Below, piece by piece: positions 1 to 64,000 of a DNA stretch of 64,000 nucleotides. The notes under the pieces were generated by a model that was not told the DNA's origin, ran no database searches, and saw only the letters and a list, made by a program, of their open reading frames with translations. Source of the stretch: Exiguobacterium sp. 9-2 (GTDB taxonomy: Bacteria; Bacillota; Bacilli; Exiguobacteriales; Exiguobacteriaceae); the NCBI RefSeq assembly GCF_036287235.1, contig NZ_CP142850.1, positions 1,080,001 to 1,144,000 of the forward strand. The letters are read 5' to 3'. Both the position numbers and the translations under genes were made by a program. The stretch's first letter is position 1. Each line of letters begins with the position of its first letter.

Positions 1-1911
1 CGTGATACGATTCAACTTGATTTACAAGCGTCATCTAAAGCCGCTGTCATTGATGAACTCGTCAACGTCCTCGATCGGGCAGGAAAACTAAACGATCGCT
101 CGGCATATAAAGAAGCAATTCTCGCACGGGAAGCGCAAAGTACGACAGGTTTAGGAGAAGGTATTGCCATCCCACACGCAAAAACAGCAGCGGTCAAAAC
201 ACCAGCAATCGCTTTCGGGCGTTCGGCAGGCGTTGACTACGAAGCACTCGACGGTCAACCAAGTCGGTTGTTCTTCATGATTGCGGCGGGTGAGAACGCA
301 GATAATGCACACCTTGAAACACTCTCGAAACTATCCGTTTATTTAATGGATATGAACTTCCGCGATACGATCCTTGCGGCTAAAACGAAAGACGAAGTCA
401 TCGCAGCAATCGAAGCGAAGGAACGCGAAGAAGAAGGTCCAGTTGACGTCTCAAGCGACAACGTCGATCAAGACGCACCATATATCCTTGCCGTCACAGC
501 TTGTCCGACAGGAATCGCACACACGTATATGGCAGCTGATGCCCTTCGTCAAAAAGCGGAAGAGATGGGTGTCCGTATCAAAGTCGAGACGAACGGATCG
601 ACAGGCGTCAAGAACGGTTTGACACAACAAGATATCAACGATGCGACAGCCATCATCGTCGCAGCGGATAAAGCAGTTGAGATGGATCGTTTTAACGGTA
701 AACACGTCGTTGAAGTACCAGTTGCACAAGGAATTCGGAAACCACAAGAATTGATCAACCGTGCCGTCAAACAGGATGCACCTGTCTACAAAGCAAGCGG
801 TTCAAGCGAAAGCTCAAAACCAGCTCGTGGCGGATTCTACAAACATTTGATGAGTGGGGTATCCGCGATGTTACCACTCGTCGTTGCAGGTGGTCTCTTG
901 ATCGCAATCAGCTTCTTCTGGGGTATCAACTCTGCGAACCCAAAAGATCCATCGTACAATGAATTCGCTGCGCAATTGATGACGATCGGGAAAGCCGCGT
1001 TCGGTCTCTTGATTCCGATCCTCGCTGGATTTATCGCGATGTCGATCGCTGATAAACCAGGTCTTGCTCCTGGTCTAATCGCTGGTTTCCTTGCAAGCAA
1101 CGGTAACGCTGGTTTCCTCGGCGGATTGATTGCCGGTTTCCTTGCCGGGTACGTCGTACTCTTGCTTGTTAAAGTATTCAAAGGTCTTCCAGCAGCACTC
1201 GAAGGAATCAAACCAGTCTTGCTCTATCCTCTGTTTGGTTCATTCATCACAGGAATGATCATGTTGCTCGTCATCAATGAGCCGATTGCGAAGTTCATGA
1301 CATGGCTCACAGATTCATTGAACGGACTCAGTGGTGGAAACGCAATCCTCCTCGGTATGCTCGTCGCAGCGATGATGGCAATCGACATGGGTGGTCCAAT
1401 CAACAAAACAGCATACGTTTTCGGTACAGCTGCTCTTACAGCAGGTAACACGGAAGTCATGGCAGCTGTCATGGCAGGTGGTATGGTTCCACCACTCATC
1501 GTTGCCTTCTCATCCACATTGTTCGCACGTAAGAAATTCACGCCGCAAGAACGTGAAGCAGGTATCGCTGCTTACGCAATGGGCGCATCGTTCGTCACTG
1601 AAGGTGCGATTCCATTCGCTGCAGCCGATCCACTGCGCGTCATTCCGTCAAGCGTCATCGGTTCAGCGATCGCTGGTGCGTTGACGATCGTCTTCGGCGT
1701 CTTGCTCCCTGCACCACACGGCGGTATCTTCGTCTTCCCGTTACTTGATGGTCCATCAGGTACGGTCATGGCAATCGTCGGTTACGCGGGTGCGATCCTC
1801 ATCGGTTCACTCGTCGGTGCGGCAATCCTATCCTTCCTCAAAAAACCGCTTGTTGACCAATCGGTCGCGAAAGCGGAAATGACAGAAGGAACAGGTACGA
1901 AAGCATCATAA
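1..1911 (+). CDS. fruA: PTS fructose transporter subunit IIABC (5' end missing)
   Basis: Membrane permease of the phosphotransferase system that takes up and phosphorylates fructose. The frame is open from base 1, so the start lies off the window; about 636 residues are present, close to the usual 620-640 for FruA, so only a few N-terminal residues are missing. Visible in order: an EIIA domain with the phosphorylated-histidine motif GIAIPHAKT, an EIIB domain with the cysteine motif VTACPTGIAHTYMAA, then a hydrophobic EIIC domain with many membrane segments starting about GGFYKHLMSGVSAMLP. In Bacillota fruA is normally the last gene of fruR-fruK-fruA, which agrees with the strong terminator just downstream. 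Fructose specificity is by family resemblance. Confidence 0.95.
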   Translation, partial: RDTIQLDLQASSKAAVIDELVNVLDRAGKLNDRSAYKEAILAREAQSTTGLGEGIAIPHAKTAAVKTPAIAFGRSAGVDYEALDGQPSRLFFMIAAGENADNAHLETLSKLSVYLMDMNFRDTILAAKTKDEVIAAIEAKEREEEGPVDVSSDNVDQDAPYILAVTACPTGIAHTYMAADALRQKAEEMGVRIKVETNGSTGVKNGLTQQDINDATAIIVAADKAVEMDRFNGKHVVEVPVAQGIRKPQELINRAVKQDAPVYKASGSSESSKPARGGFYKHLMSGVSAMLPLVVAGGLLIAISFFWGINSANPKDPSYNEFAAQLMTIGKAAFGLLIPILAGFIAMSIADKPGLAPGLIAGFLASNGNAGFLGGLIAGFLAGYVVLLLVKVFKGLPAALEGIKPVLLYPLFGSFITGMIMLLVINEPIAKFMTWLTDSLNGLSGGNAILLGMLVAAMMAIDMGGPINKTAYVFGTAALTAGNTEVMAAVMAGGMVPPLIVAFSSTLFARKKFTPQEREAGIAAYAMGASFVTEGAIPFAAADPLRVIPSSVIGSAIAGALTIVFGVLLPAPHGGIFVFPLLDGPSGTVMAIVGYAGAILIGSLVGAAILSFLKKPLVDQSVAKAEMTEGTGTKAS

Positions 1912-1920
1912 TTCACCTAA

Positions 1921-1956
1921 ATCTCCTCTCCGTTTTTAAGCGGAGGGGATTTTTTG
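1921..1956 (+). terminator. Rho-independent terminator after fruA
   Basis: GC-rich inverted repeat (CTCTCCG / CGGAGGGG) with a TTTTTA loop, followed by a T run. Confidence 0.85.
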
Positions 1957-2018
1957 TTGAATTTTGACGGCTAACGGTGAAGAATAGAGGGCATACTGAA
2001 TAAGAAGGAGGGATGGAC

Positions 2019-3164
2019 ATGGGTGGACAATCCTTACAAATCGGACCACGGACCATTAAGACAGGTCTTGCGGTCATCTTGGCGCTGTTGATCAGTAATC
2101 TGTTCAACCTCAGCCCGATCCTGCCTGCAATCTCGGCAGCGACGACACTCCTGCCTTCGGTCTATCAGACATGGAAACAATTTCTCGAGGAAGCAGAAGC
2201 CAACTTGATTGGTGCCTTTTTGACTTTACTCGCACTTTGGATTTTAGGGGATAATCCAGCGAATCCGCTCGCGATCGGAATCGTCATCATGGCAGCGATC
2301 TCGATTTTGCTAGCCTTTGGTTTCGGGCGGACGATTCCACACGTCGTTTTGATGATCATCGTCATTCTCGAAAGTGTGGCGACAGCGACCGAGCCACTTT
2401 GGCAAGTCGTCTTGATCCGTTACTTGCTCGTCATGCTCGGGATCGGCTGTGCGCTTGGCATCAATGCGCTGATCTTCCCGCCGCGCTATGGCAATGTCTA
2501 CTATCAAAAAGCGACGAAACTCTTCGAAAAGCTGCTCGTCGTCACGCGAGCGATTGCCTTCGAAGGAAAAGTTGCTCCATACCGGGCAGCGATCGATAAA
2601 ATGTCAAATTCGCTCCTTGAGACACAAAACTTGTTCAACCTACACAAGGAAGAGATTCGAGGAACGCGTCAGAAGCACGCCTCGCTCTTACGGAACCTCT
2701 TGATTCTCAAACATATGCAATCGTGCCTCGAACGTGGTGTCGCGACGGCAGAGCGCTTCAGAGAGCGAGAGAAGGCCCTTGACTCGATTGCGGACGATCT
2801 TCGGAGTGAATTGTTTTATCACTTGATGCATATCGCACAGCGACAAGAGAAGGTCTTGCTGACATATGATCTCTTGTTGACGGAAGAACCACTCGCGATG
2901 GAGGATCTCGTCAAAGAGAACATCGCCTTCGTCAAGCACTCTTTCCTTGACCGCGATGAACTCGAGGAAGAAGTCATCATGGAAATCTTACCGATCGTCG
3001 TCTCGATGAATGAGTGGATCCAAGAGCTTGAAGCATTCGAAAAACGGCTCAACGGTGCGCTTCGTCGTCATATCACATCACTGACGATCGAACAAAAATC
3101 AGTCCGCGATAAAACATTTAATCGATTTAAACGTAAAAAAGCCATTGACGAAAGTAAAAAGTAA
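2019..3164 (+). CDS. Aromatic acid exporter (ArAE/FUSC-like) family membrane protein
   Basis: Predicted inner-membrane protein of 381 residues. The N-terminal half (to about residue 150) has several hydrophobic helices containing TGLAVILALLISNLF and VVLMIIVILESVA; the C-terminal half is charged and helical, probably cytoplasmic. This two-part layout is typical of the Bacillus YqjA/DUF939 proteins annotated as aromatic acid exporters; substrate unknown. An ATG at 2013 abuts the ribosome site AAGGAGGG (2005-2012), so the ATG at 2019, six bases away, is the better start. It stands alone, and its last codons overlap a promoter for the downstream T-box transcript. Confidence 0.8.
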   Translation: MGGQSLQIGPRTIKTGLAVILALLISNLFNLSPILPAISAATTLLPSVYQTWKQFLEEAEANLIGAFLTLLALWILGDNPANPLAIGIVIMAAISILLAFGFGRTIPHVVLMIIVILESVATATEPLWQVVLIRYLLVMLGIGCALGINALIFPPRYGNVYYQKATKLFEKLLVVTRAIAFEGKVAPYRAAIDKMSNSLLETQNLFNLHKEEIRGTRQKHASLLRNLLILKHMQSCLERGVATAERFREREKALDSIADDLRSELFYHLMHIAQRQEKVLLTYDLLLTEEPLAMEDLVKENIAFVKHSFLDRDELEEEVIMEILPIVVSMNEWIQELEAFEKRLNGALRRHITSLTIEQKSVRDKTFNRFKRKKAIDESKK

Positions 3165-3173
3165 GCGTATAGT
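3145..3173 (+). promoter_or_regulatory. Sigma-A promoter of the phhA T-box transcript
   Basis: TTGACG (3145-3150), 17-base spacer, TATAGT (3168-3173). The -35 box lies within the last codons of the preceding gene. Transcription would begin near 3180, ahead of the T-box leader. Confidence 0.75.
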
Positions 3174-3234
3174 CCTCCTTAACGATACTTTACTTGCTAA
3201 AAGCATAACAGTATAACAGCATAACAGAACGAAA

Positions 3235-3470
3235 GATTAAGCGATGATGAAACCGAAGTAAAGACCATCTCCCTGTTTCAGAGAGCACGTGGCGCTGCGA
3301 ACGTGTACACAGATGGTGTTGAATTACAGTTTCTGAGCTTCTTGCGTAAGCGAGCGGAGCAAACCGTTATCCCGATCATGAGTGACTCAGTCGATGACTG
3401 GGTAATCAGGGTGGTACCGCGGCTTTCGTCGCCCCTGTCGAACAATATGTTCGGCAGGGGCTTTTTTGTT
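3235..3470 (+). promoter_or_regulatory. T-box riboswitch (tRNA-Tyr specifier) upstream of phhA
   Basis: Leader RNA that senses uncharged tRNA. The T-box sequence AGGGTGGTACCGCGG at 3408-3422 is canonical and is followed by a terminator (3431-3467) with which it would compete. In Stem I, GAAAC (about 3249) pairs with GTTTC (about 3329) and ACCATCT (3264) with AGATGGT (3311). The loop between them on the 3' side is GTTGAATTACA; the triplet before the closing purine is UAC (3325-3327), a tyrosine codon. This fits a gene that makes tyrosine. The T-box is certain; the specifier is read by eye. Confidence 0.93.
3431..3467 (+). terminator. T-box regulatory terminator
   Basis: GCCCCTGTCGAACA / TGTTCGGCAGGGGC stem followed by TTTTTT; the mutually exclusive partner of the T-box antiterminator. 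Confidence 0.93.
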
Positions 3471-3499
3471 ATCTATCATTCATTCAAGGGGGAACTCAT

Positions 3500-5149
3500 A
3501 TGTCTACACCAATCATTCCAAGTCATTTACGTCCACACGTCGCACCACAGCACTACGAAGACTACACACCAACGGATCATGCCGTTTGGAGATACGTCAT
3601 GCGACTGAATTTAAATACATTACAAGATACAGCACATCCAGCATACCTCGAAGGGCTTGCTGCATCGGGCATCAGCCCGGAACGGATTCCAGATGTACGT
3701 GAGATGACAGCGAACCTAAGCCGTGGAGGCTGGGGAACAGTCGCTGTCGATGGTCTCATTCCTGGCGTCGCCTTCTTCGATTTCCAAGGACATGGTTTAT
3801 TACCGATTGCGACCGACATCCGGAAGGTCGATAACATTCTCTACACTCCAGCACCGGATATTCTGCACGAAGCAGCGGGGCATGCACCGATCTTAATGAA
3901 TCCGGTCTACGCGGAATTCGTTCGTCGCTTCGGTGAGATCGGGGCACATGCCTTTAACCATAAAGCCGAGCATGACGTATTCAAGGCACTCAAGAAATTG
4001 ACGATCGTCAAAGAGAGTCCATTCTCGACGCCAGCCGATATCGAGCAAGCTGAAATTGAGCTTGCGGAGACACGGACACACGTCAAAGGGATTTCGGAAG
4101 CGAACGAAATCTCACGTCTGTTCTGGTGGACGGTTGAATTCGGTCTGATCGGTGATATCGACAACCCACAAATCTACGGGGCAGGTCTTCTATCATCAGT
4201 CGGTGAAAGTCGCCATTGTTTGACGGACGCGGTCGTTAAACATCCATTCTCGCTTGAGAAAGCACTTGCGACGAAACATGACGTGACGAGCATGCAAAAA
4301 GAACTCTTCGTCTGTGAATCGTTTGAACAACTCCGCGACGCACTTGAAGAATTCGCTCAATCGATGTCCTACATTCGCGGTGGCATCCACGGACTGACGA
4401 AAGCCGTTGAATCGGGCAATCTGTCAACGCTCGTCTTCGACAGCGGTCTCTCACTCGTCGGTGTTCCTGAAACGCAAGAAATTCACGATTCGCTGCATAT
4501 CGTCAAACTGACTGGACCGACAGCGTTGGCTGCAAACGGTGAAGTGTTGACAGGTCAAGGACTTGCAGATCATCCGGAAGGCTTTACACTCCTTCACGGC
4601 AAGGAATTGAACGAAGTATTGATGCAAGTCAAAGTCGGTGAACGTCTCGACTGGGCGGAAGGAAATGTTCACGTCACAGGTGACATCACAGCAATTCAAA
4701 ACGTCAATGGTCACCGGGCACTCGTCGTTTTAGAAGCAGCAACGCTCTCGAACGATGGGAAAACGATGACGATGGACCGGATGGAATTGATCGTCGGTGA
4801 CATCACGTCAGCATTCCCGGGAACGGAAGTTGAAGCACTGAAGCCAATTCCAGAAACGATCGAGTTCGAACGAATCGAGCGTCCGTTGACAGCGGCTGAT
4901 CCAATCTTTGAAGTTGTTCGTGAGATTCGCGAAGGACGTGCTGGTCGGGAACGGTTGCCGCAACTGATCGACCAGACACTCGTCCAGTTACCGGACGCTT
5001 GGTTACTCCGCCTCGAATTACTTGAGTTAGCGGATGAAGTTGACCAACCACGTCTGGTCGCTGATCTCGAGCGTTTAAAAGCAACGTCCGCACAGCGAGA
5101 TGAATTAATCACGCGCGGGATGGCATTACTCGACGTCGTTCATCAATGA
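3500..5149 (+). CDS. phhA: Phenylalanine 4-monooxygenase (aromatic amino acid hydroxylase)
   Basis: Converts phenylalanine to tyrosine with O2 and a reduced pterin. The N-terminal half carries the pterin-dependent hydroxylase core: ILHEAAGHAPIL supplies the two iron-ligand histidines (about H123 and H128) and FWWTVEFGLI the glutamate ligand (about E213). At 549 residues it is much longer than proteobacterial PhhA (about 260-300) and resembles the long Bacillus cereus-type enzymes; the C-terminal half (from about 300) has no function I can name and may be regulatory. The ATG follows AAGGGGG. It lies behind a tyrosine T-box, so it probably serves tyrosine synthesis rather than phenylalanine breakdown. 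The next gene follows after 60 bases. Confidence 0.92.
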   Translation: MSTPIIPSHLRPHVAPQHYEDYTPTDHAVWRYVMRLNLNTLQDTAHPAYLEGLAASGISPERIPDVREMTANLSRGGWGTVAVDGLIPGVAFFDFQGHGLLPIATDIRKVDNILYTPAPDILHEAAGHAPILMNPVYAEFVRRFGEIGAHAFNHKAEHDVFKALKKLTIVKESPFSTPADIEQAEIELAETRTHVKGISEANEISRLFWWTVEFGLIGDIDNPQIYGAGLLSSVGESRHCLTDAVVKHPFSLEKALATKHDVTSMQKELFVCESFEQLRDALEEFAQSMSYIRGGIHGLTKAVESGNLSTLVFDSGLSLVGVPETQEIHDSLHIVKLTGPTALAANGEVLTGQGLADHPEGFTLLHGKELNEVLMQVKVGERLDWAEGNVHVTGDITAIQNVNGHRALVVLEAATLSNDGKTMTMDRMELIVGDITSAFPGTEVEALKPIPETIEFERIERPLTAADPIFEVVREIREGRAGRERLPQLIDQTLVQLPDAWLLRLELLELADEVDQPRLVADLERLKATSAQRDELITRGMALLDVVHQ

Positions 5150-5209
5150 GTCGAACTCCGGTTCTGAACCTGTTAGAATGGAGACATTCGGTAAAAGGGG
5201 ATGATCGGT

Positions 5210-5731
5210 ATGACAAATTATTATCAAGACGTAAAGGAATTCCACCGTGTGTTTTCACACCCTGGTGCAACGACGCCAACACCAATGACGGTCGATCGTG
5301 GAATCAAACGCTCGACCTGGACGGCAGAAGAAGCGGTCGTTGAGTTCTTGCATCAAACGGCGACAAGTGAAGCAGAGTTCCTCGAGGCGATCGAACGTTT
5401 CAAGTCAGGGCTTGATACAGCGGTCGAAAAATCGCTCCAGATGAAACAACCCGAAACAGATGTCGAACGACTCGTTGGACAAGGGGATGCCTTGACGGAC
5501 GCGCTCTACTTCATCATGGGAAGCTTTGTTGAGATCGGGCTTGATCCGGCTCCATTGTTTGAGATCGTTCAACGTGCCAATATGGCGAAGCTTGGACCGG
5601 ACGGAAAACCAATCTTCCGAGAATCTGACCAAAAGGTCATGAAACCAGAAGGCTGGCAACCACCGGAACCACAGCTTGAAGCAGAAGTACGTCGACAAAT
5701 TGCTGCGGCTTCGAGTATGTCAAAAGCTTGA
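5210..5731 (+). CDS. MazG/PRA-PH-like predicted phosphohydrolase
   Basis: Protein of 173 residues resembling the all-alpha NTP-pyrophosphohydrolase/PRA-PH fold (often annotated as a Cof-like hydrolase, COG4696). Features include VERLVGQGDALTDALYFIMG, with an acidic/polar D-A-L-x-D helix typical of MazG-like metal binding, and the C-terminal KLGPDGKPIFRESDQKVMKP. The upstream ATG (5201) abuts the ribosome site, so the ATG at 5210 is preferred. It lies 60 bases after phhA and is probably co-transcribed; a role in nucleotide clean-up is inference. Confidence 0.7.
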   Translation: MTNYYQDVKEFHRVFSHPGATTPTPMTVDRGIKRSTWTAEEAVVEFLHQTATSEAEFLEAIERFKSGLDTAVEKSLQMKQPETDVERLVGQGDALTDALYFIMGSFVEIGLDPAPLFEIVQRANMAKLGPDGKPIFRESDQKVMKPEGWQPPEPQLEAEVRRQIAAASSMSKA

Positions 5732-5744
5732 TTCAAAATAACAA

Positions 5745-5782
5745 AAAGAGGGATGACTGGTACATACACCGGTCATCCCTCT
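5745..5782. terminator. Bidirectional terminator between convergent genes
   Basis: AGAGGGATGACTGG / CCGGTCATCCCTCT stem with A run before and T run after. Confidence 0.9.
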
Positions 5783-5791
5783 ATTTTTCAT

Positions 5792-6088
5792 CTATTCACT
5801 TCTTACTTGATAACGCGATAAATCGAGTTGACGGATTGTAAGGAACTCGACACCTTCTGCTTCAAGTGCCAGCCGTTGTTCATCGCCTTCGAGCGATAGT
5901 TTTCCGCCAGCAGCAAGCACGCGGTGCCACGGTAGACGTTCCGTCTTACTCATGCTGTGAAGAATTCGCGCCACTTGTCGTGCGCTACGCGGATGACCGG
6001 CGAGTCGAGCGACTTGCCCGTACGTCATGACCCGACCAGCAGGAATCGAGCGAATGATGGTCAGAACATCTTCCGTAAAGGGAGTCAT
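5792..6088 (-). CDS. Alkyltransferase-like protein (ATL, MGMT family without catalytic Cys)
   Basis: 98-residue protein with the DNA-binding fold of O6-alkylguanine transferase: GRVMTYGQVARLAGHPRSARQV contains the helix-turn-helix and arginine finger. The active-site PCHR of true MGMT is PWHR here (LPWHRVLA), the signature of ATL proteins. In that family the protein binds O6-alkylguanine without repairing it and recruits nucleotide excision repair. Its ATG overlaps the last four bases (ATGA) of the cation transporter gene upstream, so the two are translationally coupled. Confidence 0.9.
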   Translation of the reverse strand: MTPFTEDVLTIIRSIPAGRVMTYGQVARLAGHPRSARQVARILHSMSKTERLPWHRVLAAGGKLSLEGDEQRLALEAEGVEFLTIRQLDLSRYQVRSE

Positions 6089-7053
6089 GACTCGTCAGAA
6101 ACGACGACGTACTGTTGAATCTTATCGTCTTCGTCAAAGCCGATCGTCACATCGATGATGCCTTGTTGCAAACGGATCTGAAGTTCAAGGCGGTCCTTGA
6201 TGTCGTCTGCTTGAGCGATCGTCAACGTCGGATCAACTTCGATTTCAACTTCGACGTGGAAATGATCGCCTTCTTTAATAACTTCCAGTTTACTAATGTC
6301 TTTGACGTCTGGGTCTTTCATAATCAGTCCGCCGAGACGTGCTGCCATCGTCTCATCGGCTTCACCAAGTGCACCAGCTGCGTTTTGCAGGAAGACGTTT
6401 CCGACGACGTAAAACATCATCAGCCCGATCAGGATCGAAGCAATTCCTTCTGCCTGATGAAACGGTGTCACATGTGAGATGATGACGGCGATCATCGCGA
6501 CGATTCCGCCAGCCGTTGCGACTAAGTCTTCAAGGAACACAAGGCGTGTCGCTGGTTTTGCTTGCTTCAGTGACCGGAAGCTGTCGAGGATGAGGCGTGG
6601 TCCTTTTGAGTCCAATTTCGCATCATGCGCGATTTCCTGCATTGCTTTAAAGAACACACCACTTTCTAAGACGACCCCTGCGAATAAAACGGATAACGTG
6701 ATCCAGAAGCCTGTCGATTCTGTCGGTTCGATGATATGGGCAATCCCTTCATGAATCGTTTCGTAGGCCATGATGCCGACAAAGAGGATTGCGCCTAACA
6801 AGACGAGATTGACGAGACGACCAAAGCCATTCGGGAACCGTTTCGTTGGTGCTTTTTTACTGAGGGCAGAACCGATGAAGACGAAAAATTGATTGGCAGC
6901 ATCCCCGAGCGTATGCATCATTTCGGCGAACATCGCGACATTTCCCGTCAGGACGTAGGCAATTGCCTTGATGATGGCGATGATAGAGTTGACGATGCCT
7001 GCCGTCAACGCAGACCGGTTACCCCGGCGTAATAACGTGAAAAATTCTCCCAT
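6085..7053 (-). CDS. Cation diffusion facilitator family transporter
   Basis: 322-residue membrane antiporter for divalent cations (CDF; B. subtilis YdbO-like). A first membrane segment near residues 15-38 is followed by MFAEMMHTLGDAANQ, carrying the HxxxD metal site of helix 2; a second acidic motif LEDLVATAGG lies in helix 5. The C-terminal cytoplasmic domain HFHVEVEIEVDPTLTIAQADD is typical of CDF proteins. Metal specificity cannot be told from sequence. The start follows AAGGAGT. It forms a two-gene unit with the overlapping ATL gene. Confidence 0.88.
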   Translation of the reverse strand: MGEFFTLLRRGNRSALTAGIVNSIIAIIKAIAYVLTGNVAMFAEMMHTLGDAANQFFVFIGSALSKKAPTKRFPNGFGRLVNLVLLGAILFVGIMAYETIHEGIAHIIEPTESTGFWITLSVLFAGVVLESGVFFKAMQEIAHDAKLDSKGPRLILDSFRSLKQAKPATRLVFLEDLVATAGGIVAMIAVIISHVTPFHQAEGIASILIGLMMFYVVGNVFLQNAAGALGEADETMAARLGGLIMKDPDVKDISKLEVIKEGDHFHVEVEIEVDPTLTIAQADDIKDRLELQIRLQQGIIDVTIGFDEDDKIQQYVVVSDES

Positions 7054-7136
7054 GATTGTACTCCTTTTAGTTAAGTTACGTATTAGTTCATTTTATTATG
7101 TTACATCATTTTGAGAAAAACGACTATCTTCACATG

Positions 7137-7165
7137 AAAAAACCCACGCAAGCTGCGCGGGTTTA
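7137..7165 (-). terminator. Terminator of the general-stress flavoprotein gene
   Basis: On the minus strand AAACCCGCGC / GCGTGGGTTT stem ending in TTTTTTC. Confidence 0.85.
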
Positions 7166-7170
7166 ACTCG

Positions 7171-7656
7171 TCAAGATAAGTCGACTGTTTTATTGATTTC
7201 GTTCTCATCGTCTTTGCCGACGACTTTCTTCAAGACTTGTTTGACGGACTTTGTCGTGTTTCCTGTTTCCCAGTACTCAGCAGCTTCCGTGTTGACCTTG
7301 ATCAAGACGACTTTCGGATCTTCGTATGTCGTTCCAAGATATGCTTCGTAACGTGGGCTCCAGAGCTCTTTTTTTCGTTCGATGTCTTCGACGAGTTCTG
7401 CTGTCCCACGAATCGAGACGTATGATTTGTCGACGTACGCGACGTTAACACTCGGATTCTTAAGTAATTCTTGATACTTGTCCGTTTCTTTTGAAGTGAG
7501 GAACCAGAGGTCACCATCAAATTCAATATCCTGCGTTTGCATCGGACGCGATACGAGTCCTTCTGCTGCAATCGTCGTCAGCATCGCTGTCTCGATTTTA
7601 TCGATCAGTTTCTTGACCGTTTCGACTGCTTCTTGATTCGTAGTATGCGTTGACAT
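7171..7656 (-). CDS. Pyridoxamine 5'-phosphate oxidase-like general stress protein (GSP26 type)
   Basis: 161-residue single-domain split-barrel flavoprotein of the general-stress-protein-26 family. Recognisable parts: KIETAMLTTIAAEGLVSRPM (first strands), DLWFLTSKETDKY, and NVAYVDKSYVSIRGTAELV. The reaction is unknown. The longest frame begins at 7671, but that ATG lies within the ribosome site GAGGTGG; the ATG at 7656 has correct spacing. A SigB-like promoter (7702-7726) supports stress induction. Monocistronic. Confidence 0.85.
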   Translation of the reverse strand: MSTHTTNQEAVETVKKLIDKIETAMLTTIAAEGLVSRPMQTQDIEFDGDLWFLTSKETDKYQELLKNPSVNVAYVDKSYVSIRGTAELVEDIERKKELWSPRYEAYLGTTYEDPKVVLIKVNTEAAEYWETGNTTKSVKQVLKKVVGKDDENEINKTVDLS

Positions 7657-7701
7657 GTAGCTCCACCTCATTCGTTAGATTTTTATGCTCACGTAAGGAT
7701 T

Positions 7702-7726
7702 GTTCCCTGAATTTTAAAATAAAAAC
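7702..7726 (-). promoter_or_regulatory. SigB-like promoter of the GSP26-type gene
   Basis: On the minus strand GTTTTT, 13-base spacer, GGGAAC; close to the SigB consensus GTTTAA-N12-14-GGGTAT and about 45 bases before the start codon. Confidence 0.55.
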
Positions 7727-7819
7727 GTCCCCATGACAGAAAGAAGCAGTTTCGTTGCACGGTACAACGAGGAGGCGTACAGTGTAGGTACGCATTCGAA
7801 AGAAAAAGGAGAGACATAT

Positions 7820-8830
7820 ATGAAACTTAGTATTTTAGACCAATCCCCGGTCTCTAAAGGACAATCCCCATCTGATGCCTTACACGAAACGGTCGAGCTC
7901 GCGAAAATCGCGGACGAACTCGGTTATCATCGCCTGTGGGTATCCGAGCACCACTTTGCAAAAACCCTAGCCGGTTCGAGTCCGGAAGTCTTGATCGCGT
8001 ATATGGCAGCCGTGACAAAACAGATTCGCCTTGGTTCAGGCGGCGTCATGTTGCCACATTACAGTGCCTACAAAGTTGCGGAGAACTTCCGTGTCCTCGA
8101 AGGACTTGCTCCGAACCGGATTGATCTCGGTCTCGGTCGGGCACCAGGTGGTATGCCCCTTGCGACGCGTGCGTTACAAGAAGGTTCGTCGCCACGGTTT
8201 GGTGGAGCTGATTATGGTGAGCAACTTGATGATCTCGTCGACTACCTGAAAGACGGGGCACCTGCCGGACACCGGTTCGCGGGACTCGTCGCAACACCAG
8301 AAGTCGATACGACACCAGAAGGCTGGTTGCTCGGATCAAGTGGTGGTAGTGCCTTGAACGCCGCACAACGCGGATTCGGATTTGCCTTTGCTCACTTCAT
8401 CAATGGACAGGGTGGTCAGGAAGTAATGGATTACTATCGTCATAATTTCATGGCGACGTCGTTTAATGAGACACCACAAACACTCGTTTCGATCTTCGTG
8501 ACATGTGCCGAAACGACGGAAGAAGCAGAACGTTTGGCGTCAAGCCTTGATTTATCTCTGCTCTTACTCGAAAAAGGGGTCTCGTCAACAGGAACGCCGA
8601 CACCGGAAGAAGCAGCAGCGTATCCGTATACGTTCCAAGATCAGTTCCGGATTGCTGAAAATCGGAAACGGATGATCGTCGGTAACCCGGAATCCGTTGC
8701 GAAACAATTACAAGAGCTTGCCGATTCATATGGAACGGACGAAGTGATGATTGCTTCGATGATCGCAGACAAACAAGCAAAACAACAATCATTAAAATTA
8801 ATCATGGACGCTATCAAAGCGACAGTCTGA
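7820..8830 (+). CDS. LLM class flavin-dependent oxidoreductase (luciferase-like monooxygenase)
   Basis: 336-residue TIM-barrel flavoprotein of the bacterial luciferase family, single-component alkanal-monooxygenase-like group. Visible motifs: MKLSILDQSPVSKG at the first strand, YHRLWVSEHH, RIRLGSGGVMLPHYS-type strand (IRLGSGGVMLPHYS), and RIDLGLGRAPGG. Substrate unknown. The open frame runs upstream to 7733, but AAAGGAGAG at 7805-7813 precedes the ATG at 7820, which also starts the conserved N-terminus. Followed by its own terminator. Confidence 0.88.
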   Translation: MKLSILDQSPVSKGQSPSDALHETVELAKIADELGYHRLWVSEHHFAKTLAGSSPEVLIAYMAAVTKQIRLGSGGVMLPHYSAYKVAENFRVLEGLAPNRIDLGLGRAPGGMPLATRALQEGSSPRFGGADYGEQLDDLVDYLKDGAPAGHRFAGLVATPEVDTTPEGWLLGSSGGSALNAAQRGFGFAFAHFINGQGGQEVMDYYRHNFMATSFNETPQTLVSIFVTCAETTEEAERLASSLDLSLLLLEKGVSSTGTPTPEEAAAYPYTFQDQFRIAENRKRMIVGNPESVAKQLQELADSYGTDEVMIASMIADKQAKQQSLKLIMDAIKATV

Positions 8831-8836
8831 TTTATA

Positions 8837-8877
8837 CGCACGTCCTTTCTCACGAAGTGAGGGAGGACGTGTTTTTT
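8837..8877 (+). terminator. Terminator of the luciferase-like gene
   Basis: CACGTCCTTTCTCAC / GTGAGGGAGGACGTG stem followed by TTTTTT. It overlaps the 3' end of the convergent MFS gene. Confidence 0.88.
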
Positions 8878-10118
8878 GCGTCTACTACTGGAATGCGTTC
8901 GGATACGATGTCTTTACGCAATCGGAAGAATCCGAATAACGCTGCACCGAACAAGCCGACTGTACCGACTGCAAGTAGCACGATGATAGACACATGATCA
9001 CTCAGTAAACCAAATAATAGGGTACCAATCGGCATCATCGCCATGGCGACCGATTCAAGGACACCGATGACACGCCCGAGGTAAGCTGGATCAGTCTGTT
9101 TTTGCACGATGAGTTGTAGCGGAATGTTCATCCGTAAGACGAGCATGCCGTCGATGAACAATAGAATCATGAAAAAAGGTAGTAGTAGAGCAGAGGGAAC
9201 GTAGCCGAGTAAAGCAAGTGCAGGAAGCGCATAACAAGAGGCGATCAAAAAGAGCGACTCGAATATCGTCCGTAACGGACGTTTCACGGTAAAGCGAGGT
9301 AAGGCAAGAAGCAACGAAGCGACAAGAAGACCGGCACCCAGTGCGGACTCGACCAATCCAAACCGAAATGGCGTGAATTGCAGTCGATCGAGCAAAACGA
9401 TTGGTAACAAGATTTCGAAAGCAACAAAAAAGAAGTTCAGGACGATCGCCATCAGGACGAGTGTCGTCAATACTGGTTGACGGAACAGATAGCGGTAGCC
9501 TTCTTTAAACTCCGAGATGAAAGACGGAGTATCGGTAGTAACCAGAGGAGAGGTATCCACTGCAAGAAAGCGGAGGCGGCTATTCCACCAGGCAGCAGAA
9601 GCAAACAAGAGAAACGGTAAGATCAAGAATTGCGTGATGGAGACAGTGGCGATAAGCAGTCCCGCAACGAGTGGAGCAGTGATCGTTGAGGTCGATTGAA
9701 TCGTCGAGAAGAGGGCGTTCCCGCGTTGTAACTCCTCTTCTTGTACGAGTCGCGGTAACGAGCTTGATAAGGTAACGGACAGGAACGTCGACAGGCTCGT
9801 TAAGAAGACACTCGCGACGATGTAATGAATAGTATGTAACGGAGCTTGTAGCGAATAGAGCAAGAGTCCAAATAAGACGAGTGCACTTAGACTCTCGGTC
9901 GTGACGATGATGCGTTTCCGATTCCAGCGATCAGCAAGGACACCAGCAATCGGTGAGAGCAAAATCCGTGGCACCGATCCTGCAAGCAGGACGAGCGCAA
10001 ACTGAAAACCAGACGATGTTTCCCGTAAGACGGTCAGTCCGGCGACGAACGTAAAGAGACTAGCCGCAAATAACGAACAAAACTTTCCGAATAAGACACG
10101 TTTTAAATTAAATGACAT
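8850..10118 (-). CDS. MFS transporter (drug-exporter type)
   Basis: 422-residue protein with about 12 membrane segments. LSPIAGVLADRWNRKRIIVTTES matches the loop 2-3 motif A of the major facilitator superfamily. The general form resembles macrolide/drug exporters of the MFS_3 group; substrate unknown. A GTG at 10127 overlaps the ribosome site AAGGAG; the ATG at 10118, eight bases away, is the likely start. It is divergent from an HTH regulator, and both starts are flanked by matching palindromes (10137-10153 and 10197-10213), so that regulator probably controls it. Confidence 0.85.
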   Translation of the reverse strand: MSFNLKRVLFGKFCSLFAASLFTFVAGLTVLRETSSGFQFALVLLAGSVPRILLSPIAGVLADRWNRKRIIVTTESLSALVLFGLLLYSLQAPLHTIHYIVASVFLTSLSTFLSVTLSSSLPRLVQEEELQRGNALFSTIQSTSTITAPLVAGLLIATVSITQFLILPFLLFASAAWWNSRLRFLAVDTSPLVTTDTPSFISEFKEGYRYLFRQPVLTTLVLMAIVLNFFFVAFEILLPIVLLDRLQFTPFRFGLVESALGAGLLVASLLLALPRFTVKRPLRTIFESLFLIASCYALPALALLGYVPSALLLPFFMILLFIDGMLVLRMNIPLQLIVQKQTDPAYLGRVIGVLESVAMAMMPIGTLLFGLLSDHVSIIVLLAVGTVGLFGAALFGFFRLRKDIVSERIPVVDAKNTSSLTS

Positions 10119-10136
10119 CCTGTTCACTCCTTCAGA

Positions 10137-10153
10137 GTTAAATTTTATTGAAC
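10137..10153. promoter_or_regulatory. Palindromic operator O1 in the MFS/HTH divergent region
   Basis: GTTAAATTTTATTGAAC fits GTTnAATnnnATTnAAC, a perfect gapped dyad. Its 22-base surroundings (10136-10157) recur as an exact reverse complement at 10193-10214. Confidence 0.65.
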
Positions 10154-10196
10154 TTTAGTGTAGAATAAAGGAGTGGAAAGAAAATGTAAAGTTAAA

Positions 10197-10213
10197 GTTC
10201 AATAAAATTTAAC
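10197..10213. promoter_or_regulatory. Palindromic operator O2 in the MFS/HTH divergent region
   Basis: GTTCAATAAAATTTAAC, the inverted copy of O1, centred 60 bases away, just upstream of the HTH gene's ribosome site. Confidence 0.65.
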
Positions 10214-10238
10214 TTTTAGGATAAAAGGAGTGACCGGT

Positions 10239-11429
10239 GTGTTAGGGGAACGTATCAAACAGATCCGAAAACAGAAAAAAATGACGCAAACGGACGTTGC
10301 GACCGGTATTATTACGAAGTCAATGCTCAGCATGGTCGAGAATGGGAAGGCGACACCGTCTGTTCCCGCATTACAGGCGATTGCTAGACGATTACAGGTG
10401 ACGGTCGAAGAATTAATGCTCGATCCACGCGATGTTCAAATGCGGGAACTTATCGAAACAATCCGTTCGCGGGATACCCCGTATCATTCGGACGAAAAAG
10501 TTCAGGAAATTCTGCGCCCATATTTAGTTCCAGAGACAAACTCTTACTGGCAAGGACAGGTCTTTCAGGAATATGGTGATGCCTTCCGAACGACGGATCC
10601 AGAGCTCGGTTTAACATATTTCGAGAAGGCGGAGCGAGTTTTTCAACAGCTCGGTCGTCAAGATGAGCAGCTGCTCGTTCAGATCTCGAAAGTCTATTTT
10701 TTATTCAATCTCAAACGGACAAAGGAAGCGTATGAGCTGATCGAAGCAATGGATGTACCACGCGAGATTCCACTGGCGCCAAAAACCTATTTAAATTTCC
10801 AAATCTTACGTGCACTTCGAGCAAGTTTGTTCGATGATCACTATACAGAAGCGATCGCCTTATTGCGTGAAGGGGTTCAGTATATGCGGGAGCAAGATGT
10901 CTATTATCATGTCATTTCGTTTCAACGTTTCCTCGGATTGTTTTTATATCTAGAAGGTGAAATCGAACAATCACAGCAAGAGTTTGATCGACTGGAGCAA
11001 TTTTTTGCATTTAGTGAAACGACTGCCGTCGGACGAATCGAAGTCGATTTGACGAAAGGACTCATTGCGATTTTTGAAAACGATACGGACGGCATGCAGA
11101 TGGCGTGGGAAAAACTCGTCACTGTGGCGATCGATGACGCGAAGCATTACATCGGACAACTCGAAGTCCATCTCCTTGTGAACGGCATCGAATTACCGAA
11201 TCAGACGCTTCAGCAGAGCGTCGATAAGATATGGGAGATGCAAGATGCCTGGCTAGCGGCGAGTGGATTTGACCAAGCGATGATGCTACAGACGCTCATA
11301 CTAGCGATGCAACAAGGTGTCGGTCATGAACGGCTGGATGATGTCTTGCGATTGAAGGATGATCTTCAAAGTGAACGCCTCAAAGGCGATCTTGAGCGAG
11401 AGATACAAGCATTGGTTAATGTTCAATGA
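10239..11429 (+). CDS. XRE-family HTH regulator with TPR-like C-terminal domain
   Basis: 396 residues. The N-terminus (1-65) is an XRE helix-turn-helix: IKQIRKQKKMTQTDVATG, ITKSMLSMVENGKATPSV, ALQAIARRLQVTVEEL. The rest is all-helical with repeated aromatic/alanine spacing, as in PlcR/Rgg-type regulators whose TPR domain often binds a small peptide; no peptide gene is evident here. The GTG at 10230 is the end of the ribosome site AAAGGAG, so the GTG at 10239 is preferred. Probable controller of the divergent MFS pump and of itself through O1/O2. Confidence 0.82.
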   Translation: MLGERIKQIRKQKKMTQTDVATGIITKSMLSMVENGKATPSVPALQAIARRLQVTVEELMLDPRDVQMRELIETIRSRDTPYHSDEKVQEILRPYLVPETNSYWQGQVFQEYGDAFRTTDPELGLTYFEKAERVFQQLGRQDEQLLVQISKVYFLFNLKRTKEAYELIEAMDVPREIPLAPKTYLNFQILRALRASLFDDHYTEAIALLREGVQYMREQDVYYHVISFQRFLGLFLYLEGEIEQSQQEFDRLEQFFAFSETTAVGRIEVDLTKGLIAIFENDTDGMQMAWEKLVTVAIDDAKHYIGQLEVHLLVNGIELPNQTLQQSVDKIWEMQDAWLAASGFDQAMMLQTLILAMQQGVGHERLDDVLRLKDDLQSERLKGDLEREIQALVNVQ

Positions 11430-11435
11430 CGAAAA

Positions 11436-11470
11436 AACAGGCATGAAGCGAGTGCGCTTCATGCCTGTTC
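11436..11470 (-). terminator. Terminator overlapping the end of the small membrane protein gene
   Basis: AACAGGCATGAAGCG / CGCTTCATGCCTGTT stem; on the minus strand it is followed by TTTTTT. Confidence 0.8.
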
Positions 11471-11638
11471 GTGTGAGGATGTCGTTCTTCTGAAAATTAA
11501 TAAGACGCATGCAAGGACGGAAACGATCAAGTGCCCGATATAGACGTCACCCGTCTGGACATAATGCAAGAGCATCGAGCCACCAAAAATCAATAAGGCA
11601 AGAAAGAGAAGTCGGACATAAAGTGTTTTGTAAGACAT
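11459..11638 (-). CDS. Small membrane protein, unknown function
   Basis: 59-residue hydrophobic protein starting MSYKTLYVRLLFLALL, with two predicted membrane helices (about 8-25 and 35-52) and a short basic/polar tail. An open frame extends 20 codons further upstream, but AAAGGA lies before the ATG at 11638. I do not recognise a family. It has its own terminator. Confidence 0.6.
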   Translation of the reverse strand: MSYKTLYVRLLFLALLIFGGSMLLHYVQTGDVYIGHLIVSVLACVLLIFRRTTSSHEQA

Positions 11639-11689
11639 ACAGACACATCCTTTCCATATCCAGTATATTCCAAAGAGGGGTGTTAAGAC

Positions 11690-11720
11690 AAAAAACATCC
11701 ACCCCGAGGGATGGATGAGG
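11690..11720 (-). terminator. Terminator of the SH3/NlpC-P60 gene
   Basis: CATCCATCCCTC / GGGGTGGATG stem on the minus strand, followed by TTTTTTG. Confidence 0.8.
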
Positions 11721-11726
11721 AAATGA

Positions 11727-13160
11727 TTAAAGTGATTTAAAGCCTAATAGTTTTTGCGTCCAGTAACGTTCTGAAAGACGGCTGATGCCAAGAGCTGGTT
11801 CATTTGCATGGATGAACTGGTCGTTGTTCAGCATGATGCCGATATGTGTTGGACCAGCGGCATAAGTGTTTTCGAAGAAGATGATATCGCCGCGTGTTGG
11901 CTGACGAAGTTTCGAAAGTTTCGCCCCAAGATAACGGTCATCATTCCAGTAACCGTTGACGTTCGTCCGTCCGACAGAATAGCCAGCAGCATTCAACGTG
12001 TAATTGATGAAACCAGAGCAGTCGAAGCCACCGTTGACTGGATTGCTTGAGCCCCAGCGATATGGCGTTCCAAGATATTGTTGCCCAATCGAAATCGCAC
12101 GTTCCATCAATGTTGAACCAGGAACGTTCGTTACCGGGGGTGTCGTTGGAGTGACCGGAGGCGTCGTCGTGACGGATCCCGTCGTGATGTAACTCTTCGC
12201 GACATAGTAAAGACCAGTTCCAATCTTGATCTGGTACCAGCCGCTATCTTTTCCTGTCGTTTCACCCGTGACATTGACTGTCGAACCGTGTCCGACTTGT
12301 GTGAAGACTTTAGACGACGTCGAAGGTAACGTACGGACATTCAATCCAGTTGGTGCGTTGACGCGATACGTCTTCGAAGCATCAACCGGCGTCAAAGAGA
12401 CTCCAGGCGTCGTCGGCGTTGTTGGTGGTGATGCTTTTGTTGAAGCTTTGACATAGGTCGAAGCGACATATGCTTCTTTTCCGTCGAGCTTGACTTGGTA
12501 CCATGAATCAACGGCACCTGTGACATCAAGAATCGTTTGATGCGGTAATGTCTTGTAGATTTTTGCATTCGTCGCTGCAGCAGTCCGAGCATTCAAGCCT
12601 TCCTTCGCATTAACCGTGTAGACTTTCGATCGATCGACCGCTTTAACGACTTGTTTGACGGGAGTCGTCACTGGTGGTTTGGAATCCGTCATGACGTTTG
12701 ATGTCTTTTTACTGACTAACGTCGCATGGACATAGGCCGTTTGTTTCTTATATGTGATTTGGTACCAATCACCTGATTGTTTCTGAACAGTCAAGACAGT
12801 ATTCTTTGCCAGTTTTCCGAGTGATTTTGAACTCGTCGTTGCTTTTTGCCGGACGTTGACGGCATCGGTGTTCGTTATGTAGGTCGTAGTTGTCGGAGCC
12901 TTTTCCGTCGTTGCTTTGACATATGCTGAAGTAATGAAAGCTGGTTTCGACTGATAGCGGATTTCATACCAGCTGTTGACTTTCTTGACAGCTGTCAGCT
13001 TCGTACCTTTTTTTAGCGTCGTGATGACCTTCGCGGAAGTCGAGGCAGCCGTGCGAATGTTGACGTTATCCGTCAAAGTCAGTGTCGTTGACGCGGCTGA
13101 AACCGGAACCGTGGTACCGACCAAAGCGAGCGTCGTGAGGGCGAGAACAGTCTTTTTCAC
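11727..13160 (-). CDS. Secreted SH3-repeat NlpC/P60 (C40) peptidoglycan hydrolase
   Basis: 477-residue exported wall hydrolase. A signal peptide (MKKTVLALTTLALVGTTVPVSAA) is followed by four bacterial SH3 repeats (about 25-85, 95-155, 170-230, 255-320; each with an NVRT/NART motif and a WYxI core), a Thr/Pro-rich linker and a C-terminal NlpC/P60 domain from about 350. The domain shows the catalytic Cys in GGFDCSGFINY and the His in GPTHIGIML, so it probably cleaves wall peptides. The start is GTG (13160), nine bases after AAGGAG; the nearby ATG is out of frame. Confidence 0.93.
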   Translation of the reverse strand: MKKTVLALTTLALVGTTVPVSAASTTLTLTDNVNIRTAASTSAKVITTLKKGTKLTAVKKVNSWYEIRYQSKPAFITSAYVKATTEKAPTTTTYITNTDAVNVRQKATTSSKSLGKLAKNTVLTVQKQSGDWYQITYKKQTAYVHATLVSKKTSNVMTDSKPPVTTPVKQVVKAVDRSKVYTVNAKEGLNARTAAATNAKIYKTLPHQTILDVTGAVDSWYQVKLDGKEAYVASTYVKASTKASPPTTPTTPGVSLTPVDASKTYRVNAPTGLNVRTLPSTSSKVFTQVGHGSTVNVTGETTGKDSGWYQIKIGTGLYYVAKSYITTGSVTTTPPVTPTTPPVTNVPGSTLMERAISIGQQYLGTPYRWGSSNPVNGGFDCSGFINYTLNAAGYSVGRTNVNGYWNDDRYLGAKLSKLRQPTRGDIIFFENTYAAGPTHIGIMLNNDQFIHANEPALGISRLSERYWTQKLLGFKSL

Positions 13161-13355
13161 GTGACATAGCTCCTTCCAAGAGATAGGTGAAAATCGTTGT
13201 TACCATTTTGTCATAAAAAGTGCTGATTCCCCTGAATTAAAAATATAATTTTTGTCTGGAAAACTGTAATACCGTTTTTCAAAAAAACGAATAGGTAGAA
13301 GGAGTATTTTCAAAAAAGTTCAAGTACACTAGAAGTACTCGGAAGGAGGATACAC

Positions 13356-15068
13356 ATGTTACACCGTTTTTATCAGTATTATATCCCGCATAAACGTTTA
13401 TTCTGGCTCGATTTTACGTCTGCCTTATTCGTAGGGATTTTAGAACTTGCGTTTCCACTCGCAGTTAAATGGTTCATCGACTCCTTGTTACCAAACGGAG
13501 AGATGAACTGGATCATCCTTGTCAGCGTCGGATTATTGGCGTTATACGTCATCAGTACGCTGATGCAATTCGTCGTCAACTATTTCGGACATAAGCTCGG
13601 GATTAATATCGAGACCGATATGCGTCGTCAGTTGTTTAGTCATGTCCAGAAACAGTCGTTTCGTTTCTTTGACAATACAAAGACGGGTCATATCATGAGC
13701 CGGATCACAAATGACTTGTTCGATATCGGGGAACTAGCCCATCATGGTCCGGAAGATGCGTTCATTGCCGTCATGACCTTGCTTGGTGCATTCTCGATCA
13801 TGCTGACGATCAATGTGCCGCTTGCCCTCGTGACGATCATTGCTGTGCCGTTCCTGATCTGGTTGATCAGTTATGCGAACGTTCGGATGAATAAATCATG
13901 GGACCGGATGTACGGTAACATCGCGGAAGTCAATTCACGCGTCGAGGACAGTGTTTCCGGTGTCCGTGTCGTCCAGTCGTTCACGAACGAAGCTTACGAA
14001 ATCGAGCGTTTTGAAAAAGACAACGCAACGTTCCGTCAGTCGAAGATCAATGCCTACAAGGTCATGAGTAAGAGCCTGTCCGGCATCTACTTGACGACTC
14101 GTTTGATGACACTTGCCGTCTTAGTCGTCGGTGCGTACCTGACATATCGCGAAGCCTTAACGGCAGGAGAACTCGTCGGCTTCATTCTCTACATGAATAT
14201 CTTATTGAAGCCAATCGATAAGATCACGGCATTGCTTGAGATGTATCCGAAAGGGATGGCGGGCTTTAAGCGATTCCTTTCGATGATTGATGAAGATGCG
14301 TCCTTACCTGATGCGCCAGATGCGCTCGTCGTTGATCGCTTGAACGGTGGCATCACCTTCAAGGATGTCGCATTCGGATATGAAGCGGATCGTCTAATCT
14401 TAGAACACATCAATCTGACGGTCGAACCTGGTCAGACGGTCGCATTCGTCGGAACATCCGGGGCAGGGAAGACGACGATCTGTTCTTTGATTCCACGTTT
14501 TTATGATGTTCTAGATGGCGCAATCACAATTGACGGAATCGATATCCGGCAGATGACGAAGGAGTCTCTGCGTCAACAAATCGGTATCGTCCAGCAGGAT
14601 GTCTTCTTGTTCTCAGGGACGATCGCTGAGAACATCGCCTACGGTGATCTGAATGCAACGCACGAAGACATCGTGCAAGCGGCGGAACGTGCCCACCTCG
14701 GACCGATGATCGCGGATCTTCCAGATGGGTATGCGACACAAATTGGCGAACGGGGACTCAAGTTATCGGGTGGACAAAAGCAACGACTTGCCATCGCACG
14801 GATGTTCCTAAAGAATCCACCGATTCTGATTCTGGACGAAGCAACGTCTGCCCTTGATACGGAAACGGAAGCACTCATCCAAGAGTCGCTGGCCGAACTG
14901 TCTGAGAACCGGACGACCCTCGTCATTGCGCACCGTTTAGCGACGATCCGGAATGCGGATAAGATTTTCGTCGTCACGAAAGACGGGATCGTCGAAGAGG
15001 GCTCGCATGACGAGTTGATGGATCAAGGTGGTTATTTCTCCCGTTTGTTAGAGAGACAACGAGTTTGA
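13356..15068 (+). CDS. ABC transporter, fused permease/ATP-binding (B. subtilis YgaD-like)
   Basis: 570-residue half-transporter of the multidrug/lipid exporter class. Six membrane helices in residues 15-310, then a nucleotide-binding domain with Walker A GTSGAGKTT, signature LSGGQKQRLAIAR, Walker B ILILDEATSALD and the H-loop IAHRLATI; all catalytic residues are intact, so it could act as a homodimer. The start follows GGAAGGAGG. Monocistronic with its own terminator. An AGTAC/GTACT inverted repeat lies just before the ribosome site. Confidence 0.9.
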   Translation: MLHRFYQYYIPHKRLFWLDFTSALFVGILELAFPLAVKWFIDSLLPNGEMNWIILVSVGLLALYVISTLMQFVVNYFGHKLGINIETDMRRQLFSHVQKQSFRFFDNTKTGHIMSRITNDLFDIGELAHHGPEDAFIAVMTLLGAFSIMLTINVPLALVTIIAVPFLIWLISYANVRMNKSWDRMYGNIAEVNSRVEDSVSGVRVVQSFTNEAYEIERFEKDNATFRQSKINAYKVMSKSLSGIYLTTRLMTLAVLVVGAYLTYREALTAGELVGFILYMNILLKPIDKITALLEMYPKGMAGFKRFLSMIDEDASLPDAPDALVVDRLNGGITFKDVAFGYEADRLILEHINLTVEPGQTVAFVGTSGAGKTTICSLIPRFYDVLDGAITIDGIDIRQMTKESLRQQIGIVQQDVFLFSGTIAENIAYGDLNATHEDIVQAAERAHLGPMIADLPDGYATQIGERGLKLSGGQKQRLAIARMFLKNPPILILDEATSALDTETEALIQESLAELSENRTTLVIAHRLATIRNADKIFVVTKDGIVEEGSHDELMDQGGYFSRLLERQRV

Positions 15069-15089
15069 ATCGATTTGAAAGAATGTAAA

Positions 15090-15118
15090 AGCAATGGACA
15101 TGTTCCGTTGCTTTTTTT
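15090..15118 (+). terminator. Terminator after the ABC exporter
   Basis: AAAGCAATGGA / TCCGTTGCTTT stem followed by TTTTT. Confidence 0.85.
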
Positions 15119-15192
15119 GTGCGTTTAAAAATATGATTGTGCAAGCCATTTTTAGGGAAAACGATGCATAGAAAAGAAGGAGAGGTGGAAGG

Positions 15193-16053
15193 ATGTACGG
15201 TCAATTCTGTGAGAATTATGATGAGAGCTATCCCGTCTTGCGGGAGGAATCGTCACATGATTTCCATCGTTTTTTTGCGCTGTCCTACACGATTCACGAT
15301 ACTGTCTTTGAGCAGAATGTCTACGAACGTCTGATGCGAACGATCAAACACAAGACATCTCGCTTTTCAGCGTTACGGAGCCGCTATACACCATTGCTCG
15401 TTGCCCATGTTCAACTGAATAGCATGGATCCTGATGTCCTCATCGAAGAAATCATCGTCGCTGAAAAGAAGATTAAACATCGATTGATTCGTGATAAAGG
15501 AGTCCGACCATTTTTTGCACTCAATGAAGTACTGAACCGTCGACAAGGGATTGATGCGTTTCCCTACATGGAACGCTTGCATGCGACACGACCACATCTG
15601 AATGCCGCGAAGCAGTATGTCGTGACATCGACTTTGCTTGAACAGCACCCACTACCAGATACGTTTTTAGAACGCGTTGATACGTTTGAAGAGTGGCTTG
15701 CGCAATATATGGAACGGACGAGTGAACGTGTCATTACGGCGCAGATCTTAGCAGCGCATCCGGATGCGTCAGCGCAACAAGAACGAATCGTTGCTTGGCG
15801 GGAACTACTTGAACGGCGAGAAATCATTATTTGGGATCGTTTAATGCCGCTTCTTGCGTTATTACCATCGATGGAACGTGTTGATTGGATTTACGTGACC
15901 CGGATCGTCGATCGGGAGCGAGCACGGAATCGTTTTTCAGACGAAGTCAACTGGTTGATTGCCTTTCATCTGTTACTGGCTAAATCAGGAGTGACACGGG
16001 TGCAAGCTACGTTATTGTTACTGGCTGCACTAGAACTAACGAAAAAACCGTGA
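15193..16053 (+). CDS. Conserved hypothetical protein, possibly DUF4003-like
   Basis: 286-residue soluble, helical protein rich in Arg/Glu with no membrane segment or catalytic motif I can identify. Segments such as SRFSALRSRYTPLLVAHVQL and a C-terminal NWLIAFHLLLAKSGVTRVQATLL recall the DUF4003 proteins of Bacillus, but that assignment is weak. The start follows AAGAAGGAGAGG. It stands alone between two terminators. Confidence 0.6.
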   Translation: MYGQFCENYDESYPVLREESSHDFHRFFALSYTIHDTVFEQNVYERLMRTIKHKTSRFSALRSRYTPLLVAHVQLNSMDPDVLIEEIIVAEKKIKHRLIRDKGVRPFFALNEVLNRRQGIDAFPYMERLHATRPHLNAAKQYVVTSTLLEQHPLPDTFLERVDTFEEWLAQYMERTSERVITAQILAAHPDASAQQERIVAWRELLERREIIIWDRLMPLLALLPSMERVDWIYVTRIVDRERARNRFSDEVNWLIAFHLLLAKSGVTRVQATLLLLAALELTKKP

Positions 16054-16072
16054 CGTGAAGCATTGAAATAGA

Positions 16073-16116
16073 CAAAACGGACGAGGTATGGCGCGCACCA
16101 TACCTCGTCCGTTTTA
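16073..16116. terminator. Bidirectional terminator
   Basis: Long perfect stem AAAACGGACGAGGTATGG / CCATACCTCGTCCGTTTT with a CGCGCA loop. Confidence 0.92.
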
Positions 16117-16133
16117 CTGTATGCTCATCTGAC

Positions 16134-17381
16134 TTAATCAAACGTCGTAAACGTCGCATGTTGTTCGACCGGATAAAGTTCCGTACCGGCGACAGCGTTC
16201 AAGATCAACTGATTCCGCGAAACAGACATGCCGAGATTATCAGCTGCTGGACCATGTGATAACTCTAAATTAGCGGTTGCGTAAAGATGATGCGCCGTCT
16301 CGACGGAACGCACGATTTGATAGTCCGCGTCGACTTTCCAAGCGTTGGGTGCTTCGAACACGATATCGAGTCGATCAATGAAGCTTGGAAGGGATGGCGA
16401 AAAGCCGGTTGCCGCGATGACAGCATCTGTTTTGGACGAGCGTTCATCTTCGAGCTCTTGATGTTGCATCGCAATCGTGAACCGTTCGTCATAGGTAATC
16501 TTTTTCACTTCAAGATTCGCGCGAATCGCGACTTGTTGCTGTTCTTCTTCCGTCAAATCATAGAGGTGGGCATAGATCGATTGCAGGGTCTCTGGACTGA
16601 TGCCGTTCTGAGACCGGGCGAATTTCTTGACCGACTCTTGTCTTACTTCGAGTGGGAGTTGGTTGAAATACGTCACATAGCTCGGTGAAAAAATTTCTTC
16701 TCCGAGTTTACCGGTCTCGAGTGTCTCAAACAGTGTCGAACGCGCAATCCATTCGAGTTCAGGACGCTCTGGAGCAGGTGTCGTCAAAAGATCAAGGAAG
16801 ATCTCGGCAGCACTTTGACCGGAGCCGACGATACTGATTTTTTTGCGCTGCAACAGTTCTGCCTTGTTCATGACATACTGTGTATTGTGAATGACACGCT
16901 CGTCAAACGTGTCTGGAATCGCGGGCTTTGAGCCAGTACCGATGACGACGTTCCGTGCTTCGAACGTTTCCCGTTTACCAGTTGTGACATCTTCGACGAG
17001 GACCTCGAAACTATCACCGGTATCTTGCACATCGACGACGCGGGTTGAAAATCGTAAATCGTTAAGCTGTGTCGCCACCCAGCGTAAGTAATCATTGTAA
17101 CCTTGTCTTGAAATCAGAAGTTTTTCATAGAAGTAAAACGTGTGGAGACGTTGGATCGATCGTAAGTAATTAAGGTAAGAAAATGCGCTCGTCGGATCAG
17201 CAAGTGTGACGAGATCGGAGATGAAGCTTGTCTGCATCATCGAGTCCTGAATCATCATGCCGGGATGCCATGAGAATTGTTCGCTTTCGTCAAAAAATAA
17301 CGTTTTTAAATCTGTCGGATGAGCCAGTGCGCTCAACCCTAAATTCATCGGACCAATGCCGATGCCGATTAAGTCATACAT
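16134..17381 (-). CDS. Lysine/ornithine N-monooxygenase (siderophore-type, IucD/PvdA/SidA family)
   Basis: 415-residue FAD/NADPH-dependent N-hydroxylating enzyme. The N-terminus YDLIGIGIGPMNLGLSAL is the FAD-binding GxGxxN site of this family; FSWHPGMMIQDSMMQTSFISDLVTLADP is the conserved substrate/FAD region; ISIVGSGQSAAEIFLDLL is the NADPH-binding GxGxSA motif. Family members hydroxylate lysine or ornithine for hydroxamate siderophores, but no synthetase or transporter lies nearby, so its pathway is unknown. The start follows GGAGGC. A TATTGTT/AACAATA dyad sits upstream at 17403-17420. Confidence 0.85.
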   Translation of the reverse strand: MYDLIGIGIGPMNLGLSALAHPTDLKTLFFDESEQFSWHPGMMIQDSMMQTSFISDLVTLADPTSAFSYLNYLRSIQRLHTFYFYEKLLISRQGYNDYLRWVATQLNDLRFSTRVVDVQDTGDSFEVLVEDVTTGKRETFEARNVVIGTGSKPAIPDTFDERVIHNTQYVMNKAELLQRKKISIVGSGQSAAEIFLDLLTTPAPERPELEWIARSTLFETLETGKLGEEIFSPSYVTYFNQLPLEVRQESVKKFARSQNGISPETLQSIYAHLYDLTEEEQQQVAIRANLEVKKITYDERFTIAMQHQELEDERSSKTDAVIAATGFSPSLPSFIDRLDIVFEAPNAWKVDADYQIVRSVETAHHLYATANLELSHGPAADNLGMSVSRNQLILNAVAGTELYPVEQHATFTTFD

Positions 17382-17402
17382 AGAAAAAGCCTCCCAATTC
17401 GA

Positions 17403-17420
17403 TATTGTTCTAAAACAATA
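17403..17420. promoter_or_regulatory. Inverted repeat upstream of the N-monooxygenase gene
   Basis: TATTGTT-CTAA-AACAATA, a perfect 7-base dyad 22-39 bases before the start codon; candidate operator. It does not match the Fur consensus. Confidence 0.4.
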
Positions 17421-17457
17421 CCCGAAAAGGAAGGCGGACGAAACGTCAGGCTGAAGT

Positions 17458-18588
17458 TTACAGCTGGTCGGTCGTCGTTGTTTTTGTCTCGACCGTCATC
17501 GTTTTTCCGTCACGGATGATTGTCAGTGAGAGTGGACCGTCTGATTTGATGAGTGCCGTTTTGATATCGACGAATCCTTTAATCTCGGAGTCGTTGATTT
17601 TCGTGATCACGTCACCTGTTTTCAGTTTAGCCGCAGCGGCTGGACTGTTCGGTTCGACTGACATGACGACGACACCTGTTTTTTGACTGTCTGGTAAGTT
17701 AACTTGATCTTTTAAATAACCAGCAGGGAACGCCGCCACATCTTGTAAGGAAACACCGAGTGTCGGATGTTCGACTTTACCGTTCGTCTCAAGTTGTTTG
17801 AGGATTGGTAATGCATCATCGATTGGAATACTGAAACCGACACCTTCAACACCCGACTCGGCAATTTTCATCGAGTTGATACCGACGAGTTGTCCTTGTT
17901 CATTGATCAAGGCACCGCCTGAGTTACCAGGATTGATCGCGGCATCCGTCTGGATGACCGTTGTATTAAAGTCGTCTTGTCCATCGTTATTCGTATCGAC
18001 CGGTACAGTCCGGTCTTTCGAACTGACGATTCCACGGGTAACGGAGTTTTGGAATTCACCAAGCGGATTACCAATCGCAAGGACAGTCTGTCCGGCTTTT
18101 AAGTCAGCCGATTTCCCGAGTGTGATGACGCCTGGAACGTCGTTTGCGTCGACTTCTAACACGGCTAAGTCATACGTTTCGTCACTACCGAGTAATTTGG
18201 CTTGCAGTGTTTTACCGTTGTTAAGTGTGACATCGAGTTTTGATGCGCCATCGACGACGTGGTGGTTCGTAATGATGTATGCTTTTCCATTCTCTTTTTT
18301 ATAAATGACACCAGATCCCGAGCCGGCAGCTGCTTCTTTTTGCGACATCGCATTACCGGTTTGATAATTCGTCACCGTTACAACGGATTTTTGAGCAGTG
18401 GCGACTGCATTCGTCACTGGATCATTCGACGTCGTCGAGACTTGTTTTGGCATTCCGTTTGAGAGTGGTGTGTCCGCGACCTGTTGTTCTTGATCGAGTA
18501 AAATCGGAAACGCGATCGTTGCCGTCAGAACGGCACCGATGATTCCTCCAGTCAATCCAGGTAAAAGTCCTTTTGTTTTTCCAGCCAT
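17458..18588 (-). CDS. HtrA/DegP-like membrane-anchored serine protease
   Basis: 376-residue quality-control protease facing the cell surface. An N-terminal membrane anchor (about 8-30) is followed by a trypsin-like domain with the triad visible in TNHHVV (His110), YDLAVLEV (Asp140) and GNSGGAL (Ser223), then a C-terminal PDZ domain (about 270-365, GVVVMSVEPNSPAAAA). Domain order and length match Bacillus HtrA/HtrB/YyxA. An inserted DTNNDGQDD loop resembles a calcium-binding acidic loop. Start after GGAAGGGATG. Monocistronic; no CssRS gene nearby. Confidence 0.92.
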   Translation of the reverse strand: MAGKTKGLLPGLTGGIIGAVLTATIAFPILLDQEQQVADTPLSNGMPKQVSTTSNDPVTNAVATAQKSVVTVTNYQTGNAMSQKEAAAGSGSGVIYKKENGKAYIITNHHVVDGASKLDVTLNNGKTLQAKLLGSDETYDLAVLEVDANDVPGVITLGKSADLKAGQTVLAIGNPLGEFQNSVTRGIVSSKDRTVPVDTNNDGQDDFNTTVIQTDAAINPGNSGGALINEQGQLVGINSMKIAESGVEGVGFSIPIDDALPILKQLETNGKVEHPTLGVSLQDVAAFPAGYLKDQVNLPDSQKTGVVVMSVEPNSPAAAAKLKTGDVITKINDSEIKGFVDIKTALIKSDGPLSLTIIRDGKTMTVETKTTTTDQL

Positions 18589-18715
18589 AAGTCGTCATCC
18601 CTTCCTGTATGATTTCTGACTTCATCATAGCAAATGAAGCGACTTGTCACCTGATTACGGGAGACATTCCGAAATGACTCATCATTCCCCATAATTCGAC
18701 GACAATTTCTAAAAG

Positions 18716-18744
18716 TTGAGATAATCGGATCAGTTCGATACACT
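18716..18744 (+). promoter_or_regulatory. Possible sigma-A promoter of the DoxX-like gene
   Basis: TTGAGA (18716-18721), 17 bases, TACACT (18739-18744), 50 bases before the start codon. Confidence 0.45.
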
Positions 18745-18793
18745 GAAGCTGTTTCGAATGAATCCGTAAAGTGGAAAGAGAGAGTGAAAGATC

Positions 18794-19144
18794 ATGCTAT
18801 TACGTTTAGTCTATGGAGCAGGATTATTGTTTGCGGGAGTTGGTCATTTCCGCAACGAGAAAGGGTTTGTCAGCATCATGCCGTCGTTCATTCCGTTCAA
18901 GCGCTTTTTCGTCCAAGTAACGGGTGTGATCGAGATCGCTTATGGTCTCATGCTATTGACAGGAAAAGGAGTACATCTCGTTCGTAAGACGCTTCCGGCC
19001 TTTTTGTACGCGGTCTTACCGGCAAACGTCAATATGGCCGTCAATCCGAAACCGGTCAATGGGAAGCGCCTTCCATCATGGTTGCTCTGGACACGTTTGC
19101 CGCTTCAATGGGGACTCATCGCCTTGGCCAAACGCCTGAAATGA
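18794..19144 (+). CDS. DoxX-like membrane protein
   Basis: 116-residue membrane protein with about four hydrophobic segments: LLRLVYGAGLLFAGVGHF, RFFVQVTGVIEIAYGLMLL, LPAFLYAVLPANVNMAV, LPLQWGLIALA. The FAGxxHF...TGxxEIxxGLxLL pattern is typical of DoxX/DoxD-like proteins, whose biochemical role is unclear (some act in thiol or redox homeostasis). Start after AAAGAGAG. Divergent from htrA. Confidence 0.72.
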   Translation: MLLRLVYGAGLLFAGVGHFRNEKGFVSIMPSFIPFKRFFVQVTGVIEIAYGLMLLTGKGVHLVRKTLPAFLYAVLPANVNMAVNPKPVNGKRLPSWLLWTRLPLQWGLIALAKRLK

Positions 19145-19147
19145 ATC

Positions 19148-19186
19148 GGAACAAAAAGCCGCCATTTAGGCGGCTTTTTGTTTTAG
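19148..19186. terminator. Bidirectional terminator
   Basis: AACAAAAAGCCGCC / GGCGGCTTTTTGTT stem with an ATTTA loop. Confidence 0.92.
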
Positions 19187-19947
19187 AAACGTTTATTGAC
19201 AGCAAGTAATGCGGCTTTTGCGATCTCTTCATAGGTAGAGTCGTTCGGATGGAACTGATCGCTTGATAAATCACGTTTGACGTCGCGAACGAGATTGAAT
19301 GTGTCGATGATTTCGACGTCATATTCAATCCCGAGCGTCCGGGATTTAGCATTCCAGTCTTGCACGATCGCATCGAACGCCTCACCGTTTTCCGTTGCAC
19401 GGAAAGGATTATAAAGTCCGACGTAGAAGATGACAGCATCCGGATTTTGTTCGCGCAGAATCCGGAACGTCTTTTTTAAGTTGTCTTGAGCCGTCGTAAT
19501 CGTCGCGGCCGTTTTCTTTGCATCGAAATTCGTGACACCTTCGCCACGATTGAACAAGTCATTTCCGCCGATCGTCACCGAGATGACTTTCGCTTGACTG
19601 ACTGAGCGTAGGACTTCTTTTTGTTTGAGTTGTTTTAATAAATTTTCCGTCCGGGCACCACTGACGGCAAGATTCTGAAAACGCTCGACCGTGTTCGCTT
19701 TGACAAGGTCGCGTCCGACAAGAGCAGCATAACTATTTCCGTTAGATGCTCCAACACCACGCGTCAAGGAATCACCAAGCGCGACGTACGTTCCGCCTTT
19801 TTTGACAGGTTCTTCCTTTGTTGGTGTGAGGACGGCACGCTTCGGTGGATTGACGACGTCACTATAGGCGTTGACGAAACCGTAACCAAACAGTGCGGTC
19901 AGTAAGAGTGAAACGGTTAAAAACAGGGGCCAGCGTAATCGCTTCAT
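19183..19947 (-). CDS. SGNH/GDSL-family hydrolase, membrane anchored (YpmR-like)
   Basis: 254-residue lipase/acylhydrolase-like enzyme, probably outside the membrane behind an N-terminal anchor (about 6-24). SGNH blocks are complete: YVALGDSLTRG (nucleophile Ser), LAVSGART (Gly), VTIGGNDLF (Asn) and SDQFHPNDSTY (Asp/His). Comparable to B. subtilis YpmR; substrate unknown. Start after AGAAGGAGG. Confidence 0.9.
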   Translation of the reverse strand: MKRLRWPLFLTVSLLLTALFGYGFVNAYSDVVNPPKRAVLTPTKEEPVKKGGTYVALGDSLTRGVGASNGNSYAALVGRDLVKANTVERFQNLAVSGARTENLLKQLKQKEVLRSVSQAKVISVTIGGNDLFNRGEGVTNFDAKKTAATITTAQDNLKKTFRILREQNPDAVIFYVGLYNPFRATENGEAFDAIVQDWNAKSRTLGIEYDVEIIDTFNLVRDVKRDLSSDQFHPNDSTYEEIAKAALLAVNKRF

Positions 19948-20073
19948 GAACGTTCCTCCTTCTAGGTTCTATCTTGATTGTAGCAAATGTAGAAAGAATG
20001 TGCGGAAATGAAGTGTTCTGACAAGTCAAATGATTCATTATTCCGCTAGAATAGACAATAAGAGGTGAGAGAC

Positions 20074-20994
20074 GTGAAACCAACAGTTAAATTAGAAGGT
20101 GTAACAAAGGTGATCGGAAAAAAAACGATCATCGATAATATCTCGTTTGAAATTCAACCGGGTGAGGTCTTCGGATTCCTTGGACCGAACGGGGCAGGGA
20201 AAACGACGACGATCCGGATGCTCGTCGGACTGATCAAACCGACGTCCGGTAAAATCACAGTCTGTGACTTCGATGTCCGCAAACAGTTCGTCCAAGCGAT
20301 GGAGCGGATTGGTTCGATCGTTGAGAACCCGGAGTTGTATAAATATTTGACAGGTCGTGAAAATTTACAAGTCTTCGCCCGGATGTTACCGAATGTCGAC
20401 GAGGCAAGGATTCAGGAAGTCATCGATCTCGTCGATTTGACGGCGCGTGTCGACGATCAAGTCCGGACATACTCGCTCGGGATGCGTCAGCGTCTCGGTA
20501 TCGCCCAAGCACTACTCGGACGACCAAGCGTCTTGATTCTCGACGAACCGACGAATGGTCTCGATCCGATGGGGATTCGGGATTTGCGTCAATTCATCCG
20601 CCGGCTCGTCGAGGAAACGGGACTGTCGGTCCTCGTCTCGAGTCATATTCTCGCTGAAATCGAGATGCTCGCCGATCGTGTCGCGATCATGAGTTACGGT
20701 AAAATCGTCCAAGTCGGAACGGTCAAGGAGCTGGTTGAGTCGCTTGCTCCTGGTGTTGATTGGCGTGTCGATGATGCCTTCAAGGCGAACGAAATTTTAT
20801 CGGCTTCTGATTTAGTTCAAGTATCCGAAGTCGTCGATGCGAATACGGTCCATACCTTGATGGATGCTAGTAAGACGCCGGCACTCAACAAGCAGTTGCT
20901 TGAAGCAGGTGTTGAAGTTTGGACGATCGAACGGAAAGTCCAGACGCTTGAAGATCTGTTCATCACGTTAACAGGAGGCGATCACATTGCGTAA
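20074..20994 (+). CDS. ABC transporter ATP-binding protein (ABC-2, BcrA/NatA-like)
   Basis: 306-residue ATPase of a two-component exporter with Walker A GPNGAGKTT, signature YSLGMRQRLGIA, Walker B VLILDEPTNGLDP and an H-loop SSHIL, plus a C-terminal extension typical of the bacitracin/Na+ exporter group. The GTG at 20065 lies inside the ribosome site AGAGGTG, so the GTG at 20074 is preferred. It overlaps the permease gene by 8 bases. Substrate unknown. Confidence 0.9.
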   Translation: MKPTVKLEGVTKVIGKKTIIDNISFEIQPGEVFGFLGPNGAGKTTTIRMLVGLIKPTSGKITVCDFDVRKQFVQAMERIGSIVENPELYKYLTGRENLQVFARMLPNVDEARIQEVIDLVDLTARVDDQVRTYSLGMRQRLGIAQALLGRPSVLILDEPTNGLDPMGIRDLRQFIRRLVEETGLSVLVSSHILAEIEMLADRVAIMSYGKIVQVGTVKELVESLAPGVDWRVDDAFKANEILSASDLVQVSEVVDANTVHTLMDASKTPALNKQLLEAGVEVWTIERKVQTLEDLFITLTGGDHIA

Positions 20995-21985
20995 TCCGAA
21001 CATGATCGGTCTCGTCCGAAATGAAGTTACGAAAATCGCTTCGAAACGTCGGTTTGCTGTCGTTGCGATCATCCTCATCGTCCTCGTCTCAATGTTTACG
21101 TACGCACAGTATCGAGACATTCAAGAACAGATCAAAAAGCAAGGAACACTTGATTGGCGGGTTGAACTTCAACAAGATATCGTCGATACACAGAACCGTC
21201 TTGCTTCTAGCAGTATTCAAGATGAGTTCCGTCAGTTCCTTGAATTCGACCTAAAACAAAACCAATACTATCTCGATAACGACATCAATCCGAATTATCC
21301 GGGAGCCCCGACGTTCATCCGGATATTCTTTTCGCAAGGATTGACGCTGATTTTACCGCTGTTCATCATCGTCATCATGGCGGACATCGTCAGCGGGGAA
21401 CAAAATGACGGAACGATCAAGACATTGCTGTCGCGACCGGTCCGGCGTTGGAAGATCCTCATGGCGAAATGGTTGACGGTGTTACTTTATACATCGATGC
21501 TGATGGCATTGACCGTCGTCGTCTGTTATGCGATATCCGGAATCGTCCTCGGTTATGACGGCTGGACCGCACCGATCTTGACCGGATTCCAAGCTTCACC
21601 GAGCGGAACGTTCTCGACTGAATTCGTGCACACGTTACCGATGTGGGAGTATCTGTTGATGGCGGTCGGTCTAGCCTGGATCGTCACGGCGGTCGTCGGG
21701 ACGATTGCCTTGATGGTCTCCGTTCTCGTCAAGAATACGGCGACAGGCATCGGGATCATGATGGCAGTTTTGATTTCCGGTACGTTACTGACGACGCTCG
21801 GTTCGAGCTGGACGAGTTCGAAGTATCTCGTCAACGTCAACTTTGGACTGATTAACTACCTTGATGGTCAAGCGCCACCGATCGAAGGGATGACACTTCC
21901 GTTCTCGCTTGCTGTCCTCGGTTGTTGGACGGTCGCGGCACTAATCGTTGCCTTCTGGAACTTCACGCAAAAAGATATGTATTAA
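20987..21985 (+). CDS. ABC-2 type transporter permease
   Basis: 332-residue membrane partner of the preceding ATPase. One N-terminal membrane helix (RRFAVVAIILIVLVSMFTYA), a long charged extracytoplasmic loop (about 45-100), then five hydrophobic segments; LPLFIIVIMADIVSGEQNDGTIKTLLSRPVRRWK is the classic ABC-2 permease coupling region. The start is TTG at 20987, six bases after AGGAGG and inside the end of the ATPase gene, so translation is coupled. Confidence 0.9.
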   Translation: MRNPNMIGLVRNEVTKIASKRRFAVVAIILIVLVSMFTYAQYRDIQEQIKKQGTLDWRVELQQDIVDTQNRLASSSIQDEFRQFLEFDLKQNQYYLDNDINPNYPGAPTFIRIFFSQGLTLILPLFIIVIMADIVSGEQNDGTIKTLLSRPVRRWKILMAKWLTVLLYTSMLMALTVVVCYAISGIVLGYDGWTAPILTGFQASPSGTFSTEFVHTLPMWEYLLMAVGLAWIVTAVVGTIALMVSVLVKNTATGIGIMMAVLISGTLLTTLGSSWTSSKYLVNVNFGLINYLDGQAPPIEGMTLPFSLAVLGCWTVAALIVAFWNFTQKDMY

Positions 21986-21987
21986 GA

Positions 21988-22024
21988 CAAACGGGTCCAC
22001 CTGAAGAGGGGGACCCGTTTTTCA
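21988..22024 (+). terminator. Terminator after the ABC-2 operon
   Basis: AAACGGGTCC / GGACCCGTTT stem followed by TTC. Confidence 0.85.
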
Positions 22025-22549
22025 TTATTTGTGAGGCAATTTGTCGTATGTTTCCATTATTTTTTGATACTGAAGCTGTGTCGGTATGGAAGCGTCTAAT
22101 CTTAGAACGGGGGAAACCGACCGTTCCATTTGCAGTTGGTGTTCCGCGAACGTGCCGATCATCTTCGGGTCCGTCGCTGTATGATACGTCCGGCACCAGT
22201 CGAGGAACTCATTTGATCCTGAAAAGTCAGGATAACGTGCTGCTTCGCGTGCGATGAGTCGTTCCATCCGGAGCGATTCGTCGAGCGACAGGAAGACGAG
22301 CAAGTCCCGATTGGTGAAACCATCCGGGTGCCAGGCGAAGACGGAACCGGAGACGACGTAATCACGGTAAGACAGTATATCTGCTTCATACATGGAAAAT
22401 CGCTCGGAGACGTCACGTTTTTCAGTGAACTTCGTATCTTTCCAGAGATAATGGTCGGTATCGATCCACGCAATCCGTTCCGATTGTCCGATGAATGCAC
22501 CTAGTGTACTTTTTCCTGTACCAGACCCACCAATGATTTGAATGCGCAC
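22025..22549 (-). CDS. P-loop nucleoside-kinase-like protein (FlaR / topology-modulation type)
   Basis: 174-residue small kinase-fold protein. Walker A IIGGSGTGKST at residues 5-15; later WIDTDHYLWK, VVSGSVFAWHPDGF and RMERLIAREAARYPDFSGSNEFLDW follow the adenylate-kinase-like pattern of proteins annotated as DNA topology modulation (FlaR) or AAA family; true substrate unknown. The GTG at 22549 follows AAGGAGC. A strong promoter 190 bases upstream gives it an unusually long structured leader. Confidence 0.72.
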   Translation of the reverse strand: MRIQIIGGSGTGKSTLGAFIGQSERIAWIDTDHYLWKDTKFTEKRDVSERFSMYEADILSYRDYVVSGSVFAWHPDGFTNRDLLVFLSLDESLRMERLIAREAARYPDFSGSNEFLDWCRTYHTATDPKMIGTFAEHQLQMERSVSPVLRLDASIPTQLQYQKIMETYDKLPHK

Positions 22550-22582
22550 GAGAACCAGCTCCTTTCGAAATAATCTACTAGC

Positions 22583-22617
22583 ACGCAGAACAGGCCCGGG
22601 CATGATGCCGGACCTGT
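22583..22617. other. Strong hairpin in the leader of the P-loop kinase gene
   Basis: AGAACAGGCCCGG / CCGGACCTGTTCT stem (one G-T pair) with a GCATGATG loop. No T run on either strand, so not a plain terminator. Confidence 0.6.
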
Positions 22618-22741
22618 TCTGTGAAAGAAAGAAATCTTCCTATGTCGCCTCGTGCCAGCACAAGACATGGAATCGAGAGGCAGTGCCTCTATGGGAAGCT
22701 GATGCAGGTCAGCCTCCGCGCTACGTACCAATCGTACTTTT

Positions 22742-22770
22742 ATCATACTGATTCCAAGAATTGGTGTCAA
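22742..22770 (-). promoter_or_regulatory. Near-consensus sigma-A promoter driving the long leader
   Basis: On the minus strand TTGACA (22770-22765), 17 bases, TATGAT (22747-22742). Predicted leader to the GTG at 22549 is about 185 bases and contains two hairpins (22672-22692 and 22583-22617). Confidence 0.75.
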
Positions 22771-22844
22771 ACCTGCTCGAAAGGGTTTACAAACCATTCA
22801 AACCGTCAAAAGAGAGAATAACGATGATTAGAGGAGGAACGACC

Positions 22845-22937
22845 ATGGCAGATTGGGGCATCATGCTGACAGGCGTCGTCATTTGTGGATGGTGCATCTT
22901 TAGTGCCATCTATGACGATTTCATCCGTCGCGTATAA
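22845..22937 (+). CDS. Very small single-membrane-helix protein
   Basis: 30-residue open frame, MADWGIMLTGVVICGWCIFSA-like, that is one hydrophobic helix (about 5-22) with a charged tail ending in DDFIRRV. Supported by an excellent ribosome site (GAGGAGG, 7 bases before ATG) and a terminator right after it. Function unknown; small hydrophobic proteins of this type are common but poorly studied in Bacillota. Confidence 0.65.
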   Translation: MADWGIMLTGVVICGWCIFSAIYDDFIRRV

Positions 22938-22950
22938 GACAAGTAAGTGT

Positions 22951-22978
22951 GGAACCGTCCAAGGAGGGCGGTTTTTTT
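22951..22978 (+). terminator. Terminator after the 30-residue gene
   Basis: AACCGTCC / GGGCGGTT stem followed by TTTTTTG. Confidence 0.8.
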
Positions 22979-23057
22979 GTGGATTTTTTTAATCCGAGTA
23001 AGTGGCTATGGTACACTCGAATCAAAAATGAAAAAGATAAAGAATGGGTGAAGCAGA

Positions 23058-23984
23058 ATGAAGAAACAACCAGTTATCGTCATCGTCGGACCGACGGCAG
23101 TCGGAAAAACGAAGACAGGCATTGAACTAGCAAAACGACTAAACGGAGAGGTCTTATCCGGAGATTCGGTTCAAGTCTATCAAGGGATGGACATCGGATC
23201 GGCAAAAGTGACGACCGAAGAGATGGAAGGAGTGCCGCATCATCTGCTTGATCTCGTTACACCGGACGACGAGATGAGTGTAGCCCGTTTCCAAACGGTT
23301 GCCCGAGCAACAATCGATGAGATCGCGAGCCGTGGTAAGTTGCCGATCATCGTCGGCGGAACAGGACTTTACATCCGTTCAATTTTATATGATTACCAGT
23401 TTACCGAGCAGGCAGAAGATCCAGCCTTACGGGCTGAACTCGAAGCGTATGCGGCGACACATGGAGCAACTGCACTACATGATCGGTTAAAGGAACTCGA
23501 TCCGGTGCGCGCAGAAGCGATTCATCCGAATAACATCCAGCGGGTCGTTCGGGCGATCGAGGTCGCGCGGACTGGTCAGACACAAACGACTGGCAGTCAA
23601 CCGGCACTTTACGAGAGTTTGTTGTTCGTTTTACACATGGAAGACCGGGATCGTTTGTATGACCGGATTGATCAGCGGGTAGACATGATGGTCAACAGTG
23701 GCCTTCTAGAGGAAGTGGCGCGTCTGGACGCTGCCGGGTATCGACAGACGAAGGCGTTGCAAGCGATTGGTTATAAAGAGATGTTACCTGTTCTTGACGG
23801 AGCACCACTCGATCCTGCTGTTGACATGCTAAAACGGAACACACGACGCTTCGCCAAACGTCAATTGACATGGTTCCGTCATCAATTTGATGGCGTTTGG
23901 GTAGATATGGGAAAGTTTTCATTTGAAGAAACGTTCAAAATTATCTATGATAGAACTGTAGAGTTTCTGAAAGCGGTTAAATAA
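23058..23984 (+). CDS. miaA: tRNA dimethylallyltransferase
   Basis: Transfers dimethylallyl from DMAPP to N6 of A37 in tRNAs reading UNN codons. 308 residues, normal length. P-loop GPTAVGKTKTGIELA near the start, substrate motif LSGDSVQVYQGMDIGSAK, GVPHHLLDLV, and IVGGTGLYIRS are all family signatures; KALQAIGYKE and RRFAKRQLTWFRHQ lie near the C-terminus. Start at 23058 after a weak ribosome site (GGGTG). Followed by hfq, as in B. subtilis. Confidence 0.97.
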   Translation: MKKQPVIVIVGPTAVGKTKTGIELAKRLNGEVLSGDSVQVYQGMDIGSAKVTTEEMEGVPHHLLDLVTPDDEMSVARFQTVARATIDEIASRGKLPIIVGGTGLYIRSILYDYQFTEQAEDPALRAELEAYAATHGATALHDRLKELDPVRAEAIHPNNIQRVVRAIEVARTGQTQTTGSQPALYESLLFVLHMEDRDRLYDRIDQRVDMMVNSGLLEEVARLDAAGYRQTKALQAIGYKEMLPVLDGAPLDPAVDMLKRNTRRFAKRQLTWFRHQFDGVWVDMGKFSFEETFKIIYDRTVEFLKAVK

Positions 23985-24032
23985 GAGTTGCCCGAAGACA
24001 GAAACAGATAAAAAGAGGGGGCACGGGGAATC

Positions 24033-24281
24033 ATGAAAGCGACATACAACATTCAGGACGTCTTTTTAAATCAATTACGGAAAGATGCAGTCCCAACGAC
24101 TGTTTTCTTAATCAGCGGGTATCAATTACGGGGGCTGATCAAGTCATTTGATAACTTCACGGTCATTTTGGAGTCGGAAGGCAAACAGCAATTGATCTAC
24201 AAACACGCAATTTCGACGTTCGCACCAGCGCGCAACGTGACGTTATATGAACAAGAAGAGACACAAGAAGTTTCTCGCTAA
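24033..24281 (+). CDS. hfq: RNA chaperone Hfq
   Basis: 82-residue Sm-like protein forming a hexamer that binds small RNAs. Sm1 spans [21 protein letters not shown]...[14 protein letters not shown] and Sm2 contains LIYKHAIST, the hallmark YKHA motif. It ends in a short acidic tail, as in other Bacillota. Start after AGAGGGGG; 48 bases after miaA and followed by a terminator. Confidence 0.97.
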
Positions 24282-24282
24282 T

Positions 24283-24314
24283 GAAAAAGACGACCGGGGG
24301 GTCGTCTTTTTTTA
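24283..24314 (+). terminator. Terminator after hfq
   Basis: AAAAAGACGACC / GGTCGTCTTTTTTT stem with a GGGGG loop. Confidence 0.9.
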
Positions 24315-24430
24315 GGTTTCATTCAGGTGTGGGTCGTATTAAAAATTCGAGACGAATAACGAAAGAAGAATGACGCTTCGCAAGTGAAGTGAAAAATGAC
24401 AGCTACTTCACTTTCAGCGTAAATGTGTCA

Positions 24431-25402
24431 TTACAGTAATGGTGTCAGTTCCTCGACTGCCTCTTCATAACGTCGAAGCGAGACATCCTTATAAAGACAC
24501 GTCTTCTGCAGGCGTTCTTCTTTCGTCATCTCGTCCTGATACGTTTTTAGGATGAAGCTGTTGCGTAACATCGACGGCGTCAAGACCCGCTTGTTGTCCG
24601 ACCGTTCATTCAGCTGACGCATCATCTTCGTGATCATGACGATCGACAATTGCTTCGGTGCATTCTTACTGTAAACCCAGCGGAATGTCATCCGGGCGAA
24701 GTCGAACGCGACGAAAAAAGGGTCGGTACTGTGATAACGAGGACGGACGGGCTCCGGAATCGTCTTCAAGTAACGCAACATGATATCTTGATCTTCCCGC
24801 TCGAGATGGAGCAGGTAGCGGTTGCCGAGTCGATCGTGGACGGTCATCTCTTGCTGGGCGAAGTTGAGATCGTGCATCTTTAAGCCGATGATGTGATGGA
24901 CGCGTAAACCGTAGCGATAAAACAGGCGGAGAATGAGTTCGTTTCGATCGATCAAATACGGACGGGCTTTCAATTGATGTTCCGTCAAGCCGCGATCGGA
25001 TTGATTCGTTCGGACGAGTTGCTCGTATTCCTTAAAGGAAGCGACGTGTTTTGCCGTCAATTCATGTGTCGGTTGTGCGTATTCGATCAGCTTCGCCTTC
25101 GTTTGTCGAATTTGGTAATTGACTTGATTGATGACGGTGACGATTCGGGCGACCGTCGCTTGTTGGTAGAGTTTCTCTTCGATCAAGTACTCATTGATGA
25201 ACGTCTTCCACGTCTCAATCGAAATCGCCTTGAAATCATCGATCGTCTCAAGTGGTTGATCGACATCCGTCATGTAGCGGTGGACTTCGATTAAATCGTA
25301 CCGATAGCGCCGGACGGTCGAAAGTTGTCGTCCGCTTGTCGTTAAATAAAATAGGTAGCGTTCAATGAACTCTGGAAGCGTATACGACTGTTCGCGTGCC
25401 AT
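24431..25402 (-). CDS. Tyrosine-recombinase-like protein with altered active site
   Basis: 323-residue protein with the two-domain layout of phage integrases. The N-terminal SAM-like domain contains SYTLPEFIERYLFYLTTSGRQLSTVRRYRYDL. The catalytic half shows RYGLRVHHIIGLKMHDLNF, where the first catalytic Arg is expected, and TPSMLRNSFILKTY in place of the usual HxLRH: the Arg is kept but both histidines are Ser and Asn. A late tyrosine (SLRRYEEA) could be the nucleophile. An ATG at 25402 after GGGAGG is preferred over a longer frame starting at 25558. It interrupts the hfq-hflX neighbourhood. Activity is uncertain. Confidence 0.75.
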   Translation of the reverse strand: MAREQSYTLPEFIERYLFYLTTSGRQLSTVRRYRYDLIEVHRYMTDVDQPLETIDDFKAISIETWKTFINEYLIEEKLYQQATVARIVTVINQVNYQIRQTKAKLIEYAQPTHELTAKHVASFKEYEQLVRTNQSDRGLTEHQLKARPYLIDRNELILRLFYRYGLRVHHIIGLKMHDLNFAQQEMTVHDRLGNRYLLHLEREDQDIMLRYLKTIPEPVRPRYHSTDPFFVAFDFARMTFRWVYSKNAPKQLSIVMITKMMRQLNERSDNKRVLTPSMLRNSFILKTYQDEMTKEERLQKTCLYKDVSLRRYEEAVEELTPLL

Positions 25403-25541
25403 CGTTTTCCTCCCTTTCGTAATGGTGTTTCTTCCATCATAAACCGAACGGATGTTTCCTGTCCAAAAAAGTTCAGACGAACCGGTGGCTGTGGTATGAT
25501 AAGGGGCGCAGTACGTCTTTACTCGTGAAAGGAATGATATT

Positions 25542-26783
25542 ATGTCAGAACGCGTCATCGTCGTTGGTTGCCAGCTCCCCGGTGTCCCGGATCATGTCTA
25601 TGAAGAATCGGTCGCGGAGCTCGAAGCACTCGTAACGACTGCGCATGGTGTCGTCGTCGGTCGTTTGGATCAAAAACGACAAGCAATTGACCGCCGTACG
25701 TTCATCGGAAAAGGAAAGGTTGAGGAACTCGTTGCGTTAGCAGACGAACTTGAACCTGATTTAATCATATTCAATGCTGAAGTCACGCCCGGTCAAATGA
25801 AAAATATCCGGATTGCCTTATCAGACCCGGAAGCGATCAAGTTGATCGACCGGACGCAGTTGATTCTCGATATCTTCGCTGGACGTGCCCAATCACGCGA
25901 AGGGAAATTGCAGGTCGAACTGGCACAGATGAGTTATCTGTTGCCACGTCTTGCTGGGCAGGGAACACAACTGTCACGTCTTGGTGGCGGAATTGGAACA
26001 CGTGGACCAGGTGAGTCGAAACTCGAGACGGATCGTCGTCATATCCGGCGCCGCGTCGATGAGATTTCGAAACAACTCGAGACATCCGTCGCGCATCGTG
26101 CCCGTTACCGGGAACGTCGCAAAGAGAACCAGACGTTCCAAATCGCACTCGTTGGTTATACGAATGCCGGCAAATCAACGATCTTCAACCGATTGACTCA
26201 AGCCGACACATACGAAAAGGATGAGTTGTTCGCGACGCTCGATCCGTTGACACGTCAAGTCGATTTGCCAGAAGGTGGGCAAATCCTCCTGACGGATACG
26301 GTCGGTTTCATTCAAGATCTGCCGACAAAGTTGATCGCAGCGTTCCGTTCGACACTCGAGGAAGTGCTAGAAGCGGACTTGATCCTCCACGTCGTCGATG
26401 CGTCGAGTGAGCATTACTTGAACCAGATGCAGACGACGAACGATGTTCTCGATGAACTCGGTGCCGGTGACATCCCGCAGCTAGAAGTCTACAACAAGAA
26501 GGACCAGCTGAACCGTTTGTTTACAGGCGGGAAACTGTTGATCTCTGCACTTGATCCGCAGGACATCGAGCGTTTGATTGAAGAGATCGAACGTTCAATC
26601 AGTGAGATCCTCGAGTATCTCGAGATCCGCATCCCGGTTGATGGTTTTGCTCATTACAATCCGGCAAAGGAAGTCATGATGAACTTGAAGGAATCGTTCG
26701 AAGAAGATGGTTCTGTCATTCTTAAAGGTTACTTGCGTAAAGATACGCGTCTATATGCGACATTGAAACAATACGAGGTGTAA
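25542..26783 (+). CDS. hflX: Ribosome-associated GTPase HflX
   Basis: 413 residues. The N-terminal HflX domain (RQAIDRRTFIGKGKVEEL) and the Gly-rich segment RLAGQGTQLSRLGGGIGTRGPGE precede a coiled linker and a GTPase domain with G1 GYTNAGKST, G3 DTVGFIQDLP and G4 NKKD. HflX splits stalled or hibernating 70S ribosomes under stress. Start after AAAGGAATG; ynbB follows two bases after its stop, as in B. subtilis. Confidence 0.96.
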   Translation: MSERVIVVGCQLPGVPDHVYEESVAELEALVTTAHGVVVGRLDQKRQAIDRRTFIGKGKVEELVALADELEPDLIIFNAEVTPGQMKNIRIALSDPEAIKLIDRTQLILDIFAGRAQSREGKLQVELAQMSYLLPRLAGQGTQLSRLGGGIGTRGPGESKLETDRRHIRRRVDEISKQLETSVAHRARYRERRKENQTFQIALVGYTNAGKSTIFNRLTQADTYEKDELFATLDPLTRQVDLPEGGQILLTDTVGFIQDLPTKLIAAFRSTLEEVLEADLILHVVDASSEHYLNQMQTTNDVLDELGAGDIPQLEVYNKKDQLNRLFTGGKLLISALDPQDIERLIEEIERSISEILEYLEIRIPVDGFAHYNPAKEVMMNLKESFEEDGSVILKGYLRKDTRLYATLKQYEV

Positions 26784-26785
26784 AC

Positions 26786-28063
26786 ATGTTTTCAGAATTA
26801 ACCCATTACGAAACGCTTCGTCCGCTCATTGACCGGGCGGAGGAACAGATCGCTCCGTACGTCAAGAAGGCGCAAGAGGTCGCGGAATATAATCAATTCC
26901 GTGTCCTCGATGCGTTTCGGCGTCACAAGGTCAGTGATTTTCATTTCATGCCGTCAACAGGCTATGGCTACAATGATGAAGGACGCGATACGCTCGAACG
27001 CATCTATGCCGACGTCTTCGGTGCGGAAGCCGGTCTTTGTCGTCCGCAAATCATCAGCGGCACCCACGCAATCGGTATCGCATTGTTCGGTCTATTGTTG
27101 CCGGGCGATGAATTGCTCTATATCACAGGAAAACCGTACGATACGCTCGAAGAGATCGTCGGAATTCGTGGTGACGGACGCGGTTCATTAAAGGAACTGG
27201 GCGTCCACTATGATGTCGTCGAGATGAAAAACGCCGAGACGATCGACGTACCGGCAGTTCTCGAACGGATCACACCGCAGACGAAGGTAGTCGGGATTCA
27301 GCGTTCAAAAGGGTATGCGACGCGACGCAGTCTACCGGTTAATGAAATCGGTGAAGCGATCGCCGCCATCAAAGACGCTCATCCCCATGTCTTGATTTTC
27401 GTCGATAACTGCTATGGTGAATTCGTCGAGACGATCGAACCGACGCATGTTGGAGCAGACTTGATGGCAGGATCGTTGATCAAGAATCCGGGTGGTGGTC
27501 TTGCGAAGACCGGCGGCTATCTCGTCGGTCGGACCGACTTGATCGAACGGGCATCGTTTCGGATGACGACGCCCGGGATCGGAGCGGAAGCCGGTCCATC
27601 GTTATCCGCACTTCCGGATATGTACCAAGGCTTCTATATGGCACCACATACAGTCAGCCAAGCGTTGATGGGCGCGATGTTCACGTCAAGCATGCTCAGT
27701 CAGTTCGGTTTCGACACGGCACCGCACCATACGGCAGAACGGACGGATTTGATTCAATCGGTCTCGTTCCATGCACCGGAGCCGATGATTGCTTTCTGTC
27801 AGGCGATCCAAGCCGCTTCACCTGTCAATGCGCACGCGCTACCGATTCCGGATTATATGCCGGGATATGCGGACGACGTCATCATGGCAGCAGGGACGTT
27901 CGTACAAGGCTCATCGATCGAGTTGTCAGCGGATGGTCCGATCCGTGCACCCTATACTGCATACGTCCAAGGCGGTTTAACGTATAGCCACGTCAAGATC
28001 GCGATCATCTCAGCCGTCAATCACTTGATGGAAAAACAATTAATTCCAGAAAAAAACGTTTAA
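26786..28063 (+). CDS. ynbB: Methionine gamma-lyase/aluminium-resistance family PLP protein YnbB
   Basis: 425-residue PLP-dependent enzyme of fold type I. The likely PLP-binding lysine is in GSLIKNPGGGLAKTGGY; other family segments are STGYGYNDEGRDTLERIYADVFGAE and FVDNCYGEFVE. Annotated elsewhere as aluminium resistance protein or methionine gamma-lyase family; the substrate is not firmly known. It begins two bases after hflX (ribosome site ACGAGGTG), so it is in that operon. Confidence 0.92.
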   Translation: MFSELTHYETLRPLIDRAEEQIAPYVKKAQEVAEYNQFRVLDAFRRHKVSDFHFMPSTGYGYNDEGRDTLERIYADVFGAEAGLCRPQIISGTHAIGIALFGLLLPGDELLYITGKPYDTLEEIVGIRGDGRGSLKELGVHYDVVEMKNAETIDVPAVLERITPQTKVVGIQRSKGYATRRSLPVNEIGEAIAAIKDAHPHVLIFVDNCYGEFVETIEPTHVGADLMAGSLIKNPGGGLAKTGGYLVGRTDLIERASFRMTTPGIGAEAGPSLSALPDMYQGFYMAPHTVSQALMGAMFTSSMLSQFGFDTAPHHTAERTDLIQSVSFHAPEPMIAFCQAIQAASPVNAHALPIPDYMPGYADDVIMAAGTFVQGSSIELSADGPIRAPYTAYVQGGLTYSHVKIAIISAVNHLMEKQLIPEKNV

Positions 28064-28126
28064 TACTAGCATATCTCGTGAAAACGACCTCTGAACGACT
28101 TCATGTAAAGTGATTAAAAAAGTTGT

Positions 28127-28143
28127 GTTAACTTTTCTTACAT
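28127..28143. promoter_or_regulatory. GlnR/TnrA operator upstream of glnR
   Basis: TGTTA-N7-TTACA matches TGTNA-N7-TNACA exactly. It sits 5 bases before the -35 box; a half-site TGTAA lies near 28105. Confidence 0.85.
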
Positions 28144-28147
28144 CGCT

Positions 28148-28176
28148 TGACAAGTTGCCTGACAGAGGTTTATTCT
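28148..28176 (+). promoter_or_regulatory. Sigma-A promoter of glnR-glnA
   Basis: TTGACA, 17 bases, TTATTC (28171-28176), immediately downstream of the GlnR box. Confidence 0.75.
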
Positions 28177-28204
28177 CATGGAGTAAGGAAAAAGGAGGAA
28201 CCAC

Positions 28205-28603
28205 ATGGCAGACTCATCACGCCAGTCCAAGCCACTATTTCCCATCGGAGTCGTTCAAGAGTTGACCGCGTTATCTGCCCGCCAGATCCGATATTACGAA
28301 GAACAGGGACTGATTAAGCCGGAGCGGACAGAGACGAAGCGTCGCCTCTATTCGTTCAACGATGTCGATCGCCTGTTGTCGATTAAGGAATACCTGGATC
28401 AGGGACTGAATATCGCAGGGATCAAATTGATTTTCGAAAACGATCTCGTCAAACGCGAACGCGTTGCGGAGAGCGTCGTCGAGACGCGCCCGGAACTATC
28501 TGACGGCGAATTGTATAAACTCCTGAAAAATGAATTGAAGGAAGCAGGACGACATGGAAAGACGTCGCTCATCCAAGGTGAGCTTGGGCGTTTCTTCAAG
28601 TAA
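28205..28603 (+). CDS. glnR: MerR-family nitrogen regulator GlnR
   Basis: 132-residue repressor of glutamine synthesis, active when feedback-inhibited glutamine synthetase binds it. N-terminal winged helix: LTALSARQIRYYEEQGLIKPERTETKRRLYSFNDVDRL. The C-terminal tail is the region that senses GlnA in B. subtilis. Start after AAAGGAGG; a GlnR box lies in its promoter, so it is autoregulated, and glnA follows 45 bases later. Confidence 0.96.
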   Translation: MADSSRQSKPLFPIGVVQELTALSARQIRYYEEQGLIKPERTETKRRLYSFNDVDRLLSIKEYLDQGLNIAGIKLIFENDLVKRERVAESVVETRPELSDGELYKLLKNELKEAGRHGKTSLIQGELGRFFK

Positions 28604-28648
28604 GGACCTGTAACCATATAAAAACGAATCGGAGAGGGGATTTGTCAC

Positions 28649-29995
28649 ATGACACGTCGCAACATTACACGAGAAGACATTTTGAAAATCGCTAAAGCTG
28701 AGGATGTACGCTTCATTCGCTTACAGTTCACAGATATCCTCGGAACGATCAAGAACGTTGAAATTCCAGTAAGCCAATTGGAAAAAGCACTTGATAACAA
28801 AATGATGTTCGATGGTTCATCGATCGAAGGATTCGTCCGGATCGAAGAATCAGATATGTATCTCTTCCCAGACTTAAACACATGGGTCGTGTTCCCATGG
28901 ACAGAAGATGGAACAGGGAAAGTTGCACGTTTAATCTGTGACATCCACAATCCGGATGGCTCGCCGTTCGCAGGAGACCCACGTGGTCAGCTCAAACGGG
29001 TACTTAAAGAGATGGAAGAACTCGGTTTCACATCATTCAACGTGGGACCAGAGCCAGAATTCTTCCTCTTCAAGAAAGATGAAAAAGGTCGTCCGACACT
29101 TGAATTGAACGACCAAGGTGGATACTTCGACCTCGCACCAGTCGACCTCGGCGAAAACTGCCGTAAAGAGATCGTCATCGAGCTCGAGAACATGGGCTTT
29201 GAAATCGAAGCATCACACCACGAAGTCGCTCCAGGTCAGCACGAAATCGACTTCAAATATGCGGATGCGATCACGACAGCGGATAACATCCAAACGTTCA
29301 AACTTGTTGTCAAGACGATCGCGGCGAAGCACAACTTGCACGCGACATTCATGCCAAAACCACTCTTCGGAGTCAACGGATCAGGAATGCACGCAAACAT
29401 GTCGCTTTTCAAAGGCAACGAGAACGTCTTCTTCGATGAAGGCAACGAAGAAATGCAATTGTCGGATGATGCACGTGCCTTCACAGCAGGTATCCTCAAA
29501 CACGCACGTGCCTTCACAGCGGTTTGTAACCCGACAGTCAACTCATACAAACGTCTTGTTCCTGGCTACGAAGCGCCTTGCTACGTCGCATGGTCAGCCC
29601 GTAACCGTTCACCACTCGTCCGTGTTCCTGCAGCACGTGGACTCTCGACTCGTATCGAAGTTCGTTCAGTCGACCCAGCAGCGAATCCGTACCTCGCGCT
29701 TGCGACATTGCTCGCTTCAGGTCTCGACGGAATCAAGAACAACTTGAAAGCACCGGCTCCAATCGACCGTAACATCTACGTCATGGACAAACCGGAACGC
29801 GTTGCGAACGGAATCGATGATCTTCCATCAACACTCAGCCACGCACTCGAAGTCTTGAAAGCGGATGACGTCGTCATGCACGCTCTCGGCGATCACATCG
29901 CAGAGCACTTCGTTGAATTGAAAGAAATCGAATGGGATATGTTCCGGACGCAGGTCACGGAATGGGAACGCGATCAGTACATGGTCTTGTTCTAA
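28649..29995 (+). CDS. glnA: Glutamine synthetase type I
   Basis: 448-residue enzyme making glutamine from glutamate, ammonia and ATP; partner of GlnR. Motifs: [22 protein letters not shown], the ATP-binding [12 protein letters not shown], and [14 protein letters not shown]. Length and absence of the adenylylation-loop type fit the GSI-alpha form of Bacillota. Start after GAGAGGGG. Its last 54 bases recur at 36517-36570: this is the left attachment repeat of an integrated element, and glnA remains intact across the junction. Confidence 0.97.
29942..29995 (+). repeat. Left attachment repeat (attL-like) inside the 3' end of glnA
   Basis: The last 54 bases of glnA, ending exactly at its TAA. 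They match 36517-36570 with 2 mismatches; 29954-29995 (42 bases) is identical. Confidence 0.85.
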
Positions 29996-29998
29996 GAC

Positions 29999-30040
29999 AT
30001 TCAACCCCTTGAGCCGTGTGGTTTCAAGGGGTTTTTCTTT
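29999..30040 (+). terminator. Terminator downstream of glnA (element side)
   Basis: AACCCCTTGA / CAAGGGGTT stem followed by TTTC. It lies inside the left repeat and so belongs to the element; the other glnA terminator lies beyond the right repeat at 36579-36617. Confidence 0.8.
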
Positions 30041-30860
30041 GTTTTGAAATGCGGGAGTACACTTCTGCTGTAATACCCATACTTCCGTGACCAAGACGTT
30101 TGTGTATATACTTCATATGAGCGCTAGATTCCAGCAAAAGAACTGCGTGAGTGTGGCACAGCGAATGAATGGAAAGCTGGGGGAGGCCATCTTTTTTCAA
30201 TATGCGGGCAAAGGAATTAAAGAGAATAGATTTTGGTATCGCATTTCCATCATTGCGGTACAAAACGAGATTTAAATCATGGTTATAAAAATCCTTCAAT
30301 GCAAGCTTATTTTGATTCTAGTATTTCAAATGAACTGAAGAGCATTGGTTAATGATTGGTTGATGGTGATGATTCGTTTTGACTTATGCGGTTTTGTATC
30401 TCCAAATAATTATTTGTCTTCTTTCGGATCAAAATCCAGTGTCTTGTTAATAGAAAATTTTTTTAGGTCAACGGCAGTCCATTGAAGGGTAGCAGCTTCG
30501 CCTTTGCGCATCCCAGTTTCAACAAGCGCCATAAAAATAGAGCCAGTAATGATAGTTGTTCTGGTAGGCTATTTGTAAAAAGACTGGGATAACGACGGAA
30601 TCAATAAACTGAATTTCTTTTTGCTTTTTCATACCTTTTACGGTTGCACCTAAGCAGGGCTTTCTTTGTAAGATGCCCAGAATAACTGCTTTATTCATGG
30701 CATTATACATTTTTCCATGTACAATTTCTGAAGTTCGTTTACTGTAGCCTTTACCATTTAGATGATTCAAAAACTTCTGATAGAGGATGAGCTTTAAATT
30801 TTTCAGAAGTATACTCTAGAAATAGGAAAAAGATGGTTTTGAATATTGTGTTGATGTACA
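30024..30860 (-). pseudogene. Decayed phage-type integrase (tyrosine recombinase)
   Basis: Pieces of one integrase read in different frames on the minus strand. About 30519-30860 encodes the core-binding part (FLNHLNGKGYSKRTSEIV); about 30415-30540 encodes FMALVETGMRKGEAATLQW, the first catalytic-Arg box; 30024-30299 encodes the C-terminus SIHSLCHTHAVLLLES...YIHKRLGHGSMGITAEVYS. In the last box the catalytic arginine of HxLRH is Cys, while the nucleophile Tyr remains. Stops and frame shifts separate the parts, so no functional protein is expected. Position beside the left repeat suggests it inserted the island. Confidence 0.8.
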
Positions 30861-30950
30861 AGGTACGTATTTTTGTGGATTGAATCCTCCTTGTATTCCA
30901 TCAACCAGTTAGTCAAGAACGTTTCCAGGGTATATACTTTTTCATTTAAT

Positions 30951-31311
30951 TCAAAGCCCTCCAAAATTCTTTTTTCTTCTTCTGCAGCACTTCCTCATGA
31001 TACGCAAAATACGTTTATGATTCATCGGCCCCCCGATAAGATCGAGCATCTCCATGTAAATACCACGATAGTCGATTTTTCCCTTATGACGATCATGAAC
31101 ATGTTTCAGAAAGAGGTAGTCCGCATAGTCGCGTTCTTCCCGAAGGGAAACACTATCTGTACGTGCGAGCCAGGCGTAATAACCGCTGCGGCTCACTTCA
31201 GCGAGCATACATAGATCCGTCACGAACCGATTCGACGATTGTTTTCGTAAGACAATATTAATTGCCTGATAGCGTTCAGATGCCGTTAGTTTCGGTACTT
31301 CGCCTCTCTTT
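30951..31311 (-). pseudogene. IS3-family transposase orfB, N-terminal fragment
   Basis: Minus-strand remnant with ASERYQAINIVLRKQ, LAEVSRSGYYAWL and the HKRILRIMRK box, typical of the N-terminal part of IS3/IS150 OrfB. It lacks the DDE catalytic core. It abuts the left end of the IS copy at 31312 and points the opposite way; its sequence differs from those copies, so it comes from a related but distinct IS. Confidence 0.75.
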
Positions 31312-32306
31312 TGAACTGAACCCTGAATGATAGACACTTGAAAAAAGTGTATCATTTGGGATTTTTCGTGTGGATACCAATCGCTATAATGAACCTATTC
31401 ATTCAGACGGGAGAAACAAACATGAGTAAAATCACCTTCACTATGACTCAAATCAACCAACTCGAAGAAAATCTGAATGTCGCTTCAGTATCAGAGCTCT
31501 CGATCCAATACACCGCCGAGCCCAAGGTCAAGTCTGTACGTGAGAATATGGAGGGAAAGTGATCTCAACAAATCTTCATGGAGGCCGGATTCGACCTGAC
31601 GATGATCGGGAAACGAAAAGCGCAGTCCGCGTCGAATCGCTGGCAGCAAACGTTCCGAAAAGACGGAGAGGAGGGTCTCCGAAATGATAAACGTGGAAAG
31701 GCTCTGGGCGACGCACGAGCACCGCTGTGCCGAACCGATTGAACCGCGAGTTCCGGCACAGCGAGCCCGGGAAGGTATTCGTGACCGATATCACCTACCT
31801 CCCCATCGCCTCTGGTGGGAACGTCTATCTGTCTTGTGTGAAGGACGTCGCCATACGCGAGATCGTGGCATACAAACTATCCACGGACCTTCGCATGGAC
31901 CTCCTCTTTCAGACGATGAAAAAGCTCGAAGAGCATCTCCAAGGGAATCGACACCTCGAGGCGATGATTTATTCGGACCAAGGCTTTCACTACACCCATC
32001 CGCGCTATCAGCGACTCATTGGCGACCTAGGACTGGTTCAGTCCATGTCCCGTCGGAGCAACTGTCTCGACAACGCACCGATCGAATCGTTCTTTGGTCA
32101 TTTGAAAGACTATGTCACCAACCGTTCGCGCGGATCAGTCGATGAGGTTCGAGAGAAGTTTGAGGACTACATCAGCTATTACAACTGCGAAAGCGGTCAA
32201 TGGGACCTAAAAAAAGATGACCTGGTAGCAATATCGGGACCATCTGATCGCAGCATAGAAAACATAAGCTTTTTATTAAACTGTCTATTTCATAGGGCTC
32301 AGTTCA
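31312..32306 (+). mobile_element. IS3-family (IS150-like) element, copy 1, internally deleted
   Basis: Left end TGAACTGAACCCTGAATGATAGACA; right end is its imperfect inverted copy closing in CAGTTCA at 32301-32306, giving the TG...CA termini of IS3. About 995 bases instead of about 1.4 kb. The orfA part starts MSKITFTMTQINQLEENL (31422) but is cut by an in-frame TGA at 31560-31562; sequence encoding the start of orfB is missing, and the orfB end is frame-shifted. Not autonomous. No matching target duplication was seen. Confidence 0.8.
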
Positions 32307-32344
32307 GAATTAGGGGCGAAGACTGTTTAATCGCTTATATTTAG
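31727..32344 (+). pseudogene. IS3-family transposase orfB catalytic core (copy 1)
   Basis: Encodes the DDE core: FVTDITY (first Asp), MIYSDQGFHYTHPRYQ (second Asp) and NAPIESFFGHLKD (Glu). N-terminal DNA-binding regions are missing. A frame shift near 32215 replaces the normal C-terminus (TPxxYR), so the frame runs 38 bases past the inverted repeat at 32306. The first in-frame ATG is not a natural start. Confidence 0.78.
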
Positions 32345-32441
32345 TAGTTTGCATAGAGTAAAACAATAAATAATAAGGCAATATATGCATTATAAACAAT
32401 TAAAAGAGCATAATTATATAATTACGAAATGTTATAAATTT

Positions 32442-32483
32442 AGGATCCAAATGATATAATAAATAAGATCTTAACTGGATCCT
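32442..32483 (+). promoter_or_regulatory. Promoter of the three-gene island operon with flanking inverted repeat
   Basis: TTATAA (32432-32437), 17 bases, TATAAT (32455-32460). AGGATCC (32442-32448) and its inverted copy GGATCCT (32477-32483) bracket the -10 box and start site, a layout suited to a repressor. The ribosome site GAGGAG begins at the edge of the second arm. Confidence 0.5.
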
Positions 32484-32494
32484 GAGGAGTGATG

Positions 32495-33325
32495 ATGATG
32501 AACCGGAAATTAAATAAGACAGACTTTGAAACATTAAACATTTCAAATATCCCTAGTAATAAAAATAAGTTATTACGATTATTAGAAAATTTTGATAGTT
32601 CTGAATTTACATGGAGGGAAATCTCTGAATTAAATTTAAATACAAAACTTGATATAAGTAATAGTACTTTAAGAAAAATGATAAATCATAGTACAATGAT
32701 TGGTATAATGAATTATAGCAATAGAAAATATTTTCTCTCAGATATATCACACTCATTGCTAACTCAAAAGTGTGATATAGATAATTACTTTTTGAAAATT
32801 TTGAAAGTTAACAACCAATTATTTAATAACGTAAAAATAATTTTATTATTACTTCGGTTATTTAGCGGAACTTTAAGGGTTAAAACGGTTTATACTGTAT
32901 TTTCATATATTGGAAAGGATAGACTAGATCAGAGTGCAGAAGCGTCTGTAGGTAGGAATATAAGAGCTGTTTTTTCAATAATGACTATGATGGGGTTAAT
33001 TACAAGAGATAAAAGTACAATTCATTTAAAAAATAAAACTAAATTGGTTAATGAATTTGGTCTTATAAATATACAATCGATTGAAAAAGAATTTAATGAT
33101 TATATAATTAATGTAAACCGTTTAACAGATTATATAGGGGAATTTTTTGATCCGGAAATTGTATCTAAATTACTATCATGTATTTCAACCTATGAGACAG
33201 ATAATTATATATGGTCTAAAAGTAGTCTATTTAAAAATAAGGGAGAAATTAAAAACATATTTGGTGATTATATTATGACCGTGATAATTAAAAGGAGTGG
33301 GCAAAATGAGTTCAGAAATATTTGA
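32495..33325 (+). CDS. Island operon gene A: helix-turn-helix-like protein, unknown
   Basis: About 276 residues, Asn/Ile/Lys-rich and strongly AT-rich. I do not recognise a family. The N-terminal third (about 25-85, FTWREISELNLNTKLDISNSTLRKMINHS) reads like a winged helix, and 125-185 (LRVKTVYTVFSYIGKDRL...FSIMTMMGLITRDKSTIHL) like a second, so a DNA-binding or scaffold role is plausible. Three tandem in-frame ATGs (32492, 32495, 32498) follow GAGGAG; the second or third has suitable spacing. It overlaps gene B by 20 bases, so the genes are translationally linked. Confidence 0.72.
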   Translation: MMNRKLNKTDFETLNISNIPSNKNKLLRLLENFDSSEFTWREISELNLNTKLDISNSTLRKMINHSTMIGIMNYSNRKYFLSDISHSLLTQKCDIDNYFLKILKVNNQLFNNVKIILLLLRLFSGTLRVKTVYTVFSYIGKDRLDQSAEASVGRNIRAVFSIMTMMGLITRDKSTIHLKNKTKLVNEFGLINIQSIEKEFNDYIINVNRLTDYIGEFFDPEIVSKLLSCISTYETDNYIWSKSSLFKNKGEIKNIFGDYIMTVIIKRSGQNEFRNI

Positions 33326-34577
33326 GTACCTAAAGAAGGCGTTAGATAGAACAGTTCCAATATCTGACCCAGAATATCTAATTGGAGAAGAAGAGTCTTT
33401 TGCGGAATTTAACAGTTGGGTTGAAAATAGTATTACTGGAACATCAGGATTCCTTGGCGGAGTAATACTAGGACAAATAGGTAATGGCAAAACACATTTT
33501 CTAAGATATATAAGACGTCATTTTAACTCTAAAATGATTGGTATTTATGTGCCAAATATGTTTGTCGGTGGTCCATTAGTTAATTCTCTAAATGCTATTT
33601 ATGAATCTTTATTTACTGGACCTGGGAATTATCCTCTTAGAAAATTTTGTGAAGAATGGAAAGAATATAAGGAAAAAAATGAGAAAGAATTACAAGAAAA
33701 ATACTATAGAAATGAAATTTTTAGGTACCTATTAAGATGTGATAATGAAGACGAAGCAAATCTTGTGTTAGATTACTTTTCTAATTTAGAATTATTTCCT
33801 GATCAGCTTAAATTTCTTAGAAGTAAATTTGCTGCAAAAAAGAACTTTATAACTAATGAAAGTGATTTTGCAAAATTTTGTGGAGATGCATTGGAATTTA
33901 TACAAGTTATTACTGGGAAAAGTTTGCTTTTATTGATTGATGAAGTTGATAAGGTGTATTCAGCTGAAACTAAATCGGTATTAAATACAAGTGTTGGACT
34001 AAAAGTATTATCAGCATATCGAGTTTTGTTTGATCATCTAAACTCTAGAAATTTAAATGGTTTAATTTGTGTAGGTGCTACTCCTGAAGCGTGGGATGTA
34101 TTGTCTAATCAAAAGGCATTCGAAAGACGCTTTGTCGGCCGTAATGCATATTTAAAAGTACCAAAAACAAAACAAGATTGCTTTGATTTCATAATTAAGA
34201 GACTTCAAGAGATTAATTATCAACCAGACAGTAAAGATCAAGAATTAATTAAAAATTTAATAGGCAATTTAGATGAAACAAGTTTACGAACGTGGGCGGA
34301 TGTAATAAATAACCTCAGAAATGGTAAGAACTCTTCTGAAACTGTGGTAAAAGAGGATGACCCTGAGGAAATAATTCTCGAAATACTCTCAAACTCTTTA
34401 TATCCACTTACTTGGAGTGAGATTCTGGAACGAAGCGATAAACTTAAGGGAATTTATCCTAAATCTCCGCCAGTATCTAAATTAAGTAAACTTAGTAAGG
34501 ATAATAAAATTAGAATAATTTCGACCAAGCCTAAAACATACGAGTTAATAAGTGAGGATTATTCTTATGATGAGTAA
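33306..34577 (+). CDS. Island operon gene B: ORC/Cdc6-like AAA+ ATPase
   Basis: 423 residues. Walker A GQIGNGKT at 56-63 followed by HFLRYIRRHF, Walker B LLLLIDEVDK with D212/E213, a sensor-1 strand LICVGATPEAW, an FERRFVGR segment that may hold an arginine finger, and a sensor-2-like SLRTWADVINNL. The C-terminus (about 350-415, ILEILSNSLYPLTWSEILERS...KPKTYELI) looks like a winged helix. This arrangement recalls ORC/Cdc6-type ATPases and the small ATPases of BREX-like defence loci, but none of the other BREX genes is present. The ATG at 33306 follows AAAGGAGTG; a GTG at 33297 is too close. Overlaps genes A and C. Confidence 0.85.
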   Translation: MSSEIFEYLKKALDRTVPISDPEYLIGEEESFAEFNSWVENSITGTSGFLGGVILGQIGNGKTHFLRYIRRHFNSKMIGIYVPNMFVGGPLVNSLNAIYESLFTGPGNYPLRKFCEEWKEYKEKNEKELQEKYYRNEIFRYLLRCDNEDEANLVLDYFSNLELFPDQLKFLRSKFAAKKNFITNESDFAKFCGDALEFIQVITGKSLLLLIDEVDKVYSAETKSVLNTSVGLKVLSAYRVLFDHLNSRNLNGLICVGATPEAWDVLSNQKAFERRFVGRNAYLKVPKTKQDCFDFIIKRLQEINYQPDSKDQELIKNLIGNLDETSLRTWADVINNLRNGKNSSETVVKEDDPEEIILEILSNSLYPLTWSEILERSDKLKGIYPKSPPVSKLSKLSKDNKIRIISTKPKTYELISEDYSYDE

Positions 34578-35202
34578 CTTACAATCTGAAAATAAAGAGC
34601 AAGAGCAAGAGCAAGAGCAAGAGCAAGAGCAAGAGCAAGAGCAAGAGCAAGAGCAAGATGAATATAATTCCTCGAAGATTCTTACCAATTTAAATTCAAT
34701 TATAGATGGAAAAACCATTGAAGAATCAGTTGGAACTAAATATTATCGTGACGTTCGAGAGTGCCTTGATATTCTTGACATTGATCATAAGGTTACCGCT
34801 ATAGGTATCTTAGGGAGAGCTTTAGAACTTTGTACAAAGGAATATTTTGAAACCCTAATTAAAACAAAATCATCTTTTCAACAAAACACTGGTAACCATA
34901 GCATTAAGAAAATTAGAGAGATATTTTGTGGAAAGAATAGTAAACAAGATGATCGACTAAAGCTATTATTAAATCAACAATCATTTAGCAAGAACTCATA
35001 CACATATAGGTTAAAGAGGCCACTTTTAAATAAAAGAATTTACAATCTTTTGGATTCGATTAGAGACGCGAGAAATAAGGCATTTCATGGTTGTTCAAAT
35101 GAAGAGTATGAAGAATTACATAATGAAGCCGACTGGTTAATAGAAGGTGGGCTAAGAACACTAATTGAATTAATAAAAGAAATTGATAAGAGTGGCCGAT
35201 GA
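34567..35202 (+). CDS. Island operon gene C: HEPN-domain protein with Glu-Gln repeat
   Basis: 211 residues. A short leader MMSNLQSENK is followed by ten exact Glu-Gln pairs encoded by ten GAGCAA repeats, then a helical domain. Near the end, IRDARNKAFHGCSNEEYEEL contains R169-N-K-A-F-H174, matching the RNxxxH active-site motif of HEPN nucleases, with helices before and after as in HEPN/DUF4145-like proteins. The likely activity is RNA cleavage as a toxin or defence effector (inference). The start at 34567 after GTGAGGA overlaps the end of gene B by 11 bases. Confidence 0.82.
   Translation: MMSNLQSENKEQEQEQEQEQEQEQEQEQEQDEYNSSKILTNLNSIIDGKTIEESVGTKYYRDVRECLDILDIDHKVTAIGILGRALELCTKEYFETLIKTKSSFQQNTGNHSIKKIREIFCGKNSKQDDRLKLLLNQQSFSKNSYTYRLKRPLLNKRIYNLLDSIRDARNKAFHGCSNEEYEELHNEADWLIEGGLRTLIELIKEIDKSGR
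34597..34656 (+). repeat. Hexanucleotide tandem repeat (GAGCAA)x10
   Basis: Ten perfect copies within gene C, coding for (Glu-Gln)10. Because the unit is six bases, slippage changes linker length without breaking the frame. Confidence 0.97.
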
Positions 35203-35315
35203 AATCTTTGTGATGTCAAGTGATTCTCTAGAACTATTTTTATTTAGTGGATTTCTTGATAAATGAACGGCATGATATATTAATATCTTCTGAAAAAGCG
35301 TTAAATCTTGATGCC

Positions 35316-36356
35316 TGAACTGAACCCCGAATGATAGACACTTGAAAAAAGTGCATCATTTGGGATTTTTCGTGTGGATACCAATCGCTATAATGAACCT
35401 ATTCATTCAGACGGGAGAAACAAACATGAGTAAAATCACCTTCACTATGACTCAAATCAACCAAATCGAAGAAAATCCGAATGTCGCTTCAGTATCAGAG
35501 CTCTCGATCCAGTACACCGCCGAGTCCAAGGTCAAGTCTGTACGTGAGAATATGGAGGGAAAGTGATTTCAACAAATCTTCATGGAGACCGGATTCGACC
35601 TGACGATGATCGGGAAATGAAAAGCGCAGTCCGCGTCGAATCGCTGGCGGCAAACGTTTCGAAAAGACGGAGAGGAGGGTCTCCGAAATGATACACGTGG
35701 AAAGGCTCTGGGAGGCAGACGGACGAGTCGATGGAGAGACGATTGGCGAAGGAAGAGGTACAGATCAAATACATGACGGCAGAGAACGAACTCTTAAAAA
35801 AGCTAGAAAAGTTAGAAGGGCAGGCGAAACGTACGAACTGATACTAGTAGAGAAATATCAAGTCATCAACACCGTCATCCGCATCGCATAGCTTAAGAAT
35901 CTCGTCCGCCCACTACGCTACCCTCGGTTTTCTGATCAACCATAAACAGATTTTACGACTGATGCGCAAATATAACATCGTGACCAATACACCTACCTCC
36001 CCATCGCCTCCGTGTCTTGTTTGAAGGACGTCGCCACACGCGAGATCTTGGCACACCAATTGTCCACGGGTCTTCACATAGACCTCGTCTTTCAGACGAT
36101 GAAAAAGCTCGAAGAGCATCTCCAAGTGAATCGACATCCCGAGGAGATGATTCATTCGGACTATGTCATCAACCGTTCGTGCGGGTCAATCGAGGAGGTC
36201 CGAGAGATCGTCGGGGATTACATCAGCTATTACAACTGCCAGCACGATCAATGAAACCTAAAAAAGATGACCCCGAAACAATATCGGTACCGCCTGATCG
36301 CAGAATAGAAAACTTGGTCTTTTTATTAAACTGTCCATTTTACAGGGGCCAGTTCA
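35316..36356 (+). mobile_element. IS3-family (IS150-like) element, copy 2, internally deleted
   Basis: Same ends and orientation as copy 1 (left TGAACTGAACCCCGAATGATAGACA, right end CAGTTCA at 36350-36356). The first 300 bases are nearly identical to copy 1, including the TGA that truncates orfA (35564-35566). It retains parts of orfA/orfB missing from copy 1 (KYQVINTVIR, FLINHKQILRLMRKYNI) but lacks the segment with the second Asp and the Glu of the DDE triad. Not autonomous. With copy 1 it brackets the three-gene operon like a composite transposon. Confidence 0.8.
36012..36254 (+). pseudogene. IS3-family transposase orfB remnant (copy 2)
   Basis: Translates as CLKDVATREILAHQLSTGLHIDLVFQTMKKLEEHL, the middle of the IS3 OrfB core, then jumps by deletion from EEMIHSD to NRSCGSIEEVREIVGDYISYYNC. 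The catalytic acidic residues are lost. Confidence 0.75.
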
Positions 36357-36516
36357 TGTTTTGGTCGTGGGTAGAAATAATAACACCCATAAAGTACCCG
36401 CAATACACCCACATAAAATAAATACATCATGAAAAGTAATGAATTTTAAGAGTAGGAAAATACTGATTTTCCGGGTTTTTTTAAAACTATTGTAATCTTA
36501 AAAAGGAAGAAGTATA

Positions 36517-36570
36517 TTCCGGAAGCAAGTCACGGAATGGGAACGCGATCAGTACATGGTCTTGTTCTAA
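36517..36570 (+). repeat. Right attachment repeat (attR-like), copy of the glnA 3' end
   Basis: 54 bases equal to the glnA terminus with two mismatches near its start; identical to 29954-29995 over 36529-36570. Confidence 0.85.
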
Positions 36571-36578
36571 TCCAACTC

Positions 36579-36617
36579 AAGCACTTCTGGACTTTTGTCT
36601 GGAAGTGCTTTTTTCAT
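36579..36617 (+). terminator. Terminator beyond the right repeat (original glnA terminator)
   Basis: AAGCACTTC / GAAGTGCTT stem with inner weak pairing, followed by TTTTTC. Its place directly after the glnA-end copy suggests that it terminated glnA before insertion. Confidence 0.8.
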
Positions 36618-36686
36618 GTCGTCGACAGGAATTGAGTCAAGGATATGGAAAGATACAAGAGTACAAAGAAAGGGAGACGATACATC

Positions 36687-36923
36687 ATGAAAAAAGGATA
36701 TGAAGGCAAAGAGATCACGGTCTATTTTGATTCGGAAGTCTGCATTCATTCCGGTCATTGTGTACGAAGTCTACCGACCGTCTTTGATGTCAGACGGCGT
36801 CCGTGGATTGAAGCGGACGGGGCGCCGGTGGAAGACGTCATGCGCGTCGTCGATGGTTGTCCAAGCGGCGCCTTATCTTACGAACGGAGGGAAGCAAATG
36901 GAGCTGAAACGAGCGGAACGTAA
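36687..36923 (+). CDS. yjdI: (4Fe-4S) mono-cluster protein, YjdI family
   Basis: 78-residue iron-sulphur protein. CIHSGHCVRSLPTVFD and the later DGCPSGAL provide the cysteines of the divergent ferredoxin domain (Fer4_19) seen in E. coli YjdI. Function is unknown; it is regularly paired with a small GNAT protein, as here. The open frame starts earlier, but AGGGAGA precedes the ATG at 36687. Overlaps the next gene by 26 bases. Confidence 0.85.
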   Translation: MKKGYEGKEITVYFDSEVCIHSGHCVRSLPTVFDVRRRPWIEADGAPVEDVMRVVDGCPSGALSYERREANGAETSGT

Positions 36924-37173
36924 AATCGAAGCCCATCAGGAAGGTGAAGTGATTGGAGAAATCACTTACAGCGATACGAACAACGGCATGTGGATCATCG
37001 ATCACACGTATGTTGATCCCGCGCACCGGAACCAACAGATTGGGGAACAACTCGTTGCCGAGATCGTCAACTGGGCACGGGAAGCAAACGTCAAGCTACT
37101 GCCGTTATGTCCGTTTGCGAAAAAAGAGTTCGAACATCAATCGGATTATCAGGACGTACAAGCAAATACGTGA
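36898..37173 (+). CDS. yjdJ: Small GNAT-family N-acetyltransferase-like protein (YjdJ type)
   Basis: 91 residues: a minimal GNAT fold with ITYSDTNNGMWIIDHTYVDPAHRNQQIGEQLVAEIVNWARE, where RNQQIG is the acetyl-CoA loop, and LLPLCPFAKKEFEHQSDY, the typical C-terminal motif of COG2388. Acceptor unknown. Start after GGAGGG inside the preceding gene, so translation is coupled. Confidence 0.87.
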   Translation: MELKRAERKIEAHQEGEVIGEITYSDTNNGMWIIDHTYVDPAHRNQQIGEQLVAEIVNWAREANVKLLPLCPFAKKEFEHQSDYQDVQANT

Positions 37174-37177
37174 TCAC

Positions 37178-37219
37178 AAAAATCTCCTCCGGTCTCTCAA
37201 GACTAGAGGAGATTTTTTC
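37178..37219 (+). terminator. Terminator after yjdI-yjdJ
   Basis: AATCTCCTC / GAGGAGATT stem followed by TTTTTC. Confidence 0.85.
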
Positions 37220-37222
37220 GAG

Positions 37223-37399
37223 TCATTGTTTGTGATCTCTGACTTTCATTTTGCGAGAAACAACCATCGCACCGAAATAGGCGATGACGTACAACACGAC
37301 CAGTCCTTGTTTTAGCATATAAGGTAGATCCATTTGATTCACAAGTAGAAAACTAGCGCACAATAAAATTAAAAAGGGTATTAGCCACTTGTTCGGCAC
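37223..37399 (-). CDS. Small two-helix membrane protein, unknown
   Basis: 58-residue protein with GTG start, read as MPNKWLIPFLILLCASFLL...LKQGLVVLYVIAYFGAMVV and a basic tail KVRDHKQ: two membrane helices (about 4-20 and 30-48). A very good ribosome site (GAAGGAGGTG) supports it. I recognise no family. Confidence 0.65.
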   Translation of the reverse strand: MPNKWLIPFLILLCASFLLVNQMDLPYMLKQGLVVLYVIAYFGAMVVSRKMKVRDHKQ

Positions 37400-37486
37400 A
37401 TCAGCACCTCCTTCACTATCTATGTATTTCTATTTTAAGGATAACACAAAATATTTACCGGAATATGTTAAAGATGAATAACTTGC

Positions 37487-37813
37487 TTACAGATAAATCC
37501 TTAGAAACGCCATCGTGACGACACCGGTGATGACCGTCCAAGAAAGACTTTTACTGAAAATCGCGACTGCCATCGTCGGTAGGGCGGCGAAGACATGAAG
37601 CGTCGAAATCGTCGGGAACGCGTTGTCTTGCGCGATAAGTAAATTTTGAAAGAAGAGGGCGCCAAGCAGGCAGACGGGAATGAACGAGAGCCATTCCGTT
37701 ACGAGGCGCGGTAACGTCAGTCCATGAAGGACGAGAAACGGTAAGATACGTGGAATCCAAGTGACGAGTCCACAAGCTAAAAAGAGACCGATTAATTCTG
37801 GGCGGATTTCCAT
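37487..37813 (-). CDS. azlD: AzlD-family branched-chain amino acid exporter subunit
   Basis: 108-residue hydrophobic protein with about four helices (LIGLFLACGLVTWIPRILPFLVL, FIPVCLLGALFFQNLLI, LHVFAALPTMAVAIFS, WTVITGVVTMAFLRIYL), the small partner of AzlC in the LIV-E exporter family. It overlaps azlC by 22 bases. Specific substrate not determinable. Confidence 0.9.
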   Translation of the reverse strand: MEIRPELIGLFLACGLVTWIPRILPFLVLHGLTLPRLVTEWLSFIPVCLLGALFFQNLLIAQDNAFPTISTLHVFAALPTMAVAIFSKSLSWTVITGVVTMAFLRIYL

Positions 37814-38493
37814 CGTGTGATCACGACTCCTATGCTAGCGCCACCGAGTGTCGCGCAAAGAACGGCGACTTCCGCAGAAAAGTAGCGCATGGTGATGTAA
37901 AGCAAAAGTAAGACGATCAATAAGAGGCAACTATTCACGACAATACGGGTACGTTCTCCTTCAAATTGTAAGTACAATAAACCGATGAACATCGCCGTCA
38001 GAGCAAAGTCGAGACCGAAGCGCTCGGGATCAGGAAACCAGCTACCGACAAGTGCACCGAGAACGGTTGCGATAATCCAGCTAAGATACGCAGTCAGATT
38101 TAAGCCATGCATGAAGGATGGGGAGATCTTCCCTTTTTGCGCAGTATTCATTGCGACCGCAAACGATTCATCTGTCAGTAACGTCCCGGTACCGAGTCGA
38201 TCACGAAGGTGGCGTGTCTCGACGTGCGGAGCGAGCGTCAGACTCATTAACAAGTGCCTGAGATTGACGATGAATGTCGTCAGAATGATGGCAGAGGCGG
38301 GGCTATTCAACAGCAAGAGACTCGTGATGATGAATTGAGCGGCGCCGGCATAGATGAAGACGGACATGAATCCGACTTCAAGAGGGGATAAGCCGGAGGC
38401 ACGACCGACGATCCCTGCGGAAAAGCCGATGCCGATATAGCCAAGGACGGTGGGTAGACAGGCGCGGACACCTGCTTGAAAGGCTGATGACAT
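37792..38493 (-). CDS. azlC: AzlC-family branched-chain amino acid exporter subunit
   Basis: 233-residue membrane protein with family motifs YIGIGFSAGIVGRASGLSPLE, FIYAGAAQFI and NLRHLLMS, typical of AzlC, which with AzlD exports branched-chain amino acids. The open frame extends to 38547 but AGGAGG precedes the ATG at 38493. Confidence 0.92.
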   Translation of the reverse strand: MSSAFQAGVRACLPTVLGYIGIGFSAGIVGRASGLSPLEVGFMSVFIYAGAAQFIITSLLLLNSPASAIILTTFIVNLRHLLMSLTLAPHVETRHLRDRLGTGTLLTDESFAVAMNTAQKGKISPSFMHGLNLTAYLSWIIATVLGALVGSWFPDPERFGLDFALTAMFIGLLYLQFEGERTRIVVNSCLLLIVLLLLYITMRYFSAEVAVLCATLGGASIGVVITRWKSAQN

Positions 38494-38647
38494 TTGATTC
38501 CTCCTCTTTTTTAAGAGCATAGCATTCGTGCGGTATATCGTCACCAACTGGTCAATATTTTCATCATTTTTTTCGACATACTCGACTTGATTTGGTGGTA
38601 AAGAGTAAGTGGTACGGCAAAATCAGTTAGGTAAAGGAGCGTTTTTC

Positions 38648-39616
38648 ATGCACAAATTAATGAAAGATTCAAACCGGTTCGTTTCAGACATGGTCGACGG
38701 ACTCGTACTTGCTCACCCTGATTTGTATAAAAAAGTCGAAGGTGTTAACGTCGTTGCGCGGAAAGTACCACTGGACGGAAAAGTCGGTCTTGTCTCTGGT
38801 GGGGGAAGCGGTCACGAACCGGCACACGCTGGATTCGTCGGGGACGGTATGCTTGCTGCGGCTGTTTGTGGGGAAGTGTTCACTTCACCGACACCCGATA
38901 TGGTGCTTGAAGGCATCAAGGCAGCTCATGGGGGAAAAGGTGTCCTACTCGTCGTCAAGAACTATTCAGGTGACGTCATGAACTTCGATATGGCGAAGGA
39001 ACTTGCTGAACTCGAGGATATTGAAGTTGATACGGTCGTCGTTAATGATGACATCGCGATCAAAAAGGAAGAGGATCGTCGTGGGGTCGCAGGAACCGTC
39101 TTCGTCCATAAGATTGCCGGTGCTGCAGCGGCAGAAGGAAAATCACTAAGTGAAGTCAAAGCAGTTGCGGAAAAAGTCATCAAGGGCGTTCGTTCGATTG
39201 GAATGGCACTCTCACCATGTTACATGCCGGAGAGCGGCAAGCCAGGCTTTGAGTTGCATGATGACGAGATGGAGATCGGAATCGGGATCCACGGTGAAAA
39301 AGGACTTGAACGAAAAGCAGTCGCTTCCGTTGATGCGATCGTCAAAGAGTTGCTCGATCGTTTGACGAAAGAAGTACCAGACAAAAAAGTCGCCGTCATG
39401 GTGAATGGGATGGGCGGAACACCAGAATCCGAACTGTACATCACGTATAAATATGTCGCGGAAGAACTTGAGGCGCATGGTTACGAGATTGCCCGCTCAT
39501 TCGTTGGAAACTATATGACATCGCTTGAGATGCACGGGTTCTCAATCACGCTCTTACCAGTGGATGATGAACTGCTCGGATATCTCGATGCAGAAACGAA
39601 AGCGATTGGATTCTAA
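38648..39616 (+). CDS. dhaK: Dihydroxyacetone kinase subunit DhaK
   Basis: Binds dihydroxyacetone covalently for PTS-dependent phosphorylation. 322 residues. The Gly-rich VSGGGSGHEPAHAGFVGDGML and the substrate histidine in GIGIHGEKG (about H215) are diagnostic. The start at 38648 follows AAAGGAG; the open frame extends 13 codons upstream. First gene of dhaK-dhaL-dhaM, which sits beside glycerol genes. Confidence 0.95.
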   Translation: MHKLMKDSNRFVSDMVDGLVLAHPDLYKKVEGVNVVARKVPLDGKVGLVSGGGSGHEPAHAGFVGDGMLAAAVCGEVFTSPTPDMVLEGIKAAHGGKGVLLVVKNYSGDVMNFDMAKELAELEDIEVDTVVVNDDIAIKKEEDRRGVAGTVFVHKIAGAAAAEGKSLSEVKAVAEKVIKGVRSIGMALSPCYMPESGKPGFELHDDEMEIGIGIHGEKGLERKAVASVDAIVKELLDRLTKEVPDKKVAVMVNGMGGTPESELYITYKYVAEELEAHGYEIARSFVGNYMTSLEMHGFSITLLPVDDELLGYLDAETKAIGF

Positions 39617-39640
39617 TTCAAATAAACGGGGTGTAAAAAC

Positions 39641-40243
39641 ATGAAGTTGACGACGGAACAGTTGCAAAGCGCGCTCCTCAAAGCAGCGGAACAGATCGAA
39701 CAGCATAAGGATGAATTGACGGACCTTGACCGGGAAATTGGTGATGGAGATCATGGAATTAACATGTCGCGTGGCTTCCAAGCAGTCCAGAAGACGCTAG
39801 AAGAACACGGCGAATATGAGGATTTAGGAGCTTTATCCAAAGAAGTCGGGATGACGCTGATCAAAACGATTGGTGGGGCATCCGGTCCTTTATACGGGAC
39901 AGCATTCGTTAAGTTCGCCGGTGCATTCAAAGGGAAAACAGAAGTCGAAGGTGCGGATCTTGCAGACGCTTTCCGCGAAGCGACGGAAGGGATCAAATCG
40001 CGTGGGAAATCGGAATTCGGTCAAAAGACGATGGTTGATATCTGGACACCGTTCCAAGAAGCGCTCTCGCAAGAAGGGGACTTGAAAGCGGCAATCGATC
40101 AAGCACTTGCTGATACAAAAGCGCGTATCGCAACGAAAGGGCGCGCGTCCTACTTCGGTGAAGCGACGGAAGGCGTACAGGACCCAGGTAGTTTATCGAG
40201 TGCTTTGCTACTCAACGAAATTGCGGAGGTGCTTCATGGTTAA
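39641..40243 (+). CDS. dhaL: Dihydroxyacetone kinase subunit DhaL (ADP-binding)
   Basis: 200 residues. Acidic metal-binding motif TDLDREIGDGDHGINMSRG and the Gly/Ser-rich TIGGASGPLYGTAF are the ADP/Mg site of DhaL, which carries a permanently bound nucleotide and transfers phosphate from DhaM to dihydroxyacetone on DhaK. Start after ACGGGGTG; overlaps dhaM by 8 bases. Confidence 0.95.
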   Translation: MKLTTEQLQSALLKAAEQIEQHKDELTDLDREIGDGDHGINMSRGFQAVQKTLEEHGEYEDLGALSKEVGMTLIKTIGGASGPLYGTAFVKFAGAFKGKTEVEGADLADAFREATEGIKSRGKSEFGQKTMVDIWTPFQEALSQEGDLKAAIDQALADTKARIATKGRASYFGEATEGVQDPGSLSSALLLNEIAEVLHG

Positions 40244-40604
40244 TCTTGTACTTGTTTCTCATAGTGAAAAACTCGCGGCTGGACTGAAAGAACTGTTGGC
40301 AGAGATGGCACCGGATACGCCAGTCTTAGTAGCAGCCGGTCTTGAAGATGGTAGCATTGGAACGGACGCGACACGAATCGAAGAAACACTGAATACACTA
40401 GACGACGATGGAGTCGTCTTAACGGATATTGGTTCTGCGACGATGAACACGGAACTAGCACTTGAATTATACAGTGGCGAACGGACGGTACGTTTTATCG
40501 ACGCACCACTCGTCGAAGGTGCTTTTCTAGCAGCTGTTTTAAGTGGACAGTCGAAATCCGTCGATGAGATTGAAGACGGATTAAAAAATGAGTTTGGCAA
40601 ATAA
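40236..40604 (+). CDS. dhaM: Dihydroxyacetone kinase phosphoryl donor DhaM (EIIA-man type)
   Basis: 122-residue single-domain DhaM of the mannose-EIIA fold. The phosphorylated histidine is His9 in LVSHSEKLA; GTDATRIEETL and DIGSATMNTELAL are family segments. It lacks the extra HPr/EI domains of E. coli DhaM, as usual in Bacillota. The start ATG follows GGAGGTG inside dhaL. Confidence 0.95.
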   Translation: MVNLVLVSHSEKLAAGLKELLAEMAPDTPVLVAAGLEDGSIGTDATRIEETLNTLDDDGVVLTDIGSATMNTELALELYSGERTVRFIDAPLVEGAFLAAVLSGQSKSVDEIEDGLKNEFGK

Positions 40605-40607
40605 GTA

Positions 40608-40645
40608 ATAAATCCCCCATTGCGAATAGGCGAGGGGGATTTATT
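40608..40645 (+). terminator. Terminator after dhaKLM
   Basis: AAATCCCCC / GGGGGATTT stem followed by ATTTC. Confidence 0.82.
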
Positions 40646-40691
40646 TCAATTACTTCTATTCATATTAAAACTTAGTAGAGACTCTCATGAA

Positions 40692-41012
40692 TCAAAACGA
40701 CCGGAGCCACTCTTCTAACCACTCTCTAGGTAAGCAAACTGTAGCTAAATCAAGTGTTTGTAATGCATCCAAAGAATACGTGTTATAAAGATAGAGATCC
40801 CATTGTGCATCGATATCGTTTGCTACTTCAGTCGCTTGTTCACTTAATGGATAAGTTCCACGTCCGTCAGTTGCAAGATGATAATAATCATTATGGTAGA
40901 CATTGATCATATACCGGTAACACCAATCTGCCAGTTCTTCATGCGTGATGTTGCCATCAAGCGCGAACTGAATGTATTCTTTTAGCTGTTGATCAGAATA
41001 AATGGTATTCAT
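40692..41012 (-). CDS. Hypothetical protein
   Basis: 106-residue acidic, Tyr/Leu-rich soluble protein (NTIYSDQQLKEYIQFALDG...ELADWCYRYM; SEQATEVANDIDAQWDLYLY). I recognise no family with confidence. The ATG at 41012 has GAGGTG upstream; the open frame runs 12 codons further. Single gene between two terminators. Confidence 0.6.
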   Translation of the reverse strand: MNTIYSDQQLKEYIQFALDGNITHEELADWCYRYMINVYHNDYYHLATDGRGTYPLSEQATEVANDIDAQWDLYLYNTYSLDALQTLDLATVCLPREWLEEWLRSF

Positions 41013-41045
41013 GAGGCACCTCACGCTATATTTTCTATAAGATAT

Positions 41046-41083
41046 CAAAAACCCGGTCCCTCTGTAAAAGGGATCGGGTTATT
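41046..41083 (-). terminator. Terminator after glpK
   Basis: AACCCGATCCCTTTTACAGAG / GGACCGGGTT region on the minus strand followed by TTTTTG. Confidence 0.82.
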
Positions 41084-41090
41084 AATTAAC

Positions 41091-43338
<2,248 letters not shown>

Positions 43339-43386
43339 GCAAAAACCCTCCCTTTGGATTAAAGCAAATAATGGTCTTTCTACTTT

Positions 43387-43415
43387 AAATTACTCCGATT
43401 TGATAACGTTTTCAA
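43387..43415 (-). promoter_or_regulatory. Promoter of glpFK overlapped by a CcpA cre site
   Basis: Minus strand TTGAAA (43415-43410), 17 bases, TAATTT (43392-43387). TTGATAACGTTTTCAA at 43400-43415 matches the cre consensus WTGNNARCGNWWWCAW at every position and covers the -35 box and spacer, so CcpA should block transcription when glucose is present. Confidence 0.82.
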
Positions 43416-43490
43416 TACATATAATTGAAATATAGGAATGGAAATTTTTTATTTTAATGTTTAAAGATACGGAAAATTGGATAAGAAAAC

Positions 43491-43529
43491 ACCTCGTCTT
43501 GCCTGCAAGCAAGCAAAAGAGGTGTTAAC
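43491..43529 (-). terminator. Terminator after the DUF2227-type gene
   Basis: AACACCTC / GAGGTGTT stem with an inner CTTGC/GCAAG pairing, followed on the minus strand by TTC. Confidence 0.7.
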
Positions 43530-43995
43530 GACGACGCTTTTTTCTTTTTTTAGGTCGAAACCAACTACTGGAATAATCTAGTAGGATATGAATTGTACTC
43601 GCCACCATGATACCAATGACAAAAGCGGGTAGGGAAGCGAACCAGGAATCAATGGTCTCTGACGCGATGACTTGAAAATACAAGCTGAGAAATAATAAGG
43701 GAATCACAAGTGCAGCACTATAAAGGAGTCGGATGACATCCCCAATGATCAATCCGTGTGACCAGATCGAGCGGTGGGGCATGATCTTCACATAAGGCAT
43801 CCACAGGACTCGAAATGGTCCAAAGCGATAATACGGTTCTGACTTTAAATCGAGGTCAGGTGACAACCAAAGCGTACCGACAGCGATACCGATGGCAGTC
43901 GGTAACCAATCCGTTTGTTGCGTTGCGACCGAATACGCAACGTAACCCGTCAGTGCGACGGTATTGACGGTATCATGTACATTTCCTGAAGGCAT
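43525..43995 (-). CDS. Metal-binding membrane protein, DUF2227 type
   Basis: 156 residues. It begins MPSGNVHDTVN, the conserved start of this family, and contains SPDLDLKSEPYYRFG and PHRSIWSHGLIIG, whose His/Asp residues recall membrane-bound metal-dependent hydrolases (YdjM/DUF457 relatives). Several helices; basic tail KKRKKRRR. Function unknown. It follows lexA, and its GGAGG ribosome site lies upstream of a terminator-like hairpin located just before the ATG; folding of the hairpin leaves 7 bases between the ribosome site and start. Confidence 0.8.
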   Translation of the reverse strand: MPSGNVHDTVNTVALTGYVAYSVATQQTDWLPTAIGIAVGTLWLSPDLDLKSEPYYRFGPFRVLWMPYVKIMPHRSIWSHGLIIGDVIRLLYSAALVIPLLFLSLYFQVIASETIDSWFASLPAFVIGIMVASTIHILLDYSSSWFRPKKRKKRRR

Positions 43996-43996
43996 G

Positions 43997-44020
43997 AAAA
44001 AAGACCAGTCGTAACTGGTC
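43997..44020 (-). terminator. lexA terminator lying between the SD and start codon of the next gene
   Basis: GACCAGT-TACG-ACTGGTC hairpin plus TTTTTT on the minus strand, immediately after GGAGG (44025-44021) and one base before the next ATG (43995). Confidence 0.85.
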
Positions 44021-44026
44021 CCTCCG

Positions 44027-44641
44027 TCAATGAATCGTCCGATACACGCCGATTACCTTACCAAGAATGGAGACATTATCGAAATACATCGGATCCATCG
44101 AGTCATTTTCTGGTTGTAGACGTACCTGTTGATCTTCTAAGAAGAACCGTTTCACCGTCGCTTCGCTATCTTCGGTCATAGCTACGACGATTTCTCCGTT
44201 TTCTGCTGTGTTTTGTTGGCGTACGATGACGCGATCGCCGTCAAGAATACCTGCGTTAATCATTGATTCACCATCGATCGTCAACATGAAGACCGTTTCG
44301 TTTCCTACATAATGTGCAGGGAGCGGGAACTGTTCTTCGATGTTTTCAATCGCTGTAATCGGAAGACCAGCTGTGACTTTCCCGATGACGGGAACATGAA
44401 CGATAGCTTCCGTGATTTCTTCAGGCTTATCAAGCAATATCTCAATCGCACGTGGTTTCGTCGGGTCACGGCGAATCATTCCCCGTTTCTCGAGTCGATC
44501 CAAATGACCGTGTACCGTCGAGCTAGACGCGAGTCCGACTGCTTCTCCGATTTCACGAACTGATGGTGGATACCCCTTCAGTTTCACTTCAGAGACGATG
44601 TAGTCGAGAATCTCTTGTTGGCGCTTAGACATTTTCCGCAT
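44027..44641 (-). CDS. lexA: SOS repressor LexA (DinR)
   Basis: 204 residues. N-terminal winged helix ([15 protein letters not shown]...[25 protein letters not shown]), the self-cleavage Ala-Gly in GKVTAGLPI, the catalytic Ser in DGESMINAG and Lys in EATVKRFF. RecA-stimulated autocleavage lifts repression. The open frame runs far upstream, but AGAGGTGG precedes the ATG at 44641. Three LexA boxes lie in the divergent region, so it is autoregulated. Confidence 0.97.
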
Positions 44642-44728
44642 ACGAATTGCCACCTCTTTCTGGATTGAAGTTTGAAATGTAAGAATATATGTTTCTAAAT
44701 TCACTATAACATAGAACAAATGAGCGTA

Positions 44729-44819
44729 CAAACAATTGTTCGACATTTTGTGTTGACCGAACACGGGTTCTGTGTTTATTATGAATTATGCGAACAATTG
44801 TTCCGCGAACGTTTATTCT
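44729..44819. promoter_or_regulatory. LexA/DinR boxes between lexA and yneA
   Basis: Consensus CGAAC-N4-GTTCG. Box 1 CAAACAATTGTTCG (44729-44742), box 2 CGAACACGGGTTCT (44758-44771), box 3 CGAACAATTGTTCC (44791-44804) each differ from consensus at one position; a weaker fourth, CGAACGTTTATTCT, lies at 44806-44819. They should control both lexA and yneA-yneB-ynzC. Confidence 0.92.
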
Positions 44820-44852
44820 AACTCATTCATTTCATATTTGGAGGGATTCATG

Positions 44853-45140
44853 ATGATTCATACGATTCGTACTCATGCTTTTTCTATTCTCTTCTATGCA
44901 TTAAGTATTGCCTTCGTGATCTTTTTACTCACACCACGCCCAGATGAAAAGGTAGCACAATTGATGACGGCTTCCGTTACGGTCGATGAGAACGCTACAG
45001 TCGAACAAATTGCTGAAGTCTACAATGATGGTTCGATGTCAGATGAGGAATACGTCAACTGGTTGATCAAAAATAATGATGTTGAGACAAAACATGTCAT
45101 CTCAAAAAGCAAAATCGTTGTACCAATCGCACAACAATGA
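44853..45140 (+). CDS. yneA: SOS-induced cell division suppressor YneA
   Basis: 95 residues: one membrane helix (about 8-27, FSILFYALSIAFVIFLL) and an exported part SVTVDENATVEQIAEVYND...VETKHVISKSKIVVPIA that follows the LysM-like pattern of B. subtilis YneA, which halts division after DNA damage. Divergent from lexA with shared LexA boxes and followed by yneB, the conserved order. Two tandem ATGs (44850, 44853) follow GGAGGGA; the second has better spacing. Confidence 0.88.
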   Translation: MIHTIRTHAFSILFYALSIAFVIFLLTPRPDEKVAQLMTASVTVDENATVEQIAEVYNDGSMSDEEYVNWLIKNNDVETKHVISKSKIVVPIAQQ

Positions 45141-45179
45141 CAAAATGGAAAAGTTGTGAAAGAACGAACAGGGATGTGA

Positions 45180-45839
<660 letters not shown>

Positions 45840-45840
45840 G

Positions 45841-45889
45841 AAGCAAGTAACCCGTCGACTGACGCGGTTAACTTGCTTTTTTTTATAAG
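45841..45889 (+). terminator. Terminator after yneB
   Basis: AGCAAGTAACCCG / CGGTTAACTTGCT stem followed by TTTTTTT. Confidence 0.88.
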
Positions 45890-45952
45890 CTCTTTTACAG
45901 TAAGAATACAATTGAACTACTCAAGTTTGAGTCATAAAGAAAGAGGGATTCC

Positions 45953-46189
45953 ATGTTATCACAAGAACAATTAGATCGAATTAATGCATTAGCGAATAAA
46001 TCAAAAGTTGAGCCGTTATCGGAAGCGGAAACGGCAGAGCAAAAAGAATTACGTGCAGCGTATCTCGCAGCATTCCGTGGATCGTTCAAAAACCAACTCA
46101 TGGGTATGAAAATCGTCGATGAAGAGGGAACGGACGTAACACCTGAGAAATTGAAACAAGCACAAGAAGAAGAACGGAATAAACAATAA
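45953..46189 (+). CDS. ynzC: DUF896 protein YnzC
   Basis: 78-residue helical protein: QLDRINALANKSKVEPLSEAETAEQKELRAAYLAAFRGSFKNQL is the DUF896 signature (helical hairpin). SOS-linked in B. subtilis; function unknown. A terminator separates it from yneB, so it may also use its own promoter; start after AGAGGGA. Confidence 0.95.
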   Translation: MLSQEQLDRINALANKSKVEPLSEAETAEQKELRAAYLAAFRGSFKNQLMGMKIVDEEGTDVTPEKLKQAQEEERNKQ

Positions 46190-46208
46190 TCGTTCGTTTC
46201 TTTTATAG

Positions 46209-46246
46209 AAGAAAGAGGTCTCGCGTCAAGCGGACCTCTTTTTTGT
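46209..46246 (+). terminator. Terminator after ynzC
   Basis: AAGAGGTC / GACCTCTT stem followed by TTTTG. The T run forms the start of the adjacent 22-base tandem repeat. Confidence 0.85.
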
Positions 46247-46348
46247 TTAGAGCGAGTATCTTTTTTGTTTAGAGCGAGTATCTTTTTTGTTTAGAGCGAG
46301 TATCTTTTTTGTTTAGAGCGAGTATCTTTTTTGTTTAAAGTGAGTAGA
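46239..46348 (+). repeat. 22-base tandem repeat downstream of ynzC
   Basis: Unit TTTTTTGTTTAGAGCGAG + TATC repeated head to tail. AGAGCGAGTATC begins at 46249, 46271, 46293 and 46315 (period exactly 22), with a degenerate fifth copy AAAGTGAGTAGA at 46337. The first copy begins in the ynzC terminator T run. Confidence 0.95.
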
Positions 46349-46542
46349 TGAGGAAACATTGTACGATAGCAATACATCTTAATAGTGATCTTTCATGGAT
46401 TCATGCATCCTGTATGAGTCGACAGAACGGCTATAGATAGCGCATTCATTTTAATGTGACATACTATTTAGAAAAGTTGTATCACATTTAAGAGTGTGCT
46501 AAAATGAGTAGGAATTTGTGAAAAAGAGAGAGGATGATTGTT
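46349..46542 (+). promoter_or_regulatory. Upstream region and promoter of tkt
   Basis: No gene seen. TTGTAT (46477-46482), 17 bases, TAAAAT (46500-46505) is a good sigma-A promoter about 38 bases before the start of tkt. Confidence 0.7.
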
Positions 46543-48522
46543 TTGACGAACATGACGACAGTAGAACAATTAGCAATTAATACGATTCGTACCTTATCGA
46601 TTGATGCCGTACAAAAGGCGAACTCGGGTCACCCAGGTATGCCAATGGGAGCAGCGCCGATGGCATTCTCGCTTTGGGCGGATCATATGAACCACAACCC
46701 TAAAAATCCAGAATGGTTCAACCGCGACCGTTTTGTACTTTCAGCCGGACACGGTTCGATGCTTCTCTACTCACTCCTCCACCTATCGGGATACGATCTA
46801 TCGATGGATGATCTTAAATCATTCCGTCAATGGGGATCAAAAACACCGGGTCATCCGGAATACCGTCACACGGCTGGTGTAGATGCAACAACGGGTCCAC
46901 TTGGTCAAGGGATCGCGATGGCAGTTGGTATGGCAATGGCAGAACGTCATCTTGAAGCAAAATACAACCGTGACGATCTCAACGTCGTCGATCACTTCAC
47001 ATACGGAATTTGTGGAGATGGAGACTTGATGGAAGGTGTCTCAGCTGAAGCGGCTTCACTCGCAGGTCACCTTGGTCTTGGAAAATTAGTCGTATTGTAT
47101 GATTCAAACGATATCTCACTTGATGGCGATCTCGACAAATCATTCTCTGAAAACGTCCAGAAGCGCTTCGAAGCGTATAACTGGCAAGTCATTCGCGTAG
47201 AAGACGGAACGGATATCGATTCCATTTCGAAAGCAATCGCGACGGCACAGGCAGAGACGACAAAACCAACATTGATCGAAGTCAAAACAGTCATCGGTTT
47301 CGGTTCACCGAACAAATCAGGGAAGTCGGCTTCTCACGGTGCACCACTTGGTGAAGCAGAAATCAAATTGACGAAAGCAAGCTACATTTGGGATCACGAA
47401 GAGTTCTACGTACCTGAAGAAGTCAAATCATTGTTTGACGAGCGAATCGTCCAACGTGGTGCTTCTGCAGAAGACGCATGGAACGAGACAATGAAACAAT
47501 ACGAAGCAGCGCACCCAGAATTGCATGCTGAACTCGTTCGCGCGATTGCAAACGAATTGCCAAGCAACTGGGAAGCAGACCTTCCGACATACGACTTGTC
47601 GTCGAAAAAAGCAACGCGTCAAACAAGCGGTGAAGTCTTGAATGGTCTCGCGAAGAACGTTCCGACATTGTTCGGTGGTTCAGCTGACCTTGCAGGATCA
47701 AACAACACGATGCTTAAAGGCGAAGCAGACTTCGATATCGATCCAAGCGGTCGCAACATTTGGTTCGGGGTACGTGAATTCGCAATGGCAGCAGCTGTCA
47801 ACGGTATGGCACTTCACGGCGGCGTCATTCCTTACGGCGCGACATTCTTTGTCTTCTCGGATTACCTCCGTCCGGCGGTTCGTCTTGCTGCATTAATGGG
47901 ACTTCCATCAATCTTCGTCTTGACGCACGACTCGATCGCTGTCGGTGAAGATGGTCCAACACACGAGCCAGTCGAACACTTGATGAGCTTCCGTGCAATG
48001 CCGAACGTCACGATCTACCGTCCAGCAGACGGAAAAGAGACGATCGCAGCATGGAAAACAGCAGTTCAAGCAAAAGATAAACCGACACTCCTCGTCTTGA
48101 CACGTCAAGGTCTTCCTGAACTTGAAGGTACGACGACAGAGGGTGCTGAAAAAGGTGGTTATGTCATCGCTGGTGACGTTACGAAAGCTGATACACTCTT
48201 GCTCGGTACTGGTTCAGAAGTTCACCTTCTTGTCGAAGCACAAAAAGAACTTGGTGAATCAGCAGCTGTCGTTTCACTTCCATCATGGGAAGTATTCGAA
48301 GCACAGTCAGCAGAGTACAAAGAATCAGTTCTTCCAAAACACATCACGAAACGTGTAGCAATCGAAGCAGGGGCTTCACTCGGTTGGTACAAATATGTAG
48401 GAACAGAAGGACAAGTCATCGGAATCGATCGTTTCGGCGCATCTGCTCCTGGAGACTTCCTCTTGAAAGAATACGGCATGTCTGTTGAGAACGTTTTAGC
48501 GACTGTCAAGCAACTCGGATAA
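46543..48522 (+). CDS. tkt: Transketolase
   Basis: About 659-residue thiamine-diphosphate enzyme of the pentose phosphate pathway. Motifs: [17 protein letters not shown], the ThDP-binding [32 protein letters not shown] start (GDGDLMEG), and [20 protein letters not shown] of the central domain. Start choice: the ATG at 46534 abuts the ribosome site AGAGAGG, while the in-frame TTG at 46543 has nine-base spacing and is preferred; an ATG at 46552 is possible. Gene order ynzC-tkt-yneF matches B. subtilis. Confidence 0.96.
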
Positions 48523-48532
48523 TCATTTCCGG

Positions 48533-48570
48533 AAAAACGGGTCCGATCTTACGTCGGACTCGTTTTTCAT
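48533..48570 (+). terminator. Terminator after tkt
   Basis: AAACGGGTCCGA / TCGGACTCGTTT stem followed by TTC. Confidence 0.88.
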
Positions 48571-48645
48571 CTATTATCATCTATGCAAACAATTGGAATT
48601 ATAGTATAGTAAAAAGCGACGTTTTAAGTTAGAGGAGGAAGCAAC

Positions 48646-48876
48646 TTGGCTACATGGATTTGGATTTTAATTGCCCTTCTTTGCTTGGTAGCAGGTGTCG
48701 CCCTTGGTTTCTATATCGCTCGTCGATACATGATGAACTACTTGGAGCAAAACCCACCAATCAACGAAGATATGATTAAGACATTGATGATGCAAATGGG
48801 TCAAAAGCCATCACAAAAGAAAGTCAACCAAGTGATGCGTTCAATGAGTGGTTCAATGAAATCACCTAAAAAATAA
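48646..48876 (+). CDS. yneF: UPF0154 membrane protein YneF
   Basis: 76 residues with one N-terminal membrane helix ([21 protein letters not shown]) followed by [39 protein letters not shown], the UPF0154 signature. TTG start at 48646 after GAGGAGGAAG. Function unknown; position after tkt is conserved. Confidence 0.95.
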
Positions 48877-48890
48877 GCTGTACGAAAGGG

Positions 48891-48913
48891 GACCAAATGG
48901 TCTCCTTTTTATT
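48891..48913 (+). terminator. Terminator after yneF
   Basis: GGGGACCA / TGGTCTCC stem followed by TTTTT. Confidence 0.78.
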
Positions 48914-48997
48914 TGCTATTTTTTAGAAAGAGAACTAATCTAAAATGTGAGACTATTTCAAATAATCATAGGATTTAAAAAAGGGGGGGAGACTTGA

Positions 48998-50749
48998 ATG
49001 GGAGTCTTCAGGAAACTCGGTTGGTTTTTCCGACGAGAATGGAAAGCGTATAGTCTTGGGGTCATCTGTTTGATTTTTGTGGCAGGGTTAGAACTTATTC
49101 CACCGAAGGTCATCGGAACGACAGTCAATGGTCTGAGTGAAGGAAGCTTGACGAAGAATGATTTGATTCGTCTAGCTGGTACATTGTTACTCATCGGGGT
49201 CGCGACGTATTTCATTCGTTATTTTTGGCGTTTTCACATTTTCGGTGCATCGATTCGCCTCGGGCGATTGTTACGCAGTCAACTGTATGGTCATTTTTCA
49301 GATTTGGATCAATCGTTCTATAAGAAATATCGCAGCGGAGATTTGATGGCACATGCGACAAACGACGTACAAGCTGTTTCGATGACAGCGGGGGCCGGTA
49401 TTCTAACGCTCGTCGACTCGGTGACAATGGGGAGCTTTGTCATCATCACAATGGTCACGACGATCAGCTGGAAATTAACGCTCGTGTCACTTTTGCCAAT
49501 GCCACTGATGGTCTATTTGACGTCACGCTACGGTAAGATGTTACATTCCCGTTTTCATGACGCGCAAGAAGCGTTCTCTGATTTGAACGATAAGGTCGCG
49601 GAGAGCATCAGTGGTGTCCGTGTCTTAAAAGCAACAGGGGAAGTCGAATCCGACGTGCAGACGTTTACCGATCTGTCTGATGACGTTGTTCAAAAGAATC
49701 GTCGTGTGGCGAAAATTGATGCACTGTTTGATCCGACGATTTTTGGATTAGTCGGTCTATCGTATATCATCGCGGTCGGCTATGGCGCCTACTTGTTACG
49801 ACAAGGCGAAATCCGGATTGGTGATATCGTTTCCTTCACTACATATCTTGGTTTATTAACGTGGCCAATGCTCGCCTTCGGTTGGTTGTTCAACATCGTT
49901 GAACGGGGTCGTGCTTCCTATGACCGGATCGAACGGATGCTTGCGATCGAACCAGAAATTAAAGATGCGAAGGAAGCAGCAACGAGTGTCTCGTCACCAG
50001 AACTTCATGTCGGGATTAAACGATTCATCTATGACACGCAACCGGTCCTTCAAGAGATCGATGTGACGTTGAAGCCTGGGAAATCGCTTGGGATCGTCGG
50101 AAAGACGGGTGCTGGGAAATCGACATTCGTTCGTTTGTTATCGCGTGAATATGACGTTAAACAAGGCGCCATCACGATTGGCGGACGAGATATCAAACAA
50201 TTGACACGAGACACCGTCCGTCGTCAAGTAGCGATCGTTCCGCAGGATCATTTCCTGTTCTCTGCTTCGATTGCTGATAATATCGCCTTTGCAAAACCAG
50301 ATGCATCAATGGAAGACATCATGGAAGTGGCGCGTATCGCAGCAGTCCATGAGGACATTCTCGGCTTTAAGGAAGGATACGCGACGATGGTTGGGGAACG
50401 AGGTGTCACGTTATCTGGTGGTCAAAAACAACGGATCTCGATTGCCCGGGCGTTACTAGCAGACTGTCCGATTTTAGTACTCGATGATGCCTTGTCTGCG
50501 GTCGATGCGAAAACCGAAGAAGCGATCATCCACCACTTCCGTACGGCGGATCACGATCAAGCGCAAATCATCGTTGCCCACCGATTATCGGCTGTGTCGC
50601 ATACCGATGAGATCATCGTCCTTGAAGACGGTCGGATCATCGAGCGAGGAACACATGAGCAATTACTCGCTCATGACGGTTGGTATAAAGAGACGTACGA
50701 TCGCCAGCAACTAGAATCACTTGTTGAACAAGGAGGGCGTTCTGAATGA
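48998..50749 (+). CDS. Heterodimeric ABC exporter subunit, BmrC-like (degenerate ATPase site)
   Basis: 583 residues: six membrane helices then an ATPase domain with Walker A GKTGAGKST, signature LSGGQKQRISIAR, and Walker B LVLDDALSAVD, where the catalytic Glu is Asp. That change is the mark of the non-catalytic half of heterodimeric exporters such as B. subtilis BmrC (YheI). H-loop IVAHRLSA is kept. Its TGA overlaps the ATG of the next gene by four bases, so the two are made together. Probable multidrug export. Start after AAGGGGGGG. Confidence 0.9.
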   Translation: MGVFRKLGWFFRREWKAYSLGVICLIFVAGLELIPPKVIGTTVNGLSEGSLTKNDLIRLAGTLLLIGVATYFIRYFWRFHIFGASIRLGRLLRSQLYGHFSDLDQSFYKKYRSGDLMAHATNDVQAVSMTAGAGILTLVDSVTMGSFVIITMVTTISWKLTLVSLLPMPLMVYLTSRYGKMLHSRFHDAQEAFSDLNDKVAESISGVRVLKATGEVESDVQTFTDLSDDVVQKNRRVAKIDALFDPTIFGLVGLSYIIAVGYGAYLLRQGEIRIGDIVSFTTYLGLLTWPMLAFGWLFNIVERGRASYDRIERMLAIEPEIKDAKEAATSVSSPELHVGIKRFIYDTQPVLQEIDVTLKPGKSLGIVGKTGAGKSTFVRLLSREYDVKQGAITIGGRDIKQLTRDTVRRQVAIVPQDHFLFSASIADNIAFAKPDASMEDIMEVARIAAVHEDILGFKEGYATMVGERGVTLSGGQKQRISIARALLADCPILVLDDALSAVDAKTEEAIIHHFRTADHDQAQIIVAHRLSAVSHTDEIIVLEDGRIIERGTHEQLLAHDGWYKETYDRQQLESLVEQGGRSE

Positions 50750-52509
50750 ATCATGATATCAATGAAAAAGCCGTCCTGAAACGATTGCTTGATTTCGTCA
50801 AACCGTTCAAAAAGCAAGTCAGCATCGCTTTCATCCTGCTGTTCATTACGACAGCGGCAAAACTCGGGGGACCGTATCTCGTCAAGATTTTTATCGATGA
50901 ATATGTCGCACCGGGTACGTATCCGGTAAAGGAAGTTGCACTTTTGTTTACGGCGTACTTGTTATTGCATACAACAGGGATCATCGTCGATTACTTGCAA
51001 GCATTTGAGTTCCAAAAGATTGCCTTACAAGTCATTCAACGCTTGCGTATCGATGTCTTCCGACACGTCATGCACTTACGACTCGCTTATTTTGATCGAA
51101 CGCCTGCTGGGGTACTCGTCTCCCGGATCACGAACGATACGGAAGCGATTAAAGAACTTTACATCGGTGTCTTATCGACATTCGTGCAAAGCGGTGTCCA
51201 GTTGATTGGGACATATATCTTCCTCTATCTGTTAGAACCGCGACTCGCGACGATTGCGTTATTGTTGTTACCACTGTTTTATTTCATCATTTGGATTTAC
51301 CGGAAGTATTCGACGAAGTATTACGCGGAAGTCCGCGATTTACTGTCGAAAATCAATGCCCAACTGAATGAATCGATCAACGGGATGGCGATCATCCAGC
51401 AGTTCCGCCAAGAAAAGCGTCTAATGGCAGAATTCGAAGAGACGAACGTCGCTCATCAAAACGGTCGTTACAAGAACTTAAAGCTTGATAGCTGGTTACT
51501 ACGACCCATCATCGAATTGTTACTGGCGATTTCGATTGCGACACTTGTGACGTACTTTGGTGTCTTATCATTCTCGCAAACAGTCCAAGTCGGTGTCGTT
51601 TACGCTTTCATCAGTTACATGGAGCGAATTTTCCAACCGGTTCAGCAAATCATGCAACAATTGTCTGAGTTCCAACAAGCTGTCGTCTCGGCAGACCGTG
51701 TATTCAAGGTGCTCGATACGGATGAACCGGAACCAACGAAACAGCTCGAAGGGGATGCACGTGTGTCGGAAGGACATATCGTCTTTGAAGATGTTCGCTT
51801 TAGTTATGATGGAGAGAAAGATGTTTTGAAAGGAATTTCATTCGAGGCGAAAAAAGGACAGACGATTGCCCTCGTTGGTCATACGGGAAGCGGAAAAAGT
51901 TCGATCATCAACATCCTGATGCGATTTTACGCTTACCAATCGGGTCGGATTTTGATCGATGGTCAACCGCTCGAGCAGTTATCGGAGGAAGAACTTCGGA
52001 AGCATGTCGGACTCGTCCTGCAGGATTCATTTTTGTTTACGGGTACGGTCGCGGATAACATTCGATTGTTCGACAGTTCGATTTCCTTTGATCGTGTTGA
52101 AGCGGCCGCGCAGTTCGTTCAAGCCGACGGATTCATCAATCAACTCGATCAGCAATATGACAGTCCCGTCGCCGAGCGGGGTGCGACATTCTCCGCTGGA
52201 GAACGTCAGTTGATTTCCTTCGCACGCACAATGGCACGGGATCCGAAAATCCTGATTCTCGATGAAGCGACAAGTTCGATTGATACGGAAACGGAAGAAA
52301 AAGTCCAAGTGGCGCTCGAACGGATGCGCGAGGGTCGGACGACGATTGCCATTGCCCACCGATTATCAACGATTCAAGATGCTGATTTGATTCTTGTATT
52401 GCATCAAGGGGAAGTGATCGAGCAAGGTAACCATCAAGAATTGATCGCGCAAGATGGACTGTATAAGAAGATGTATCAACTGCAATCTGGTCATGTCACG
52501 GTCTCTTAA
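50746..52509 (+). CDS. Heterodimeric ABC exporter subunit, BmrD-like (catalytic half)
   Basis: 587 residues with six membrane helices and an ATPase domain: Walker A GHTGSGKSS, Walker B LILDEATSSID with the catalytic Glu, and H-loop AIAHRLST. Its signature FSAGERQLISFAR departs from LSGGQ, as in BmrD-type partners; it pairs with the degenerate site of the other subunit, giving one working ATP site per dimer. Start overlaps the stop of the first subunit. Confidence 0.9.
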   Translation: MNHDINEKAVLKRLLDFVKPFKKQVSIAFILLFITTAAKLGGPYLVKIFIDEYVAPGTYPVKEVALLFTAYLLLHTTGIIVDYLQAFEFQKIALQVIQRLRIDVFRHVMHLRLAYFDRTPAGVLVSRITNDTEAIKELYIGVLSTFVQSGVQLIGTYIFLYLLEPRLATIALLLLPLFYFIIWIYRKYSTKYYAEVRDLLSKINAQLNESINGMAIIQQFRQEKRLMAEFEETNVAHQNGRYKNLKLDSWLLRPIIELLLAISIATLVTYFGVLSFSQTVQVGVVYAFISYMERIFQPVQQIMQQLSEFQQAVVSADRVFKVLDTDEPEPTKQLEGDARVSEGHIVFEDVRFSYDGEKDVLKGISFEAKKGQTIALVGHTGSGKSSIINILMRFYAYQSGRILIDGQPLEQLSEEELRKHVGLVLQDSFLFTGTVADNIRLFDSSISFDRVEAAAQFVQADGFINQLDQQYDSPVAERGATFSAGERQLISFARTMARDPKILILDEATSSIDTETEEKVQVALERMREGRTTIAIAHRLSTIQDADLILVLHQGEVIEQGNHQELIAQDGLYKKMYQLQSGHVTVS

Positions 52510-52528
52510 AAAAATAGCTATAAAAAAA

Positions 52529-52561
52529 GCCTGCCAGGCGATCTCGCCCGGCAGGTTGTTT
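52529..52561. terminator. Bidirectional terminator
   Basis: GCCTGCCAGGCGA / TCGCCCGGCAGGT stem between convergent genes. Confidence 0.82.
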
Positions 52562-52568
52562 ATTTTGA

Positions 52569-53471
52569 TTAGTAGACTGTAACTGTGACGTTTTGGCGAC
52601 CCCAGTTGAGTGCTTCTTGTTGTGAACCAACGAGAAGATCAAGACGGTTACCTTGGATTGCGCCACCACGGTCGAGTACGATTGCTTCACCAATGCCTTC
52701 GATGTGCATACGTGTACCGATTGGATATTGCGAAGAAGCTGCTACGATACGCATACCATTGTACGTGATCGTATTTGTAACGTCATAACCGCTTGCTGTC
52801 AACGCACGACCATTGTAGAGTTGGCTACCATTGTTAGATGGGTCGTTCGTGTAAGCACTGACGTTCATCGTCACTTTTGTACCTGATTTTGCAGGTGTTG
52901 ATTGTTTTGTTGCAGTTGCTGGTTGAGCTGCTGCTTTTGGTGCTGGCTTCGCAGCCGGTTGAGCCGCTGGCTTCGCAGCTGGTTGAGCTGCTGGTGCTTT
53001 CGCTACGCTACCGAGTGTTGTATATGCACTGTGTACATAGCGTGTTTTACCGTCGATTGTTGTTTTGATCCATGCACCGACTTTACCTTCTACGTTGACT
53101 TTTTCACCTTTGTAGAGGTTACCGACATCTTTCGAGCTTGTCGTTGGTTGTGTGCGGACATTTAATACTGCCGTAGTAACTGTAGCTTTTTTAAAGTCGA
53201 ATGAGCCTGCTGCAGACGTATACGCGCCATGGACATAACGTTTTTGACCGTTAATGTGTGTTTGGATCCATGCGCCAGAACGTCCTTCGACATTTAATGT
53301 TTGACCTTTATATACATTGCCTACGTCTGCTGATGCAGTTGTAGGTGCTGTGCGTACGTTGAGTACTGGTGTATTTACTGTTACCGTTTCTGAGGCAGCC
53401 TCTGTCTCTTGGGCAAATCCTACTGATAGAGCTGTTGCTGCAAGACCGGCAGCGAAAACTGCTTTTTTCAT
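52569..53471 (-). CDS. Secreted SH3 and 3D domain wall protein (YocH-like)
   Basis: 300 residues: signal peptide (MKKAVFAAGLAATALSVGFA), two SH3b repeats (about 30-90 and 98-158, each with LNVRTxPTTxSxDVGNxYKG), an Ala/Pro/Lys-rich linker, and a C-terminal 3D domain with the three conserved Asp: SAYTNDPS, VLDRGGAIQGNRLDLL. The fold is that of lytic transglycosylase-like wall enzymes such as YocH, a WalR target in B. subtilis. A loose WalR-like pair (TGTAAC-N5-TGACAT) lies upstream. The start at 53471 follows AGGAGG. Confidence 0.92.
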   Translation of the reverse strand: MKKAVFAAGLAATALSVGFAQETEAASETVTVNTPVLNVRTAPTTASADVGNVYKGQTLNVEGRSGAWIQTHINGQKRYVHGAYTSAAGSFDFKKATVTTAVLNVRTQPTTSSKDVGNLYKGEKVNVEGKVGAWIKTTIDGKTRYVHSAYTTLGSVAKAPAAQPAAKPAAQPAAKPAPKAAAQPATATKQSTPAKSGTKVTMNVSAYTNDPSNNGSQLYNGRALTASGYDVTNTITYNGMRIVAASSQYPIGTRMHIEGIGEAIVLDRGGAIQGNRLDLLVGSQQEALNWGRQNVTVTVY

Positions 53472-53775
53472 TATTGATGTCCTCCTGACATATGCTGTGT
53501 TTACTGTTCCTACTTTACACGGCAAATCTGACTTGTGCGTTTACAGGTCAATGTCATTCGAGTTACAAACTGAGCTTGTATGACAAGAAGATTGCAAAAG
53601 AACGGTTTTTGTCATCGGTAGGACATACTAATTATGAAAAATAGACATTTATAGGTCTTTTGACTTACTTTCGATGAAATATTCGAACAATTTAAAAGGA
53701 AAAAGACTTAAATATAGAAACTATGTCATCCTTTTATCGTCTAGTGATGAAAAAGTGAAATAGGTGATATGCAGA
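53472..53775. other. Intergenic region without a gene
   Basis: AT-rich leader of the wall protein gene. No open frame with a ribosome site. The only candidate site is a weak WalR-like TGTAAC-N5-TGACAT on the minus strand around 53555-53580. Confidence 0.5.
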
Positions 53776-54195
53776 TCAATACTTGACGATCGTCGTCACA
53801 CCAAACGCTGTCAGATAGGAACGATGGTACAATTCCTGCATCCAATCGTTAGCGGAAAGCTGAAACGTGCCGTGAATCGTTTGGTATGTTCGTTGTTGAA
53901 TATTGATGTCAATCGGCTCTACTAGTGGAGCGGACGGTAGATGGTCATGTATGCTGTCATTTTGATTTTCAATGTAGAGTAATTCGAGGACATCTCCTTC
54001 TTCCATATAACGCTCTAAGTAAATCATGAACTCCCATTGATCAGCACCATCAATCGTATAAAGGTAAGACATCGTGAATCGTCCTTGCTTCAAGGAGACA
54101 TATTCAAGCGGTTCGACTTCATCTACGTATAATCGAGGAAGATCGTCAGGTACATAAAAGGGACGGGAACTAGCTAAGAACGTAAGAGCAGACAT
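53776..54195 (-). CDS. Hypothetical protein
   Basis: 139-residue acidic soluble protein, Tyr/Leu/Glu rich (LPRLYVDEVEPLEYVSLKQG; WEFMIYLERYMEEGDVLELLYIE). No family recognised. Its middle looks like alternating beta strands. Supported by GGAGGTG 5 bases before the ATG. No partner genes evident. Confidence 0.6.
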   Translation of the reverse strand: MSALTFLASSRPFYVPDDLPRLYVDEVEPLEYVSLKQGRFTMSYLYTIDGADQWEFMIYLERYMEEGDVLELLYIENQNDSIHDHLPSAPLVEPIDINIQQRTYQTIHGTFQLSANDWMQELYHRSYLTAFGVTTIVKY

Positions 54196-54228
54196 AAAGC
54201 ACCTCCATCAGAAATAAGAAGTCATAAA

Positions 54229-54258
54229 AAAGTCAGCATTCGCACTCGAATGCTGACT
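54229..54258 (-). terminator. Terminator after the Spo0E-like gene
   Basis: AGTCAGCATTCG / CGAATGCTGACT stem followed on the minus strand by TTTTT. Confidence 0.88.
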
Positions 54259-54268
54259 GGATCGTGCA

Positions 54269-54463
54269 TTAGGATAAGAGCGGTTCGTTTGAACCGTGAA
54301 TGGTGTAGTTTTGGACCGTCCGTGAATATTCTAAAAGTAGGACGTCGAGTTCATGGCTAAGTTGCAAAACACGCGGGGAGGTGAAGCTGGACTGGTCAGC
54401 TTGATGATATAATTCGCTACGTTTGGCTTCAATGGCTAACGTCAATAGTTGTTCTGTCGTCAT
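54269..54463 (-). CDS. Spo0E-like aspartyl-phosphate phosphatase family protein
   Basis: 64 residues. IEAKRSELYHQADQSS then SPRVLQLSHELDVLLLEYSR follows the Spo0E pattern in which SQELD is the active-site motif (SHELD here). In B. subtilis this family dephosphorylates Spo0A~P, and the member ynzD sits between yneF and ccdA, the same neighbourhood as here, though on the opposite strand. The target here is unknown. The ATG at 54463 follows AAGGGAGA. Confidence 0.72.
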   Translation of the reverse strand: MTTEQLLTLAIEAKRSELYHQADQSSFTSPRVLQLSHELDVLLLEYSRTVQNYTIHGSNEPLLS

Positions 54464-54683
54464 AGCGGTCTCCCTTACATTGGTGTCGTATCCATATTCT
54501 AGCAAGTCCATTTACTGGGTGCAACGAGATTTCAGTAAAATTGACGAAATGTAATTTTTTTGTAATTTTGGCGGACACGAATCTTTTGCAACTTTCTATG
54601 AGATAATAGGTGCTAAATGCAGAGGAGTTTGGCAAAATAGAGAAGGAACTTCTTCTATAGTAGTAAAGAAAGGGGATGCTCAT

Positions 54684-55382
54684 ATGGAGCTCTCATTGTG
54701 GTTAGCGTTCGGAGCCGGTTTGTTATCATTCGTCTCTCCGTGTACGTTGCCGCTGTATCCTGTATTTCTCTCCTATATTACAGGAGTGTCGGTCACGGAT
54801 TTGAAGGAACGAGGGGTACGGGAAAGGCGATCCCTGTTTCACACGTTAGCTTTCCTCGTTGGATTTGCGATGGTCTTCGCTGTGCTCGGACTCTCGACAT
54901 CCTTGTTCGCAGATGTCTTTATCACATATCGGGATACGTTACGGATGGTCGGGGCACTCGTCATCTTCGTGTTCGGTGTCGTTCTCGTCGGGTTATGGCA
55001 ACCGACATTCTTGATGCGTGAAAAGAAACTGAATCTTGGGGAACGAAAAGGGGGATACGTCGGAACGGTACTCGTCGGAATCGGTTTTGCGGCTGGTTGG
55101 ACACCATGTACAGGTCCGATTCTCGCAGGAGTCATCGGATTAGCTGCGACCAATCCGAGCCAAGGTATGTTCTACATGCTCGCGTACGTCCTTGGGTTCT
55201 CGATTCCTTTCTTATTAATGGCATTTTTCGTAGGTCGTTCGCGTCTGTTCGTGCAGTATAGTCTGAAATTAACGAAATTCGGTGGAGCTTTGATGATGGT
55301 CTTCGGTGTCATGCTGTATTTTGACGGTCTCAGTAAATTCGCGGCATGGATGAGTGACATCGTCGGATTCACAGGATTTTAA
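54684..55382 (+). CDS. ccdA: Cytochrome c biogenesis thiol-disulphide membrane protein CcdA
   Basis: 232-residue six-helix protein carrying reducing power across the membrane for cytochrome c maturation. The two redox-active cysteines are in FVSPCTLPLYP and GWTPCTGPIL. Start after AAAGGGG. Followed after 16 bases by ccdC. Confidence 0.95.
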   Translation: MELSLWLAFGAGLLSFVSPCTLPLYPVFLSYITGVSVTDLKERGVRERRSLFHTLAFLVGFAMVFAVLGLSTSLFADVFITYRDTLRMVGALVIFVFGVVLVGLWQPTFLMREKKLNLGERKGGYVGTVLVGIGFAAGWTPCTGPILAGVIGLAATNPSQGMFYMLAYVLGFSIPFLLMAFFVGRSRLFVQYSLKLTKFGGALMMVFGVMLYFDGLSKFAAWMSDIVGFTGF

Positions 55383-55398
55383 TCAAGGAAGTGATCGG

Positions 55399-55878
55399 AT
55401 GATTTGGATATCAACTGGGGTAGCGCTCGTCATGGGTTTGCTGATCAGCTTTATTCGCGTGAAGGCATCAGCAAAACCGACGAACGCTAAAAAAATCTTG
55501 ATCCCACCGTTTGCGATGTCAACGGGAATGCTACAGTTTTTATACCCAGCTTCCCGTCTGACATGGACGGAGGTTGCAGAAGCATTGCTCATTGGAGCCA
55601 TCTTCAGTATCTTTTTGATCAAGACATCCAATTTTTATGAAGCGGAAGGGCAGATTTATCTGCAACGTTCGAAAGCGTTTTTCATCGTCTTATTCGGCAT
55701 CTTATTCATTCGGACGATTGCGAAATTCTTTATCGGAGGGCAAATCGACATCTTCGAGACGGGTGGGATCTTTTATCTCGTCGCCTTCGGTATGATTGCC
55801 CCGTGGCGCTTCGCGATGTATCTCAAATACAAAAAGGTGAAATCGGGCACCGTGTCTGTAGCACATTTACCCCAATAA
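55399..55878 (+). CDS. ccdC: CcdC (YneJ) membrane protein
   Basis: 159 residues with four to five helices. RVKASAKPTNAKKILIPPFAMSTGMLQFLYP and SNFYEAEGQIYLQRSKAFF are conserved in CcdC/YneJ, encoded near ccdA in Bacillales; exact role unclear and dispensable in B. subtilis. Start after AAGGAAG. B. subtilis has yneI between ccdA and ccdC; it is absent here. Confidence 0.9.
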   Translation: MIWISTGVALVMGLLISFIRVKASAKPTNAKKILIPPFAMSTGMLQFLYPASRLTWTEVAEALLIGAIFSIFLIKTSNFYEAEGQIYLQRSKAFFIVLFGILFIRTIAKFFIGGQIDIFETGGIFYLVAFGMIAPWRFAMYLKYKKVKSGTVSVAHLPQ

Positions 55879-55913
55879 AAAACCGCTGAAGGTGACTTCG
55901 GCGGTTTTTTCGT
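55877..55913. terminator. Terminator between ccdC and yneK
   Basis: AAAAAACCGCTGAAG / CTTCGGCGGTTTTTT stem; works in both directions. Confidence 0.9.
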
Positions 55914-55920
55914 GCATCCT

Positions 55921-56346
55921 TCAATTTTGGAAATATAATGCGTAGTCTCGCCAGTCGATGGCGTGCTCCGTCAAAGCTTTTTTCAAGAATTTATGATCGC
56001 GTTTCGGCGTCGCAGAAATATACCCTTTGACTACCAGTTCAGATGTCATCTCTGTCGCCCGTTCCTCGAGTGCGAACTGTCCGATCCGCCCGGCAATCTT
56101 GCGGCGTGCGACATCACGAAATGCCGATGGGACCGGCATGACGAGAGCGTTCAATAACTCCATCGTCTCATCCGTCCAAAGGTGTCGTGTCTTGTCGATG
56201 TACTCATCTTCCCAGTCCATCATCGATTTACCGTCTTCTTTCGGCAACTTCTTGAGGAACTTCCGGAACATGAAAAACCCGCCGATTGCCATGAGTGTAA
56301 TCATGATAAAGCCCCAGAGCAGAATCCCGTTCATGAACCATTCCAT
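55921..56346 (-). CDS. yneK: DUF2621 membrane protein YneK
   Basis: 141 residues: one N-terminal helix (ILLWGFIMITLMAIGGFFMF), then KKLPKEDGKSMMDWEDEYIDKTRHLW and FRDVARRKIAGRIGQFALEERATEMT, the DUF2621 pattern. Conserved next to ccdC in Bacillales; function unknown. The start follows AAGGGGGATGAG. Confidence 0.9.
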   Translation of the reverse strand: MEWFMNGILLWGFIMITLMAIGGFFMFRKFLKKLPKEDGKSMMDWEDEYIDKTRHLWTDETMELLNALVMPVPSAFRDVARRKIAGRIGQFALEERATEMTSELVVKGYISATPKRDHKFLKKALTEHAIDWRDYALYFQN

Positions 56347-56437
56347 GCGCGACTCATCCCCCTTTCACATCAAATATAGATTAGCATAAATCAGGTGGAC
56401 GTGCTATGATGAATGACGGAGAAAGTGAGGCGAAAAA

Positions 56438-56761
56438 ATGCTGCAACCATACGTACAATTGGACGAGACCGGACAGCCCCGTAAAGGTGTCTTACCTGAA
56501 ACAGCGGACGGTCGGATCGTTGAATTCTATTATGATACAAAGGGTGAGGAGATTACAGTCATCTTCGTCACCGTTCCGGCAGAAGATGCGAGCCGGAAGC
56601 GTGCGTTTACGGTCGGGAAAACGTTCAAGACGGTCTCGACACTCGAAGACTTCACATTACTTCACTATGAATGGGCAAATGACCAGATTTTTGCGACACT
56701 CGAGATGTTCGCGGATGGGTCGAAACGTCAAATCGACGCTTCGAGATTGCTCGACTATTAA
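56438..56761 (+). CDS. Hypothetical protein
   Basis: 107-residue soluble protein, mostly predicted beta strand (GRIVEFYYDTKGEEITVIFVTVP; TVGKTFKTVSTLEDFTLLHYEW). No family recognised. Start at 56438 after AGTGAGGCG; own terminator follows. Confidence 0.6.
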   Translation: MLQPYVQLDETGQPRKGVLPETADGRIVEFYYDTKGEEITVIFVTVPAEDASRKRAFTVGKTFKTVSTLEDFTLLHYEWANDQIFATLEMFADGSKRQIDASRLLDY

Positions 56762-56801
56762 AAAAGAAGGAGATGCGGATTGCCGCGTCTCCTTCTTTTG
56801 A
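56762..56801. terminator. Bidirectional terminator
   Basis: AAGAAGGAGATGCGG / CCGCGTCTCCTTCTT stem followed by TTG. Confidence 0.88.
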
Positions 56802-56804
56802 TAT

Positions 56805-58109
56805 TTAAGAAATATGAAGTCGGATGACCTCGTCATGAAGGTCAACCTGTCCACCGATCGGGAACGTAAACAAAGGACTCGTATGTCCAAAATCGACATT
56901 CGCAAGGACCGGGATCTGTTTTAGTGATGGGTAAAGTGAGATCAAGTAGCGCAGATGTTCTTCCGTCATCTTCGTCGCGAGTTGGAACCGCCCGAAGACG
57001 ATCCCACGAATTGTCTCGGCGCCTGGTTGCGCCATCAAAGAGGCGAAATCACGGGCGAACGTCGCTGGGTGGACTTCGTAATCGTCTTCAAGGAACAAGA
57101 TTGTATCCCGCAAATCAGGGAAGTGCGACGTGCCTTGAAGGAGGTTCAAGGTGCAAAGATTTCCACCGATCAGACGACCGCTCGCTTGTCCCGGAGATAA
57201 GAGTATCGGTCCTTTGTTCGGTAACGTGATGACATGTCCGCGATCCGAATCCCGCCAATGAATCGACGGCTTGATTGTAACCGGGTCCGTTCCGAATAAG
57301 ACTTGTTTGAAATAATCAATCGTATAGGCGTCACGATCACGGAAAGCCCGTAACATTGGTCCAGAGTATGTCACTAAACCTGTATTCGTCAAAATGGCGT
57401 GACTGAGCGCCGTGATATCAGAGAAGCCACAAAGAATCTTCGGATGCGTCCGAATCAGTTCATAATCAAGTAAATCGACGAGTTCATTCGTACTGAACCC
57501 ACCACGAACGCAAAGGATCGCATCGACGTTCGGATCAGCAAACGCGGCGTGGAGGTCTGCAACGCGTAACTCGGGATCGCTGGAGCCGAACGGATTGACA
57601 GCACGCGCATGTTGACTGATTGAGACGCGTAATCCGAATGATTCGAGTGTCTCGATTGCACCGTCGATGATCTTCAGCTCGACTGTCGAGAGGCTCGAAG
57701 CGGGGGCGACTAAGCGGATATGTGAACCATCTGTCAGCTTCTTCGGTGTTAGGGTTGGAAGATGAGCAGCAATGATTTCCAAACGGTTACCGAATGGATC
57801 CGCTGTAAAGAAACGACGGCGCGGAGCAAGTCGTGTATCATGCTCAACTGGATAACCGGCGGCTTGCAAGCGAGCACTCATTGCTTCAAATGTAGCGACG
57901 GTCAATCCAGGATGTGCTTTTTTAGCAGGAGAGAATGGCTCCTCGATGCCGAGGTGAAGCGCTGTACCGTGGTCTTTGAACCAGACACCACCACTTTTTT
58001 GAACACCAGCAGGTTTATCGACTTCCTTCATATGTAAAAGCCCGGCATAAAATGCACGGGCGCGATCTTCTTCGTTTTTCGGCATAGCGAGTTGGACATG
58101 ATCTAACAT
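56805..58109 (-). CDS. Fusion: VOC (glyoxalase-like) domain + LD-carboxypeptidase (S66)
   Basis: 434 residues. Residues 1-118 form a VOC domain (LDHVQLAMPKNEEDRARAFYAG, TALHLGIEE, DPFGNRLEIIAAH) with His/His/Glu positions for a metal. Residues 125-434 are an S66 peptidase: VAPASS start, VRGGFSTNELVDLLDY, the nucleophile Ser in GFSDITAL, Glu in LFLEDDYE, and His in DFGHTSPLF. S66 enzymes remove D-Ala from wall tetrapeptides or detoxify microcin-like adenylates (MccF). No stop or frame change separates the two parts. Start after AAGGAAGTG; the TPR-like gene lies 26 bases upstream, so co-transcription is likely. Confidence 0.88.
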   Translation of the reverse strand: MLDHVQLAMPKNEEDRARAFYAGLLHMKEVDKPAGVQKSGGVWFKDHGTALHLGIEEPFSPAKKAHPGLTVATFEAMSARLQAAGYPVEHDTRLAPRRRFFTADPFGNRLEIIAAHLPTLTPKKLTDGSHIRLVAPASSLSTVELKIIDGAIETLESFGLRVSISQHARAVNPFGSSDPELRVADLHAAFADPNVDAILCVRGGFSTNELVDLLDYELIRTHPKILCGFSDITALSHAILTNTGLVTYSGPMLRAFRDRDAYTIDYFKQVLFGTDPVTIKPSIHWRDSDRGHVITLPNKGPILLSPGQASGRLIGGNLCTLNLLQGTSHFPDLRDTILFLEDDYEVHPATFARDFASLMAQPGAETIRGIVFGRFQLATKMTEEHLRYLISLYPSLKQIPVLANVDFGHTSPLFTFPIGGQVDLHDEVIRLHIS

Positions 58110-58135
58110 GAAGACACTTCCTTTACGAATAAGAT

Positions 58136-59149
58136 TTAAGCAACGAACTGGGTGATCCGTTTCAGTTCACGCTCGACAAGGTTCAAGTAGAAGACACCTT
58201 CGATCCGACGATCAAGAGATTGAGCGATCTCATATAGGTTCGTCCGGAGCGCTGCGAGATACGATGCTTCCTCACCAAGGGATTGTCGATGGGCAAATGC
58301 ATAGTGAGCGAGTAGGAACTGGAGATATCCACGATCGGTTAAGAATGGAATCAATTGTTTTTTCTCTTCCATCAACCAGGTATAGTTTGTGTCGTAATAC
58401 ATCTTCGCATATAAATGATAGGGCTCATCGCCACCGGTAAAGAGTGTTTCGCCACGTTTGACTTCTTCAATCAATCGTTCGCTCCAATCAAAACGTTCTT
58501 TTTTGCGACTGAGGAATAATGGCAGGATGTATGGATGAGCCTGATCTGGCATCCGTGAACAACCGCGTTCATGTCGTAGTGCCGCATAAAGAAGTAAGGC
58601 GCGATCTTCGAATCCACGTTCGATTGCATACGTCATCCGGCTGAAGGCTTCACAGGATGGGCAATCACTGAGTTCGTCGCTTGGCGCGTCGACCCATTCC
58701 GATAAATAGTGATCGGCTTGCTCCTCGTCACCAAGCTTGCTGTAAACCATGAAGCTAATATAGTCGCGTGTGCGCGCGAATCCATGCGCGTCACAAAAAT
58801 CGATGAAGCGGTCAAGATCTTCTTCGAGAAGCGATACCGTCACGTCTTCTTGTTCTGCCATATAGATCAAATAGGACTTATAGTTCCAGTACAAATCAAG
58901 TTCTTGTTTTGGAGTCAGTGTCATCTCGTCTTTTCGGATCCATTCCATTAAGAGTGTGAAGGACACGAGAAATGACCGGAAGTGTCCTAGGTCAAATTGA
59001 TTTTGTGAAAACGTCCATAAGGAGAGGAAGCGGAGTGAATCATCAGCTGTTTCCTCAAAGATGGCCCATAAGGCCTCACCGCGTGTAACGGAGGGTTCTT
59101 CTTCCTTTAAGCGAAGATATAAAAGATGGAGTTCTTCTTGAGGGTTCAT
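58136..59149 (-). CDS. Helical-repeat hypothetical protein
   Basis: 337-residue soluble protein, rich in Leu/Tyr/Glu, predicted all helix, with TPR-like spacing (ELDLYWNYKSYLIYMAEQED; YISFMVYSKLGDEEQADHYLSEW). CxxC in LSDCPSCEAF is notable. No family recognised. The open frame extends to 59245, but GGAGGGG precedes the ATG at 59149. Probably in an operon with the VOC/LD-carboxypeptidase gene. Confidence 0.65.
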   Translation of the reverse strand: MNPQEELHLLYLRLKEEEPSVTRGEALWAIFEETADDSLRFLSLWTFSQNQFDLGHFRSFLVSFTLLMEWIRKDEMTLTPKQELDLYWNYKSYLIYMAEQEDVTVSLLEEDLDRFIDFCDAHGFARTRDYISFMVYSKLGDEEQADHYLSEWVDAPSDELSDCPSCEAFSRMTYAIERGFEDRALLLYAALRHERGCSRMPDQAHPYILPLFLSRKKERFDWSERLIEEVKRGETLFTGGDEPYHLYAKMYYDTNYTWLMEEKKQLIPFLTDRGYLQFLLAHYAFAHRQSLGEEASYLAALRTNLYEIAQSLDRRIEGVFYLNLVERELKRITQFVA

Positions 59150-59223
59150 CTGTACCCCTCCTTTCTTATATAAGTATACCACGAGCGTTTTAAGAAATCG
59201 CAATTGAGCGAGGACGGAATAAA

Positions 59224-59263
59224 AAAAGATTCCGAACCCGCTCAATTGCGGTTCGGAATCATT
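59224..59263 (-). terminator. Terminator overlapping the end of the Rrf2 gene
   Basis: GATTCCGAACC / GGTTCGGAATC stem followed on the minus strand by TTTTTTT. Confidence 0.92.
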
Positions 59264-59682
59264 TCAAGTATTTGGGGATGAGTATTAGCTGTCGGATGTA
59301 GCAAATCATGTACTGTGTAACTATTGAGTACTTGATGGAACGCCGCAATGGCATCATCGAAAGCATCACGTGCCGGATTAAGCGAAGGGACCTCGTGAAT
59401 GCCTTCTTGCGGATCGAGAAAATGAACGGTTGGTTCAAACAGTTGTACGACGTCACCGATATGAATTGCATCCGGAGGACCTGCTAAGCGGAAACCACCT
59501 CCACGACCACGGACAGAATCAATTAGACCACTCTGTCCTAAACGATAGACTACTTTCATCAAATGATTCTTAGAAATGTCGTAACAATCCGCTACTTCCT
59601 GGATTCGGACTAAACGATCGGGATTGGCTGCTGCGAACAGCAGGGACCGAATCGCGTAATCCGTATAACGTGTCATGCGCAT
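59242..59682 (-). CDS. Rrf2-family regulator, NsrR-like but lacking cluster cysteines
   Basis: 146 residues. RYTDYAIRSLLFAAANPDRLVRIQEVADCYDISKNHLMKVVYRLGQSG is the Rrf2 winged helix, and GLIDSVRGRGGGFRLA is the wing as in NsrR. The region that carries three Fe-S cysteines in NsrR reads VHFLDPQEGIHEVPSLNPARDAFDDAIAAF here, with none; the only Cys is in the HTH. It probably senses nothing through a cluster, or works as an apo-regulator. ATG choice: 59682, seven bases from TAGGTG. Divergent from the flavohaemoglobin-like gene. Confidence 0.85.
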   Translation of the reverse strand: MRMTRYTDYAIRSLLFAAANPDRLVRIQEVADCYDISKNHLMKVVYRLGQSGLIDSVRGRGGGFRLAGPPDAIHIGDVVQLFEPTVHFLDPQEGIHEVPSLNPARDAFDDAIAAFHQVLNSYTVHDLLHPTANTHPQILEMIPNRN

Positions 59683-59752
59683 TTTCATCACCTACTTAAC
59701 ACACATACTAGGGGGGGACGCAAGCATTTACAACTTTCAATGTGCAAAAAAT

Positions 59753-59798
59753 AAGATGCATTTTAGAGATTGTTTTTGAGAGTGGATTCACGCATAAT
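59753..59798 (+). promoter_or_regulatory. NsrR-like half-site and promoter of the flavohaemoglobin-like gene
   Basis: AAGATGCATTT (59753-59763) matches 10 of 11 positions of the E. coli NsrR half-site AAGATGCYTTT; it lies just before TTGTTT (59770-59775), 17 bases, CATAAT (59793-59798). Confidence 0.45.
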
Positions 59799-59822
59799 GG
59801 ATGGTGAAAGGTAGGTTAAATT

Positions 59823-60620
59823 ATGCATTTCGATCAGGCATTACACCTTTTGCAACAGCTCGGTCCATCGATGGAGCAAAAGGGATTGCGGATCGCGACG
59901 CGCTTCTATGACTCGCTCGAGGCGACGTACGAAGAAGAATTGCGCGCGCTTCGAGAAGCGGGAGCTCAGGACGGAACTCGGGCACTGCGGATTTTACGCC
60001 TGAGTCAATTATTGAATCAGATTACAAACCAGCATGAATCGAGTGAACTGTTTAAATTGATTTTACTGAATGAAATCGATCAAACGAAATCGTTTCTGTT
60101 GACGTACCCGGATATTATCAGTCGTGAAATTCTTCAAGCTATTCAAATCGAATATGACCTTAAAGAAAATGCACCTTTACTTCAAGCATGGGCAATTGTT
60201 CACCATCAACTCGTCGATACATGTCGGCATTTTTGTAAATACCGCCGTGCTGAAAATTGGCGGCAACAAGATATCTTATTGATCGCAGAAGAACATCATC
60301 TAGGAGCCGTCATTGATGAAGCCCGGCATGCGCTTCTAAGTGGTCGAAAAACGACCTTATTGCATGTATCAGCTGAGGAATTGGCAGAACGAATGTTAGC
60401 AAATGTCCTCTCCTTGACGACGAAAGGTATGATCGTCCACCACATTCGTCAAGAAGGATGGGAACAGCAGATGCACGAATTCCTGAAGATGATCACAGCG
60501 AATGATCCGATCGTCTTCGTCAGTGGATCGACGAACTTCATTGCAGACATTCAGCAACGACTCGATCCGCTACCGGTCCTGTTCGGTCCGTTCGTAGCGG
60601 CAAATCAATTACCTTCTTAA
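59823..60620 (+). CDS. Degenerate flavohaemoglobin-like protein
   Basis: 265 residues. By eye it aligns along the length of Hmp (about 400): LGPSMEQKGLRIATRFYDSL with the globin A/B helices; QTKSFLLTYPDIISREILQAI...LLQAWAIVHHQLVDT with the F-H helices; ENWRQQDILLIAEEHHLGAVI with the start of the reductase domain; TTLLHVSAEELAERML with the NAD site; IVFVSGSTNFIADIQQRL and VLFGPF with the end. The haem-binding His appears replaced (QTKSF for KHTSF), the FAD motif RxYS is missing and about 130 residues are lost. Enzyme activity is unlikely; a sensor or binding role is possible. Start after AAAGGTAGG. Confidence 0.6.
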   Translation: MHFDQALHLLQQLGPSMEQKGLRIATRFYDSLEATYEEELRALREAGAQDGTRALRILRLSQLLNQITNQHESSELFKLILLNEIDQTKSFLLTYPDIISREILQAIQIEYDLKENAPLLQAWAIVHHQLVDTCRHFCKYRRAENWRQQDILLIAEEHHLGAVIDEARHALLSGRKTTLLHVSAEELAERMLANVLSLTTKGMIVHHIRQEGWEQQMHEFLKMITANDPIVFVSGSTNFIADIQQRLDPLPVLFGPFVAANQLPS

Positions 60621-60621
60621 C

Positions 60622-60678
60622 GAGAAAAGCGACGTGACATGTTCTGACAGAAGTCGGAGCATGACACATCGCTTTTTT
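60622..60678. terminator. Bidirectional terminator
   Basis: AAAAGCGACGTGACATGTTC / GAGCATGACACATCGCTTTT imperfect stem followed by TTAG. Confidence 0.85.
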
Positions 60679-61921
60679 AGGCTGATTTCGTTAAACGTTT
60701 CGCTCGTTGAATCGAACGATCGAGTGCGAGATAGACCCCACCTGAGACACAACAGAGCAGTCCGACGAATCCGAGCGCAAAATCACCTTTTCCGGTATCA
60801 AGGAATAAGGATCCGAGAAGCGGTGCGGTGACGCCACCGATCAACCACTGAAGACTCGCAGCACCGTTGTATGTTCCGCGGAGATGTTCCGGGGCGATTA
60901 AGGCGATGAATGTCATCTGCACAGGGGACATGATCATCTCACCGAGCGTATAGAATGCATAAATCGCAAGCAATACTGTCACGAGAACAACATAACTCGT
61001 TCCGAGTGAGAACAGGTAAGACGGCACGAATGCGAGGAAAATCATGCCGATTCCGAAGATCGAGGCACCGAGTAACATGACTTTTCCGAATGCCTTCCCT
61101 GACAAGCGAGCAGCAATCGGGAACTGGAATAAGACGACCATGATTCCGTTGAGTGCCATCAAGTAAGGAAACGGATTTTGTTTCGTCGGTAACCCCGGTA
61201 GTGCTTCTTTCAAGAAGACCGGTAACATACTCTCGACGAGGGCAAATCCCATCGAAATGAAGACACCCGCACCGATAAAGATTAAAAAGACGTGATCCTT
61301 CCGCAATACAGTGAGCGGTGATACTTTGACTTCGTCCGTCTTTTCGATATACTCCGGTTTCGTTTCTTCGATGAAGAAGTAGAGAACGAGTCCATACAGG
61401 AAAAAGACGAAGGCAGCGGAGTAGAAGATGAGCGAACGGTCAACAAACAGGACAGCACTTCCGAGAAGTGGACCGAACGCTGCGCCGACATTATGTCCCA
61501 TCCGCAGCAGACCGAACGATTCATTCAGGCGTTCTGGTGGTGTGACGTCAGCGACCATCGCGCTTGCTGCCGGATGGAACAGTGAACTCGATAAACCGAG
61601 CAACGCGTTCAAAGCGAGCAGCGGTCCGAATGAATCGGCGAACGAGAAACCGATTAGCGCGATGACGTCACCGATGATCGAGAGAACCATCAGTGGTTTT
61701 CGACCGAATTTATCAGCGAAGTGACCACCGAGAACGGCGCCGACGAGTGACATGATCGGTCCAGTCGCCATGATGACGCCGACCAAAAAGTAAGAATCGA
61801 GTCGATCCGCGTAATAGAGAACTAAAAATGGTGCAATCATGAACATCATGATCCCGGTGATCGTTTCCCCGACGAACCGGATCCAGATGTTGCGATCAAG
61901 CTGTTTGAGTGCGTTAAACAT
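60677..61921 (-). CDS. MFS multidrug-type transporter
   Basis: 414 residues with 12 membrane segments. Motif A occurs as GGHFADKFGRKPLMVLS, and motif C-like glycines are seen in LLRMGHNVGAAFGPLLGSA, typical of DHA1 drug exporters (YttB/MdtH-like). Start after AAGGGG. Its 5' leader holds two short ribosome-bound peptides and a terminator-like hairpin, suggesting induction by attenuation. Confidence 0.88.
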   Translation of the reverse strand: MFNALKQLDRNIWIRFVGETITGIMMFMIAPFLVLYYADRLDSYFLVGVIMATGPIMSLVGAVLGGHFADKFGRKPLMVLSIIGDVIALIGFSFADSFGPLLALNALLGLSSSLFHPAASAMVADVTPPERLNESFGLLRMGHNVGAAFGPLLGSAVLFVDRSLIFYSAAFVFFLYGLVLYFFIEETKPEYIEKTDEVKVSPLTVLRKDHVFLIFIGAGVFISMGFALVESMLPVFLKEALPGLPTKQNPFPYLMALNGIMVVLFQFPIAARLSGKAFGKVMLLGASIFGIGMIFLAFVPSYLFSLGTSYVVLVTVLLAIYAFYTLGEMIMSPVQMTFIALIAPEHLRGTYNGAASLQWLIGGVTAPLLGSLFLDTGKGDFALGFVGLLCCVSGGVYLALDRSIQRAKRLTKSA

Positions 61922-61946
61922 AGTGAAAACCCCTTATATTCCGTTT

Positions 61947-62027
61947 TTAGACAATAGAAAAGACGGATACGCACAAATATGGGCATACCCGTCCAAATAT
62001 AAGAGGGCAGCATGTACGTATACGCAT
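61947..62027 (-). CDS. Leader peptide 2 upstream of the MFS gene
   Basis: 26 codons (MRIRTCCPLIFGRVCPYLCV start), Cys-rich, ribosome site AGCAGGG. Its last codons run through the hairpin at 61962-61993, so ribosome position would decide whether that hairpin forms. Confidence 0.45.
   Translation of the reverse strand: MRIRTCCPLIFGRVCPYLCVSVFSIV
61962..61993 (-). promoter_or_regulatory. Attenuator-like hairpin in the MFS leader
   Basis: Minus strand GACGGGTATGC / GCGTATCCGTC (11 pairs, two G-T) with loop CCATATTTGT, followed by TTTTCT. Another hairpin, TGTGCGTAT / ATACGTACA, precedes it at 62014-62035. Confidence 0.55.
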
Positions 62028-62051
62028 ACGCACACCCTGCTTAATTAAAAA

Positions 62052-62129
62052 TTAAACGATAGGGTGACGTACAGTTGTAGCCGATACAAAGACAGTGTGG
62101 ACAGATGTCCGGGCTTGATGGAATACCAT
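62052..62129 (-). CDS. Leader peptide 1 upstream of the MFS gene
   Basis: 25 codons, MVFHQARTSVHTVFVSATTV start, with a near-perfect ribosome site (AGAAGGAGG) 7-8 bases before ATG. Too short for a normal protein; position suggests a regulatory leader peptide. Confidence 0.5.
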   Translation of the reverse strand: MVFHQARTSVHTVFVSATTVRHPIV

Positions 62130-62323
62130 TGTACGTCTCCTCCTTCTGTAATAGTGAACTTCCTAGTCATCGTAAAGAAGATAGTGATGAATTGTCAACT
62201 TTAAATCTGAAAATTAAGTCAATGAAGTGAAATGGACGAGACCTTGAAAATTCGGTATGATAGACTAGTTGCGAAAAAGATTGATCGGACTTTTGAATAT
62301 ATCGGTGAAAGGAACTACCATAC

Positions 62324-63904
62324 ATGACAAACATTCTACAAACGGAAGTCGAAAAGCGTCGGATTTTCGGCATCATTTCCCACCCGGATGCGGGTAAGAC
62401 GACACTAACTGAAAAATTCCTCCTACACGGAGGCGCGATCCGTGAGGCAGGTTCTGTCAAGGCACGGAAAAACTCGAAATTCGCAAAATCGGACTGGATG
62501 GAAATTGAAAAGCAACGGGGAATCTCTGTTACGTCTTCTGTCATGCAATTCGAATATGACAAAAAAATCGTTTCCATCATGGATACACCAGGTCACTCGG
62601 ACTTCGGTGAAGATACGTACCGCATCCTGACGGCTGTTGACTCAGCAATTATGGTCATCGATGCGGCGAAAGGGATCGAGTCACAAACGAAGAAACTGTT
62701 CCAAGTCTGTCGGATGCGCGGGATTCCGATCTTTACGTTCATCAACAAGATGGACCGTCAAGCGCGTGACCCACTCGAATTGATGGAAGAACTCGAAGAA
62801 GTCCTCGGCATCCCGTCGGTTGCTGTGACATGGCCAGCTGGTTCAGGTCAACAGTTCGAAGGGGTCTACGACCGCGTCAAAGGACAATTCCATTGTTTCA
62901 AGAACGATCGTAAGACGATCGAACTCGGCGAGGAAGGTCTCGCGAACGAAGAACTCGCGACGACGATCAACTCGGAAATGTACGAGACGTTGATGGATGA
63001 AGTCGACTTACTCGACGGCGCAGGTAACGAATACGATGAAGAATTGATCGCAAAAGGTGAACTGACTCCGGTCTTCTTCGGATCAGCACTCGTCGATTTC
63101 GGTGTCACACCACTTCTTGAACATTACTTGAACTTGTCTCCTTCACCGACACCACGTGAGTCAAACAAAGGAAAAGTCGAGCCGGCGCAAGACTTCTTCA
63201 GTGGTTTCGTCTTCAAGATTCAAGCGAACATGAACCCAAACCACCGCGACCGGATTGCGTTCGTCCGGATCTGTACAGGTAAGTTCGATCGTGGGATGGA
63301 CGTCGTCCTGACACGGACAGGCAAGAAGATGAAGCTGTCGCAATCGACTCAATTCATGGCGGATGAGCGTGAAACGGTCAACGAAGCGTTCGCAGGAGAT
63401 GTCATCGGGTTATATGACTCAGGCAACTATCAAATCGGTGATACGATCACGAATGGCGATCCATCGTTACAATATGAAGCACTCCCGACGTTCGCACCAG
63501 AACTCTTCCTGAAGGTCTACACGAAAAACGCCTTGAAGTCGAAACAGTTCCAAAAAGGTGTCGAACAGCTTGCACAAGAAGGTGCGATCCAGGTCTACAA
63601 AACGGAATACAACGAAATCATCCTCGGAGCGATCGGACAACTCCAATTCGAAGTCTTCGAGCACCGGCTCAAAGGTGAGTATGGCGTTGACATCTTGAAG
63701 GATGCCGCGAACTTCCAAGTCGCCAAGTGGATCAAGCCAGCAGAAGTCGCTGCTGTCAAACAATTGACGGATTCACGGACGGTTCTCGTCTATGACCGCT
63801 GGGAGAATGCCGTTCTGTTATTTGCGAATGATTTCGTCTACGAGCGATTCGTTCAGAAAAACGAAGGAACGATCACATTGGTCGATTCACCGCAACAACT
63901 TTAA
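62324..63904 (+). CDS. prfC: Peptide chain release factor 3
   Basis: 526-residue GTPase that recycles release factors 1/2 after termination. GTPase motifs: SHPDAGKTTLTEKFL (G1), DTPGHSDF (G3), FINKMDRQ (G4). The RF3-specific RKNSKFAKSDWMEIEKQRGI and the C-terminal IGQLQFEVFEHRL match the family. Normal length. Start after AAAGGAAC. Own terminator follows. Confidence 0.96.
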   Translation: MTNILQTEVEKRRIFGIISHPDAGKTTLTEKFLLHGGAIREAGSVKARKNSKFAKSDWMEIEKQRGISVTSSVMQFEYDKKIVSIMDTPGHSDFGEDTYRILTAVDSAIMVIDAAKGIESQTKKLFQVCRMRGIPIFTFINKMDRQARDPLELMEELEEVLGIPSVAVTWPAGSGQQFEGVYDRVKGQFHCFKNDRKTIELGEEGLANEELATTINSEMYETLMDEVDLLDGAGNEYDEELIAKGELTPVFFGSALVDFGVTPLLEHYLNLSPSPTPRESNKGKVEPAQDFFSGFVFKIQANMNPNHRDRIAFVRICTGKFDRGMDVVLTRTGKKMKLSQSTQFMADERETVNEAFAGDVIGLYDSGNYQIGDTITNGDPSLQYEALPTFAPELFLKVYTKNALKSKQFQKGVEQLAQEGAIQVYKTEYNEIILGAIGQLQFEVFEHRLKGEYGVDILKDAANFQVAKWIKPAEVAAVKQLTDSRTVLVYDRWENAVLLFANDFVYERFVQKNEGTITLVDSPQQL

Positions 63905-63907
63905 TGT

Positions 63908-63944
63908 TTTCACGGACTACTTTTCGAAGTGGTCCGTTTTTTCG
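63908..63944 (+). terminator. Terminator after prfC
   Basis: ACGGACTACTT / AAGTGGTCCGT stem followed by TTTTTCG. Nothing is recognised in the remaining 56 bases. Confidence 0.85.
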
Positions 63945-64000
63945 TTCTGGAAATCTCGTTTGATGACAATCGAACAAGGGTAAAAATAGAGCGTGTTTGA

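Follow-up and report, generated by a model that had tools for sequence, protein, structure and literature searches.

In the window (the whole 64,000-nucleotide stretch of Exiguobacterium sp. 9-2 DNA that was analysed), two intact open reading frames diverge from a shared intergenic region and encode a regulator and a 265-residue protein (Table 1). The regulator matches the Pfam Rrf2 family (5.4e-29). Its nearest NCBIfam equivalogs are NsrR and RirA, with both scores under their cut-offs, and the curated CymR model gives 49.4 bits, against a cut-off of 195. The regulator frame extends to an upstream GTG at 59691 (the 149-residue numbering used below); the orthologue in E. flavidum begins at the Met of MRMT, so the ATG at 59682, which gives 146 residues, is the likely start.

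Two of the signals were assigned by inspection. The probable terminator overlaps the stop codon of the regulator and has a loop that exceeds the length allowed by the automated scan. The −35 element TTGTTT of the 265-residue gene was too weak for the automated promoter scan to detect. Downstream of the regulator lies a gene for a helical orphan protein (58136–59161, minus strand) that has no Pfam match and is genus-specific, being present in 18 of 18 genomes and in none from the sister genus.

Table 1 Features of the divergent pair and of a second group of regulators
Feature	Position	Strand	Remarks
Rrf2 regulator, NsrR-derived as judged from sequence	59242–59682	−	146 residues; no cluster cysteines; Asp8 and Arg12 present; one invariant Cys by the helix-turn-helix
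Probable terminator of the regulator	59228–59260	−	Inverted repeat GATTCCGAACC / GGTTCGGAATC, then a T run on the minus strand; read by eye
Putative operator	59753–59777	+	AAGATGCATTTTAGAGATTGTTTTT, conserved; contains the perfect NsrR half-site GATGCAT (59755–59761)
Probable promoter of the 265-residue gene	59770–59798	+	TTGTTT (59770–59775), 17-base spacer, CATAAT (59793–59798); from sequence and conservation
Shine–Dalgarno-like sequence of the 265-residue gene	59807–59815	+	AAAGGTAGG, conserved
Flavohaemoglobin-derived protein, whole	59823–60620	+	265 residues
Globin domain without haem ligand	59823–60242	+	Residues 1–140
Short linker	60243–60269	+	In place of the ~110-residue FAD-binding barrel of Hmp
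NAD(P)-binding-like domain	60270–60590	+	Residues 150–256; Gly-rich motif lost, terminal FGP kept
Second-group regulators	L100:2846–3256 and L100:2090–2518	−	Window genome C1:1707845–1708255; copies in L112, L114 and L115

Homology, predicted fold and altered sites of the 265-residue protein

Taken alone, the 265-residue protein matches no Pfam or NCBIfam family, a PADLOC scan likewise gave nothing meaningful, and a single-sequence search of the PDB returned a marginal globin match (0.027) plus a spurious match to a splicing factor. Because these searches were nearly empty, profiles from the genus were needed. A profile of the 18 orthologues matches Vitreoscilla haemoglobin (1.6e-5) and the R. 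eutropha flavohaemoprotein (6e-4) in the PDB, as well as the globin domains of true Hmp encoded elsewhere in the genus (best, 5e-7). Profile–profile comparison with 13 true Hmp sequences extends from residue 5 to residue 260 across both domains, with a gap of approximately 110 residues (E = 2.1e-10), which bears out the proposal in a preliminary description of this locus that the gene is an hmp shrunk to 265 codons. When the halves were compared separately, the N-terminal half matched the Hmp globin (3.8e-8) and the C-terminal half matched the Hmp NAD domain (1.2e-10), with no match of the C-terminal half to the FAD domain (E = 0.69) and no residues left for the barrel. The protein is 99% identical to its counterpart in Exiguobacterium strain Leaf196.

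Structure prediction, which had been proposed as a check, agrees with these alignments. AlphaFold2 models of the window protein (pLDDT 76, pTM 0.64) and of the E. flavidum orthologue, which is 40% identical to it (pLDDT 80, pTM 0.79), both have an N-terminal globin and, after it, a Rossmann-like domain of the ferredoxin-reductase NAD type. Flavohaemoglobins occupy the top Foldseek ranks for both models (2.8e-6 for the window protein and 1.8e-6 for E. flavidum). The globin parts superpose on an NO-dioxygenase globin with VIA Z scores of 16.1 and 16.2 (rmsd 2.9 and 3.1; 136 and 135 aligned residues, window protein and E. flavidum respectively), and the C-terminal parts superpose on the FAD/NAD module of V. 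cholerae Hmp with Z scores of 12.2 and 13.0 (rmsd 2.8 and 2.4; 115 and 108 aligned residues). Over the whole chain the rmsd to flavohaemoglobins is large, as the two domains take up a different relative position without the barrel. An hhalign pairing that spans the deletion, between RHFC (residues 135–138) and the FAD motif RQYS, was rejected as an artefact; residues 118–138 form one helix in the model.

The sites that hold cofactors in Hmp have been replaced. The proximal haem ligand, His85 (F8) of Hmp, is Thr88 in 17 of the 18 species and Asn in the remaining one; Phe CD1 and Gln E7 are substituted in nearly all species, and the sequence of the F helix has also changed. In all 18 species the FAD motif RxYS is missing, the Gly-rich GGxGxTP has become an AEEHHLGA-like sequence and CGP has become SGS or SGT. 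The loss of the FAD motif and of the haem-ligand His, noted earlier from the window sequence, therefore extends to the whole FAD domain and to every species that carries the gene. Other positions are held constant: Tyr29 (B10) is invariant (18/18), the terminal FGP is nearly so, a new conserved motif, ExSELFKxxLxxEIxQxxSF (residues 72–91), occupies the former haem-proximal segment, and a new invariant pattern, AW..VH..LV.TC.HF.K, runs along the H helix and includes an invariant His127 where Hmp has Tyr126.

The 265-residue protein resembles Hmp in that a globin precedes an NAD(P)-binding-like domain, and in being encoded divergently from an NsrR-type gene; unlike Hmp, it has no FAD domain, haem-ligand His or nucleotide motif. 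Sequence and predicted fold thus identify it as a derivative of flavohaemoglobin Hmp that has shed the FAD domain, and it is most likely free of both haem and flavin. It could instead bind haem through another ligand, such as His127, and act as a haem or gas sensor, and the invariance of both His127 and Tyr29 in all 18 species is compatible with this. We consider such a role improbable, given that His F8, Phe CD1, Gln E7 and the F-helix sequence have all been replaced; we also know of no globin that ligates haem through an H-helix His at the position of Tyr126.

The regulator and its putative operator

The regulator was described at first as free of cysteine and, specifically, as lacking all three cluster cysteines of NsrR. 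The second statement holds for the window protein and its orthologues: 17 have none of the three, and the most divergent orthologue, from E. flavidum (L018:2425–2844), retains one Cys where the cluster loop used to be (PKEGCEEP), a possible vestige that may represent an intermediate in cluster loss. The first statement is wrong, as Cys36 (VADCYDIS), beside the DNA-binding helix, is invariant in 18 of 18 orthologues. This Cys is specific to the orthologue group, the position being Gln or His in the NsrR of the sister genus and in paralogues. Asp8 and Arg12 are also invariant among the orthologues (as D11 and R15), and the recognition-helix region is nearly identical to that of NsrR. In S. coelicolor NsrR, Asp8 ligates the cluster and Arg12 forms a salt bridge, and the two link the cluster to the DNA-binding helix (PMC5411485). 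The regulator therefore shares with NsrR the Rrf2 fold, Asp8 and Arg12, and an NsrR-type half-site at the shared promoter, and differs from it in having no cluster cysteines and one new invariant Cys. It is a descendant of NsrR without the cluster, as the tree described below supports.

Because one invariant Cys is retained, a thiol mechanism is open to the regulator. The main rival to the reading that we favour below is that the regulator works alone, as a thiol-switch repressor acting through Cys36 like S. aureus CymR or SifR, and that it controls the 265-residue protein, whose own role is independent of it, for example that of a scaffold or ligand buffer. Thiol-sensing Rrf2 proteins exist, and the restriction of Cys36 to these 18 orthologues fits such a switch. 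However, a single cysteine could also be structural; we regard this explanation as rather unlikely, although it deserves more weight than the other alternatives.

The putative operator is conserved across the genus and abuts the TTGTTT-17-CATAAT promoter. The half-site GATGCAT, which had been pointed out before, is likewise conserved and lies within AAGATGCATTTTA at 59753–59765, next to the −35 element. It matches one half of the NsrR consensus gATGyAT-N5-ATrCATc perfectly (PMC1274295). The 13-mer AAGATGCATTTTA has one exact copy in the window genome, in the promoter of the 265-residue gene, and a search for a wider regulon found copies with one mismatch within genes, apart from a doubtful exception at L095. 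This single exact operator is most naturally read as serving a local, and possibly autoregulatory, function, and the divergent placement of the genes would fit autoregulation. The operator can be aligned with the operator region of sister-genus hmp; the promoter as a whole aligns with the sister-genus hmp promoter but not with that of the window genome's own hmp. Local alignment to sister-genus hmp promoters beat shuffled sequences in five of nine comparisons (p < 0.01), whereas none of those to true hmp promoters of the same genus reached this level (one was at 0.027); all of these p-values are rough because the promoters were few and hand-picked and the shuffles simple.

Distribution, selection and ancestry of the pair

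The divergent pair has the same layout in all 18 Exiguobacterium genomes, and it is absent from all of the sister-genus genomes that were searched. Outside the genus, no full-length relative of the 265-residue protein was found in 398 Bacilli genomes, genome contigs or plasmids. For the 265-residue gene, mean dN/dS within clades is 0.054 and 0.081, as low as for true hmp (0.072 and 0.096); for the regulator it is about 0.11. We can therefore exclude the explanation that the pair is a decaying relic under no selection: all cofactor motifs are lost, but dN/dS is 0.05–0.08, the 265-residue gene has no frameshift in 18 species, new motifs have become conserved and the promoter is conserved. The preliminary description, which had taken the intact frames as a sign that the pair is kept and had called for tests of conservation and dN/dS, is upheld on both points.

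In the clade of the window (L001–L008), synonymous divergence across 59242–59900 is approximately fivefold below that of the rest of the 265-residue gene (dS of 0.106 for the regulator versus 0.50). The low dS reaches into flanking DNA, which makes recombination a likelier cause than an overlapping feature, and the stretch is probably a recombination tract.

The genus also carries canonical counterparts of both proteins. All 18 genomes with the pair encode an intact true Hmp (379–386 residues in the genus), and a three-Cys NsrR was read in the window genome and in two others (G001 and G007), so a canonical NO system operates in parallel with the pair in at least these three genomes. The genes for true Hmp and three-Cys NsrR are not adjacent in the window genome (C1:1469303 and C1:1755207) or in G001, whereas they are divergent neighbours in the basal G007 (C19:89223–90176), which means that the canonical cassette has come apart in the course of the genus's evolution.

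The presence of true Hmp in every genome with the pair would allow the 265-residue protein to be a regulatory or dominant-negative subunit of that enzyme, and regulation of paralogues by pseudoenzymes is common. Hmp is usually monomeric, however, and the two genes are unlinked and have different promoters; we see little likelihood of this arrangement.

Whether homologues of the regulator keep the same neighbour had been proposed as a test. Orthologues are always beside the 265-residue gene (18/18), which supports the proposal. Cysteine-less paralogues in the same genus adjoin other genes, so cluster loss is not unique to the pair. In a maximum-likelihood tree, the regulators of the pair and the cysteine-less paralogues form one clade (100/99), which joins the three-Cys NsrR of the sister genus (99/95) in a tree that has long branches. 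This tree was built without distant outgroups; a version that included them was distorted by long branches. The sister-genus three-Cys NsrR sits divergent from true hmp. In the Hmp tree, the 265-residue protein forms a long branch for which all attachments are statistically possible, and the genes that flank the pair differ from those that flank the sister-genus cassette; the argument for joint descent as a single cassette is therefore built on the regulator tree, the layout common to both and the promoter. Together these lines of sequence comparison support well the descent of the pair from a divergent nsrR–hmp cassette for NO detoxification.

A putative cofactor-free regulatory pair

With every cofactor site lost but the folds and operator preserved, the simplest function to propose is binding, not catalysis. 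The reading that we favour, with confidence and doubt in about equal measure, is that the pair comprises a clusterless repressor and a pseudoenzyme that serves as its partner or sensor. Both proteins have lost their cofactor sites, the regulator its Fe–S ligands and the enzyme its haem ligand, entire FAD domain and nucleotide-binding motif, and the folds, divergent layout and operator/promoter region have been retained. The clusterless Rrf2 repressor may act locally at the operator at 59753–59777, which overlaps the −35 element of the 265-residue gene and probably the regulator's own promoter. The 265-residue protein would be a haem-free and flavin-free pseudoenzyme that works by binding. The comparisons establish homology, the loss of domain and residues, conservation of the pair and its operator, and purifying selection; repression, the partner or sensor role and the signal are inferred. 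Somewhat more tentatively, we suggest that an NO sensor and its target enzyme jointly became a cofactor-free two-protein transcription switch, with the former enzyme as a sensory or co-regulatory subunit of the former sensor.

Known systems offer analogies for both forms of the favoured reading. The 265-residue protein could pair physically with the regulator in the way that CysK does with CymR: the clusterless Rrf2 regulator CymR of B. subtilis binds DNA in complex with the enzyme CysK (PMC9338935). A clusterless Rrf2 regulator is common to both cases; the regulator described here is not a CymR by score, and the partnership is proposed by analogy. Alternatively, the 265-residue protein could sense a ligand, a role suggested for the non-haem globin domain of RsbR, which is a haem-less globin fold in a signalling protein of Bacilli (PMC6614362). 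Unlike RsbR, the 265-residue protein derives from Hmp and carries an NAD-type domain; a Pfam search for a STAS domain in it found none, and its C-terminal half is NAD-domain-like.

We infer that the pair has been kept for a new function, probably in signalling. Pseudoenzymes and clusterless Rrf2 regulators are each already known. What distinguishes this case is the apparent joint loss of cofactors by a regulator and the enzyme that it controlled, which have stayed paired, and the persistence of cofactor-bearing versions both within Exiguobacterium and in the sister genus. Among open papers, we found neither a flavohaemoglobin that lacks both the FAD domain and the haem ligand nor a pair of this kind. 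The pair may thus be a well-defined natural example in which to study the route from metabolic enzyme to regulator, and to ask what an NO sensor responds to after losing its cluster.

A second group of NsrR-like regulators, these without any Cys, occurs in two copies in some genomes (Table 1). Each adjoins an orphan protein of approximately 142 residues that has no Pfam match, and the group looks like another regulator–partner pair of the same clade.
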